Source: an uncultured Candidatus Peregrinibacteria bacterium (lineage in GTDB: Bacteria > Patescibacteriota > Gracilibacteria > Peribacterales > Peribacteraceae). From it: a DNA stretch of 46,961 nucleotides. Made by a program: the position numbers and the translations under genes. Numbering within the stretch: position 1 is the first letter of the stretch; each line of letters opens with the position of its first letter. The notes beneath the pieces are model-generated. The model saw only the letters and a program-made list of their open reading frames with translations, made no database searches and had not been told where the DNA came from. The stretch covers positions 1 through 46,961 of the forward strand of contig CALMES010000089.1 of assembly GCA_937863435.1 (NCBI GenBank). Reading direction: 5' to 3'. This document shows, one piece after another, positions 1-46,961 of this stretch.

Positions 1-1138
1 TGGCAAGTGGCTCCACTGCGTCGGAAACAGGTCGAATAAGCACCGGAGACACACCGTCGGGCGGTACTAATCCTGAGTGGATATTCTTTTCAACACCATC
101 GACTTTGCCAACTAAGCGGTCGGTATTGTGCTCAATCAGCAAGCCAGCAGCGTCTAAAATTGCCTGAGTAGAGCGGTAACTCGTATCGAGCGTGATAATT
201 GGAAGATTTGGAAAACGACGCGTAAATTGCAACATTCCTTCAACATTGGCGCCTTGGAACCGGTAAATTGCTTGATCGTCGTCGCCAACCACGAAAATAT
301 TGGGAATCAACCCCGATCCTTCCGGTGGTGTGGTGAGTAGTTGCAGCAGCATATTCTGCGCGCCGTTGGTATCTTGATACTCATCAACCAGAATGTACTG
401 GTAGCGCTCTTGCAGGCTCGCAAGGAGCCACTCTTCCTCGCGCAGGGCATTGATGACGAAGAGTAACATGTCGTCGAAGTCGTAGACATTTTTCTCTTTC
501 AGAAGTTGCTGATACGCAATGAATAGCCCGACAAATTCTTCGTACTGCTTGGCCATTCGAAGATTGCGCTGATGCGTTTTGGTGTGTGGCTTGCTTTTAG
601 TTTCCATTTCTTCTCGATACTGTTTGGCTACTTTTTGTAGCTGATCAACCGAAATACCTTCGCGCTTTATTTGGCTTACTCTTGATAAAATATTTCCTGT
701 TCGATCGTAGCGATTTTTAGGACTGACAATTGCCGCCGACACAGGCAGTTTGTCGATCAGCTCATTCATCAACTGATACTGCTGTACCTGCGTGACGTGA
801 TTGATCTGCGCGAAGTCGTTGAAGACTTCCGGATGGGATTGCAGAACCGTATTACAGAAACCGTGAATAGTAGAAACGTTCACGCCGTAGGCATCCGGGC
901 CAATCAAACTACGCAGTCGTTCGCGCATAGCTGTCGCTCCGCTCACCGAAAATGTGAGACACAGAATATTGTACGGCTTCATTTGTGTGCGTTTGAGGAT
1001 GTTAGCCACACGCATGGACACTACTTGTGTTTTTCCGGTTCCAGGACCTGCCACCACCATCACCGGCCCTTCGATGGTTTCAACCGCTTTTTTTTGTGCC
1101 GGGTTTAGACGGGCGAATTGAGTATCGAAAGTGGACAT
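1..1138 (-). CDS. UvrD/PcrA-like superfamily 1 DNA helicase, N-terminal part
   Basis: This is the first 379 residues of a superfamily 1A helicase; the C-terminal part lies beyond the window start. Visible motifs are the Walker A GPGTGKT near residue 30, a Q-motif-like NPAQKKAV just before it, CLTFS followed by a RERL helix (motif Ia region), STIHGFC (Ib), the DEYQDTN helicase motif II and VGDDDQAIYRFQGA (motif III). UvrD/PcrA enzymes unwind DNA 3'-5' in repair and replication restart. The ATG at 1138 is chosen because the protein aligns from there and an extended -10 box lies 6 nt upstream. It is the last gene seen on this strand, after rpoD. Assignment to UvrD, PcrA or Rep is not possible without the C-terminus. 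Confidence 0.9.
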   Translation of the reverse strand, partial: MSTFDTQFARLNPAQKKAVETIEGPVMVVAGPGTGKTQVVSMRVANILKRTQMKPYNILCLTFSVSGATAMRERLRSLIGPDAYGVNVSTIHGFCNTVLQSHPEVFNDFAQINHVTQVQQYQLMNELIDKLPVSAAIVSPKNRYDRTGNILSRVSQIKREGISVDQLQKVAKQYREEMETKSKPHTKTHQRNLRMAKQYEEFVGLFIAYQQLLKEKNVYDFDDMLLFVINALREEEWLLASLQERYQYILVDEYQDTNGAQNMLLQLLTTPPEGSGLIPNIFVVGDDDQAIYRFQGANVEGMLQFTRRFPNLPIITLDTSYRSTQAILDAAGLLIEHNTDRLVGKVDGVEKNIHSGLVPPDGVSPVLIRPVSDAVEPLA

Positions 1139-1144
1139 GGGCGG

Positions 1145-1153
1145 AGTATAGCA
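1145..1153 (-). promoter_or_regulatory. Extended -10 promoter of the UvrD-like gene
   Basis: On the minus strand the sequence reads TGCTATACT, then 6 nt, then the ATG at 1138. With the usual 6-7 nt from -10 to the transcription start, the mRNA would begin at or next to the start codon, so it would be leaderless. A 6-bp hairpin (ggtgta/tacacc, 1158-1175) lies just upstream and could be an operator or a remnant. Confidence 0.6.
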
Positions 1154-1300
1154 GAGGGTGTATGAGAGTACACCATTTTCTTCTTTTTTTTGAAACTATA
1201 GAAATACGATGATCAAAGAACCAAATCCGAGACAAATATTAATTTTTAAAATTCGAAATTCGTCATTGTCTAGAATTTAGAATTTTGATCTTCGCCCTTC

Positions 1301-2713
1301 TCACCGTGTTCTCATATCCTCCATGGTATACGCACAACGGTCACACTTGTGGAACGTTTTGCCGCCCTGATGGATTTCGACAAGATTGCCCTTGCGGCAT
1401 TCCGGACAGAGGTTGCCGGAAACAAATGATGGGAGTGTAAAGGCCTGCGTTTTGCCGGTGCCGTGCTCGCGAATACAGGCTGAGCGAGGATGATCGCGCA
1501 GTTTCTGCAGGACCTTGGCTTCGATCTGGCGGATGCGTTCGCGTGTGACGTTGAATTCCTTGCCCACTTCCTCGAGTGTGTGGCCAATGCCATCCTTGAG
1601 ACCGAAGCGCATTTCGACGATCTTGCGCTCACGCGGAGTTAAGTACTCAAGCATCGCGTGCACGTTCTCCTTGCGCAGCTGGCGGTTGGTGGCATCGAAC
1701 GGATTCACCGCCTCTTCGTCCTCGATGAAGTCACCGAGCTTGCTGTCTTCCTCGGAACCGACGGGGGCTTCGAGCGAGATGATATCCTGACTGATTTTCT
1801 GGATATGACGCACTTTCTTGATATCCATTTCCATTTCAACAGCGAGTTCTTCGACAGTTGGTTCGCGACCGAGTTCCTGTACCAAACGGCGCTGTGTGTG
1901 AGTCAGCTTGTTGATCGTTTCGACCATGTGCACTGGAATGCGGATAGTGCGAGCTTGGTCTGCAATGGCGCGCGTAATGGCCTGACGGATCCACCACGTA
2001 GCGTACGTGGAGAATTTGAAGCCACGTTCCGGATCGAACTTTTCGACCGCGCGGAACAGACCGATATTTCCTTCCTGAATGAGATCGAGGAACGACAGTC
2101 CGCGACCAATGTATTTCTTGGCAATACTCACAACCAAGCGCAGGTTGGCTTCGGCCAGCTGCTGCTTGGCGCTAGCGTCGCCCTTGCGAATGCGGCGAGC
2201 AAGCTCCACTTCCTTGCGTGCGTCGATGAGCGGCACGCGACCGATTTCGGAAAGATACATGCGTACGGAGTCGTTGCTGATTTCCAGCAAATCGACTTCG
2301 CGTTCCTTCTTCTTTTTCTTGTCTTTGTCGGCAGCCGAAATTTTCTCTTTGATGCCGATACCGGCTGTCGCCACCACTTCCAGAGATTCATCATCACTGT
2401 CGGATGCCGTAATGGCTCCGCTGGAGGATTCGCTGTCTTGCTCTTGTGTCACTTGATTCTCGTTCGCCTTGCGCTGCCAGATAAGCGTATCTTTCACATC
2501 GATCACCTCGATACCCAGATCGACGAAGAGTGTATACACCTCGTCGAGCAGATCGATGTCCTCTTCAGCATTCGGAATGGCTTTGAGCAGTTCCTGATGC
2601 GTGACGTAGCGCTGCTCGCGGCCCTTTTTGACGAGGTGTTTTATCTCGTCAGGAAAAGCCTTGAGATCGTCGTCTGTCGGTTGATGAATGAAACTTCGTG
2701 GATGAGATGCCAT
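1301..2713 (-). CDS. rpoD: Primary sigma factor RpoD/SigA with C-terminal zinc ribbon
   Basis: This is the housekeeping sigma-70 factor that directs RNA polymerase to promoters. The N-terminal ~85 residues resemble region 1.1, followed by an acidic Ser/Asp/Glu-rich linker. Regions 1.2-2.4 are clear ([49 protein letters not shown]), then region 3, and region 4 with [15 protein letters not shown] and the [12 protein letters not shown] recognition helix. At 470 residues it extends about 50 residues past region 4.2. This tail holds a CPEC...CDRC zinc-ribbon signature (Cys436, 439, 457, 460), which is not part of canonical sigma-70. The start ATG at 2713 follows from family alignment. A promoter with a -35 lies about 100 nt upstream. 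Confidence 0.95.
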
Positions 2714-2813
2714 AAGGTAGAGAGAATATAGAGAGGATTTGGACCAATTACAAGGAGAGAACGACGCCCAAAAGCCAAAGGTTACAGGTTTTGGAGAGTT
2801 TCATCGACTTTCG

Positions 2814-2842
2814 AGTGTAGCAGAGGATTTTACGACCTTCAA
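2814..2842 (-). promoter_or_regulatory. Probable rpoD promoter
   Basis: On the minus strand TTGAAG (2837-2842) is followed after 17 nt by TACACT (2814-2819), with TGC directly before it, forming an extended -10 TGCTACACT. This would give a 5' leader of about 95 nt ahead of rpoD. The same nonamer occurs in front of der. Confidence 0.5.
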
Positions 2843-2894
2843 AATGGCTTGCAATACAGCTTTAGACGGAAATAGAGATGATTTCTGTCAGTTT

Positions 2895-3635
2895 TCATCG
2901 TAGTACCAATGTTGTTTTAAAAGCATCATTAATTTTTTTACAGAGCTCTTGGTCAAGATAGTCAAACGAATTACAAAATGTACTTCCATAGGCAAACCAT
3001 TTGCTGTTTAAAGCCAAAGAATAATCTGGTATTGGATTATAGGGATTATTGCAGCCTACATCGGTAAAATCGAATAGTGCCTTTTTTGCGTCAGTTTCGT
3101 GTATGAGGTTTGGATAAACAATGAATTCGGCATATTCAAGTTCCTGACCATTATTATATTTGCTGTTTATGCTGGCTTTACTATTAATTCTGTATATAAA
3201 CGCATTCACATTTTGCTTTTGATAAAGATCGCTCATTTTCTTATAAAAATCTGCCGATTCATGTATCACGCTACAGTCATTTGGCTTGCTGCTTGCGATC
3301 ATTTGAGCGACATCAATTGTTTCGTAGAGAGCTGTTTCAATAATTGGCACTTTCTTTTTTCTGATAATAACTGACAAGTCATTAAAATTGACAGATAGAG
3401 GCTCGTTCGTAAAAGAAGAAATTTCGGGACCGCCGAGATCCGATTCGGTACGAGGTGGATTTTCAATCAACTCAAATGATGAACTGATAGACGAACTTAC
3501 TGAAGAAGATGAATTAACGGAAATAAACGAGCTGCTTAATTGATCTGGCTGTTGAACTGTTTCAACTTTGTGACATGCCGCCAAAAGAAGTGCTTGTAGT
3601 GAAAAAAGAATAATTGTTTTACATGAAAAGCGCAT
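2895..3635 (-). CDS. Putative lipoprotein with Ser-rich linker
   Basis: A 246-residue protein I do not recognise. It begins with a short basic n-region and a hydrophobic stretch ending in a lipobox, LLAAC, with the lipidated Cys at position 21. It should therefore be anchored to the outer face of the membrane. Residues ~33-55 are a serine-rich linker, like those in other exported proteins of this window. The remainder is a mixed alpha/beta region with several Cys, including a CNNP stretch near residue 200. It lies 24 nt downstream of dnaG on the same strand and may be read through from it. The DNA is visibly more AT-rich than dnaG, so it could be a recent arrival or a fast-evolving surface gene. 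Confidence 0.75.
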   Translation of the reverse strand: MRFSCKTIILFSLQALLLAACHKVETVQQPDQLSSSFISVNSSSSVSSSISSSFELIENPPRTESDLGGPEISSFTNEPLSVNFNDLSVIIRKKKVPIIETALYETIDVAQMIASSKPNDCSVIHESADFYKKMSDLYQKQNVNAFIYRINSKASINSKYNNGQELEYAEFIVYPNLIHETDAKKALFDFTDVGCNNPYNPIPDYSLALNSKWFAYGSTFCNSFDYLDQELCKKINDAFKTTLVLR

Positions 3636-3659
3636 ACTCGAAACAGAAAAGAATTATCA

Positions 3660-5435
3660 TTATTCTACCATCACATCCGCACTCGACATTTTTTTAGCTA
3701 ATTGAAGAACCGATTGATACTCCGAAAGTAACCCGGCTTCGTCTTCCAGCTTGCCGCTACTTCGTGCCGATTTCATGCGGATGATGATGTCCGATTGCTT
3801 CTTGAGAATGGCATCTTTGTTAGCGCCAGTACACATTTTCTTGAGTTCTTTTTTCGCCAAATCTTCTGACCAATGACCAAAGTTTTCTTCGCAGTACAAA
3901 GCCAATACCTGCATTTGATGTTTCATTTCGGTTGATGCATCGATGGCTGCAATGATTTTCTGCGCGTTGCCCTTTGGTTGTATGTAAGCGGATACGAAAT
4001 TACGCACGGCTTCCCACTCGGGTCGTTCGTCTGGAATCAGTTCTGTCAGTAAAGCTCCATGCATCGGATAATTCAGTGCGATGCCGATGCACAATTCGTA
4101 GCGCGAAAACGGTGATTGCTCGAGTGGAGCCGGAGCTGTTTTGGGAGCGGTGTGCGATGCATTGCGCCAGCGGTAAAAATCGGCGCTCAGTTCACTTTCG
4201 ATAATTCTGAACAAGCGCGATGCTTTTTCCATGTACGCACGTAGCTCTATGGAACTGCCAAGTGAGTTGAAAAGTGGAAACAACGTATCGGCAATAATAT
4301 GTCGGCCCGACGGCTCAAAGACGGTTTTGTCGAGTGCCAGCTGCGCAAGTAATCCATCGAGATACGGATCGTTGCATTCGGACACAACTTTCTGAAAACC
4401 AGCTGCATCTTTCAGCACCATTTCATCCGGGTCTTTGGCCGGAATTGCGACGGCTTGAACGCTTACTTGCTGACGACTGAGGAGCTGAAATGCTTTTTCG
4501 GCCGCTGCTTTGCCAGCTCTATCTTGATCCAAACATAAGACAACTGTATCGGCGTAGCGCTTGAGGAGTTTCACGTGATCATCGGTTAATGCCGTTCCAC
4601 AGACGGCAACAGCATTGACGATGCCAGCTCTGTGCGCTGCCACAACATCGAAATACCCTTCGACGAGCACGACTTTACGCTGCTTGCGCATTTCCTCTTT
4701 GGCCTGAAACAATCCGAATAAAACGGAGGATTTATGATACAGCGGACTTTCGGGCGAGTTTAAATACTTGGCGTCATCATTTGCCTTGAGTGTGCGGCCA
4801 CCAAAGCCGATTATTTGACCGTAGACGTTCATGATGGGGAACATGATGCGTTCGCGAAAGCGGTCGTAGATGCGCTCCTCCGATAATTCTTTTTGGACAC
4901 CGAGTCCGGCCGTGACAATTTCGCTGCGACTGAAGCCTGCTTTGAGTAAATGATCGTAGGTTGCCGAAAAAGAATCCGGGGCATAGCCGATGCGAAACGT
5001 TGCAAGATCGTGTTCGGTAATGCCACGATCGGTTAAGTACTTCATCGAGCTTTCCGATGCCTTGAGCGTTTGCTGAAAAAACGTACAAGCAGCATCGAGG
5101 CACGCGCGTAGTCGCTCTTTTACATCGGGCGCTTCGGCTGGCACATACGCCGTTTTTGCCGGCAGTTGTACTCCTACTTTTTCAGCAAGTTGTTTGAGTG
5201 CCGTTGGGAAATCGACGTTCTCGATCTTCTGGAAAAAACTGAAGATATCGCCGCCGGTATTGCAGGCAAAACAATAACCGATTCCCTTGTCCGGCGAGAC
5301 GACAAAGCTTGGCTTTGTATCGTTATGAAAGGGGCACACACACACGAAATTCCGGCCTTTCTTCTGCAGCTGACAATACTGTGCGACCAGCTGATCGATG
5401 GGGAGCCGGGTTTTGATCTCGTCGCGAATATCCAT
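3660..5435 (-). CDS. dnaG: DNA primase DnaG
   Basis: Synthesises RNA primers at the replication fork. The N-terminal CHC2 zinc finger is intact (Cys34, His37, Cys55, Cys58). The catalytic core contains the TOPRIM motifs, with VLVEGYFDV supplying the invariant Glu and VLCLDQDRAG the Asp pair. The C-terminal ~170 residues should form the DnaB-helicase-binding domain and are poorly conserved, as is usual. The length of 591 residues is normal for bacterial DnaG. The start at 5435 is set by the family N-terminus and by an extended -10 box 10 nt upstream. In many bacteria dnaG is next to rpoD in one operon. Here rpoD follows on the same strand with a lipoprotein gene between them. Confidence 0.96.
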   Translation of the reverse strand: MDIRDEIKTRLPIDQLVAQYCQLQKKGRNFVCVCPFHNDTKPSFVVSPDKGIGYCFACNTGGDIFSFFQKIENVDFPTALKQLAEKVGVQLPAKTAYVPAEAPDVKERLRACLDAACTFFQQTLKASESSMKYLTDRGITEHDLATFRIGYAPDSFSATYDHLLKAGFSRSEIVTAGLGVQKELSEERIYDRFRERIMFPIMNVYGQIIGFGGRTLKANDDAKYLNSPESPLYHKSSVLFGLFQAKEEMRKQRKVVLVEGYFDVVAAHRAGIVNAVAVCGTALTDDHVKLLKRYADTVVLCLDQDRAGKAAAEKAFQLLSRQQVSVQAVAIPAKDPDEMVLKDAAGFQKVVSECNDPYLDGLLAQLALDKTVFEPSGRHIIADTLFPLFNSLGSSIELRAYMEKASRLFRIIESELSADFYRWRNASHTAPKTAPAPLEQSPFSRYELCIGIALNYPMHGALLTELIPDERPEWEAVRNFVSAYIQPKGNAQKIIAAIDASTEMKHQMQVLALYCEENFGHWSEDLAKKELKKMCTGANKDAILKKQSDIIIRMKSARSSGKLEDEAGLLSEYQSVLQLAKKMSSADVMVE

Positions 5436-5445
5436 GGGGGTAAAG

Positions 5446-5454
5446 AGTATAGCA
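5446..5454 (-). promoter_or_regulatory. Extended -10 promoter of dnaG
   Basis: Minus strand TGCTATACT, identical to the element before the UvrD-like gene, 10 nt upstream of the dnaG ATG. It predicts a leader of only about 3-4 nt. Confidence 0.6.
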
Positions 5455-5477
5455 CGAGGAGATGAAAAAGAGGAACC

Positions 5478-5562
5478 AGAAGAACCAGAGGATGCAGACG
5501 ATCTTTTTGCTTTTTTTCGAGAAAATTAGTGGATTATTTTCCATAAATCCTCTGGCTCTTCT
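5478..5562. repeat. Imperfect inverted repeat between dnaG and the RsmF-like gene
   Basis: The arms agaagaaccagaggat (5478-5493) and atcctctggctcttct (5547-5562) are complementary at 15 of 16 positions, with about 53 nt between them. Related fragments (gatgcagacgatc and gcatcgtctg) extend the similarity. It lies just downstream of the RsmF-like gene on the minus strand and just upstream of the dnaG promoter. It may act as a transcript-end structure or be a small repeat element. Confidence 0.5.
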
Positions 5563-5590
5563 GCATCGTCTGATTCCTTATAATCCTCTC

Positions 5591-7036
5591 TTATGCGTAC
5601 ATTTGCACTATCTCTCTCGGCAGCCGATTGAGAACCTTTCCATCTTTAAGCACTCCCCGACAAAGCGGTATGCCATCGAGACACAGAATGATATCACCAT
5701 TTTCTGCAGTCGAATTCTTCGGTTCGATATTCTGGCCGCGCAGCATCGCTTTCATTTCATCGTGATCCAGATTCACCACTTGTTTCGTAGCCTCTCTTCC
5801 ACGCAGCGTGAGAATTTCCTGCGAGACACGGACAATCATATCGCCGGCATCGCGACCGAATGGCATGCCAACCAAGTACGGACCCGACGGCATGGCGAAA
5901 TCGGCAATCGCATTTGTGGTAATCAGCATGCTTTCTTTATTTTGAAACAATAATTCGTCTTCCCGCACAAACGAAGAACCGAACCAATCTTCCACTGAAT
6001 TGCGAAATGCTTTCTGCCTGGAGCCCGGAAGAATTGTCTTCTGAAATGTCTGCGGCATTGGCAGGACAACGCGGTCTTTGGTAGTTGCCGTTTTGCGGAT
6101 CAGCACGGAGAAAAAGCCTTCTGTATCGTAGGTTTGTGGCCAGAGACGGAGGCAAGGAAGAAGATTTTTTCTTTCTGGATCAATCAATTTCTGCACGAGA
6201 TGTGAATCCTCAATCGCCTTTCCCATGTCCCAACCCCCAAGTTCTAAGTCCTCCTCTCTCGGATCGACTACCTCAATCTGATCCGGAAAGCGCCTCAGCA
6301 TTTCCATCACCACTCCTTCATTTTCTTCCGGTGTGAGTGTGCAGGTGGAGTAGACAATTGTGCCGCCGATTTTGGTGGAGTGAATGGCGGATTCGAGGAG
6401 TTCTTTCTGAATCTTGCACATCTTGTCCGTATTGTCGGCAGAGCAGTAGCTGAGTGCGTCCGAATCTTTGCGCACGGTCCCCTGTGCCGTACACGGAGCA
6501 TCGCAGAGAACGCGATCGAACCTTCCTGTCATGTTTTTGGCAAACCACTGACCGACATGGCGTGTGATCATGACATTCAGAACACTCGAACGCTGAAGAT
6601 TGGAACTCAGCGCCCAGATGCGCTTTTCCTGCACATCGTTGGCGACAATCACTCCCCTGCCCTGCATTGCGGACGCAATCTGTGTGGTCTTGCTGCCGGG
6701 CGCCGCACTCATGTCGAGTACCGCTTCGCCAGGCTGCGGATTGAGGAGTGCAACCGGCAGCATGCTGGCGGCCTCCTGAATATAAATATGACCCAGAATA
6801 TGCAATAAATCTTTGCCGAGTGCTTCGGCGCGGTCCACGCGATCGATGTAGAAACCTTCGGGACACCACGGAACCGGCGTCATCTGCCAGCCTTTTTTCT
6901 CTCCCCAACTGCGTACACCTTCGACGGTGTTTTTCAGCATATTCACACGCAAACTCTTGCGTAGCGGTTTACCGCTCCAGTGCTTGAGTGCCGGAACATC
7001 GGTAAAAGCCGAATATCTGTCAAACGGGTGTGGCAT
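5591..7036 (-). CDS. RsmB/NOP-family (RsmF-like) RNA m5C methyltransferase
   Basis: S-adenosylmethionine-dependent 5-methylcytosine RNA methyltransferase of the Nol1/Nop2/Sun family. Visible motifs are VLDMSAAPGSKTTQIA (SAM binding), DRVLCDAPC (motif IV with one catalytic Cys) and YSTCTLTPEENE (motif VI with the nucleophilic Cys). The C-terminal ~170 residues resemble the PUA-like RNA-binding extension of RsmF/YebU, and the length (481 residues) matches that subfamily. The likely substrate is 16S rRNA, but tRNA cannot be excluded from sequence alone. The ATG at 7036 is supported by an extended -10 box 8 nt upstream. The gene stands alone, transcribed toward dnaG. Confidence 0.88.
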   Translation of the reverse strand: MPHPFDRYSAFTDVPALKHWSGKPLRKSLRVNMLKNTVEGVRSWGEKKGWQMTPVPWCPEGFYIDRVDRAEALGKDLLHILGHIYIQEAASMLPVALLNPQPGEAVLDMSAAPGSKTTQIASAMQGRGVIVANDVQEKRIWALSSNLQRSSVLNVMITRHVGQWFAKNMTGRFDRVLCDAPCTAQGTVRKDSDALSYCSADNTDKMCKIQKELLESAIHSTKIGGTIVYSTCTLTPEENEGVVMEMLRRFPDQIEVVDPREEDLELGGWDMGKAIEDSHLVQKLIDPERKNLLPCLRLWPQTYDTEGFFSVLIRKTATTKDRVVLPMPQTFQKTILPGSRQKAFRNSVEDWFGSSFVREDELLFQNKESMLITTNAIADFAMPSGPYLVGMPFGRDAGDMIVRVSQEILTLRGREATKQVVNLDHDEMKAMLRGQNIEPKNSTAENGDIILCLDGIPLCRGVLKDGKVLNRLPREIVQMYA

Positions 7037-7044
7037 TGGCCGCC

Positions 7045-7053
7045 AGAGTAGCA
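7045..7053 (-). promoter_or_regulatory. Extended -10 promoter of the RsmF-like gene
   Basis: Minus strand TGCTACTCT, 8 nt before the ATG at 7036. It fits the TGnTAnnnT pattern seen repeatedly in this window and predicts a leaderless message. Confidence 0.5.
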
Positions 7054-7132
7054 GTTTTACACCGTTGCGGGTAGACGCTCTTTGCCCAAACAGGCTACGG
7101 CATCGCGCACCTGCAACAGGTTCGTTCCGGAT

Positions 7133-10100
7133 TTACCGCTGCATTTTCCCTTCCTGCACCCGACGCTGTCTGTGGACAATAAGCAGAAAGCCCATGACTC
7201 CATTGCTGACAAGCAGCGGAATTACCACAATCCAGTACCATGGCATGTTGGCAGGAGCACTGCCATGCATCACCGCCTGCTGCGCAGACTCAACCTTAAT
7301 TTCAATAAGCGGCAATTTTACGCTGACTGATGCATTGTCATCCATGTGCAGACTCGCCGGCGGTTCCACCACCACTTCCCTCGTTTCAACTGTCTTGTCA
7401 TCGATATGCACTTCAATGTGATGCGTTCCGACTTCCACATCATGGAATGTCACGTTACCGGCATTATCCGTCACGGCGATTTTAGGCGTGGAAAAAAGAA
7501 TAACCGGCGTCTGACGATATGGCTCGCCGAACGACTTGATGATGTTGAAACTCAGCTCGCGAATAACAGTTGTATCGTTTTTTCTGGCGATTTCAGTCTG
7601 ATATTTTTTGGGAGGGAGCGGACGGTCGAGTACCGGAGTGGCGAAGGTTTCTTTGGAAAGCAGACGATTGGCTCCACCCGGAATGGCCTGGATTCCCGCC
7701 AATACCTCAGACGTGAATCTGCCTGCGGACACGTAGGCAAATGCAACGCCGTGTGCAGCTGTATTCTTTGCTGAATCAAATACGGAAGCAATGCTGCGGC
7801 CCGCCGCACGCACCGAATCGGCGGCATGTGTCACGCCGGCAACCACAGTGGTTGCAGACGCATCTAATCCGCGCGCAACCGAAGCAATACTGTCCACAAT
7901 GGAAGTGAATGCCCTGAAGCCCGTATTGCGGGCATTCGCAGATACTGTCGTCATCACCTGCGCGGTTTGCGAAGCGGCGTCTGCAATAGTGTCGCCGAAA
8001 CCTGAGGCTGCGTCCTGCACTGACTGAAGAATGCCCGACGAAATATCCTGAACAATGCTGCCGGCCGCATCCAGAGGTTTCACGATGGCCGACTGTGCAT
8101 TCTCTTCCTGCTGCTGATACATAAATTCAACCGGATCGGACAATTGCGTAGCCGCATCCGTTTCAGTCGCCGGCCGGCGTACAGGAATGCGCACCCAGGG
8201 AATGGATGACGCACTGCTTGCAGAACTTGCGGAGCCCACCGCTGCCGGAGCAGAAGCGGCGGACGAGTAAGAGCCCGCACCCGCTTCACCACTTTCGATT
8301 GGCTCGACTGGAATGCGGATGGTCGGGCCTGTGTTGATGCGCCTGCCACCGCCGCTTGTCACGACCTCTTGCGTGCCGGCAGCCGAGGTCTGGCTGCTGA
8401 CGCTGCTGGAAGAACTGCTGGATGATGACTGCACAACGTACCCGAAATCTTCATGCATTCTGCTGCCACCCGTTGTGACGACAACCGAACGGCTGTTGGT
8501 GGATGTGGTCGTGTAGCCTGTTGGCGGCGTGGCAACCACCAGGAATCCGCCGTTGCTCGTCGGCAACCCCGTAAACAGATAGGAGCCGGTCGCGCTGGTT
8601 GTTGTTGTCAGCTGAATACTGCCACCTGTTGCCGTGACACCGGTAAGTGTCACCGTTGCACCGGAGAAGATGGCGTTTTCGCCGCTGTCTCGGATCGCAT
8701 TAGAGTTTGCATCAATGTACAACGATCCGCTGAGTGTTGAGGTCTGGACATAGCCGAATTCAATATTTACCACGCCGCCGGTTCCAAGGACGTTACTGCC
8801 CGACGAGTTGAAGCGTGTGCGCAAGTAGCCGCTCGGTGTTGCTGCAATCGTCGCAGTGTAGCCGGCACTGTTGCTCAGCACTGCACCGGAGAAAAAGAAT
8901 CTGCCGAGAGCATTGCTGACTGCAGTACGATTGACAGATGCGCCTGTTGCCGTCAATCCGGTCAGGCTGATGGTACTGCCGGAAAAGCCGGTCTGTTCCG
9001 AAGCATCGTGTATGCCGTCTCCATCGGCATCGCTAAAGACCATGCCCTTCACCACACCCGTGCCACTGACATACTGTATTCCAAACACGCTTGATGTTGC
9101 ATGCAGCCCCAAACCAACCGAGCGGGTGGTACTGCCCGGGGTTGTCAGCCTGTAATGCACTGGAACATCGATGCTCACCGTGTAGTTTCCGGTACTTTGG
9201 GGCAACGCCGCAGCAAACGCCCCCGTCGATGTTGTGCGCTGCACTGCAGTCAATGCTCCGCCGCTCGCGGTCGTGCCCGTCACGGTGATCGTCGCGCCGC
9301 TGAATCCGCCGGTCTCCCCGCCGTCACGAATGCCGTTTGCATTGGAATCGATAAACACAGAACCGCTCAGTGTGCCGTACCAGAAGTAGCCGAAGTTCTG
9401 CGTCAGCGTTGAGCCGCCCTGCAGAATGCTCACGCCGCTGCTGGTAAGAGCGGTTGGGCGGTAGCCGGATGGAATCGTGCTGGTGGTTATGGCAAGCGTG
9501 CCGGTAAGCGGCGGCAGATTCAGGAAGCTCCATCTTCCGTTCGTTACTGTCGTTGAGCTCAACACCATCAATCCGCCCGTAGCTGATGTGGCAGTAAGCG
9601 TGACTGTCGAGCCGTTGATGCCGAGTGATTCACCCGTGTCAGCGATGCCGTTGTCATTGGCATCGATGAAGATGCGGCCCGTACCGGTCGATGTCTGTAC
9701 ATACCCGAAATTCACGTTAATCAGCCCGCCGGTTCCAAGGACGTTACTGCCCGACGAGTTGAAACGTGTGCGCAGATAATTGGCCGGAAGCGTGCCGGTT
9801 GTTACGGCAACGGTGTAGCCGGTCGTATTGCTGATGGTGGAACCCGAGAAGAAGAACTGACCGTTCGCATTGGTAGTCGTGCTACGACTGACAATGCCAC
9901 CGGTTGCGGAGGTGCCGCTGAGCGTGACAGTCACCGATGACAGTCCGCCTGTTTCTCCGGCGTTCTTTGTTCCGTTTCCGTTTGTATCATTGAACACCAG
10001 ACCTTTGACCGTGCCGGTGCCAGTGATGCTCTTTATACCAAAGAGACTGGACGGAGCATGGGTCCCAAGGCCGATGGCCCGGTTAAAACTTGAAGCGGTG

Positions 10101-13100
10101 GTAATAACGTAATTCGCAGGTGCAGTGAGTGCAAGCGTATAGCTGGTATTGCTTTGCGGAAGGGTAAGGAAAAACGCCCCCGTCGATGTTGTGCGCTGCA
10201 CTGCAGTCAATGCTCCGCCGCTCGCGGTCGTGCCCGTCACGGTGATCGTCGCGCCGCTGAATCCGCCGGTCTCCCCGCCGTCACGAATGCCGTTTGCATT
10301 GGAATCGATAAACACAGAACCGCTCAGTGTGCCGTACCAGAAGTAGCCGAAGTTCTGCGTCAGCGTTGAGCCGCCCTGCAGAATGCTCACGCCGCTGCTG
10401 GTAAGAGCGGTTGGGCGGTAGCCGGATGGAATCGTGCTGGTGGTTATGGCAAGCGTGCCGGTAAGCGGCGGCAGATTCAGGAAGCTCCATCTTCCGTTCG
10501 TTACTGTCGTTGAGCTCAACACCATCAATCCGCCCGTAGCTGATGTGGCAGTAAGCGTGACTGTCGAGCCGTTGATGCCGAGTGATTCACCCGTGTCAGC
10601 GATGCCGTTGTCATTGGCATCGATGAAGATGCGGCCCGTACCGGTCGATGTCTGTACATACCCGAAATTCACGTTAATCAGCCCGCCGGTTCCAAGGACG
10701 TTACTGCCCGACGAGTTGAAACGTGTGCGCAGATAATTGGCCGGAAGCGTGCCGGTTGTTACGGCAACGGTGTAGCCGGTCGTATTGCTGATGGTGGAAC
10801 CCGAGAAGAAGAACTGACCGTTCGCATTGGTAGTCGTGCTACGACTGACAATGCCACCGGTTGCGGAGGTGCCGCTGAGCGTGACAGTCACCGATGACAG
10901 TCCGCCTGTTTCTCCGGCGTTCTTTGTTCCGTTTCCGTTTGTATCATTGAACACCAGACCTTTGACCGTGCCGGTGCCAGTGATGCCAGCCGCAAATGTC
11001 CAGTTCGTTGTGTTGCCGGAATCGATACAGCCTTCTGACGCAGTCAGACAAACAAGTGATTGTCCGCCTGTCGCATTACTGTCTTTTACATTCAGATAAT
11101 CGAGTGTCTGCGTGCCGCTGTCTCCGTCGAGCAGCAACCGTGCGCCTGAACCCGAGCGGGTGGATCGTAGCGAAAGCAAGTTGGAAACCGCACCGCGAAG
11201 AGTCAATGCTCCGGACGCCGACTGTCGCGAAGTGTAGTCCAGAAACAGTGTCTGAGCTGCCAGCACCGTCTTGGACAAATTATTCCAGAGAGTCGAACCG
11301 GAAACAGTCTGTGCCGATGTTCCATCGAGTGTCACGGTTCCGGAGCGTTTCACAAAATCTCCGGAGTTCTGCACGTTGCCAGCTATGTTCACAGAGTAAT
11401 TGGATGCGGACACATCGAGGGTCGATCCGTAGATTCCCAGACTTCCGTTTATATCCAGGTTGTTGGCCAGAAGAAGTTTGCCTGATCCGGTTGCCGGATT
11501 ACCTGCCGCCAGAGCAGAGATTTCCGACGCCGAAAGTGCACGGTTGTAGATGCGGACATCGTCGATGAATCCGTGCTGCGAGAGATTGCCGTCTCTTGTT
11601 CCAATTTGCAGCGGCTGAGAGCCGGCATTAAGGTTGGTCGAAAAGCCAATGGTGCTTACTGGCGTGGCAGCCTCCGTTCCGTTTATAAACAATTGCAAAC
11701 CCAATGCATTGTTTGCCCTGTACACACCGCATACATGACGCCATATTCCGGCAGTGGCGCTGTTTGTCGCAGTGTCGACACGGGTTGACACCAGTCCCGG
11801 CGCCTCTATGTAGAAAGTATAGATATCGGTTTTACCTGTTAAGCCGACATCATCGCGGAAGAGCAGTATGCCGGGGCTGGAGGTTGCCCTTTTGTGCACA
11901 ATTCCCTGATCTGCCGTGTCAGACAGGTGCTTTACCCAGGCACAAACGGAAAGCTGCTGCGCATTATCGACCTCTTCCATGTCTCCGACAGTCACATAAT
12001 CATTGACTCCGTCAAACAGCAATGATTTTGGATTATGGTATTTACTGGAGTATAAGCCGGATCCCGACCACGTCGGACCGTTTGTGAGTGTGCCGTTGTA
12101 ACCGTAACGACTGCTGTCCTTGGCTGTTGTTCCCACCCCTTCATCAAACTTCCAGTAACCGATGAGTCCGTCATCAATATTCAGATTGTATAGCGACGAC
12201 GTCTCATTCCAGGTTTTTGTCTGTCCCTGTGTCAGAATATTGATTGTTCCTGTACCGGATGAAAGCGTGCCGCCGGTACGAACATACGAACCGGAAATCG
12301 TGAGCGACTGGCCTCCGTCAAACTGAAGCGTGCCTCCGCTGATCGTGAGATTTCCGGACATGGTCATTCCCTGCCTGCTTGGACGGAATACCGCCGAACC
12401 GGTCGAGCCGAGAACAATATTCTGATAATTCGGTACAAAGTTCTTCAGTCGCAATGTCTGGCTTGGCTCGGTGTAATACACAGTCGAGCCGCGATGAAGA
12501 AAGTCCGGCCCGCCGGTAATTGTTTCGGTTCCTTTAAGCTTGAGCGTGGTGCCCGTACCAATTGTAAATATATCGCCAACCGTGAGAGTATTACCGTTTA
12601 GGTTCAACGTTCCTCCTGTCATAATGAGCTTTTGACTTGCGCCGCTCAGCAGCAAAGAACCGGACAGTACCACCTCTCCCGAGGGCTTGGCGATTGTGAC
12701 CGATCCGTTTGAGAAAGAACCACTCGACAGTTTTCTGATCACCTGAGTGCCGGTTCCCGACAGGCGAACCGGCGCATTTCCTGTCACACCTACGCCCGAC
12801 TGGACGATATTTCCCTTTACATCTATCAATCCTCCCCCATTTATAATTCCATTATTGCCGAACGTAAGGGTGCCGCGAACCGGCAGCACTGATCCGGTTT
12901 GTAAGGAGATCCTGCCTCCCGACGTTCCTGCCAAAGACGCATTTAGAATATAACCGGAGCCAGCGAAGTTTATCAGTGCCGTGCTGTTATTGGGAGCCAT
13001 AAAAATGGATCCCGTTGACACCATAGTGGCCCCAGCAGCAACAGACAGCCCCCCTGCCATTGTAAGCGACGCATTCTGCATGGAAAAACTGCCTGACAGA

Positions 13101-16100
13101 ACAGTAATACCGGTATTCGTTGCGTAGCCATTTCCGGCCAGCAGTGTCACTTTTCCCGAAGACTTGTTCACCGTCACAAAAGCGTCCGACGTTACTCCAC
13201 CGACATTCCATGCCTGGTTTGACGTTCCGGAAAACAGGATGGAATGTGTGCCGCCATCCCATGTAGAGTTGATTGTAAATGCTCTCTGCGGATTGATGGT
13301 ACCAGTTTTGAGCTTACCGTTTTGCAATTGTGCAGTGCCGACTGCAGAAATGATATCTCCCGTACCGATTTGTAGGGTCACCGCATTCACCGCCGTATTC
13401 ACGACAATTCCGTTGAATGTTTCCGTTGCCGGGACATCGATCGAAGACGTTCGCGAAGCTGTAAACGACATCGTACCGCTGTTGTGCGTAAACGTTCCGG
13501 CAGTGTGAATAAATGAGCCGGAATTCGTGAGTGTGCCGGATGTCGCTATAAAGGTACCGTTGTCTATACTGATATCACCCATTGTCTGCGCCGCGCTGGA
13601 TCCAAACAGCGTGCCGCCGGACTGGGTGAATTCTGTCTTGATGGTAAGTGAAGAGTTATTGGGGCGGAATGATCCGTCCAGGTGAACCTTATTGGCCACA
13701 AAATTCCCTCCAAGACTTAGTGTAGAACCAGTCCAGATATATAGTTTTTTGCCCGTTCCCAGTGTCACAGGTAAGCTTGGCGTGCCAATGGTATATATAG
13801 TAGAAATATCCGCGTCGGTATTGTTATCCGCTATGTTGAGCATGCTGGAAGTGATTGTTGCGTTTCCTCCGGTTCCTGAGCGAATAATCAGTTGATCCTG
13901 ATATAACGTCATGCCTGTCATACCTCCCCCCGAACCGGTTGAAACAGTCACGGCATTTTCTGTGTTGTTGTCCAGGTAGAGAGAGACAATTGTTCCGCCC
14001 GTAAATGTCAGACCTGAGATGGTGTATTGACCGCCGGCGTCTGTCACCGCCGTTCCCGCCGCCGCCGCTCCGTTGAGAGAAACAGCGACTGTTTTGCCTG
14101 CAAGCGGCGTAATGCCCTCGTTGCTGTATACCTTGCCGGTAATGGTGCCGGACGGCGCGTCGTTGGCGATCTGCCAGCTGCGTGTTTCCTGCCACACATC
14201 CTGTTCGCTTTGCATTTGCAGCGGACCGACAAGATAGAATTGAGGTGAAATATCCGGTGCATCGTATTCGTACGAAAACACAGCCGTCTCCCCTGCGCTC
14301 CAGTTACCGCTCCAGGCAATACTCGATCCTGTTTCTGACATGACGACTGCCGCATCCTCTGCCGGACGTATGACGAAGCCTGCCGGCAGAATGTCGCGGA
14401 TCGTGCCGTGGAATGAGTCGGCAAAACGGACGCTCACCGTCATCGGCGACCATCCGACGGGAAAGAGGCGGGTGGCTGCCACACGCTCTACAGCGTACGG
14501 AAGACTCTGCGCAACGAAAATATCGGACTGAATGCTGCGTGTTCCGTTGGGCGTACTCGCTTCAAGCGTCATTTTGTACGTTCCTGCCACAGGGAGCTGT
14601 ACGGATGCAGTGTAATCGGGAGTGATCTGTGCGGAATTTTTTGTAGCGCAAGCGGCGGCATTTTTCACCATCGTACCATCCGAAGTCCGCATGTCGCTGC
14701 TCGATCCGTCCGGGCTTTCCACGTGCAAATGCACGGCGGCATCACACACCATCTCACCGTTGTCATCTAGAACGCCGATGGCAATGTGAGCCGTCTCACC
14801 CGGATGGTAGCGGTCTTTATCCGGGTTCATTGCCAGCACGCCCCATGCAAATTCCTGTGACTGCGTTGTCACTTCGCCGGTGAACGGATTGGTTATTTCG
14901 ACCTCGAGTGTATAGACACCCGGTGTGAACGCCTGTTCCGGTTCGAGTACCAGCACCACGGAGCCGCGCTTGAAATGATAATTCGGATATATCACCTGAC
15001 CGTTGTTTCCTGTAAGTTTCACCGAAATGACCGGGTTAATATTTGTCTTTGAACCGGACGCGACTTCATCGTCCGACCAGGCAAGAGACGGCGTGTCACG
15101 CTGCACGGAAGCGGCGTGCACAACAGCTCCTGCAATAAACTGCTTCATGTCGTCATGTTCGCTCATGCTGTTGATAATAGACTTTTCGGCTGTCTGCATT
15201 GCCAGCGGACTTGCCTCCTGTGCCGCTTTGAAAATAGCTGCGTCGTCGATAACAACCGGCGACGTGTCATTCTGCGAAATTTGCGCAACTATGTCTTCGG
15301 CAATACTCTCGGCAATCGCCTGCTTTACATCTTCAGTCGACAATTTTTCCAGTGCCAGTTGAACAGTGCTGTCGCGGACAAGAGCCTGAGACACTTCTGT
15401 TTTAATAGTATCACTTGCATCGATATTCGTCTGGACGGTTGCCTGCATCTGATCCAGACGCGGCGCTGCGGCATCGCCGGCACTCAGCGTTTCTTTCAGC
15501 GTATTCACACTGACGGAGTCCTCTGTCACCTGCTTGGCGATTTCGCCCTGAGCATGATCGACAATTGCCTTGGCGGTAGCCTGCAAGATGTCCTGCCCGT
15601 CAACAACCGACCGCACAATCTCGGTCAGTGCCCTGGTGTCGTGTAATGTCCCATCCGGACGCACCGCCGGATCATTGGCCGGAATGGATGTTTCAACAAG
15701 CGTGAATGAAGGGCTCTGGGACGCCTCGAACGCCCTGGCGCCATTGCGCGACTCCAGTGTCAGAACCGCGGTGGTTGTTTCCGTGTTTTCCGCCAAAGCG
15801 GCTGATGTCTCTTGTGAACTGAAGACAGATGACGGCGTGCCGTCGGAAGAGCCGGGCACATCTGCAGACCCGACACTGCCTGATGCATCGGATACTTCTG
15901 TGCTTCCTGTGCCGGTCATCGGAGCAAGCAGCAATCCTGTTCCCGACTCCACTGCGCCGGTTCCTGTCACAAGAGAGCCGGAAGACGCAAGCCGGGAGCC
16001 TGAGCCGATTGCTGCAACGCCAGATCCGTCAGTTTTTTCGTTGGCCTCGCCCGTATCCTGCTGCGACTGCAATGCGGAGCCGCTACCGGAAAAAATATGC

Positions 16101-16465
16101 AGCAGCTCGCCCGACGATGCCGTTGCTCTGGTTATGACCGGTATCATGACAACTACCGCCACCACACTCAGTACTCCCGTCAGCACACGTTGCGGCAGCC
16201 GCGGAAGATACGGATGATTGCGTTCGACAGACGCCAGTGATTCCTCCTCGATTTTCCCGGCATTGACTACACCCCGCCATTCGACAACCAGTACAAGTAA
16301 TGTCACCAGCAGTACCGGCACAATCACGGCTGCAACCTGTACCGGCATTTCTCCCCGCAGATACGAATGCCAGGTGTTGGTCAAAAGAAAAACCGCAATG
16401 ATAGCGATATTCAGCGCAAACAGCGATGCAGTTACCGCGCCGTGAAGGACATGATTGTTTTTCAT
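7133..16465 (-). CDS. Giant membrane-anchored surface protein (LamG, SdrD-type B repeats)
   Basis: A 3110-residue protein, probably an adhesin or cell-surface structural protein. Approximate order: membrane segments at residues 9-29, 41-62 and 94-113; a Ser/Thr/Gly-rich stretch; a helical region (~290-470); Ig-like domains (~480-755); a CnaB-like unit (GTITGKVYSNEG, ~772); Thr/Ser/Gly-rich beta-helix-like repeats (~855-1420); a LamG/concanavalin-type domain starting GYWKFDEG and ending DVRIYNRALS (~1430-1650); many SdrD-type B repeats with calcium-loop-like DxNxNGixDxGE motifs (~1820-2680); a serine run; an amphipathic Ala/Ser-rich helical part (~2790-2930); an Ig-like domain; and a C-terminal membrane helix (~3072-3092) with a basic tail. 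I chose MKNN at 16465 over an upstream start at 16525 because the promoter lies between them. Residues 76-88 match the PrsW-type protease of this window. Two 272-residue segments are identical. Confidence 0.85.
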   Translation of the reverse strand: MKNNHVLHGAVTASLFALNIAIIAVFLLTNTWHSYLRGEMPVQVAAVIVPVLLVTLLVLVVEWRGVVNAGKIEEESLASVERNHPYLPRLPQRVLTGVLSVVAVVVMIPVITRATASSGELLHIFSGSGSALQSQQDTGEANEKTDGSGVAAIGSGSRLASSGSLVTGTGAVESGTGLLLAPMTGTGSTEVSDASGSVGSADVPGSSDGTPSSVFSSQETSAALAENTETTTAVLTLESRNGARAFEASQSPSFTLVETSIPANDPAVRPDGTLHDTRALTEIVRSVVDGQDILQATAKAIVDHAQGEIAKQVTEDSVSVNTLKETLSAGDAAAPRLDQMQATVQTNIDASDTIKTEVSQALVRDSTVQLALEKLSTEDVKQAIAESIAEDIVAQISQNDTSPVVIDDAAIFKAAQEASPLAMQTAEKSIINSMSEHDDMKQFIAGAVVHAASVQRDTPSLAWSDDEVASGSKTNINPVISVKLTGNNGQVIYPNYHFKRGSVVLVLEPEQAFTPGVYTLEVEITNPFTGEVTTQSQEFAWGVLAMNPDKDRYHPGETAHIAIGVLDDNGEMVCDAAVHLHVESPDGSSSDMRTSDGTMVKNAAACATKNSAQITPDYTASVQLPVAGTYKMTLEASTPNGTRSIQSDIFVAQSLPYAVERVAATRLFPVGWSPMTVSVRFADSFHGTIRDILPAGFVIRPAEDAAVVMSETGSSIAWSGNWSAGETAVFSYEYDAPDISPQFYLVGPLQMQSEQDVWQETRSWQIANDAPSGTITGKVYSNEGITPLAGKTVAVSLNGAAAAGTAVTDAGGQYTISGLTFTGGTIVSLYLDNNTENAVTVSTGSGGGMTGMTLYQDQLIIRSGTGGNATITSSMLNIADNNTDADISTIYTIGTPSLPVTLGTGKKLYIWTGSTLSLGGNFVANKVHLDGSFRPNNSSLTIKTEFTQSGGTLFGSSAAQTMGDISIDNGTFIATSGTLTNSGSFIHTAGTFTHNSGTMSFTASRTSSIDVPATETFNGIVVNTAVNAVTLQIGTGDIISAVGTAQLQNGKLKTGTINPQRAFTINSTWDGGTHSILFSGTSNQAWNVGGVTSDAFVTVNKSSGKVTLLAGNGYATNTGITVLSGSFSMQNASLTMAGGLSVAAGATMVSTGSIFMAPNNSTALINFAGSGYILNASLAGTSGGRISLQTGSVLPVRGTLTFGNNGIINGGGLIDVKGNIVQSGVGVTGNAPVRLSGTGTQVIRKLSSGSFSNGSVTIAKPSGEVVLSGSLLLSGASQKLIMTGGTLNLNGNTLTVGDIFTIGTGTTLKLKGTETITGGPDFLHRGSTVYYTEPSQTLRLKNFVPNYQNIVLGSTGSAVFRPSRQGMTMSGNLTISGGTLQFDGGQSLTISGSYVRTGGTLSSGTGTINILTQGQTKTWNETSSLYNLNIDDGLIGYWKFDEGVGTTAKDSSRYGYNGTLTNGPTWSGSGLYSSKYHNPKSLLFDGVNDYVTVGDMEEVDNAQQLSVCAWVKHLSDTADQGIVHKRATSSPGILLFRDDVGLTGKTDIYTFYIEAPGLVSTRVDTATNSATAGIWRHVCGVYRANNALGLQLFINGTEAATPVSTIGFSTNLNAGSQPLQIGTRDGNLSQHGFIDDVRIYNRALSASEISALAAGNPATGSGKLLLANNLDINGSLGIYGSTLDVSASNYSVNIAGNVQNSGDFVKRSGTVTLDGTSAQTVSGSTLWNNLSKTVLAAQTLFLDYTSRQSASGALTLRGAVSNLLSLRSTRSGSGARLLLDGDSGTQTLDYLNVKDSNATGGQSLVCLTASEGCIDSGNTTNWTFAAGITGTGTVKGLVFNDTNGNGTKNAGETGGLSSVTVTLSGTSATGGIVSRSTTTNANGQFFFSGSTISNTTGYTVAVTTGTLPANYLRTRFNSSGSNVLGTGGLINVNFGYVQTSTGTGRIFIDANDNGIADTGESLGINGSTVTLTATSATGGLMVLSSTTVTNGRWSFLNLPPLTGTLAITTSTIPSGYRPTALTSSGVSILQGGSTLTQNFGYFWYGTLSGSVFIDSNANGIRDGGETGGFSGATITVTGTTASGGALTAVQRTTSTGAFFLTLPQSNTSYTLALTAPANYVITTASSFNRAIGLGTHAPSSLFGIKSITGTGTVKGLVFNDTNGNGTKNAGETGGLSSVTVTLSGTSATGGIVSRSTTTNANGQFFFSGSTISNTTGYTVAVTTGTLPANYLRTRFNSSGSNVLGTGGLINVNFGYVQTSTGTGRIFIDANDNGIADTGESLGINGSTVTLTATSATGGLMVLSSTTVTNGRWSFLNLPPLTGTLAITTSTIPSGYRPTALTSSGVSILQGGSTLTQNFGYFWYGTLSGSVFIDSNANGIRDGGETGGFSGATITVTGTTASGGALTAVQRTTSTGAFAAALPQSTGNYTVSIDVPVHYRLTTPGSTTRSVGLGLHATSSVFGIQYVSGTGVVKGMVFSDADGDGIHDASEQTGFSGSTISLTGLTATGASVNRTAVSNALGRFFFSGAVLSNSAGYTATIAATPSGYLRTRFNSSGSNVLGTGGVVNIEFGYVQTSTLSGSLYIDANSNAIRDSGENAIFSGATVTLTGVTATGGSIQLTTTTSATGSYLFTGLPTSNGGFLVVATPPTGYTTTSTNSRSVVVTTGGSRMHEDFGYVVQSSSSSSSSSVSSQTSAAGTQEVVTSGGGRRINTGPTIRIPVEPIESGEAGAGSYSSAASAPAAVGSASSASSASSIPWVRIPVRRPATETDAATQLSDPVEFMYQQQEENAQSAIVKPLDAAGSIVQDISSGILQSVQDAASGFGDTIADAASQTAQVMTTVSANARNTGFRAFTSIVDSIASVARGLDASATTVVAGVTHAADSVRAAGRSIASVFDSAKNTAAHGVAFAYVSAGRFTSEVLAGIQAIPGGANRLLSKETFATPVLDRPLPPKKYQTEIARKNDTTVIRELSFNIIKSFGEPYRQTPVILFSTPKIAVTDNAGNVTFHDVEVGTHHIEVHIDDKTVETREVVVEPPASLHMDDNASVSVKLPLIEIKVESAQQAVMHGSAPANMPWYWIVVIPLLVSNGVMGFLLIVHRQRRVQEGKMQR
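9215..10029. repeat. Perfect 815-bp direct repeat, copy A
   Basis: Matches 10172-10986 base for base as far as I can read, at an offset of 957 bp (319 codons, in frame). It encodes residues ~2146-2417 of the giant surface protein, covering several SdrD-type B repeats. The sequence diverges immediately outside both ends. Confidence 0.95.
10172..10986. repeat. Perfect 815-bp direct repeat, copy B
   Basis: Second copy of the 9215-10029 repeat, encoding residues ~1827-2098. The absence of synonymous differences points to a very recent duplication or to gene conversion between the copies. The 142 bp between the copies (10030-10171) code for a normal linking part of the protein. Confidence 0.95.
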
Positions 16466-16481
16466 TTTTGTGTATCTAAAT

Positions 16482-16490
16482 ATTATACCA
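16482..16490 (-). promoter_or_regulatory. Promoter of the giant surface protein gene
   Basis: Minus strand TGGTATAAT, a consensus extended -10, 16 nt upstream of the ATG at 16465. No good -35 is visible. The position makes the in-frame upstream ATG at 16525 unlikely. The remaining 16526-16671 is AT-rich with no gene that I can see. Confidence 0.6.
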
Positions 16491-16671
16491 TATATAGCCA
16501 TTTCTGCCCTTGTTACAGACAACAAATATTGTAATTGGTCAACTATTACAGTTTTTGGCTTTAGATTGCCATTTATATCTGATTTTTTGCTTCAATAACA
16601 AACAAACATAAATATATTATAAAATTTATTGAACGGTTAGTCTCATTTCGTACAATTTGACGATATTCGAC

Positions 16672-19533
16672 TCAAAATGACGAGACAACCAAACTAACAA
16701 GCTTTCCTTTCACGTAGATCTCTTTCTTGAGGGGCTTGCCTTCCAGATATTTTTGGACGTTTTCCTGCGCTTTTGCCAAAGCCAGAACTTCTTCCTGAGA
16801 AATGTCTGGTGCAACAGAAAGGCTCGCACGCACTTTACCGTTGATTTGCACCACGACGGTAATGGTATCGGTTACCAGTATTGCCGGATCGTAACTTGGC
16901 CATTTTTGATCGATGACAAAGCCGGTTGATTTGGTGAGAGACCACAATTCTTCCGCCAAATGCGGCGCAAGCGGGCCCAGTAATAACGCAATTGTTTTGG
17001 CGGATTCGACGGAAAGAGACGGCTGCTTTTCGATCAGATTGAGGAGTTCCATCATACTGCTAATCGCAGTATTAAACTGCAAATTACCAATATGCTCAGT
17101 CACTTTTTTGATCGTTTCATGCAGCTTTGCCATAACAGCTTTATCGTCTATTGCCTTTGCATCCATTTTTTCCGCAAACAAACGATACATCCTGGTTACA
17201 AATCGATCGATTCCTTTGATCCCCAAATCATTCCAATCACCGCCCTGGGTAAACGGACCCATGAACATGAGGAACATGCGGAAGACATCGGAGCCGTATT
17301 CGTCTACAAACGCGTCGGGGCTCACCACATTGCCCTTACTCTTGCTCATTTTGGCACCTTTGTTGGTGATGAGACCCTGATGCACCAAGCGCTGAAATGG
17401 CTCGTCGTGTGACACAAAGCCAAAATCCTTGAGCGCCATCATCACGAAGCGGGCGTAAATCAAATGCATGGTGGCATGCTCCGGGCCACCTATGTACATG
17501 TCGACAGGCATCCACTTTTCTTCGAGTTGTTTGTCTACAAATTCAGTTGCGTGACCTTCCATGAGGTAGCGCAAATAATAGAACGACGAACAGACGAACG
17601 TATCCATCGTATCGAATTCCGGACGCCAGCCTTTACCAAAAATATTTTCAGTACGTTCGATGAACTCCTTGGAATACGTGAGCGGCGATTTGCCGGTCGG
17701 CTTGAATTCGACGTCCGTCGGCAGGAGCCACGGCAAATGCTTTTCGGGGATGGGATGCGCGTTGCCCTCTGGATCGTACACAATTGGAATCGGCGCTCCC
17801 CAGTAACGCTGGCGCGACACAAGCCAGTCGCGCAGACGATAGTTGATGATCGATTTCGCTTGCATGGATTTAGCTAGATCATCAGTAATATTTTTGCGTG
17901 CTTCTTGAGATGTCTGACCGGAATATGTACCTGAATCAAATAAAATCCCGTCATCCGAGAAACATTCTTCCAAATTTTTTACCTTCTTTTCATCGCCATC
18001 AACAGGACGAATGGTTGTTTTCAGTGGAATCGCATATTTTTTAGCGAATACAAAATCACGTTCATCATGAGCGTCTCCAAACACGGCTCCATGGCCATAT
18101 GTCGCAATAACGAAGTCTGCAATCCAAACCGGTATTTTTTCGTTATTGACCGGATTAATCGCATAGCTTCCAGTAAAAACGCCTGTCTTATCTTTCTCCA
18201 GATCGGTTCGCTGCATCATTGTTTTCTTGGCAGTCAGTTTCTTGTATTCATCTATAGCCTTTGTCTGCCCCTTTGTCGTGAGAGCATCGACGAGTGGATG
18301 TTCTGGTGCCAAAACCAAAAAAGCGGCGCTGAATAATGTATCAATGCGAGTGGTAAAGACAGTGATCGACAAAGGAAGCTTTGAAAGGATTCTATCAGCA
18401 GAATCTAAACCTGCTTCACTGGGATTATTTTGAATGTATTGAAGAGTATTTTGAAATTGTTCAACCGAATCAATATTTTCATGATGGCATCCCTCTCCCC
18501 ATAAATGAATATCATCTTCAAAATCCTTTAAATACTCGTGAGCACTTGCACCTTTTAATTTTTTCACAACATCCGCAGCGAGATCTCTATTACGATCAAA
18601 GCTAACGAGTAAATGAATATGCTCTGGCATCGCTGCAGCTTCGTGGATAATGATTTTATGTCTTTGTGCAACATCATAAATTATCCTTAATATTTTTGAG
18701 GCATTTTTTTCTTCTTCAAATGAGGATGATCTTTTATAAGGAGAAAATGTGAGATGAACTGTTCGCTGGTTTTCTGCTACATCCGGTAGCCGGCGGTTTA
18801 AACCGCCGGCTACCTGCATGTCTGCTACAGTAAAATTTATCTCAGATCCCTCACTGCGCCCAATCCAATTTTTCTGCATCAACTTGGTCTTTTCCGGCCA
18901 ATTGAGGCTGTCTAAGCCATCGAGCATTTTCTGCGCGTACTTGGTTATCTGCCAGAACCACTGCTTGAGCGCTTTCTGCTCGACTTCTGTTCCACAGCGT
19001 TCGCACTTGCCTTCGACTACCTGCTCATTTGCCAAGACTGTCTGGCACGACGAACAGTAGTTCACATTCCCCTCTTTCTGGTACGCCAGTTTATTTTTGT
19101 GCATCTGCAGGAAGAGCCATTGCGTCCAGCGGTAATATTCCGGCTGGCTGGTATTCACCATTTTGTCCCAGTCGTACATGGTGCCGATGCGCTTGAGCTG
19201 CGTGATCATCGTCTGGACATTGGCTTTGATGGACTGATTGGGGTGAACGCCAGTCTTGATAGCGTAGTTTTCGGCAGGAAGACCGAATGCGTCGAAACCC
19301 ATGGGCGCAAAGACATCTTTTCCCTGCATGCGCATGAAACGAGCCAGGCTATCGGCAGGCGCAAAGTTATACCAGTGTCCTATGTGCAGCTTGTCCCCGC
19401 TTGGATACGGAAACATCACCATGGAATAATAGGGATTTTTGGCTGCATTGAGATCGATAGTATAGGCTTTCGCCTCCTCCCACTTCTTCTGCCACTTGGC
19501 TTCAGTAGCCTTTGGATCGTAGATTGTAGACAT
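16672..19533 (-). CDS. leuS: Leucyl-tRNA synthetase with inserted HUH transposase domain
   Basis: Class I synthetase that charges tRNA-Leu. Seen in order: the HIGH motif at 50-53, a zinc-binding knuckle (Cys160, 163, 177, 180), IGRSEGSEINF leading into the CP1 editing domain, the editing threonine-rich motif TTRIDTLF (~394-401) and DERDF (~490), GGPEHATMHL, the KMSKS loop (728-732) and a C-terminal anticodon/tRNA-binding part. Residues ~238-386 are foreign. They form an IS200/RAYT-type Y1 transposase domain with the HUH motif His305-Ile-His307 in MPEHIHLLV and the candidate nucleophile Tyr366 in YIQNNP. Without it the enzyme is ~800 residues, normal for bacterial LeuRS. The reading frame is intact on both sides and all synthetase motifs are present, so the fusion is probably translated and functional. 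Confidence 0.95.
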   Translation of the reverse strand: MSTIYDPKATEAKWQKKWEEAKAYTIDLNAAKNPYYSMVMFPYPSGDKLHIGHWYNFAPADSLARFMRMQGKDVFAPMGFDAFGLPAENYAIKTGVHPNQSIKANVQTMITQLKRIGTMYDWDKMVNTSQPEYYRWTQWLFLQMHKNKLAYQKEGNVNYCSSCQTVLANEQVVEGKCERCGTEVEQKALKQWFWQITKYAQKMLDGLDSLNWPEKTKLMQKNWIGRSEGSEINFTVADMQVAGGLNRRLPDVAENQRTVHLTFSPYKRSSSFEEEKNASKILRIIYDVAQRHKIIIHEAAAMPEHIHLLVSFDRNRDLAADVVKKLKGASAHEYLKDFEDDIHLWGEGCHHENIDSVEQFQNTLQYIQNNPSEAGLDSADRILSKLPLSITVFTTRIDTLFSAAFLVLAPEHPLVDALTTKGQTKAIDEYKKLTAKKTMMQRTDLEKDKTGVFTGSYAINPVNNEKIPVWIADFVIATYGHGAVFGDAHDERDFVFAKKYAIPLKTTIRPVDGDEKKVKNLEECFSDDGILFDSGTYSGQTSQEARKNITDDLAKSMQAKSIINYRLRDWLVSRQRYWGAPIPIVYDPEGNAHPIPEKHLPWLLPTDVEFKPTGKSPLTYSKEFIERTENIFGKGWRPEFDTMDTFVCSSFYYLRYLMEGHATEFVDKQLEEKWMPVDMYIGGPEHATMHLIYARFVMMALKDFGFVSHDEPFQRLVHQGLITNKGAKMSKSKGNVVSPDAFVDEYGSDVFRMFLMFMGPFTQGGDWNDLGIKGIDRFVTRMYRLFAEKMDAKAIDDKAVMAKLHETIKKVTEHIGNLQFNTAISSMMELLNLIEKQPSLSVESAKTIALLLGPLAPHLAEELWSLTKSTGFVIDQKWPSYDPAILVTDTITVVVQINGKVRASLSVAPDISQEEVLALAKAQENVQKYLEGKPLKKEIYVKGKLVSLVVSSF
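18385..18820 (-). mobile_element. In-frame Y1/RAYT-like transposase insertion in leuS
   Basis: About 145 codons (LeuRS residues ~238-386) resemble REP-associated tyrosine transposases and TnpA of IS200/IS605. The order is VHLTFSPYKR (first strand), a helix, MPEHIHLLVSF carrying the HUH metal-binding pair, a VVKKLKGASAHEYL helix, IHLWGEG, and QYIQNNPSEAG with the catalytic-type Tyr. All core residues appear intact. The element lies exactly in the linker into the CP1 editing domain. Its DNA is more AT-rich than the rest of leuS. A 30-bp palindrome lies at its upstream edge and a short hairpin (gattct-atcagc-agaatc, 18388-18405) at its downstream edge. It could be a captured element that still nicks DNA, or a domesticated domain. 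Confidence 0.85.
18785..18814. repeat. 30-bp perfect palindrome, REP-like, at the transposase insertion edge
   Basis: The half-site ggtagccggcggttt is followed directly by its exact reverse complement. It resembles the GC-rich REP palindromes recognised by RAYT transposases. It is translated as LeuRS residues 240-250 (Q-V-A-G-G-L-N-R-R-L-P). I found no second copy elsewhere in this window. Confidence 0.9.
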
Positions 19534-19626
19534 GCAAGTATGGTAGCGCTTTCGCTGATGCGAGAAAATAGTAGATAGAGGTATTCCATCTTGTCTCTAC
19601 ATCGCATAGGAATGCGGCTAAAAGCC

Positions 19627-19635
19627 TGCTACACT
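19627..19635 (+). promoter_or_regulatory. Extended -10 promoter of der
   Basis: TGCTACACT followed after 8 nt by the ATG at 19644. It predicts a leaderless or nearly leaderless message. The leuS and der starts are divergent. On the minus strand a weaker CGCTACCAT sits 6 nt before the leuS ATG. Confidence 0.55.
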
Positions 19636-19643
19636 GCCGTGCC

Positions 19644-21026
19644 ATGTCCAAGCTCCCTACTGTCGCTATTATCGGCAAGCCGAATACAGGCAAATCGACG
19701 CTGTTTAACCGCTTCATCGGCCAGCGAAAGGCAATCGAGAGCGATATTGCCGGCACCACGCGTGATCATATCTCCCACAAGGTCGAGACCGATCAGGTGG
19801 ACTATATCTTGCTGGACACAGGCGGAATGGGTACGGGCACCGACGATAAGGAGTTTGAAGAAGATGTGTACGAACAATCGCTCCTGGCATTGCAATTTGC
19901 CGACGTGATTGTTTTACTGATGAACGGCAACAGTGAAATGACAACAGATGACCACCGGATCATTGACGTGCTGCGCAAGCGTAAGCGCAGGCACGTGCCG
20001 ATTATTCTGGTACTCTCGAAGATGGATAACCCGCGTGAAGCGCAGGATGCCAAAAACCCGTACTACGCACTGGGCTTAACTGATGACATTATCGCGCTCA
20101 GTTCGTTCCACCGCATGGGTTTTGGTGAATTGCAGAAGTCGATTGAAGACAAATTGCTCGCACTGCACTTTGCCAAAGAAGAGAAGCCGACAGAGGAAGA
20201 GAAGAAAGCGCCGCGTATTGCCATTATCGGCAAGCCGAATGTGGGGAAAAGCTCGCTCATCAACGCCATGATGGCCGATCCACAGCGCGAGAAGTCGCCG
20301 CTGCTGGTTTCCGATATTGCCGGGACCACGCGCGATGCAACCGATACCCCTATTACCTACGAAGGTCGTCCGTACGTGCTTGTGGATACTGCCGGTATCC
20401 GTCGTCAGTCGAAAACCGAAAAAGAAGTGGAGCGCTTTGCCATGATGCGCACGATTACCGCTCTTGAGAATTCCGACATTGCTGTCTTGGTATTGGACGC
20501 AACAGAAAACATGAGCCAGCAGGACAAGCGTATTGCCAGCTTGTGTGTGGATAGCGGCAAGGGGTTCATCATTCTGTTGAATAAAATCGATCTGCTGAAT
20601 ACCGAAAAGAAGAAGGAGAAAATCGACGAGGTGGAGTTCGCCCTGCGTTTCTGCAAGTTCGGCAAAATTCTGCCGGTCTCGGCCAAAACGCGTGTGGGTA
20701 TCGTCAAACTGTTCGATACGGTGGACGCGGTGCAGCGCAACCTTGTGCGCCATATTCCCATGCGCGAACTCAAGCGCTGGCTCGACCGTGTTGTGTATGG
20801 TCAGCCGCTCGGAGAAATTTCACGCTGCAAGTACATCACGCAGGCCAACGAGGTGCCGCCGACATTTGTCCTGTTCGTCAAAAATCCGAAGAATGTCGGA
20901 GTGACTCAGCTACGATTTTTGGATAACCGCATCCGCGAAACATTCGGCTTCGAAGGTGCGCCGATCCGCTGGATCACCAAAACGACCGAGAATGAGGATA
21001 GGAAAAAGAAACGGAAGATTAAGTAA
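19644..21026 (+). CDS. der: Ribosome-assembly GTPase Der (EngA)
   Basis: Tandem-GTPase protein needed for maturation of the large ribosomal subunit. The first G domain has GKPNTGKST (G1), DTGG (G3) and a SKMD in place of the usual NKxD (G4). The second has GKPNVGKSS, DTAG and NKID. The C-terminal KH-like domain follows (RELKRWLDRVV to the end), finishing in a basic KKKRKIK tail. The 460 residues are normal for the family. The start at 19644 is the family start (SKLPTVAIIGKPN). It is transcribed divergently from leuS and convergently with the LOG-family gene, and ends before a palindrome followed by a T-rich stretch. Confidence 0.96.
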   Translation: MSKLPTVAIIGKPNTGKSTLFNRFIGQRKAIESDIAGTTRDHISHKVETDQVDYILLDTGGMGTGTDDKEFEEDVYEQSLLALQFADVIVLLMNGNSEMTTDDHRIIDVLRKRKRRHVPIILVLSKMDNPREAQDAKNPYYALGLTDDIIALSSFHRMGFGELQKSIEDKLLALHFAKEEKPTEEEKKAPRIAIIGKPNVGKSSLINAMMADPQREKSPLLVSDIAGTTRDATDTPITYEGRPYVLVDTAGIRRQSKTEKEVERFAMMRTITALENSDIAVLVLDATENMSQQDKRIASLCVDSGKGFIILLNKIDLLNTEKKKEKIDEVEFALRFCKFGKILPVSAKTRVGIVKLFDTVDAVQRNLVRHIPMRELKRWLDRVVYGQPLGEISRCKYITQANEVPPTFVLFVKNPKNVGVTQLRFLDNRIRETFGFEGAPIRWITKTTENEDRKKKRKIK

Positions 21027-21061
21027 AGTATTATGAAGTATGTATCGTGAATGAGGAATTT

Positions 21062-21091
21062 CAATGATCAATTGATCATTGCGGCTTTTTC
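21062..21091 (+). terminator. Palindrome and T-stretch after der
   Basis: A perfect 20-bp palindrome (caatgatcaa and its reverse complement, 21062-21081) is followed by gcggcttttt. The stem is AT-rich, so this may be a weak intrinsic terminator or a protein-binding site. Confidence 0.45.
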
Positions 21092-21104
21092 TGTATAAAT
21101 AATC

Positions 21105-21159
21105 ATTCGTAATTCGTAATTCGTAATTCGTAATTCGTAATTCGTAATTCGTAATTCGT
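21105..21159. repeat. Tandem heptamer repeat (ATTCGTA) x 7.9
   Basis: Fifty-five bases of exact period-7 repeat between the convergent der and LOG-family genes, ending just before the stop of the latter. Similar AATTCGT-rich fragments occur in the rpsB leader (34528-34567) and after rpoD (about 1250-1262). Confidence 0.95.
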
Positions 21160-21161
21160 CC

Positions 21162-21776
21162 TCATCCTCTCAATCCCATTTCCTTCTGATCCTTCACACG
21201 GCCGTCTTCGTGAATAGGCAGCGGGAACTGTTCGATGACGACTTCCAGTTTATCGAGGAGCTTTGATACGTCATCATCAAAGACCATATTCGGCGGCATC
21301 GTCCTGAAACATAGTTCTTCGACAATGTAGGGAATGGAGTTACTGATACCACCGGAATTCGTAATGATGCCGGCAGGACGACCTTCGTCGTACGCAATGG
21401 TGAATTCATTGAGCGTACCGATACCGCCACCGATGATGATAATGGCGTCGCTGGAGCGGATGTTGATGATGTCACGCTCCATAAAACCCATGCCGGTAAA
21501 CATGATGATGTCATGCTCGTGCGGCGACAGATATTCGTTGATATGCTCGTATTCGGAAAAGGCCGGAGAAATGCCGATAGTCATGCCTCCCGCTTCTTTG
21601 GCGGCGAGCATCGCATCGTTCGGCAGGCCCGGACACGCGCCGTTAATGAGAATATGGCCGCGCCTTGCGATTTCACGCCCCAGCTCGCGCGCTTTGTCGC
21701 GTGCAATGGGGTTTTCAATCTGCGGACCGCTGGCCGATCCCATAACGCCGAATTTCAGTCTGTGCTTGTGTTTCAT
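21162..21776 (-). CDS. LOG-family (SLOG superfamily) nucleotide-binding protein
   Basis: A 204-residue Rossmann-type protein of the family that includes cytokinin-activating LOG phosphoribohydrolases and molybdenum-cofactor-carrier-like proteins. It starts with the FGVMGSASG strand-loop. It has ARRGHILINGACPGLPNDAM, which binds phosphate in this family, and GGGIGTLNEF, equivalent to the PGGxGTxxE signature with its catalytic-type Glu. The substrate cannot be told from sequence. It could hydrolyse a nucleoside monophosphate or act as a nucleotide sensor. The start at 21776 is supported by an extended -10 box 9 nt upstream. Confidence 0.8.
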   Translation of the reverse strand: MKHKHRLKFGVMGSASGPQIENPIARDKARELGREIARRGHILINGACPGLPNDAMLAAKEAGGMTIGISPAFSEYEHINEYLSPHEHDIIMFTGMGFMERDIINIRSSDAIIIIGGGIGTLNEFTIAYDEGRPAGIITNSGGISNSIPYIVEELCFRTMPPNMVFDDDVSKLLDKLEVVIEQFPLPIHEDGRVKDQKEMGLRG

Positions 21777-21785
21777 AGTTACGAG

Positions 21786-21794
21786 AGAATATCA
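21786..21794 (-). promoter_or_regulatory. Extended -10 promoter of the LOG-family gene
   Basis: Minus strand TGATATTCT, 9 nt before the ATG at 21776, matching the TGnTAnnnT pattern. It lies between the LOG-family start and the stop of the next gene upstream. Confidence 0.45.
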
Positions 21795-21806
21795 TGCGTA
21801 TTTGTT

Positions 21807-22415
21807 TTACGCATTCGAAAGCGACGGGGAAACAACCTCTGATTCACATAGAGATTTAAGTGGGAGAGCAATATCGGAAGCAATCGATTCACACTTTTCT
21901 TTGGCATGTGTGGCGCGTGCCAGACAGTACGCCATAAAGTCAGCGGCGGATGGTGTTTTAAGAGTTTTACCACCCACTATGCGCTCTTCCAGCACTGTAA
22001 TTGCAATTGACTTACACGATTCCGGATCGGATTTGATGGCTGCAAACTGGGCAATCTCAAACTGCTTGCGGATGTCCGGCTGGACTTCCACTTTCACAAT
22101 ATCACGCCAGCTTTTTGCATTTTTGAGCGCCTCGAGTGCGGTGGCGCTATACGTTGTTGCCAGGCTCTGGGCATCCTCCAGTTTTTTTACTGCGTAATCG
22201 ATGGGCGCGTTTCCGGCGATTGCCTGATTGGTGACGTCCGATACCCATGCTTCTATCAAAAAAGCCGTATTTTCCCAGTTTTTCACAATGGCATCAGTTG
22301 TAGAAGCTGGTGTTCGGATCTGATCCGCATACACTTTAAAATCACCAGTGGTTGGCGGCACAAAGGCCAGGGCCAGAAAGGCAAATACAGAAGACGAAAT
22401 ATAGAGTGTTCGCAT
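21807..22415 (-). CDS. Secreted alpha-helical protein of unknown function
   Basis: A 202-residue protein I do not recognise. It has an N-terminal signal peptide or anchor (RTLYISSSVFAFLALAF), then a mostly helical body with three Cys in the last third (SCKS, AYCLARA, KCES) and a further Cys near the C-terminus. These could form disulfides outside the cell. I chose the ATG at 22415. A TTG at 22418 is possible but lies closer to the -10 box. The gene is divergent from the hypothetical gene at 22498, and its promoter is 6 nt upstream. Confidence 0.7.
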   Translation of the reverse strand: MRTLYISSSVFAFLALAFVPPTTGDFKVYADQIRTPASTTDAIVKNWENTAFLIEAWVSDVTNQAIAGNAPIDYAVKKLEDAQSLATTYSATALEALKNAKSWRDIVKVEVQPDIRKQFEIAQFAAIKSDPESCKSIAITVLEERIVGGKTLKTPSAADFMAYCLARATHAKEKCESIASDIALPLKSLCESEVVSPSLSNA

Positions 22416-22421
22416 CAAGTT

Positions 22422-22430
22422 AGTATACCA
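22422..22430 (-). promoter_or_regulatory. Extended -10 promoter of the secreted helical protein
   Basis: Minus strand TGGTATACT, 6 nt from the ATG at 22415. It predicts transcription starting at the start codon. Confidence 0.6.
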
Positions 22431-22442
22431 GAAATTCTTTGG

Positions 22443-22451
22443 TGCTACAAT
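22443..22451 (+). promoter_or_regulatory. Extended -10 promoter of the hypothetical gene at 22498
   Basis: Plus strand TGCTACAAT, 46 nt before the ATG at 22498. It lies back-to-back with the opposite promoter at 22422-22430, so the two genes share a compact divergent control region. Confidence 0.5.
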
Positions 22452-22497
22452 GCGACAGTTCCTTTACTATTGAATTTATTGCATAACGCAACTTAGC

Positions 22498-22890
22498 ATG
22501 AGTGTCTTGCTGTCAGAGCCAAAAAAAGCCTCTATTCAGCCAACATTAGAGGCAAAAAGCGGACTTTTCCATAAGGTTTCTCATTATTTACAGCAATCAG
22601 GCTTTTCTAACAGAGGAACGTTGGCAGAAGGACGACGCCACCCGCGCATTGCATTTGAACATAAAAATTTACCAATCAGAATTTTGGTCAGCGATACTGA
22701 AGAAGATGCATCATTTGTCTTTGCCTCCATTCAATTTAAAGGTAAAGAACTGTGCGGGCTCCGGATATCATCAGATCAATTTGTCTTATCGCTGGATTCT
22801 CTTTTGGAATGGGGGCTTAAAATCAAGATTTCCGAATTAGCCAATACTACAACCGGAGAAATAGTCAAAATGATGCGTGCCCGCAAATAA
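22498..22890 (+). CDS. Hypothetical protein, 130 residues
   Basis: I do not recognise this protein. It has no signal peptide or membrane segment. An N-terminal polar part precedes a compact region of about 85 residues with alternating strands (IRILVSDTEEDASFVFASI) and a C-terminal helix ending in MMRARK, so it is probably a small cytoplasmic protein. It is convergent with mltG, the stops being 8 nt apart. A RRHPRIAFEH stretch is faintly reminiscent of PilZ-type RxxxR openings, but the later PilZ motif is not evident, so I do not assign it. Confidence 0.65.
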   Translation: MSVLLSEPKKASIQPTLEAKSGLFHKVSHYLQQSGFSNRGTLAEGRRHPRIAFEHKNLPIRILVSDTEEDASFVFASIQFKGKELCGLRISSDQFVLSLDSLLEWGLKIKISELANTTTGEIVKMMRARK

Positions 22891-22898
22891 AAATCGTA

Positions 22899-23912
22899 TT
22901 ATCGCAAATACCTCTGCCTGTTTTCATTATGCTCGTCGTTCGTGCGGGCGTAGTGAATCCTTCCCTGCGAGTCGTGCAAGTAATACCAGTACTCGCTGCT
23001 TTCAGGGTGAAGTGCAGCCAGGATGGATGCTTCGCCAGGGTTGGCGATTGGGGTTGGCGGCAGGCCGACAGATTTGCGCGTATTGTAGGGCGAGTCGGTG
23101 TCCAGATCTTTGGCTGTGATGGCGGATGTCGGCTTATGGAGAAAATAGCGGACCGTTGCGTCCACGCCGAGCAGCTGACGCTCGTTGTAACGCTTCCACA
23201 GAATGCCCGAGACCACCGCTCGTTCGTCCTGATGTCTCGTCTCCTTCTCGATGAGCGACGCCATAGTGATTATTTTCGCAAATGGCTGCGGATTTTCCTG
23301 TATATCACGGGCATACGCCTTCGCCACGCGCGCGTCGAATTCCTGAAGCATACGCTCAATCAGTTTCTTGGGATCGTAACCGCCCTTGGAAACGAAGTAG
23401 GTATCGGGAAACAGGTACCCTTCTACTTTCGAGCCGATTCCGTTTTGCCTAGTCCCGCTATTTTTCTGCGGTACAAATGCAAATGCCGAAAAATCGCAAT
23501 CGAACGCACACGCGATAAAATCCCCCGGCTCACCCAGGCCTTTTTCCGCCAGCAGATCATCAATATCGGCAACCGTTCTGTCTTCGGGAATGGTAATGGC
23601 AATATCGTCGGTTTTGCCGGTTGTAAGCGCGGTAAGGATATCCTCCGCCGACTGGTTCGGCTTCAGTTCGTACACGCCTGCCTGCAGCTTCGTCTGCAGC
23701 TTGCGAAAGCCGACATACCACGTAAACGCACTCGCGGAGCGAATGAGGTGTTGATCAGCGAGAGTGCGTGCTATGCCGGCAACAGACGTTCCTTTTTGAA
23801 TGGTCACAATGACGGATGCCGAGTCTTTTGAAACTGGTTTCAGCGCCTGCCAGAACCAAACGCCACACGCAAGCACAAGGAACCCGGCCAGAAGAAGCAG
23901 TCGTTTGATCAT
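22899..23912 (-). CDS. mltG: Endolytic murein transglycosylase MltG (YceG)
   Basis: Membrane-anchored lytic transglycosylase that cuts nascent peptidoglycan strands and sets their length. It has an N-terminal transmembrane segment (KRLLLLAGFLVLACGVWFW), a LysM-like N-terminal domain (IQKGTSVAGIARTLADQ), then the YceG catalytic domain with ASLIEKET containing the catalytic Glu. This is followed by the family motifs LGVDATVRY, SPYNTRKSVGLPPTPIANPG and a closing EHNENRQRY. At 337 residues it has normal length. It begins 12 nt after ybaB on the same strand, so the two probably form an operon. It indicates a normal peptidoglycan wall. Confidence 0.93.
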   Translation of the reverse strand: MIKRLLLLAGFLVLACGVWFWQALKPVSKDSASVIVTIQKGTSVAGIARTLADQHLIRSASAFTWYVGFRKLQTKLQAGVYELKPNQSAEDILTALTTGKTDDIAITIPEDRTVADIDDLLAEKGLGEPGDFIACAFDCDFSAFAFVPQKNSGTRQNGIGSKVEGYLFPDTYFVSKGGYDPKKLIERMLQEFDARVAKAYARDIQENPQPFAKIITMASLIEKETRHQDERAVVSGILWKRYNERQLLGVDATVRYFLHKPTSAITAKDLDTDSPYNTRKSVGLPPTPIANPGEASILAALHPESSEYWYYLHDSQGRIHYARTNDEHNENRQRYLR

Positions 23913-23924
23913 AGAGAAGAGAAA

Positions 23925-24227
23925 TTATGCAGCTTTCTGCTCCGGTCCGCCGAGTCCCATTTCGCCCATAATACCCTTCATTTTTTCTGCGGAAACAATC
24001 TGCGCTTTCTTCAGGGCACGATTGAGAGCGTCCGTCATACGAACGGCGATTTGCTCGCGCGGAACATCGTCGGCAATGGCAATGCTGATGATTTCCTGTT
24101 CCGCCGAGACGATGACTTTCACGCCCGACGCTTCGGCTTCGACATGGATGTTTTTAAGCTGGTTTTTGATCTGTTTCGCCTGCTTCTGCAGACGGTACAT
24201 ATCGCGCATTTGAGAGAAGGATGACAT
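23925..24227 (-). CDS. ybaB: YbaB/EbfC family nucleoid-associated protein
   Basis: A 100-residue small DNA-binding protein that forms dimers with two coiled arms. The N-terminal helix contains MRDMYRLQKQAKQIKNQL. The core has the family pattern of a strand pair (VEAEASGVKVIVSAEQEI) and a C-terminal helix (MTDALNRALKKAQ). I chose the ATG at 24227 (SSFSQMRDM) rather than an upstream start at 24254. It matches the family length and has an extended -10 6 nt upstream. In many bacteria ybaB lies with recR; here it precedes mltG. Confidence 0.88.
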   Translation of the reverse strand: MSSFSQMRDMYRLQKQAKQIKNQLKNIHVEAEASGVKVIVSAEQEIISIAIADDVPREQIAVRMTDALNRALKKAQIVSAEKMKGIMGEMGLGGPEQKAA

Positions 24228-24233
24228 ATATGC

Positions 24234-24242
24234 ATCGTAGCA
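24234..24242 (-). promoter_or_regulatory. Extended -10 promoter of ybaB-mltG
   Basis: Minus strand TGCTACGAT, 6 nt before the ybaB ATG at 24227. It supports the shorter start and a leaderless message. Confidence 0.5.
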
Positions 24243-24340
24243 AAAAAACCGCAAAATAACATCATTTATATTTAACTGATTGGTTTGTTGTAATATTTCA
24301 GTCTTCGAACACGCTTTGAGTTGTGTACGTACATTACCTC

Positions 24341-24346
24341 TATATT
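24341..24346 (+). promoter_or_regulatory. Possible -10 of the S-layer-like gene
   Basis: TATATT 13 nt before the ATG at 24360, in an AT-rich run. No convincing -35 is present. Its position argues against the in-frame start at 24321. Confidence 0.35.
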
Positions 24347-24359
24347 TTACTTTTTTTCT

Positions 24360-25682
24360 ATGTCATTTCGTTTTGGACGATTTGCGTCAATGGCACTTGT
24401 AGCCGGCATTCTTGTAAACGCCTTCCAGGCATCCGCATTTGCCGCTCCTGCAAAAGAAAATTTATCTGTTATCACCACTTCTTCACCATCATACTCGGCT
24501 GGAAAGTTATTCAGCAACAGTCCGGTTAAAGTAAAAAGTGCTTCTTACTTTCCTCGGGGCAATCTTTTTGTCACAAAATCAGCAATACCGGTCCGATCGC
24601 GCCAATTGCTTGGCGGAACACTCGGTGACGAAATCTTGCGTTTGCAGTTTCATGCTGACTTCGAAGATATTGATGTCACAAACTTAGTCTTTACGGCCGA
24701 AGGCCCGAATGCAAATTCATTCGGCTCTGATGTAGAGCGTCTTGAATTGTACAAAATCGGAGCATCCACTCCCTTTGCAGTCGCAACGGCTGCGGGCTGC
24801 GGATCCGATCCTGTGCTTGCAAACTCGATGTGTGCCCGCATGATCAATCAGGATTTGACAGTTGCCAAGAATGCGAACCAGACAATTTCTGTTCGTCCCC
24901 GCGTCCGTTCGGATGTTGATGGCGCCGTTTCCGGCCACCGCTTCTCGCTCACGCTCAACCCTGCCTCTGCAATCAGTCCAGTTCGTGCTCGTGGATTTCT
25001 GTCGAGTAACACTCTTTCCCAAAACAATGGAAACTCTCTTGCCGAAGGAGAAGTATTCATTGGTACAGCAACGCCAACCGCCGATCAGAAAATCAGCGGA
25101 AAATTGAATGAGGTTGTTCTGTCTAAGGTAATGTCGATCTTCAATGCAGATCCAAACGATAACGGGACGGCTATTCAATCTGGCACTCAGAGAGCGATTG
25201 GTCAATTTAAGTTCAGAACTGCACCAAACAGTAATTCGAAGAACGGACTGAACAAGTGGACACTCGATGGCATTATCTTTAACGTGAATGCAACGAACGT
25301 ATTGCTCGGCTCTGGTAGCTTCAAGATATATAACAAAGCTGATCCAACCACCAAATCTGTTTGTACGCCAAATAATTTTACCGTTGGTACATTTACAGTA
25401 ACGTGCGCAAATCTGACTGTATCCGATATGAATACGCAGATCGACCAGGGAACAGACACTACATTCGTTCTGGAAGCAAACGTTGTTAATCCAAGAGTGT
25501 CACCTTCTCTCACTTCGACACTCCAAGTTTCTCTTACAAATTTCTCCGACATCACTGCTTCTGCATTTGGAGAAATAAGCAGCCATTTGCGCTGGATCGA
25601 TACGGATTTCTCTGCTGCTACTCCATTATTGTGGATTGATTATCCAGAAACATCAATCAATGGAACATCGTACAATTCTTAA
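24360..25682 (+). CDS. Secreted S-layer-like or surface protein
   Basis: A 440-residue exported protein without a recognised family. A clear signal peptide (FGRFASMALVAGILVNAFQASAFA, probable cleavage before APAKEN) is followed by an all-beta, Asn/Thr/Ser-rich body. Two Cys occur close together near residue 145-155 and two more near 350-360 (SVCTPNN, VTCANL), possibly disulfide pairs. There is no C-terminal membrane helix or sorting motif. The stand-alone gene, AT-rich upstream and strong terminator would suit an abundant surface subunit such as an S-layer or pseudopilin-like coat protein, but that is inference. I chose the ATG at 24360 because the signal peptide then starts properly. Confidence 0.75.
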   Translation: MSFRFGRFASMALVAGILVNAFQASAFAAPAKENLSVITTSSPSYSAGKLFSNSPVKVKSASYFPRGNLFVTKSAIPVRSRQLLGGTLGDEILRLQFHADFEDIDVTNLVFTAEGPNANSFGSDVERLELYKIGASTPFAVATAAGCGSDPVLANSMCARMINQDLTVAKNANQTISVRPRVRSDVDGAVSGHRFSLTLNPASAISPVRARGFLSSNTLSQNNGNSLAEGEVFIGTATPTADQKISGKLNEVVLSKVMSIFNADPNDNGTAIQSGTQRAIGQFKFRTAPNSNSKNGLNKWTLDGIIFNVNATNVLLGSGSFKIYNKADPTTKSVCTPNNFTVGTFTVTCANLTVSDMNTQIDQGTDTTFVLEANVVNPRVSPSLTSTLQVSLTNFSDITASAFGEISSHLRWIDTDFSAATPLLWIDYPETSINGTSYNS

Positions 25683-25702
25683 TATTCGATACACACAGAA
25701 TC

Positions 25703-25732
25703 AAAAAACCCTCCAGTAACGGAGGGTTTTTT
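25703..25732. terminator. Bidirectional intrinsic terminator
   Basis: aaaaaaccctcc-agtaac-ggagggtttttt: a 12-bp self-complementary stem with A and T runs on either side. It serves the S-layer-like gene on the plus strand and mutY on the minus strand, whose stop codon overlaps its edge. Confidence 0.92.
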
Positions 25733-26693
25733 ATTCGTGAAGTTTATAGACATTCCTGAATTTCTTGATCATGCCATCCTTTTCCAAAGCACTGAGTAAT
25801 GATGCAAGCCAAGATTGATGCTCATCAGCCCAATCGAGCGTGATGATGGAACCGATATCCTCGAGCGTCATTCCGCGATGCGCATCGCGCAGGGTTTCCA
25901 CAATACGACCGCGAAAAATGCGATTGGGAATGAAAACAGAACCGACGAAACGGCCTGGTTCTTGTTTCTTTATTTTCTTTTTCTTTGCCTGTACCGCTAC
26001 TACCTGTTTCTTCATTCGATTTTTTGCAAGCGGAAACATCTGATATTGCGTATTTGCCTTCGTACAGACAGCCGAACCGAAGTCCATCAGCGCTGCATGC
26101 CAGTCGGCTGTGGTACCGGCATTCGGCTGAGCCAATGCGACTTTCAATACTGCGTCGGCAAGTTTCAGCAACTCTTTATCTTTCGTCTCAAACTCCCCGT
26201 CTTCATTTTCCGGGCCGATGAAAACCCGGTGCAGAATGCGACGGATGTTGGTATCGATACACGGCGTTGGTAAGTTGAATGCGAAGTTACGAACCGCAGC
26301 AGCGGTATACGGACCGATGCCTTTGATAGCGATCAGCTGATCGTATTCCTTTGAAAAAATTCCTTTATGCTGATCGACAATGGTTTTGGCTGCATCGCGA
26401 AGCCGAAGTGCGCGACTGTTGTAGCCCATGCCACGCCAGGCGATAATAACGTCTTTGTTCGACGCCTTTGCCAAATCATGGATGGCGGGAAATTCCCGCA
26501 GGAAACGTGTAAAAATGACTTCCACTCGTGACACCTGCGTTTGCTGCAACATCACTTCGGAAACGAGGATCATGTAGGCGCGTTGCGTATCGTCTTCGAT
26601 CTTCAAGTCGCGCCACGGCAGTGTCCGTTTGTGACGCGAGAACCAGTCCCATATGTATTGGACGAAGGCCTGCTCCTGGCGACTGCGTCTCAT
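25731..26693 (-). CDS. mutY: A/G-specific adenine glycosylase MutY, iron-sulfur ligands missing
   Basis: Removes adenine mispaired with 8-oxoguanine. The catalytic residues are present: Glu46 in SEVMLQQTQV, the helix-hairpin-helix IKGIGPYTAAAV (~122-133), and Asp147 in CIDTNIRRIL. The usual C-x6-C-x2-C-x5-C iron-sulfur cluster is not there. Cys210 is kept, but the other three positions are Tyr217, Phe220 and Arg226. The C-terminal ~70 residues (RGRIVETLRDAHRGMTLEDI onward) look like a winged helix rather than the usual NUDIX-like domain. The start ATG overlaps the stop of the small upstream ORF as ATGA, suggesting translational coupling. Confidence 0.88.
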   Translation of the reverse strand: MRRSRQEQAFVQYIWDWFSRHKRTLPWRDLKIEDDTQRAYMILVSEVMLQQTQVSRVEVIFTRFLREFPAIHDLAKASNKDVIIAWRGMGYNSRALRLRDAAKTIVDQHKGIFSKEYDQLIAIKGIGPYTAAAVRNFAFNLPTPCIDTNIRRILHRVFIGPENEDGEFETKDKELLKLADAVLKVALAQPNAGTTADWHAALMDFGSAVCTKANTQYQMFPLAKNRMKKQVVAVQAKKKKIKKQEPGRFVGSVFIPNRIFRGRIVETLRDAHRGMTLEDIGSIITLDWADEHQSWLASLLSALEKDGMIKKFRNVYKLHE

Positions 26694-26878
26694 TGCTCTC
26701 TCGGACCGAGTATGTGTTTCAAACCCTCTCTTCCTGTGCTTACTCCGCCAGTGACAGCCGTGTCAGGTGTCCAGTGTGGCGGTTGCTCTGAAACTGTTTT
26801 CTTGCTGCCAGGTGCCGGATGGTATTGTCCCTGGATATACCAAGGGTCAACATGAGGTCCGACGGTGTTTTTTGCCAT
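26690..26878 (-). CDS. Small Pro/Gly-rich ORF overlapping mutY
   Basis: A 62-residue reading frame, hydrophilic and rich in Pro, Gly and His (WYIQGQYHPAPGSKK). Its TGA overlaps the mutY ATG by 4 bp (ATGA), a common arrangement in real operons. A TAGAAT lies about 50 nt upstream. I know no family for it. It could be a true coupled small protein or an accidental frame; the overlap is the only strong argument. Confidence 0.45.
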   Translation of the reverse strand: MAKNTVGPHVDPWYIQGQYHPAPGSKKTVSEQPPHWTPDTAVTGGVSTGREGLKHILGPREQ

Positions 26879-26979
26879 ATGTGAAAAGGTGAAGAGAGTT
26901 TGGTACGCACTATTGATTCTACCCTCAATGTTCCGCTTGATCCATTCCGTAAGCCCGGAATCCGCCCCGCTTGCCGGTA

Positions 26980-29583
26980 TTAACGAACTATCCCTATGCG
27001 ATCTTCAATTTCCTGATCCACAAACACTTTCTTGCGACCATACTTCATGCGGCTGTACTCCTTGATGAGCGCGCCGAGCTTTTCGTTGCGCTGCGATTCA
27101 TCGTAAATCGTCGCCATGCTGAACGGGCGGGAAGTGGTGTTGTTGATATTCAGTTTGACATAACAGTTGAAGTTGGGGATGCCTATGACATCCTGCTCAG
27201 AGAGTACGGGGGCAAATTCTTTGGCCATGTACTCGGCGTCTTCGGCGCCGATTTTAAAACTCATGATGGTGCCGACGTTACCGAACACCGCGTCTCGCAT
27301 TTTGGTACTGGCCTGATCGTACGCCGCCGTTTTACCGACCAGCTGACCGATGTACTGGTGCGCCATGACGAGGCCGAGTTCGTACTTACGCGCTTCGGAC
27401 AAGATAGTGGCGAACGCATCAGTAATGAAGTTCTGAAACTCGTCGACGTACAGATAGAAACGCTTGCGATCGCGCTGCGGTACATCGGCGCGGCTCATGG
27501 CAGCCATATTCACTTTGTTTACAAAGATGAGACCGAGCAGCTGTGCGTTCACATCGCCGATGCGCCCCTTGCTCAGGTTCACCAGCAGCACCTTGCCGCT
27601 GTCCATAATCTCGCGGATATTGAAAGCGCTCTTGGGCTGGCCGATGATATTGCGCATGGTGGTGTTTGTAATGAACGGCCCGAACTTGGCGCTGAAGTAT
27701 GGAATCATTTCCTCCTTTTCGCGCTGGCCGGTTTTGGCGATTTCGTTGGTCCAGAAGCTGCGCACGACCGCGTTCTTGCACTTGCTCACTTTGTAGCGCT
27801 GGAACTCGTCATCCACAAACAGACGCGGCACATCAATGAGCGTTGCGCCTTCCTCTTCATCGTCCATGAGCGTGAGACAGCCGTTGCGGAAGTAGTGCTG
27901 AATGCGCGGCCCGAAGATTTCGTTACCAAACAGCTTGATGAAAATCTCCATCGCATCGAGCGATGCGCGATCTTTCTCCTCCGACGTTTTGGCCTCCAGA
28001 AGATTGAGACCCATCGGGCGTTCGATGTCGGCGGGATCAAATACAATCACATCCTTCGCCCGTTCCTTTGGCGTGTGAGCCAGCGCATCCTCGATCAGAT
28101 CGCCGTGAGGATCGACAATGCACAAACCTTCTCCCTTGGCTATGTCCTGTCGCGCCATCCAGTTGAGCAGCGCGGACTTACCCGAACCGGACTTACCGAT
28201 AATATACTGGTGACGCGTACGGTCACCGTCCAGAAAATGAATCTCGGTTTTTATGGCTCGGTAGTTGTTGATACCCAGAATAATCCCCTGCTGCGGTGCG
28301 TTCGGCGGTGGCGGAAGTACTTTGTAATGGATCCAGTCAATGATCGGCATGGTGTTGTAACGACTGTCAGGGAAGTGAAACACGGAGGCCAGTTCCTTTT
28401 CCACCATCAGATTTCTCTTATGCAGGTAGCCGTTGATACGGTGTTGCCACAAAGGATACATAAGGTACTGATTGATCCACAGCGGCATGAAGTCTGCAAA
28501 AATGCGGCGGTTCTTGAAGTAGTTTCCGTACTGATCCTTGAATACGTTGAAAGCCACCTGGAGATTGTTGGTGATATCGAGCGCCCGGTCCCATGTCCTG
28601 GCAGAGCCGAGAATGCGAATGGAGGTGTGAAAACCGCTCATGCCGGCTTTTTCACCCATGCGTTTGTACAGCTCCTCCTCCGGCTGAATCATGCGGATGA
28701 ATGAATCCCCGCCGCTGGCGCCCGGGGCGTTCGTCTTGTCGTCGCCGGCTATGGTTCCAAAAATGCTGCCAATCAGCTTCAGTCCGGGGATCCTGTCGAA
28801 GATGGTGGATTTCTTGCCCTTGAACCCGGACGTGGCGACCGCCTTGGCTTTTCTGGCCCAGCGCTCGGTGAAAACCGGTGTCACCACAACCTGGATGGTT
28901 GCGGTTTCGTCGGGCTCCAGCTTGCTGAGCACGTTCGTGAGGTCGTTCAGCGGATCATCCTGCATGTGATCAAAAAAGCGGAACGGGTATGCTTCGTTTT
29001 TTTTGGCGATCATGTTGTATCCGACCAGCTTGTAGCCCTTCTTCCAGATTTCCGGCGTTTTCTGCAGTGTCACTTCGGCATTGCCGTAAAACGACGTAAT
29101 CTGCTTTTCCACAATCGATGTCAGATACTTGGGCATCAGCACGTAAAATGTAATGAGTCCGTTTTCCAGAAACATTTCGAAGGAAATGGTGATGTAACGG
29201 AAAATCCAGAAATGAATCGTCTGCCAGAATGTCAGCTCCTTCACCTCGTACAACGCGCGAAACAGCTGCTCCATGACCGCGACCTTCTCCTTGAAATCTT
29301 TTTCTGTCCGTTTCTCCTGGTCCATTTTGCTGTCGCTGCGCGGCAGGATGACTTTCATGGATACCAGCTTGCTGCTCTGATACCACGCATAGGTGAACCT
29401 GAATGTCTTTATCGCTTCCTGCAGCACAAACCAAGCGAGCAGAAGTATGCCGGCATTCTGCAAAGGATTGCCGACAAACCAGTTCCACAAATCCATCCAG
29501 ATATTTGCATGAGCGACCCAACCGATTATCTGGATAATCAGGAGAATAATGGGCCAGAAAAGGAGGCGGAGAAAGGTGACCAA
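26980..29583 (-). CDS. Conjugation/type IV secretion-type ATPase (TraG/TraD/VirB4-like) with N-terminal membrane segments
   Basis: An 867-residue membrane-associated ATPase. N-terminal hydrophobic segments (LRLLFWPIILLIIQIIG, AGILLLAWFVL) are followed by a long region of unknown fold. An HerA/FtsK-like motor domain comes next, with Walker A GKSGSGKS (~461-468), VDPHGDLIEDAL, Walker B LYVDEFQNF (~710) and a sensor-like MAHQYIGQL. Relatives move DNA or proteins across membranes. No other conjugation or type IV secretion genes are in the window, so it may serve DNA uptake, pilus function or another export task. The start is TTG at 29583. An ATG alternative is not apparent, and a promoter lies 22 nt upstream. 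Confidence 0.82.
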   Translation of the reverse strand: MVTFLRLLFWPIILLIIQIIGWVAHANIWMDLWNWFVGNPLQNAGILLLAWFVLQEAIKTFRFTYAWYQSSKLVSMKVILPRSDSKMDQEKRTEKDFKEKVAVMEQLFRALYEVKELTFWQTIHFWIFRYITISFEMFLENGLITFYVLMPKYLTSIVEKQITSFYGNAEVTLQKTPEIWKKGYKLVGYNMIAKKNEAYPFRFFDHMQDDPLNDLTNVLSKLEPDETATIQVVVTPVFTERWARKAKAVATSGFKGKKSTIFDRIPGLKLIGSIFGTIAGDDKTNAPGASGGDSFIRMIQPEEELYKRMGEKAGMSGFHTSIRILGSARTWDRALDITNNLQVAFNVFKDQYGNYFKNRRIFADFMPLWINQYLMYPLWQHRINGYLHKRNLMVEKELASVFHFPDSRYNTMPIIDWIHYKVLPPPPNAPQQGIILGINNYRAIKTEIHFLDGDRTRHQYIIGKSGSGKSALLNWMARQDIAKGEGLCIVDPHGDLIEDALAHTPKERAKDVIVFDPADIERPMGLNLLEAKTSEEKDRASLDAMEIFIKLFGNEIFGPRIQHYFRNGCLTLMDDEEEGATLIDVPRLFVDDEFQRYKVSKCKNAVVRSFWTNEIAKTGQREKEEMIPYFSAKFGPFITNTTMRNIIGQPKSAFNIREIMDSGKVLLVNLSKGRIGDVNAQLLGLIFVNKVNMAAMSRADVPQRDRKRFYLYVDEFQNFITDAFATILSEARKYELGLVMAHQYIGQLVGKTAAYDQASTKMRDAVFGNVGTIMSFKIGAEDAEYMAKEFAPVLSEQDVIGIPNFNCYVKLNINNTTSRPFSMATIYDESQRNEKLGALIKEYSRMKYGRKKVFVDQEIEDRIGIVR

Positions 29584-29605
29584 GGGATTGCTGGATAATC
29601 CCTAT

Positions 29606-29614
29606 AGTATACCA
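29606..29614 (-). promoter_or_regulatory. Extended -10 promoter of the conjugation-type ATPase gene
   Basis: Minus strand TGGTATACT, 22 nt before the TTG start at 29583. It is identical to the nonamer at 22422-22430. Confidence 0.5.
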
Positions 29615-29750
29615 CAAAGTCGATGCATTGAATAGCGCCGGAAGAGGATGTGGATTGTGGTAACACATTGAAGAAATACCAACTACCAATTGCCAACTAC
29701 CAACATTAAACAAGCCTTGGTAATTGGTTTTTGGGCTTTGGAAGTTCCGC

Positions 29751-30134
29751 CTAAGCGGCCTTCTTGTACTTCAAAAGTCCCTCCACCATCTCCACCAGCG
29801 ATTTGATCGTCATGTCCTTTTTGACAAAATAACCGTCCACGCCGAGCTTTTTGGCCTTGTCGCGTGTCGTCTGATCTTCAAAATTGGTGATAATAATCAC
29901 AGGAAACGGACGCTTGTCCGTCGGCAGCTTTTCCAATACGCCGAAGCCGTCAAGTACCGGCATATTGAGATCGAGCAGCAGCAAGTCGGGCTTCTGCAAG
30001 GCCACCATGCTGATCACCTCCTCTCCGTTGGCGGCAGTGCGGATCTGGTATTCCGCATTGCTGAATTTACGGACATACAGGTCGCGCAAGACCGGATCGT
30101 CTTCTGCTATAAGGAAGTTGCATTTTGTATCCAT
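29751..30134 (-). CDS. CheY-like single-domain response regulator
   Basis: A 127-residue receiver domain with no output domain. It has the acidic pair in AEDD near residues 10-13, the phospho-acceptor Asp in LLLLDLNMP, the switch Thr in IITNF and the conserved Lys in VKKD. It therefore should accept a phosphoryl group and act by protein contact. No histidine kinase is encoded in the window. A role with the neighbouring secretion ATPase (for example, controlling a pilus or motility) is speculation. I chose the ATG at 30134, supported by a -10 box 7 nt upstream, over an upstream ATG at 30143, which lies inside that box. Confidence 0.92.
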   Translation of the reverse strand: MDTKCNFLIAEDDPVLRDLYVRKFSNAEYQIRTAANGEEVISMVALQKPDLLLLDLNMPVLDGFGVLEKLPTDKRPFPVIIITNFEDQTTRDKAKKLGVDGYFVKKDMTIKSLVEMVEGLLKYKKAA

Positions 30135-30141
30135 AAGACAC

Positions 30142-30150
30142 ATTCTACCA
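30142..30150 (-). promoter_or_regulatory. Extended -10 promoter of the response regulator
   Basis: Minus strand TGGTAGAAT, 7 nt from the ATG at 30134. It decides the start, since the upstream in-frame ATG at 30143 lies within the box. Confidence 0.55.
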
Positions 30151-30217
30151 GAGATTGAGGCAAAATTAAAGAGCAGTTTTACAAACGCACGCCAGATATT
30201 TGCCTTTTACAAGACCA

Positions 30218-30246
30218 AAAAAGCCGCCGGAGCGCATCCGGCGGCC
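30218..30246 (-). terminator. Intrinsic terminator of the NBR1-Ig-like protein gene
   Basis: An 8-bp GC stem (gccgccgg / ccggcggc) with a 7-nt loop. Read on the minus strand it is followed by six T. It stands just past the stop at 30260. Confidence 0.9.
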
Positions 30247-30259
30247 TGTAAGGAACATA

Positions 30260-32734
30260 TTATCGGGCAACGGCATCGAGCGGCTGCACTATCACCTTGC
30301 TGGTACACGCCTCTCCAAAGCGAGTGTTATAGCCGGGCGACATGCGTCCGTTCACTGTGTAGGTCCCTGGAATATTGATAGTGACCGGCACGGTGAGCGA
30401 CACTGTTGCCTGTGGAGCAACGTCACCGGGCGTATACACCTGAGCATTCACCATATAGGGGGCGGAATCGAGCATGATACGGTACGTATTGGGGGTAAAG
30501 TACGTATTGCCTGTGTTCTGCATGCTGTAGGAAAGCGTAAACGGCTGACCGGCGGCAACAGTGATGTCGGCAGGCGCTGTTATGCATTTTGCATCATCTT
30601 TTGCGGCAACAATGGTATACGGAATATCGAATGATTCGCCGAATTTCATGCCGTTATATTCCAGTGAAAGCGTTATTGTGTAGTTTCCTGGCTTCGCGTT
30701 TGCCGGAATAACGTACACGCCGTAGAAATTGCGTGTCCAGAACCCGTTTCCTCCCGGCAGAACAGTCGCATCCAGTTTGATGCTGCGAATGGATTGATTG
30801 GTACGGGAATCAAACATGTTCATACTGACATCCCAGTTGTTCCACGCCGGCACGTATCCATCTTTCGACGGATTCTTGAACGCGCCGGAAATCATGATTG
30901 TCGAGTCCGGAGTAAATACTCCGCTGGTATCGGCATAGGTCATATTCGGCCAGTTGTTGGTCAAGACACGCTCTATCTTCATTTCCGCCGGAATGGCGGT
31001 GGCATCGTGAAGGGTTTTTACAACTGTGTAAGGGATTTTGTATGTTTCACCGAAGTTGCCGTACGGAGAAACAAGCTGCACATTCAGCGTATACGATCCT
31101 GGCTGAATGTCCTTTGGCAGCATGAAGCCCAGGCGGCTTACCTCCAAATTGGCGCCAGGCCGGACAGTATCGCCACGATAGATCCACTTGTTTCCCATTA
31201 AACCTATTTCTTTGCCGGTACGACTGTCTTTAACCGACACGCCGATCTGCTTGGCTGTTGTCCATGCCAGCTCCGCTGCGCCATCCTGCTTGATATTCGT
31301 GAACGCAAATGAGACACCGATCTGCTGACCGGGTTCAAATGTGCTGTTCGTGTCAAAGAATGAAGGCTGCAAACTTCCTTCGGTTACCGACAGCGCCTCC
31401 ACTTTCATTTTGTCCGGCACAGCCTTGGCATTGTACTGAGGCGCAACCACTTTGATTTTAATCACACAGTTGTCGGTAATCTTGCGCTGCACTCTGGTAA
31501 AGCCGCTGGTTGAGCCGTTGTAATCCACATAGACAGAAAGCGGGATGACATAGTTTCCCGGAACCAGCGCATCACTGTTGATCTGGGGAAAAATGACGTC
31601 GGCACGGCCGTGCTGCCATGTTTCCAGATTGGACGGAAGTGCCAGTGCGTAGTTCTGGTCAAAAATTTTCGTCCCCGTCACGCTCATGTCCTGTTTGATG
31701 TAGTACTGTCCGGCCTGCCAGGTATCGGTACCGGTGTTGGCGAATTCCACAGAGTACTTCGGCAGCTGCCCGACCTGAAGCAGATAGGTGTCGGCAGCGA
31801 TCTGGCCGTCTCCAAAGGTGCCGGAACACACGCCTTTTGTCGGCTCGGAGACAATCACTTTGACAACCGCTTTTTCGCCGAACCATGCGACACCTTCATG
31901 CACCATCTGCAAGGTCATGGTATAGGTGCCCGGCGTCGACGGTGCCACAATTTTCACGAGAAAGTTCTTGTAGTTATCCGCATTCGTATTCCCCACCTTT
32001 CCATCCACACGGGAACGAGTGGCATCCAGTCCGAAACGGAAATCATCTGCTGTACCGAGCGCATAACTGGCATCCCAGATATTCAAATTGACGTTCTGCC
32101 GCTGCGTCTTGTTGCGCATGGCAATGTACAGATTTCCTGCCTGACCCGGAAAAAGGCGGACATCCGGAATGTTTTTCGTTTCGAGCATGGCATCATCAAT
32201 GCTTGGAATGAGCGGCTTGGTCACCGTCACAGACAGCGGTACTTCCTGACCGAACCATTCGACACCCTCCTGCACCATGCGAACCTTAAACGTGTAGACT
32301 CCGGGGGTGGCAGGAGCAACCATTTTGATCACAAATGGCTCGATACCGTTTTGCGGAACATCCGCCCGTACAATCGTACGACCGGCATCCGGTCCGAATT
32401 TCTGCGCATCCTGCGGATTCGAGATGCCAAGCCTGTAGTTCGGCGTAGTCCAGGTGTTAAGTTTTGCACCGGCCTGTTTGGATTTATTGGCCATTGCCAC
32501 GATAATCGTAAATGCCTGACCACCCGGAACCACCTGATTGTTACCATGGCCGGTATTGTCGATCATCACCAGCTGCGCGTCATTTATGCCTTTCTGCAAA
32601 AGACCTGCCTGCTGATTGTCGGCAGATGCATTCAAAAGCAGACCGACGACGCCCAGAACGGTTGCAATACCGATCGAGAGAGTCAGCTGGAAATGACTGG
32701 CTGCCCACTTGAGAGGAGAAAATTCTTTTCTCAT
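30260..32734 (-). CDS. Membrane-anchored protein with NBR1-type Ig-like repeats
   Basis: An 824-residue exported protein with an N-terminal membrane anchor (~15-35, LTLSIGIATVLGVVGLLLN) and a series of beta-sandwich repeats to the end. Two early repeats end in nearly the same phrase, VQEGVEWFGQEVPLSV and VHEGVAWFGEKAVVKV. They carry TPGVYTFKVRM/TPGTYTMTLQM, the signature of Ig-like domains found next to BRCA1 (NBR1) and in bacterial surface proteins. Later repeats carry GNFGETYKIPYTVV and GMKFGESFDIPYTIV. It is likely displayed on the outside, perhaps binding other surface components or polymers. It is preceded by a strong promoter and followed by a strong terminator, so it is an independent transcription unit. 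Confidence 0.82.
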   Translation of the reverse strand: MRKEFSPLKWAASHFQLTLSIGIATVLGVVGLLLNASADNQQAGLLQKGINDAQLVMIDNTGHGNNQVVPGGQAFTIIVAMANKSKQAGAKLNTWTTPNYRLGISNPQDAQKFGPDAGRTIVRADVPQNGIEPFVIKMVAPATPGVYTFKVRMVQEGVEWFGQEVPLSVTVTKPLIPSIDDAMLETKNIPDVRLFPGQAGNLYIAMRNKTQRQNVNLNIWDASYALGTADDFRFGLDATRSRVDGKVGNTNADNYKNFLVKIVAPSTPGTYTMTLQMVHEGVAWFGEKAVVKVIVSEPTKGVCSGTFGDGQIAADTYLLQVGQLPKYSVEFANTGTDTWQAGQYYIKQDMSVTGTKIFDQNYALALPSNLETWQHGRADVIFPQINSDALVPGNYVIPLSVYVDYNGSTSGFTRVQRKITDNCVIKIKVVAPQYNAKAVPDKMKVEALSVTEGSLQPSFFDTNSTFEPGQQIGVSFAFTNIKQDGAAELAWTTAKQIGVSVKDSRTGKEIGLMGNKWIYRGDTVRPGANLEVSRLGFMLPKDIQPGSYTLNVQLVSPYGNFGETYKIPYTVVKTLHDATAIPAEMKIERVLTNNWPNMTYADTSGVFTPDSTIMISGAFKNPSKDGYVPAWNNWDVSMNMFDSRTNQSIRSIKLDATVLPGGNGFWTRNFYGVYVIPANAKPGNYTITLSLEYNGMKFGESFDIPYTIVAAKDDAKCITAPADITVAAGQPFTLSYSMQNTGNTYFTPNTYRIMLDSAPYMVNAQVYTPGDVAPQATVSLTVPVTINIPGTYTVNGRMSPGYNTRFGEACTSKVIVQPLDAVAR

Positions 32735-32776
32735 ACAAAGACGAGGGAAATGGATATGGGTGTTTGTAACTGTTTC

Positions 32777-32785
32777 ATTATAGCA
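32777..32785 (-). promoter_or_regulatory. Extended -10 promoter of the NBR1-Ig-like protein gene
   Basis: Minus strand TGCTATAAT, full -10 consensus with TGn extension, 42 nt before the ATG at 32734. Confidence 0.6.
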
Positions 32786-32811
32786 TTTTTCAGCCTGTTT
32801 TAAAAGCCTTC

Positions 32812-32840
32812 AAAAAAAGCAGGCCTTGCGACCTGCTTTT
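32812..32840 (-). terminator. Intrinsic terminator of rpsB-tsf
   Basis: The stem aaagcagg / cctgcttt (8 bp) with loop ccttgcga; the minus-strand transcript then runs into seven T. It lies just after the tsf stop at 32859. Confidence 0.9.
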
Positions 32841-32858
32841 ACACTGACTGACTGAGAG

Positions 32859-33638
32859 TTAAAAAGCCACACGGAGATATTCCGTCACCTCCGCTCCGTC
32901 CAGCATATGTCCGACTGTCCTGCTCGGATCTTTGACGAATGCCTGCGTGACAAGCGCATTCTCTTCGCGGAACTTCTTCTCTTTGCCGAGCATGATCTTC
33001 TCGAGAATCTCCGGCGGCTTCTTGCCTGCGTCTTTGGCCATCTGCTCCTTCCAGATTTCGCGCTCTTTTGCGATCAATTCGGTCGGAACATGTTCTGGCA
33101 TTTTGTACATCGGACTCATGGCTGCAGCATGCATGGCAGCATCGACCGCCTGGTCTTTCGTTCCTTTGGACAAGCCGATCACCACACCGATTTTGCGATT
33201 GCTGTGCACGTATGTGCCGATAACCGGAGCGGAGAGCATTGCCGTTTCGCCAACCGAGATGTTTTCGCCCAGTTCAAGCACTGCGGCAGGCACCTTCTCA
33301 CCGGCGACAGTCTCGAATCCTTCCGGACCCTTGTCATGCAACGCCTGTGCCAGCATCTGACCGACTTTGACGAAGTTGTCGGAACGCCCGACGAAATCCG
33401 TTTCGCACTTCAGCATGACGACAGCGGCTTTCTTGCCGTCTGTGGCAATGAAAATACCGCCTTCGCTCTGCATGCGATCTGCCTTTTTGATAGCCTGAGC
33501 TTTGCCTTTCTTGCGCAGGATGTCGATCGCCATCGACTCATCGCCGTTGGCTTCTTCTAACGCTTTCTTGGATTCAAGAATGCCGGCACCGGTACGAGCG
33601 CGCAGCTGCGCGACTTGGGAAGCGGAGATTGTTGTCAT
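32859..33638 (-). CDS. tsf: Translation elongation factor Ts
   Basis: Guanine nucleotide exchange factor for EF-Tu. The N-terminal UBA-like domain holds the LRARTGAGILESKKALEEA signature that contacts EF-Tu. The core follows with CETDFVGRSDNFV and the dimerisation part. The length of 259 residues is slightly shorter than E. coli EF-Ts. It lies downstream of rpsB on the same strand, the near-universal arrangement, with a 117-bp spacer that contains an inverted repeat. The ATG at 33638 is the family start. Confidence 0.97.
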   Translation of the reverse strand: MTTISASQVAQLRARTGAGILESKKALEEANGDESMAIDILRKKGKAQAIKKADRMQSEGGIFIATDGKKAAVVMLKCETDFVGRSDNFVKVGQMLAQALHDKGPEGFETVAGEKVPAAVLELGENISVGETAMLSAPVIGTYVHSNRKIGVVIGLSKGTKDQAVDAAMHAAAMSPMYKMPEHVPTELIAKEREIWKEQMAKDAGKKPPEILEKIMLGKEKKFREENALVTQAFVKDPSRTVGHMLDGAEVTEYLRVAF

Positions 33639-33691
33639 AAGTATAAGGGGAATGAAGTGGGTGAATGAGTGATTGAATCAGAGAAGCGATA

Positions 33692-33731
33692 AGCGGTAAG
33701 TCAATGTGCTAGCCGTTTATCGCTTACCGCT
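33692..33731. repeat. Inverted repeat between rpsB and tsf
   Basis: agcggtaag (33692-33700) and cttaccgct (33723-33731) are exact complements separated by 22 nt. gataagc/gtttatc-like sequence lies close by. No T-run follows on the minus strand. It could be a processing site or attenuator that adjusts tsf relative to rpsB. Confidence 0.6.
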
Positions 33732-33755
33732 GCTCAGTGGCTATCAGTCTATCAA

Positions 33756-34466
33756 TTAGTTCGCGTCCTTGTTAGCCGCCTCAGCTTTTGGCTTGGCATC
33801 CTGCAATTCGGACTGAATGGCGTCCAGGATAATCTTGATGGACTGGACGGCATCATCGTTCGCCGGAATGAAGACCTTGAAGTTGTCCGGGTCTGCATTG
33901 CTGTCACAAATGCCATATACCGGAATACCCAGCTTGCGGGCCTCAAGCACGGCAACATGGTCGCGCACGGCATCGACAACGAACACAGCATCCGGCAAGC
34001 CTGTCATGCTGGACACACCGGACAAGCCGGCATCCAGTTTGGCCAATTCCTTGCGAAGTGCGGTCTGTTCCTTCTTGGTGTACTTTTCGATCTCGCCTGT
34101 CTTAAAAGAATTCTGAAGATCCAGGTAGTAGCGGATACGGTGCTTGATGGTTGCCCAGTTTGTCAGCAAGCCCGGAACCCATTTCTTGGTGACAACCGGC
34201 TGGTGGATTGCCTTGCTGATGTGCTCGATGAGGAGCAGGCTTTGCGCCTTTGTTGATACGAAAAGAATGGTCTTGCCCGATTTCTGTAACGAACGGAGTT
34301 CGTCACAGACTTTCTTGAGGGCATCGTGCGTCCTCTCGAGATCGAAGATATGAATACCCTTGCGAGTGCCATAGAGGAACGGCTTCATTTTCGGGTTCCA
34401 CTTTTCTTTGCGGTGACCAAAGTGGCAGGCGTGGTCGAGGAGCTCTTTTGGGCTAGGTATAGCCAT
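33756..34466 (-). CDS. rpsB: 30S ribosomal protein uS2
   Basis: Ribosomal protein S2, 236 residues, of the small-subunit solvent side. It has the N-terminal LLDHACHFGHRKEKWNPKMKPF signature region, IHIFDLERTHDALK, FVSTKAQS, VTKKWVPGLLTNW, and DAVFVVDAVRDHVAVLEARKLGIPVYGICDSNADPD. Everything expected is present. It is the first gene of the rpsB-tsf operon and sits behind a leader of about 260 nt. S2 represses its own operon through the leader in E. coli and others, so the same may apply here. Confidence 0.97.
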   Translation of the reverse strand: MAIPSPKELLDHACHFGHRKEKWNPKMKPFLYGTRKGIHIFDLERTHDALKKVCDELRSLQKSGKTILFVSTKAQSLLLIEHISKAIHQPVVTKKWVPGLLTNWATIKHRIRYYLDLQNSFKTGEIEKYTKKEQTALRKELAKLDAGLSGVSSMTGLPDAVFVVDAVRDHVAVLEARKLGIPVYGICDSNADPDNFKVFIPANDDAVQSIKIILDAIQSELQDAKPKAEAANKDAN

Positions 34467-34730
34467 AATAATGAGAATGAAGAATTAAGAATGTAGAATG
34501 AAGAATTGAACTTTCAGATTCAAAGAATTCATATTCGTAATTCACAATTCGTGATTCGTAATTCGTGTAAGACACGAACTAGGCAATATCGATCTATGAT
34601 GAATGAATTCCTTGGATCAAACTTCTAACGTCTTTTCACCCGTAATGCGGAGGGAGCGGAAGTTCACTCTTCGACAGGCTCAGAGTGGCACTTCGTGCCA
34701 GGACCGCGGTGATCAGTTAAAAGCGAAGTG
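34467..34730 (-). other. Long structured 5' leader of rpsB-tsf
   Basis: About 260 nt between the likely promoter and the rpsB ATG, with no gene of its own. It holds a 7-bp hairpin (ttcgtgt-aag-acacgaa, 34562-34578), two adjacent hairpins at 34665-34700, and AATTCGT-rich repeats (34528-34567). A leader of this size is exceptional in this window, where most messages look leaderless. I infer autoregulation by S2. I could not match it to a known rpsB leader motif by eye. Confidence 0.5.
34665..34700. repeat. REP-like double hairpin in the rpsB leader
   Basis: Two adjacent hairpins: cactct...agagtg around ttcgacaggctca (34665-34687), and tggcac-ttc-gtgcca (34686-34700). The core cttcgacaggctcag resembles a short palindromic repeat that I recall as common between genes in many unrelated bacterial genomes. 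Confidence 0.6.
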
Positions 34731-34735
34731 TGCTA

Positions 34736-34764
34736 TTTATACGCGAAATTGGCTTTGAATGCAA
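34736..34764 (-). promoter_or_regulatory. Promoter of rpsB-tsf
   Basis: On the minus strand TTGCAT (34759-34764), 17 nt, then TATAAA (34736-34741): a standard sigma-70 type promoter with both boxes. Confidence 0.6.
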
Positions 34765-34778
34765 ATAAAAGATACTTT

Positions 34779-35120
34779 TTAATATGATGAAGACGGAGGT
34801 CTGGCTGCAAAATCATTGATTGCCTGACTCAAATAGACATGAAATGGCTCGTTGGCACCTCGAATCGATTTTTCATCAATATTGGCAATTTTGTCACCTG
34901 GACCCGATAAAATGACTCCTAGACATTCTCCTCGCTTCACAAAAATTTTTTCCATAATAGTTGTTGTACTGCGATAATCGGCCCTGTTACCCCTTGGATC
35001 TTCGAGACTAAGTCTTATGCCCAAAACACTTAGACTTTGTCCAATATCAGCTAATCGCCCCATTGGACGAAGGCGCAAGCCTTTTGGATCAGTAATTGAA
35101 ATTGAATATCTTTTTTCCAT
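34779..35120 (-). CDS. HPr-like protein lacking the active-site histidine
   Basis: A 113-residue protein whose first ~85 residues follow the pattern of the phosphocarrier HPr. A first strand (YSISITDPKG) leads into GLRLRP where HPr has GLHARP, then a helix and strands. The phospho-accepting His is Arg16, while the conserved Arg and Pro remain (Arg18, Pro19). The Ser46 region is RSTTTIMEKIF. The extra ~25 C-terminal residues are a helix plus a tail. It cannot work as a PTS phosphocarrier in the standard way. No PTS gene is nearby. A regulatory or structural role is likely, as in histidine-less HPr paralogs. The fold call is from pattern only. Confidence 0.55.
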   Translation of the reverse strand: MEKRYSISITDPKGLRLRPMGRLADIGQSLSVLGIRLSLEDPRGNRADYRSTTTIMEKIFVKRGECLGVILSGPGDKIANIDEKSIRGANEPFHVYLSQAINDFAARPPSSSY

Positions 35121-35127
35121 TAATTTA

Positions 35128-35155
35128 ATTATACAATATAATAATTTTTTTGCAA
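35128..35155 (-). promoter_or_regulatory. Promoter of the HPr-like gene
   Basis: Minus strand TTGCAA (35150-35155), 16 nt, TATAAT (35128-35133), then 7 nt to the ATG at 35120. Full consensus -10, again with the transcript starting at the start codon. Confidence 0.65.
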
Positions 35156-35452
35156 TTATGCCGCAATCCCCACCTCTTCTTCCAAGCGCTTCACACGTTG
35201 TTTGATGTTTTGAATATCATCATTATTTGCACCGACAAGGTCGTGGCGAATAGTTTCGACAGCGAGATCGAAATGTGCTTTCATTCTTTCTTCTGATTGA
35301 GCAATTTTCCCATCAATATCGGCAGTAATATCTTCTCGCAACTCATCAAATTTTCCATATATAGCTTCAAATCGCATTTCATAGGAACCAATCATTTCCA
35401 TAAGCATCTGGATATCCTGCTTGGTTGCCGGTGATTGATTATTCTGCGTCAT
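35156..35452 (-). CDS. Small coiled-coil protein
   Basis: A 98-residue acidic, almost wholly helical protein. After a polar N-terminus it shows heptad patterning (KQDIQMLMEMIGSYEMRF) continuing through IAQSEERMKAHF and ending with a short leucine-zipper-like IKQRVKRLEEEV. There is no signal peptide or membrane segment. It starts 14 nt after glyS ends and is probably cotranscribed with it. I do not know its function. Similar short coiled-coil proteins are common in this kind of genome and some act as partners or toxin-antitoxin-like components. Confidence 0.75.
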   Translation of the reverse strand: MTQNNQSPATKQDIQMLMEMIGSYEMRFEAIYGKFDELREDITADIDGKIAQSEERMKAHFDLAVETIRHDLVGANNDDIQNIKQRVKRLEEEVGIAA

Positions 35453-35466
35453 GAACGCCTACGGTA

Positions 35467-36876
35467 TCACTGCATCAATTGTTGCACCAGTGTACCGATG
35501 GACACCCGTTCTTGCTTAAGCGTATCGCGATCGCGGATGGTAACCGTGTCTTTCTCGCCCTGCGCCGTATCTTCGCCGAGTGTACCGAAGTCGACGGTAA
35601 TACATTTTGGCGTGCCGATTTCGTCCTGACGGCGATAGCGCTTGCCGATAGAGCCAGTTAAGTCAAAATCAATGGTCAGATCCGTTTTGTCCAAGAGTAA
35701 TTGATACACTTCTTTCGCTTTCGCAGTTAAATGTTCTTTTTTGGAGAGCGGCAAAATGGCGACGTCCACGGGGGCGATACCTGGCTTGAACTTCATGACT
35801 ATGCGCGTTTCACCATTTTCCAATACTTCCTCATTGTACGCATCGAGCAAGACGGCAAGTGTCACACGATCAGATCCAAAGGACGGCTCCATGACGTGCG
35901 GAACAAGCTTGCGCGTTGGCACATCGGGATCGGTGTACTTAAGCTCCTGACCGCTGAATTTTTCGTGCTGCGACAAATCGTAATCGCCACGATACGCAGC
36001 AGCGGCACACAGTTCGCCCCAACCGAACGGGAATTTATATTCGATATCGGTTGTACCTTTGGAGTAGTGTGACAGCTCGTCTTTTTCGTGATCGCGCAGG
36101 CGCAAATTATCTTTGGCAACGCCGAGTGTATCGGTAATAAATTCCCAACTCATCTTCTTCCAGAGAGCAAAGATATCTTCCCACTTTGTGGCTTCCGGAT
36201 CAAAGAAATACTCGATTTCCATCTGCTCGAATTCGCGGGTGCGAAACGTAAAGTTTCCCGGTGTGATTTCGTTGCGGAACGCTTTGCCGATCTGCGCCAC
36301 GCCAAACGGCAGGCGTGGACGCATGGTATCCATCACATTCTTGAAGTTCACGAAAATTCCCTGCGCTGTTTCGGGACGCAAGTAAATATCACTCCCCTCT
36401 CCTTCTATAACACCCTGCTGCGTTTTGAACATCAGGTTGAATTTCTTGGCGTCGGTCCAATCGATAGAGCCGCAGGCCGGACATTTGATTTTCTCGGCCA
36501 TCATCATCGGCTGGATCTGCTCGATTTTCAAAATGGCAACCGCTTCGACACCGAGTTTTTCTTCGAGCAATTTGTCGCCGCGAAAGCGCTGCTTGCACTT
36601 TTTGCAATCGATGAGGGGATCTGTAAAAGAACCCACGTGTCCGCTTGCTTCCCACACTTTCGGGTTCATCAGAATGGCTGCATCGAGCCCGAACATATCG
36701 GTCCGGCCGCGCACGAATGTCTTCCACCACTGCTTTTTGACGCGGTTTTTCAGCTCCACTCCGAGCGGTCCGTAGTCCCACGTGTTAGCCAGTCCGCCGT
36801 AAATATCCGAACCCGGGAACACGAAACCTCGACGTTTGGAGAGGGAGACGATTTGATCGAGAGTGGTGGCAGGCAT
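35467..36876 (-). CDS. glyS: Glycyl-tRNA synthetase, single-chain (alpha2) type
   Basis: Class II synthetase that charges tRNA-Gly, of the homodimeric type found in archaea, eukaryotes and some bacteria, not the alpha2beta2 type. The N-terminus has RRGFVFPGSDIYGGLANTWDYGPLG, including motif 1. A CKKC...CPAC zinc-site region lies at ~97-156. Motif 2 is FRNEITPGNFTFRTREFEQME. Motif 3 lies in MEPSFGSDRVTLAVL. The anticodon-binding domain follows (VAILPLSKKEHL onward). The 469 residues are typical. The start at 36876 is the family start, and DUF3592 lies upstream on the same strand. Confidence 0.96.
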   Translation of the reverse strand: MPATTLDQIVSLSKRRGFVFPGSDIYGGLANTWDYGPLGVELKNRVKKQWWKTFVRGRTDMFGLDAAILMNPKVWEASGHVGSFTDPLIDCKKCKQRFRGDKLLEEKLGVEAVAILKIEQIQPMMMAEKIKCPACGSIDWTDAKKFNLMFKTQQGVIEGEGSDIYLRPETAQGIFVNFKNVMDTMRPRLPFGVAQIGKAFRNEITPGNFTFRTREFEQMEIEYFFDPEATKWEDIFALWKKMSWEFITDTLGVAKDNLRLRDHEKDELSHYSKGTTDIEYKFPFGWGELCAAAAYRGDYDLSQHEKFSGQELKYTDPDVPTRKLVPHVMEPSFGSDRVTLAVLLDAYNEEVLENGETRIVMKFKPGIAPVDVAILPLSKKEHLTAKAKEVYQLLLDKTDLTIDFDLTGSIGKRYRRQDEIGTPKCITVDFGTLGEDTAQGEKDTVTIRDRDTLKQERVSIGTLVQQLMQ

Positions 36877-36958
36877 GTAATTTGAGGTGAATGCGCCACT
36901 AGACTAGCAGGGTACTCAGGGGGAAGGAAGACCGCGACCGCGATAAGCCGGTGTTTGA

Positions 36959-37471
36959 TTAGCTTCTCTTCCTGGAAAATTGTCGGAGAGTGCGTGCTAT
37001 TTCCGTCAGGAGAGGTAGTAAAAAACAAATTGCGCCGATAAAGCTAATTTTTCCCAAAGCCATTGCTACAAGCCCGTTATTTGCCCCATGTACCCCCGGC
37101 TTTAAGACTGACTCACCTGTCTGCGGATCATAAAATACAACAACTGTGCTTCCGACGGGATATTGAGCGACAAAGGCCTGAGCGGCATCTTCGCCGTAGA
37201 ACCAAGTGTCACGGTCTGTAAAAGAGTAAGTACTGCCAATGCGCCATGTTTCATTTACTTTGAACTGGTAGGACAGCGAGGCAGCATATACGTAACGTCT
37301 GCGAAAATACTTCTGATGGTAATGCGACAGGATAACCGTGCCCTTCACCTGTTTCCATTGCAGGCTTTCTTGTGCCTTCTGCCGGATCGAGTACCCTGAA
37401 AAAACAAGAAACATTCCGGCAGCAACCAGAATAGTTATGACAAGTTGCCTCAGAATTTTTTCCGTTTTCAT
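36959..37471 (-). CDS. DUF3592 membrane protein
   Basis: A 170-residue protein with two membrane helices (LVITILVAAGMFLVFSGYSI near the start and MALGKISFIGAICFLLPLL near the end) around an extracytoplasmic beta-rich part. That part carries the DUF3592 pattern: KGTVILSHY, YQFKVNETWRIGSTYSF and YPVGSTVVVFYDPQTGESVLKPG. The function of the family is unknown. I chose the ATG at 37471, which places the first helix near the N-terminus, over an upstream ATG at 37534. A TACAAT box lies 16 nt upstream of 37471. Confidence 0.8.
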   Translation of the reverse strand: MKTEKILRQLVITILVAAGMFLVFSGYSIRQKAQESLQWKQVKGTVILSHYHQKYFRRRYVYAASLSYQFKVNETWRIGSTYSFTDRDTWFYGEDAAQAFVAQYPVGSTVVVFYDPQTGESVLKPGVHGANNGLVAMALGKISFIGAICFLLPLLTEIARTLRQFSRKRS

Positions 37472-37487
37472 ACAAAGATCAATGTTG

Positions 37488-37493
37488 ATTGTA
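37488..37493 (-). promoter_or_regulatory. -10 box of the DUF3592 gene
   Basis: Minus strand TACAAT in cgcTACAAT, 16 nt from the ATG at 37471. It supports that start. Confidence 0.4.
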
Positions 37494-37537
37494 GCGTATA
37501 TCATCTCCGAATATCTGTTCCTATTATTATACAATAA

Positions 37538-37546
37538 TGGTATAAT
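37538..37546 (+). promoter_or_regulatory. Extended -10 promoter of the M23 peptidase gene
   Basis: Plus strand TGGTATAAT, 44 nt before the TTG at 37591. It is divergent from the DUF3592 promoter about 45 nt away. Confidence 0.55.
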
Positions 37547-37590
37547 AGTACATTAACATACACACAAACATTCACCGGCTTGTTGCCCGT

Positions 37591-38682
37591 TTGCGTGTGC
37601 GCGCGCAGTACTACGAACATGTGCTCGGCACTGTCGCGTGCGTCGCGATTATCGCCAGCTGCAGTGTGATTGTAAACAGGCTCACCCTGCAAGCGTACGT
37701 ACCAGAGGATGTCGCGACCCTGGCTGGTCCGTGCCTTCGCCAGAGAGGGTGCAGTGCGCAGCCGCAACCGGTTTGGACGACAGCACAGCAGGAAGTATCC
37801 GGCGGCATTCATCCGGCTGCAGAAGCTGAGGCGGATGTACCCCGCAGGCAAGCCGCGCCAGAACGTGCCGCACCGCTTACACAGACCATCAGTCCGTCCG
37901 ACGAAATCCACACTGTGCCAAAACCGGTTCAGCCAGCAGCAGTTTCTGATTCGTCCTCGTCTGTCGGCGTATCGGCAGCGCCGGAAGCCACCGGCACGGA
38001 ATCCTGCGCCCCGTTCATTCGCTCGTCGTTCCCTGTCGCAAAAGTGCCAAACTGGGGTGCCATGCACACGCCTGATGAGTGGAACAGGCCATACAGCCAG
38101 ATGACCCCCGAAGATTTTGTCGCTGTTCCGCGCTATGACCTTGCGCTGCTTACAACACCGCTGAGTGTTTTGTCCGCACTGCCTGAAGGCGAATCAGTTT
38201 CCGCCATTACCGCCAAACTCTTCTATTCCACCCGCTATTTCGGCTCGTACAATATCGATGCCGGCGAATGGACAGGGCTTCATGCGGCAGTGGACTTAAA
38301 GCTCGCATTTGGCACGCCAGTCGGCGCGATTGGCGGCGGTACTGTTGCAGGTACCGGCACCGATGAGCATCTGGGCCGCTTTGTCATGATTCGCCACTGC
38401 ACATCTCAGGGTGTTTTTTACTCCGTTTACGGACACTTTGACAGGATTCTGGTCCACGCAGACCAGAGCGTCAGACCAGGTGAAACCATCGGCACCGTCG
38501 GCATGACCGGTGAGACAACTGCTGCACATGTGCATGTGGCGGTAGACCGTGAAATCGCCGGCGAAACAAGGCACTATCCGTATAGGCCCCGCTCGATGCC
38601 CGGCGCAGCGGAGGCCAAAAAGTATTCCATGAATCCCCTTACATTCATCGCGCAGTTTCGTGCCGGTGACAATAGCCGTTAA
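37591..38682 (+). CDS. M23 (LytM-type) peptidoglycan endopeptidase, membrane-anchored
   Basis: A 363-residue zinc peptidase that should cut peptide cross-links in peptidoglycan. An N-terminal anchor (VLGTVACVAIIASCSVIVN) is followed by a Pro/Ala/Ser-rich linker to ~residue 140 and the LytM domain at ~225-345. Metal-ligand and catalytic motifs are all present: LHAAVDLKLAFGTPV (His and Asp), YGHFDRI, and AAHVHVAV with the HxH. The start codon is TTG at 37591, or GTG at 37597; no ATG is available before the anchor. A promoter lies 44 nt upstream. It ends within the terminator shared with the convergent DUF11 gene. Confidence 0.9.
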   Translation: MRVRAQYYEHVLGTVACVAIIASCSVIVNRLTLQAYVPEDVATLAGPCLRQRGCSAQPQPVWTTAQQEVSGGIHPAAEAEADVPRRQAAPERAAPLTQTISPSDEIHTVPKPVQPAAVSDSSSSVGVSAAPEATGTESCAPFIRSSFPVAKVPNWGAMHTPDEWNRPYSQMTPEDFVAVPRYDLALLTTPLSVLSALPEGESVSAITAKLFYSTRYFGSYNIDAGEWTGLHAAVDLKLAFGTPVGAIGGGTVAGTGTDEHLGRFVMIRHCTSQGVFYSVYGHFDRILVHADQSVRPGETIGTVGMTGETTAAHVHVAVDREIAGETRHYPYRPRSMPGAAEAKKYSMNPLTFIAQFRAGDNSR

Positions 38683-38710
38683 AACGCCTTCCGCTTACGA
38701 AAGGCGTTTT
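38681..38710. terminator. Bidirectional intrinsic terminator
   Basis: aaaacgcctt (38681-38690), a 10-nt loop, then aaggcgtttt (38701-38710): a perfect 10-bp stem between the convergent M23 and DUF11 genes, overlapping the M23 stop codon. Confidence 0.88.
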
Positions 38711-38732
38711 ACATACAAAGAGACCGGAAGGC

Positions 38733-40487
38733 TCAGGAACAGAATGCAGGCTCCTGCAATGCATCAAGGACAAGAGATTGAGGCAGGCCCAATTGCAGCG
38801 CCAGAAGGCCGGCAATCATCTTCTGTGCCGGCATGCGATCGGATGTGTTGTACTTTAGTGTCTTGGCCATGCTGCAGATGGCATGGTTCTGATCCTCTGT
38901 TATGTCGGCAAGCGTCATGGTGCCACCTCCGAATGCCGGCGGAGCAATAGTGCTTCCACGTGTAATGAAGCGCAAAATCTGCACGAGAATATTTGTATCA
39001 TGGCCGCGGTGTGAGCTGGTATTGGAACTCGTGGATGGTGCCGGAGGATTGAAGTTCGGATTGATGTCATTGATTGATGAGGAGGACGATGAGCTCGATG
39101 ACCCTGTCGGCTCTGACGACTCACTGGAACTGGAACTGGAAGAGGAATCAGAAGAAGAAGAAGAAGAAGAAGAAGAAGAAGAAGAGGAGGAGGAACCGCA
39201 AACAACTGCCGTAGTGACAGTTGCAGACTGATTATTCCAGTCGGCAGCGTCTGGCTCTGCTGCATCTACGGTAGCGGCGGCAGAAAAAGTCAGGCCGCAT
39301 TCCAGTGATTCCAGAGCGGAGAAGACGACAGACGAGACGGCGACATCGCCCGATTGCAATAACGAATTGGTGCATACCACGTTGGCGCCGTTTTGCACGC
39401 ACGAAGGCGAAGAGAGCGGTTGCTGGAATGTCAAACCAAGCGGAACCGGCAGCACTGCCTGCACCGCGCTGGCGCTGGTCGGTCCGTTGTTTTTTACTGT
39501 CACGGCATAGGTCATGGTTCCGCCGGGTGCAACGATGCTGGAACCGGTAAGTGTAACACTCATGTCTGCCATGGGCGGCACGGGGCAGGTAATAGTTGAT
39601 GACAGCCCGCTTACTTCGTTATTTGTCATGTCCGGATCCGCCTGCCCAAAAGAAGCTTCTACGTGTGCAGCCGGAATACTGATAACAGCGCCGCATGCCA
39701 ATGTACTGACAGGATTGGCGTAAACGGTATAGACGCGATCCTCCCCTGCAGGCAAAGCTGTTGCCTGCGGAAGGCATACAAAATCCTGACCGAAAGAAGA
39801 TCCGACACAGTGCAACGACGTACTGCCATTGAATGCATACCCTGCAGGCAGATTGCCGCGGATTACTGTCTGACTAGCTGGCTGCGGTCCGGCATTGTGC
39901 ACTGTCAGCCGGAGTGCAAGCGGCGCACTCTGATCCAGAGTCGCATCCGCGGAAACATGGAGTGACAAGTCTGCCTGGGGTGGCTGTGCTTCAACAGGGC
40001 ATGTGATAGCAAACGATGTGGCAGCACTGACATTGTTTGTCATATCCGGATCATTTCCGGCTGGTACCGACTCCACGCTTACAGATGCCAGCGAGACGAC
40101 CGTTTGGCAATCAAATGTACGAACAGGCTTGGCATAGACTGTATAGACGTAATCCATTCCTGCCTCCAGCGGCGATCCAATGCCCAAGCATACAAATTCC
40201 GGGCCGAAAGAGGATCCGACACATCCGCGCGACGCACTTCCGTCAAACGCATACCCTTCCGGAATCAATCCACGGGCAATAGGTTGAGGCGCCGCCTCCG
40301 GTCCTGCATTGTGAATCGTCACCGCGAGTACCATCGGCGCTGTTGCAGCGACTGAGGGCTGCACGGCAACCGAAACCGACAGATCCGCTCCGCCGTCAGA
40401 AAATGCGGAAAAAGGCGCGCTAGCCGAGGTTACGAATAAAAAAGCAGACAGAACGACAGCTGCTTTGGTGCGAAGGGCAAACGGCAT
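38733..40487 (-). CDS. Secreted DUF11-repeat protein with poly-serine linker
   Basis: A 584-residue exported protein. The signal peptide (KAAVVLSAFLFVTSASA) is followed by three DUF11/CARDB-like beta-sandwich repeats, each starting ADLSV/ADLSL/ADMSV. Each has a VTIHNAGP or VTVKNNGP core and a pair of Cys, and the first two have a DPDMTNN end. A poly-serine linker follows, broken only by a few Asp/Glu/Pro. The C-terminal ~130 residues form a conserved-looking helical domain with several Cys (MTLADITEDQNHAICSMAKT). I chose the start MPFALRTK at 40487, because the upstream ATG at 40508 lies about 3 nt from the -10 box. It is probably a surface or matrix protein. Confidence 0.82.
   Translation of the reverse strand: MPFALRTKAAVVLSAFLFVTSASAPFSAFSDGGADLSVSVAVQPSVAATAPMVLAVTIHNAGPEAAPQPIARGLIPEGYAFDGSASRGCVGSSFGPEFVCLGIGSPLEAGMDYVYTVYAKPVRTFDCQTVVSLASVSVESVPAGNDPDMTNNVSAATSFAITCPVEAQPPQADLSLHVSADATLDQSAPLALRLTVHNAGPQPASQTVIRGNLPAGYAFNGSTSLHCVGSSFGQDFVCLPQATALPAGEDRVYTVYANPVSTLACGAVISIPAAHVEASFGQADPDMTNNEVSGLSSTITCPVPPMADMSVTLTGSSIVAPGGTMTYAVTVKNNGPTSASAVQAVLPVPLGLTFQQPLSSPSCVQNGANVVCTNSLLQSGDVAVSSVVFSALESLECGLTFSAAATVDAAEPDAADWNNQSATVTTAVVCGSSSSSSSSSSSSSSSDSSSSSSSSESSEPTGSSSSSSSSSINDINPNFNPPAPSTSSNTSSHRGHDTNILVQILRFITRGSTIAPPAFGGGTMTLADITEDQNHAICSMAKTLKYNTSDRMPAQKMIAGLLALQLGLPQSLVLDALQEPAFCS
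39151..39183. repeat. GAA/TTC trinucleotide microsatellite (11 units)
   Basis: Eleven perfect GAA units, flanked by imperfect gga/agg triplets, encode part of the poly-serine linker of the DUF11 protein on the minus strand. Triplet slippage here changes linker length without breaking the frame. Confidence 0.95.
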
Positions 40488-40511
40488 AAAAAGTGGGTAA
40501 GTAAGCATTCA

Positions 40512-40539
40512 TTTATACTCCATATAGGCATATTGTCAA
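40512..40539 (-). promoter_or_regulatory. Promoter of the DUF11-repeat gene
   Basis: Minus strand TTGACA (40534-40539), 16 nt, TATAAA (40512-40517). Full -35 consensus, the best in the window, 24 nt before the ATG at 40487. Confidence 0.7.
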
Positions 40540-40609
40540 TATTTCCCTGCCATAGCTCATGCAGCCACACACTCAAACAGATTTCTGCTTAGACTACAGA
40601 CAATTTTTA

Positions 40610-40618
40610 TGCTATAAT
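40610..40618 (+). promoter_or_regulatory. Extended -10 promoter of the PrsW-type protease gene
   Basis: TGCTATAAT, 12 nt before the ATG at 40631. It excludes the in-frame ATG at 40559, which lies upstream of the promoter. Confidence 0.65.
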
Positions 40619-40630
40619 AATCAGATTTTC

Positions 40631-42202
40631 ATGCAGATTCTCTTCGTCACCATCGCGCTGCTTGTGAGCATGTTGTTAATCCGGTTATGGTCGGGGGTTA
40701 TGAACATGAAAACGGTCGACAGACAGACGCTCGCAAGCGTGGAAAAACACCATCTCTTCCTGCCATCTCAAACCATGATGATGATAGCCGGCATTGTCAC
40801 GGTTGGCCTGATTGGCATCACCTTCGCACGTTCGTCGCTTTCCATTGCGGCAGTATTCGGACTCGGCAATCAAGTGAGCATCACGCGAACAGTGGTGGTC
40901 TTTCTGGCAATTGCCGCCTTCGGCATCTTTGACCAGTTGCGATGGCGTGGCGCCAAAGACCGGTACCGTTATTTCTTCGCCTTCGTTCTCGGCACGGTTG
41001 TCACCTGGATTCTCATCAGCTTCAAGCGTGCGTTCTTTGAAACCGGCATCGGACAGGACCCTTTTTTGATGGCGCTGGGTATCACCTGCGTTGTCATCGG
41101 ATGGAAATTCCTGTTCGGTCCGTGGAATGTGAGCATGAAGGCCACTGTTCTCGGCACATTCATTTTCTGGGTCACATATGCCATGCTGCGCGGCAAAACC
41201 CATGACGAAATGATCGCAACAGGACTGGCGGCAGCTGTGGCCATCGTACCGGTTGTGATCTGGTGCGCCCTCTTTCTGTCGTACCATGTGCAAAGACTGA
41301 GCGTAGTCGTTCTGGCATTTTTCGCCGGCATGCTCTCGACAGCACCCATTCTGTTTTACGACGCACTGCAACGCCACTCGATAGAACTGAACTTCTTTCT
41401 GTTCAAAATCGTTCCGCTCAATTTCAGCGGATCTGCCAATGACTTTGTCGCCGGCGGACTGCTGTCGTCACCAACCGGCACAAGTGCAACAATCATCGCC
41501 ACACTCATCACCTACCTGATTGTCGGCATCATCGAGGAGGCCAGCAAATACTGGGTGCTGCGCCACAGCAGTGACAGTTTTTTCCGCTCCATTGATGATG
41601 TCCTGCAACTGGCAATCGTCGTTGCCATCGGTTTCGCGTTCGCCGAAAATCTGGAAAATCCGCATTACTTCATCGGCTTTGTGCAAAATTATCTCATCAC
41701 ACCGCAGCAGCCGATGTGGACTCCTTTTCTCGGCAATATCATCGGCCGATCGATTCTGACCAACATGGTCCACATCCTCTCCACCGGCGTGCTGGGATAC
41801 TTCTTCGGTCTGGCCTTCTTTGCCTCCCCTCTCCTGAGAAAGCAGTTTGCGGACGGCAACCGGCATCCTGTTATCGCGTTTGTTCACCGGCTTTTGTCTC
41901 TGCCTATCGAGTCCGTTTTCTATCGCTACAATATCATCCGCGGCCTGCTGTGCGCGTTTGTCATTCACGGCATTTTCGATTTCATCGTCTCCCTGCCCGA
42001 TGTGCTTCCCGGTCGTCCTACGACTCTCGGCGCCGTTTTGGGGCAGAGCAGTGATTCGGTCCTGCATGCAGTACCGCTGACACTCATTCCATCCATCCTG
42101 TATGTGGTAGGCGGATTGTGGCTGCTTGGCTATCTGTTCCAGCGCCAGGAGGACATGAAGGAGTTCGGTGCCGTGGCAACCACGCGGATTATTGTTTCCT
42201 AA
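40631..42202 (+). CDS. PrsW-family intramembrane metalloprotease
   Basis: A 523-residue multi-pass membrane protein (about ten hydrophobic segments) of the PrsW/Rce1-related glutamic metalloprotease group. These proteases cut other membrane proteins, for example an anti-sigma factor in Bacillus. Family motifs are present in order: IIEEASKYW with Glu302-Glu303, IGFAFAENLENP with Glu339-Asn340, NMVHILSTGVLGY with His381, and FVIHGIFDF with His446. The N-terminal ~70 residues are not part of usual PrsW and resemble residues ~60-115 of the giant surface protein, with the shared core LASVE[RK]xHx[YF]LP. The start at 40631 is set by the promoter 12 nt upstream. Confidence 0.88.
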   Translation: MQILFVTIALLVSMLLIRLWSGVMNMKTVDRQTLASVEKHHLFLPSQTMMMIAGIVTVGLIGITFARSSLSIAAVFGLGNQVSITRTVVVFLAIAAFGIFDQLRWRGAKDRYRYFFAFVLGTVVTWILISFKRAFFETGIGQDPFLMALGITCVVIGWKFLFGPWNVSMKATVLGTFIFWVTYAMLRGKTHDEMIATGLAAAVAIVPVVIWCALFLSYHVQRLSVVVLAFFAGMLSTAPILFYDALQRHSIELNFFLFKIVPLNFSGSANDFVAGGLLSSPTGTSATIIATLITYLIVGIIEEASKYWVLRHSSDSFFRSIDDVLQLAIVVAIGFAFAENLENPHYFIGFVQNYLITPQQPMWTPFLGNIIGRSILTNMVHILSTGVLGYFFGLAFFASPLLRKQFADGNRHPVIAFVHRLLSLPIESVFYRYNIIRGLLCAFVIHGIFDFIVSLPDVLPGRPTTLGAVLGQSSDSVLHAVPLTLIPSILYVVGGLWLLGYLFQRQEDMKEFGAVATTRIIVS

Positions 42203-42271
42203 CCAGAAAACGGCGCGTGAGACAAGAACAATATGTGTGTGTTTTCCTGCATAAAACAATTGTATCTCCGG

Positions 42272-42299
42272 TTGTGAATCCGTAAGATGCCGCTATTGT
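42272..42299 (+). promoter_or_regulatory. Possible promoter of the S41 protease-maf operon
   Basis: TTGTGA (42272-42277), 16 nt, TATTGT (42294-42299), 15 nt before the ATG at 42315. Confidence 0.45.
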
Positions 42300-42314
42300 T
42301 CTTCCTTTGTTTTC

Positions 42315-43910
42315 ATGCACAGAATTTTCCGCACACTGACGATTTCCCTGGTCGTTTGCAGCACCGCTCTTCCCGGCGCATCCGCAGCGGAGATGATGAC
42401 GGACCAATCGAAAGTTGAAACCGTTTCGCGCGGGGAATTTGTGCAATGGGCGGTGGAAGCGCTGCAACTGAGCGCGCCTGCCAACTGCGTCCTGTCGGTC
42501 AAACGCATTCCGGCCGCCTTGAAAAGCAGTCTCTGCGCAGCGTATGCCAGTCATGCCCTGGACATCTGGAAAGACAAGCCGACTCTGCTCTTGCAGCAGC
42601 CGATCACCCGCATGGAGGCTGTCGAGATTGCGACGGCACTTTCGTCCGGCAACGCCACTGCCGATATCTCGCGACTGCGTGACGTGAAAACAGCGACCGA
42701 GAAAACCGCTGTCATGCATGCCATTGCACGCAAATGGCTTCAGCCGCTGCGTCCCGCTTTTTTCGGCGGACGACGGAACCTGACGGGGGCGGAAGCCTAC
42801 AGCATCATCCGGTCTATCGGCTCAGCTGATGAGGCGCCTGCAAACGACTCCGCTGGCAGCGGTGCGAACAGTCTGCCCAAGAGCGCCCTGCAGAATGCTG
42901 TCTGGAATATCATCCAGCGCGACTATCTGCGTTCGGATAAACTGGATACTTCCGACGTCTCCTACAAATCCATTGAAGGCCTCGTCCAAAGTCTCAAAGA
43001 CCCCTACACTCTTTTCTTCCGGCCGAATCAGGCTTCGGATTTTGAATCCCAGATCAAGGGCCAGCTCAACGGTGCCATTGGTGCGCATGTCGAAATGAAA
43101 GAGGGATATCCGACGATCGTCGCTCCGCTGTCGGGCTCCCCGGCAGAGAAAGCCGGCCTGAAGCCGGGTGACCGGCTGCTGTCGGCCAACGGCAAGACTC
43201 TGACGGGTCTGACCCTCGATACGGCCGTCAATCTCATCCGCGGCGACAAGGGAACAATCGTAACACTCGGCATTCTGCGTGACGGCGCTGCCATGACTGT
43301 CTCGGTGGTACGGGACAATATCAGCATTCCCGATTATGAAGTCAGCTGGAAAGGCAATATAGCTGTCGTGAAGCTGTCGCAGTTCGGCGACAACGCCGAC
43401 CGCAACATGCGCAGCGTCTTTGCCGCCATCAATGAAAAACACCCGCGCGGCATTATTCTTGACATGCGCAACAACCCTGGCGGCCTTCTCCATGCAGCCA
43501 TCGAGGTTGCCAGCAACTTTGTTCCCAAAGGAAGCCCGATTGTGCAGGTGAAAAGCAAAACCGACTCACTGACCAACAGGACAGACGAAGAGCCGACTGT
43601 CGACGCAGGAATACCGCTTGTACTGCTGGTTAATAAGGGATCGGCAAGCGCTTCGGAAATTATGGCCGGTGCCATGAAGGATCTGAAGCGGGCGATTATC
43701 GTCGGAACCGGAACATTCGGCAAAGGCACTGTCCAGGAATTCGTCAATTTTCAGAGCGGTGAAGCACTCAAGCTCACGGTCGCCGAATTCCTCTCGCCCT
43801 ACGGTAACAAAATTGACGGCACTGGAGTGCAGCCGGACATCTTCATCGATACACTCCCAACCGCTGCAACCGATGCCCAGCTCGACAAGGCTCTGCAGAT
43901 TTTCCAGTAA
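42315..43910 (+). CDS. Carboxyl-terminal processing protease (S41), with PDZ domain
   Basis: A 531-residue exported serine protease of the CtpA/Prc family. A signal peptide (RIFRTLTISLVVCSTALPGASA) is followed by a ~150-residue region that looks like SLH or related surface-layer segments (SRGEFVQWAVEAL, PITRMEAVEIATAL). Then come the N-terminal CTP helices, a PDZ domain (IVAPLSGSPAEKAGLKPGDRL), and the S41 core with GIILDMRNNPGG. The catalytic dyad is Ser445 in GSASASEIM and Lys470 in TFGKGTVQ. It should trim or degrade exported proteins. It is followed after 4 nt by maf, so the two are one operon. Confidence 0.92.
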   Translation: MHRIFRTLTISLVVCSTALPGASAAEMMTDQSKVETVSRGEFVQWAVEALQLSAPANCVLSVKRIPAALKSSLCAAYASHALDIWKDKPTLLLQQPITRMEAVEIATALSSGNATADISRLRDVKTATEKTAVMHAIARKWLQPLRPAFFGGRRNLTGAEAYSIIRSIGSADEAPANDSAGSGANSLPKSALQNAVWNIIQRDYLRSDKLDTSDVSYKSIEGLVQSLKDPYTLFFRPNQASDFESQIKGQLNGAIGAHVEMKEGYPTIVAPLSGSPAEKAGLKPGDRLLSANGKTLTGLTLDTAVNLIRGDKGTIVTLGILRDGAAMTVSVVRDNISIPDYEVSWKGNIAVVKLSQFGDNADRNMRSVFAAINEKHPRGIILDMRNNPGGLLHAAIEVASNFVPKGSPIVQVKSKTDSLTNRTDEEPTVDAGIPLVLLVNKGSASASEIMAGAMKDLKRAIIVGTGTFGKGTVQEFVNFQSGEALKLTVAEFLSPYGNKIDGTGVQPDIFIDTLPTAATDAQLDKALQIFQ

Positions 43911-43914
43911 ACAG

Positions 43915-44487
43915 ATGTCCCCTCTCATTCTTGCCTCTGTCAGTCCGCAGCGCGCTCAATTACTTGCCGGCATCGGCGCTGTCTTTACAGTCGTTCCCAG
44001 TTCGGTGAATGAAGAAGCCGTGATCGAAGCTGATCCTGCCAAGCGGGCAGTGTTGTTGGCAACGCTCAAAGCGCAAGCTGTAGCTCACCTCCATCCGCAA
44101 GCGATTGTGATTGGCTGCGATACACTGGTCGTGAGTGCCGATGGTACGCTGTTTGAAAAACCAATTGATGCAGCAGATGCCAGACGAATGCTCAAAGACC
44201 ACAGTGGAAAAACATGTGTCGTACATTCCGGTTTATGCGTGATTGATGCAGCTGGAAAAATTCATGACGGCCTGTCGTCATCCCGAGTGACCTTTGCCGA
44301 GCTGGATGATGCGCAGATGGATTGGTGGATTGCCGGCAATCAGTGGAAAGATCGTTCCGGCGGCTTTCAGATCGATGGTGCGGGCCAGCTGATGATCGAG
44401 CATATAGAAGGAGACTGGACGAGTATTGTAGGACTGCCGGTTTTTTTGCTGGGACAGTTACTGAAGAAAGCGGAGTATACAATGTGA
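43915..44487 (+). CDS. maf: Maf-family nucleotide pyrophosphatase
   Basis: A 190-residue house-cleaning NTP pyrophosphatase that hydrolyses modified or non-canonical nucleotides such as dTTP/UTP analogues. It has the N-terminal LILASVSPQRAQLL (usual SPRR replaced by SPQR), SSVNEEAV, VIGCDTLVV with the metal-binding Asp, KPIDAADARRML, and GGFQIDGAGQLMIEHIEGDWTSIVGLP near the end. The start at 43915 is 4 nt past the upstream stop, which is where the family begins. It is cotranscribed with the S41 protease. Confidence 0.93.
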   Translation: MSPLILASVSPQRAQLLAGIGAVFTVVPSSVNEEAVIEADPAKRAVLLATLKAQAVAHLHPQAIVIGCDTLVVSADGTLFEKPIDAADARRMLKDHSGKTCVVHSGLCVIDAAGKIHDGLSSSRVTFAELDDAQMDWWIAGNQWKDRSGGFQIDGAGQLMIEHIEGDWTSIVGLPVFLLGQLLKKAEYTM

Positions 44488-44520
44488 TATTGTTGACTTT
44501 CATTCAATGAGTATTACGGT

Positions 44521-45336
44521 ATGCCTATGTCTCTTGAGTACAAAACAGAGTATAAAAAGGGAGGAAGCGTGGCGGTAAAAATTGAGAAGCGAAACAATGA
44601 ATCGTATGTGCGAGTGAGTGTATGTATAACAAAAAATGTCGATCAGATAACAAACAAGATCAAGGCAAACGCTCGCACATGTCTCACTCATTTTCTCGGC
44701 TCGCGCATTGAGGCGAATAGCATGCTTTATGCTGATAAAAGAAGTGAGCCGATGACACACGCCGCAGAAAGTTCGCCGACTGACGAGACGAATATGTCTG
44801 GCGACCTGCAACATGGCATTTGTGTCGATGTTCTTCTTTCTGTGAACGAGACGACAAACAATATTCTTGGCCGCATTGAGAAGGTGCTGTTTGACGCGCT
44901 CGCAACGCACCCCGATGTAACAGCTCAAATCCTGGAAAATGTTTTCTGGATTACCCCCCGGGAACTGAAAAAAAGATTAGGAAAGAGGAAAGTAACCTCT
45001 GATCCGGGACGAAGATTAGGCAAAAAGTCCAGGAATGCAAAATCTCACCCCACAGTTGATTGGGGTGAAGTTGCTGATGCGCTGGAAGGTGGCAACATAC
45101 AAGAGGCATATGCCCTCATCGGATGCACCCCTGTTGATCCTGACCTTCAAAAGTTTCTAGAAAAAAATCGCCCGACCGATCAAGAGCTGCATTCCCGTGG
45201 TAAAAAATGGACAACAGCAGATGGGGAACGCCTTGCCCGGCAAATTATTCTGCTTGTCGCCAGGCGTGCCGCCTCTCATTATGACAACGATGATGTAACG
45301 CGTGTTGTGCAACTTGCCAAAGACGCAAACAGCTAA
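44521..45336 (+). CDS. Hypothetical protein, 271 residues
   Basis: I do not recognise this gene. The protein is cytoplasmic by composition, with no signal or membrane segment. The first ~130 residues look like an alpha/beta region (VAVKIEKRNNESYVRVSVCITKN). A very basic middle (RELKKRLGKRK, RRLGKKSRN) suggests nucleic-acid contact. The last ~100 residues are helical (VDWGEVADALEGGNIQEAYALI). The start may be the ATG at 44521 or 44527; no ribosome-binding site helps to decide. It is convergent with rpsU across a terminator. The less biased base use compared with neighbours hints at a lineage-specific or acquired gene. Confidence 0.7.
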   Translation: MPMSLEYKTEYKKGGSVAVKIEKRNNESYVRVSVCITKNVDQITNKIKANARTCLTHFLGSRIEANSMLYADKRSEPMTHAAESSPTDETNMSGDLQHGICVDVLLSVNETTNNILGRIEKVLFDALATHPDVTAQILENVFWITPRELKKRLGKRKVTSDPGRRLGKKSRNAKSHPTVDWGEVADALEGGNIQEAYALIGCTPVDPDLQKFLEKNRPTDQELHSRGKKWTTADGERLARQIILLVARRAASHYDNDDVTRVVQLAKDANS

Positions 45337-45359
45337 AAAAAACGCCCTTTCGGGCGTTT
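45335..45359. terminator. Intrinsic terminator of rpsU (and of the convergent gene)
   Basis: The stem aaacgccc / gggcgttt with a 4-nt loop (tttc). The minus-strand transcript then reads eight T, so it is strong for rpsU and weaker for the plus-strand gene, whose stop codon it touches. Confidence 0.9.
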
Positions 45360-45379
45360 GCATTGCGATAGAAACATCC

Positions 45380-45595
45380 TCACATGTTCGAATAGAACTG
45401 GTTCTTCTTGTTCTCTGCCCTGTACTGTTCACGCTTCAGGGCGCGAATGCGCTGAAGGCGCTGTGTGAGCTTCTTTTTGCGCGTGCGGCGCTCGCGGAGA
45501 ACTTTGACGAAGCGAGCTTCCTGCACCTGCTTTTTAAAGCGGCTCTGCAGACGGTCGTTGGATTCCTCGCCTTTTTTGATTGCGTAAACAGCCAT
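45380..45595 (-). CDS. rpsU: 30S ribosomal protein bS21
   Basis: A 71-residue, very basic helical protein of the small subunit that helps mRNA binding near the anti-Shine-Dalgarno region. It shows the family pattern of a short N-terminal strand (VYAIKKGEESNDRLQSRFKK) and long Arg/Lys helices (RERRTRKKKLTQRLQR). Normal length. It has its own promoter and a strong terminator. Its presence is worth noting because Shine-Dalgarno motifs seem absent before the genes of this window. Confidence 0.92.
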   Translation of the reverse strand: MAVYAIKKGEESNDRLQSRFKKQVQEARFVKVLRERRTRKKKLTQRLQRIRALKREQYRAENKKNQFYSNM

Positions 45596-45642
45596 AAAGT
45601 GGAGCTAGTTTAGGGAAGAACCAAAGGGAGTGCAAGGGAAAA

Positions 45643-45648
45643 ATTATA
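45643..45648 (-). promoter_or_regulatory. -10 box of rpsU
   Basis: Minus strand TATAAT in cggcTATAAT, leaving about 47 nt to the ATG at 45595. No clear -35 is visible. Confidence 0.5.
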
Positions 45649-45765
45649 GCCGCAGACGGGACGCGGCGTCCTGAGGAAGAACGAGATCAAAGAATAAAAT
45701 ACGAAGCAAATAACAAAATACATACAGTAAAAAAGGATCAACGCACTCAGTCCAAATTCCGAATC

Positions 45766-46961
45766 CTAATGTTGCTCGGTGTAGAGCAAGTCCGGCCACG
45801 CAAGTAACGGCATTTGCCTGGCGGTTCGTTCGTACTCAATTGCTTCGATGATGCGCTTGGCAAGCTGGACGTTGGTAATGAGCGGAATATTGCGGTCGAT
45901 GGCGATGCGACGGATAAAATAGCCGTCTGTCTTTTCGGATGTGGAGGTGTGCTGCGGAATATTGATCACCAGGTCGATGCGCTGGTTTTCCAGATACTCA
46001 CGTATATTCGGGCTGCGCGGCTCAGACAGCTTGTAGAGAAGTCCGGTCGGGCAATCGCGCGAGGAGAGGAATTCGTGCGTACGATGGGTCGCAAAAATAT
46101 TGAAGCCCATTTCCTGCATTTTTTTGACCGTCTCGAGCATATCGACCTTGTCTTCCAGTTTGCCGATGGTGATGAGCACATTCTTGCGCGGTGTCTGGAA
46201 TCCGATAGCACGCAGCGACAGCATGAGCGCCTGTTCGACCGTCGTTCCGAAACACGCCACTTCGCCAGTGGACGCCATTTCGACCCCCAGACGCGGATCG
46301 GCCCCTTTGAGGCGGCTGAAGCTGAACTGTGCGGCTTTCACGCCTACATGATCCAAATCGATGGTCTGATAGCGCATGGTTTCATCGGCAACCCCGAGTG
46401 ACGCCTGCAGGGCGATTTTTGCAAAATTCACCCCCGTGACCTTGCTGGCAAACGGAAACGAACGGCTGGCACGCAAGTTACACTCGATGACTTTCAGATT
46501 ATTATTCTTCGCCAGCAGCTGAATATTGAACGGACCCGAGATCTGGAGTCCGGCAGCGATCTTCTTGGAAATCACTTTGATTTTGCGCAGCGTTTCGATG
46601 TTCACGCGCTGCGGCGGCAAGACAATCGTGGCGTCGCCGGAATGCACGCCGGCATTTTCGATGTGCTCGGCCAGCGCATACAAAATGAGTTTGCCGTTTT
46701 GGGCCACACCGTCAAACTCGATTTCTTTGGCCCCGACTTCGAATTTGGAAATAACAACCGGCGCTTCTTTGGATAATTCTGTTGCGGCTTCCAAAAAATC
46801 CTTGAGATCGTCTTCGCTGTGCACAACCGCCATGGCGGCACCGGACAGTACGTAACTGGGGCGGACAATCACCGGATAGCCAACTGAATTGGCGAATTGC
46901 TTGGCCGAGGCCAAATCTGCAAACTCCTTCCATTCTGGCTGATGGACATCGAGCTGATCGA
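45766..46961 (-). CDS. carB: Carbamoyl-phosphate synthase large subunit, C-terminal part
   Basis: The gene runs off the window end; about 398 residues of the C-terminal half are seen. It makes carbamoyl phosphate for pyrimidine and arginine synthesis. The visible part begins with QPEWKEFADL and the second ATP-grasp domain (YPVIVRPSYVLSGAAM, the EFDGVAQNGK segment, GPFNIQLLAKNNNLKVIECNLRASRSFPF). It continues into the allosteric MGS-like domain from about NVLITIGKLEDK, with INIPQHTS and the C-terminal helix. No defect is seen. No other pyrimidine genes are in the window. Confidence 0.95.
   Translation of the reverse strand, partial: DQLDVHQPEWKEFADLASAKQFANSVGYPVIVRPSYVLSGAAMAVVHSEDDLKDFLEAATELSKEAPVVISKFEVGAKEIEFDGVAQNGKLILYALAEHIENAGVHSGDATIVLPPQRVNIETLRKIKVISKKIAAGLQISGPFNIQLLAKNNNLKVIECNLRASRSFPFASKVTGVNFAKIALQASLGVADETMRYQTIDLDHVGVKAAQFSFSRLKGADPRLGVEMASTGEVACFGTTVEQALMLSLRAIGFQTPRKNVLITIGKLEDKVDMLETVKKMQEMGFNIFATHRTHEFLSSRDCPTGLLYKLSEPRSPNIREYLENQRIDLVINIPQHTSTSEKTDGYFIRRIAIDRNIPLITNVQLAKRIIEAIEYERTARQMPLLAWPDLLYTEQH

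Follow-up and report, generated by a model that had tools for sequence, protein, structure and literature searches.

Leucyl-tRNA synthetase (LeuRS) is an essential enzyme, and the leuS gene analysed here reads straight through what looks like a transposase domain. Is this domain a genuine part of the synthetase, and is it a mobile element or a component that the host has put to use? The window (the whole stretch of DNA analysed, a contig of 46,961 nucleotides from the Peribacteraceae genome G000) carries the gene on the minus strand. A sequence-only reading had placed in it a complete in-frame Y1/HUH domain, with His305, His307 and the motif YIQNNP, at the entry to the CP1 editing domain. The features of the locus are as follows.

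16672..19533, minus strand: leuS open reading frame, LeuRS with an embedded RAYT-like domain, 953 amino acids (frame call, Pfam, NCBIfam, Thermus alignment)
18814..19533, minus strand: LeuRS residues 1-240, catalytic N part with HIGH at 50-53, ending with the first strand of the CP1-entry hairpin (Thermus alignment, model, motifs)
18785..18814, no strand: perfect REP-like palindrome GGTAGCCGGCGGTTTAAACCGCCGGCTACC, 30 nucleotides, left end of the insert, read in frame as VAGGLNRRLP (palindrome scan, genome counts)
18373..18813, minus strand: insert, residues 241-387, between positions matching Thermus LeuRS 240 and 241 (alignments, motifs)
18412..18771, minus strand: Y1/HUH fold, residues 255-374, predicted beta-alpha-beta-beta-alpha-beta-alpha (Pfam, predicted structure)
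18613..18621, minus strand: HUH motif His305-Ile306-His307 (alignment, residue reading)
18421..18438, minus strand: tyrosine motif YIQNNP, Tyr366 (alignment, residue reading)
18373..18393, minus strand: C terminus of the insert, RILSKLP, residues 381-387 (residue reading, alignments)
16675..18372, minus strand: LeuRS residues 388-953, CP1 editing domain, KMSKS at 728-732, anticodon domain (Pfam, Thermus alignment, motifs)

The frame is free of stops over its 953 codons. The bacterial LeuRS profile TIGR00396 (leuS_bact) scored the protein at 928.7 bits (cut-off 548.4), and Pfam found the LeuRS domains together with PF01797 (Y1_Tnp) at residues 258-370 (E = 1.3e-15, 58.0 bits, cut-off 23). HIGH, KMSKS, TTRIDT and HDERD motifs are present. 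Alignment to the Thermus LeuRS 1h3n pairs residues 5-240 with chain positions 4-240 and residues 388 onwards with positions 241 onwards, a gain of 147 residues and a loss of no synthetase residue. The catalytic residues, the position at the CP1 entry and the intact synthetase motifs are as the sequence-only reading had them; its ends for the insert, 238-386, lie 1-3 residues away from the junctions. The surroundings of leuS resemble ordinary chromosome: among ten window frames examined with Pfam were a sigma-70 factor, an RsmB/F-type methyltransferase, YceG, a class II synthetase core and others, and one frame had no match. The window also contains a repetitive protein frame of 3130 amino acids (7133-16525, minus strand) with two identical 300-base stretches at a spacing of 957 bases.

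Structure prediction agreed with this assignment. The model of the domain alone (pLDDT 88.8) has Y1 transposases as its best matches. In the model of the full protein (pLDDT 82.9), which matches solved LeuRS structures, a well-predicted domain stands between LeuRS strands 224-240 and 387-394. These residues are predicted to form a Y1-like domain and not an ordinary LeuRS insertion, the alternative that had been left to such a prediction. The PF01797 match, the HxH pair with the tyrosine and the predicted fold place the domain among the Y1/HUH transposases. Among the matches listed, E. coli RAYT 4er8 aligned through residue 149, whereas IS608 and ISDra2 aligned only to residue 122, the start of the tyrosine helix; the Deinococcus transposase 2fyx reached residue 136, at an rmsd of 4.3. 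The available text of PMC6006769 describes E. coli RAYT as monomeric, and an alignment range like that of 4er8 would fit an active site built within one chain. The HxH pair and the tyrosine are kept in all 14 distinct leuS copies used (10 genomes and the metagenomic proteins P0002, P0124, P0181 and P0225). For one close pair (G003, G076), dN/dS was 0.23 in the domain and 0.18 in the LeuRS body; in two further pairs one of the two regions was saturated.

The left junction of the insert coincides with the start of the palindrome at 18785-18814, whose 15-nucleotide arms are the longest among the gap-free palindromes of the window (next arm 10). The palindrome had already been noted beside the domain; it is perfect and belongs to the same unit. 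An in-frame REP-like palindrome precedes the domain in each of the 10 carrier genomes described below, with 15 of 15 Watson-Crick pairs in eight genomes, 14 in G076 and 12 in G003. The letters vary and the pairing is kept: 99.3% of cells are paired, against 14-48% in slid versions. Changes on both sides were found for 8 of the 15 pairs, and none of 500 shuffles reached the covariation score (9 distinct palindrome rows, with letters typed from the loci). Further pair types were not unusually numerous (63 of 500 shuffles as high). At least two extra smaller palindromes accompany the leuS palindrome in G031, G021, G003, G076, G079 and G072, and a triad like that of leuS is seen elsewhere in the genomes, for example at G031:C2. 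A GTAG tag is present at the leuS palindrome of G000, G072 and G027; the other seven begin GTTAG or GTTAA. According to the available text of PMC8266576, E. coli RAYT cuts single-stranded REP, and GTAG is crucial.

The earlier name RAYT-like is fair. The insert is not counted among the RAYTs proper, from which it departs in two defining respects: it scored below the NCBIfam REP_Tyr_transpos cut-off of 80 bits (61.5 for the domain alone, 56.6 for the whole protein), and palindromes of this kind occur on the 5′ side of the domain only, without two inverted flanking REPs, the right end having been scanned for simple inverted repeats. The comparison with the RAYT and IS200 families matched the Y1 fold and stayed below both cut-offs, that of transpos_IS200 being 55 bits (50.5 for the domain alone, 46.2 for the whole protein). 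No intein splicing (Hint) domain was found among 11 Pfam and 25/28 NCBIfam matches at E <= 1. Rfam gave two matches at 18200-19000 (E 0.21 and 0.52), far below gathering scores, and an RNA element that would remove the insert was rejected on this ground.

The presence of the insert was then followed by a LeuRS search in 59 genomes (the window genome and relatives) and an insert-profile search in all 74 genomes of the family. Ten genomes, from 9 of the 40 genera, carry leuS-RAYT (G000, G003, G011, G021, G027, G031, G072, G076, G079 and G083), and all ten domains adjoin the rest of LeuRS in frame at one and the same hairpin. The comparison with relatives proposed earlier thus revealed both states of the site: in 54 genomes it is covered and holds no domain, three of these (G006, G009, G059) having other longer loops. 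The remaining 10 genomes are unjudged, with leuS missing, cut or not extracted; in one of them, G016, the site looks empty from match coordinates. The insert profile at E <= 1e-12 found only G000 and G031 among 379 phylum-wide genomes, a set that leaves out most of the family. Of 7,993 LeuRS proteins scored, 120 were listed, and among these PF01797 occurs in P0001, P0124, P0136, P0152, P0181 and P0225; P0136 and P0152 hold, by reading, the inserts of G031 and G079, and P0002 was added from a database cluster search of the window protein. The leuS copies of other genera end in RILSxLP, RLLSxLP or RVLSxLP variants. A transposase domain in frame within an essential synthetase, with a junction exact to the residue, is real and recurrent.

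Three CP1 types carry the insert: FTTR, YDSIPQT (G021) and FTTT (P0181, P0225). The LeuRS region that reads FTTRxDT in most proteins exists as three sequence types (FTTRxDT, FTTTxDT and YDSIPQT-like) in this one bacterial family and close metagenomic proteins, the leuS genes noted for it being those of G021, G026, G020, G013, G025, P0181 and P0225. In G072 the frame is interrupted between the N part of LeuRS and the C part with the RAYT, the N part reading through the palindrome in another frame; a split gene, a frameshift or a sequence error would account for this. G009 has about 28 extra residues and no RAYT at the same hairpin, its DNA showing inverted arms GCCCCGCCAGTG...CACTGGCGGGGC, and G006 and G059 also have longer loops there; the CP1-entry hairpin may be a hot spot for inserts. 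In G067 the leuS contig (G067:C10:8) starts inside LeuRS, immediately beyond the site of insertion; dispersed AATTAATT palindromes occur in this genome, which is possibly another carrier cut by assembly.

We compared the history of the domain with that of its host protein. On a LeuRS-body tree with the insert columns removed (11 rows with insert, 54 without), insert presence needed 10 changes when four rows in which the site is not covered (G008, G060, G073, G093) were kept but uncounted; 232 of 500 shuffles were as low for one group and 249 for the other. Without these rows 9 changes were needed (78 and 79 of 500 shuffles as low), and on starred branches at least 8. Rows with the insert do not cluster on this tree. 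The domain tree, based on an alignment of only 133 columns and with several weak branches, rejected the LeuRS topology (AU 0.0048 with 11 taxa; AU p = 6e-7 with 14 taxa) and also the topology of each separate LeuRS segment. The conflict is clearest in P0124: its body groups with P0002 (98), its domain with P0181 and P0225 (97). Such disagreement speaks for an exchange of the insert among leuS genes, and the insert has likely moved or been exchanged at one site, by its own strand transfer or, as would also fit, by recombination of leuS DNA. Its occurrence at a single site in 10 of 74 genomes scattered over the LeuRS tree makes it likely that the unit is a mobile element, one that would survive in frame within a gene indispensable to the cell.

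Free-standing relatives exist. A protein search with the insert profile gave 227 proteins (120 listed). Among these 120, P0003-P0015 are set apart by scores of at least 99 bits; they have 80 to 236 amino acids and 43-57% identity to the window domain, and 11 of the 13 lie on contigs under 3.4 kb. Eight were aligned: the C terminus is RILS in six and RVIS or RVLS in the other two, and seven keep the HxH pair and the tyrosine, P0010 having Asp for Tyr. In a weak tree they fall among the leuS copies. P0225 and P0012 both have a longest contig of 7,544 bases and the same source; the P0225 leuS-RAYT and the separate RayT gene P0012 may lie side by side. Besides leuS, G000 has four further Y1 matches, none with a palindrome of the leuS type within 900 bases, and REPs beside these genes were rejected on that ground; G001 has other Y1 genes too. 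At G001:C10 the leuS palindrome has a long perfect copy (arm 23), and some 180 bases from it lies a free, distantly related RAYT from another subfamily. Profile matches in frames over 300 amino acids outside leuS include G004:C57 (309), G076:C34 (371) and G059:C55 (574). Two others, G004:C66:3282-3647 and G007:C34:5125-5514, were rejected as inserts of the same type, since there a different RAYT is fused in frame with a Ham1-family protein, on its N-terminal side; this fusion (PF01797 with PF01725), seen in two genera, is a second housekeeping-type protein carrying a Y1 domain.

The palindrome is dispersed in the carrier genomes. Two cores, a TTTAAA type and a AATTAATT type, were counted in all 74 genomes, leuS copies included. 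TTTAAA-type matches numbered 15 in G001, 11 in G021, 7 in G000, 5 in G072, 3 each in G003, G076, G079 and G018, 2 in G031 and one in each of seven others, with 0-2 per genome for the reversed control pattern; those of the AATTAATT type numbered 14 in G027, 5 in G011, 3 in G067, 2 in G083 and one in each of nine others (control 0-2). The window palindrome occurs in G000 at 7 places within 3 mismatches, one of them in leuS. Arms were measured in fetched loci (for G021, 9 of the 10 outside matches, in 5 distinct contexts). Perfect copies outside leuS, as known for REPtrons, with arms of at least 13, were found in 10 of 10 carriers, in 3 of 54 insert-free genomes (G001, G018, G063) and in 2 of 10 unjudged ones (G067, whose leuS is cut as described, and G004). 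The resulting enrichment (Fisher 1.9e-9) is overstated, because both cores were picked from leuS-RAYT copies, with a bias towards carriers.

A cross pattern suffers less from this bias: outside leuS, every one of the 10 carriers has just one of the two cores, the type of its own leuS copy. Half-palindromes were more similar to the own leuS copy (0.94) than to those of other genomes (0.78), a value reached in none of 100,000 permutations, the letters being listed by hand and shared ancestry not removed. The own leuS palindrome ranks first in 7 of the 10 carriers, second in G076, third in G021 and fifth in G072; in these three the dispersed copies are closer to the leuS palindrome of another genome. 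The sister species G001 has an empty leuS site, a LeuRS C part 88% identical to that of the window and 13 perfect palindromes, some sharing flanking contexts with copies in G000. This suggests that G001 lost its leuS copy or that another RAYT was at work, so that other RAYTs could be mobilisers in this genus.

We regard as the probable explanation that a palindrome and a RAYT-like HUH domain form one unit, carried in frame and unspliced in the CP1-entry hairpin, which has moved or been exchanged between leuS genes. This fits the patchy presence at one site, the incongruent trees, the kept catalytic residues and the dispersed palindromes of the same type; the palindromes of G001, G018 and G063, which have no insert, count against it, as do the restriction of the palindromes to one side of the domain, the interrupted frame of G072 and the imperfect match of own and dispersed palindromes in G021, G076 and G072. 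Carried as an unspliced part of LeuRS, the domain would fold and, like E. coli RAYT, nick REP hairpins in single-stranded DNA, and would supply the activity that spreads the palindromes; most likely the leuS unit would work like a REP and RAYT unit. Residence in frame would give the domain expression, and also protection, because frame-breaking losses would inactivate LeuRS. Entry into an empty leuS could proceed by the domain's own strand transfer or by recombination of leuS DNA. Of the two interpretations proposed from the sequence, a mobile element at a tolerated hairpin fits the evidence, and altered editing or a link of translation to DNA gained support from no test.

Three other accounts have to be set against this evidence. 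A fusion of leuS with a transposase gene by an assembly or frame artefact could appeal to two broken members, G072 with its frame break and G027, in which contig ends fall inside the domain; it is scarcely credible, since the junction is exact to the residue, frames run unbroken through the insert in 8 of 10 genomes and four metagenomic proteins, and several contigs support the window protein (its database cluster holds 2 member sequences on 4 contigs, the longest of 93,234 bases). The architecture also recurs in other genera. The insert might instead be a passive cargo, brought in with leuS DNA by recombination or natural transformation and inactive now, with other RAYTs spreading the palindromes. 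Transfer through homologous flanks would also yield one site and mixed trees, G000 and G001 have other Y1 genes, and G001 is rich in palindromes without the leuS domain. Yet the HUH and tyrosine residues are kept in every copy, the type of core in a genome matches that of its leuS copy, and four genomes with dispersed palindromes had no other Y1 match at the thresholds used; we consider this account unlikely.

An old RAYT insertion could also have become a working part of LeuRS, inherited vertically with many losses and serving as an extra nucleic-acid grip or in the control of CP1 movement. Purifying selection near that of the LeuRS body in one pair, the single site in all carriers and the intact LeuRS motifs of the window would agree with such domestication. 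It nevertheless appears quite improbable: 54 of 65 judged LeuRS rows lack the insert, with no clustering on the tree; the domain tree rejects the LeuRS topology; the HUH and tyrosine residues are invariant, though unneeded for a structural role; and a palindrome of the dispersed type precedes the domain in 10 of 10.

The mobile unit in leuS can be compared with known systems. Inteins with homing endonucleases likewise bring a nuclease domain to a single site in an essential protein and are patchily distributed; the leuS insert differs in having no splicing-domain match, and would stay in the protein. Unlike IS200/IS605 transposases (ISDra2, IS608), the leuS subfamily is present in one copy per genome, within a host gene. 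As compared with RAYT/TnpA-REP genes and REPtrons, as described in the available parts of PMC2817692 and PMC8266576, the leuS domain sits inside an essential host protein and not in its own gene, its palindromes lie on the 5′ side only, the palindrome is fully symmetric, and there is evidence of exchange between host genes. For tnpA-REP, the available text of PMC8266576 states that there is no evidence of mobility, and the survey PMC6006769, in the part available, infers that Y1 genes were horizontally transferred and then lost, and excludes a small number of long fusion proteins. Rickettsia palindromic elements and intragenic REPs likewise lie in frame in housekeeping genes, tRNA synthetases included; in the accessible text of PMC3733652 they are palindromes alone, whereas in leuS the transposase domain itself is in frame. 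Among titles and abstract openings we found no account of a RAYT or transposase domain inside LeuRS or another tRNA synthetase. In one database source P0225 bears the name "leucyl-tRNA synthetase/REP element-mobilizing transposase RayT"; the fusion has thus been encountered before, by an annotation pipeline. As far as these searches go, residence inside a synthetase is new, and so is the evidence for exchange between host genes.

RAYTs occur in about 25% of bacterial species, by the available text of PMC8266576, and how they spread REPs, and whether they move themselves, is an unsettled question on which the leuS unit bears. Related species naturally present the site both filled and empty, and the unit has its own palindrome; together with the four genomes in which no other Y1 gene was found, this makes the link between enzyme and palindrome directly testable. 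A bolder view, on which we are nearly evenly divided and lean slightly towards doubt, is that the palindrome and RAYT form a splicing-free counterpart of an intein, which would home to the LeuRS hairpin across the family and seed palindromes; LeuRS would then be bifunctional, acting both as a synthetase and as a DNA strand transferase. At the foot of the editing module, a tRNA synthetase gene can accommodate an entire domain of nuclease type. Selfish sequences may thereby have a third means of persisting in an essential gene, in addition to inteins and insertions of a palindrome alone.
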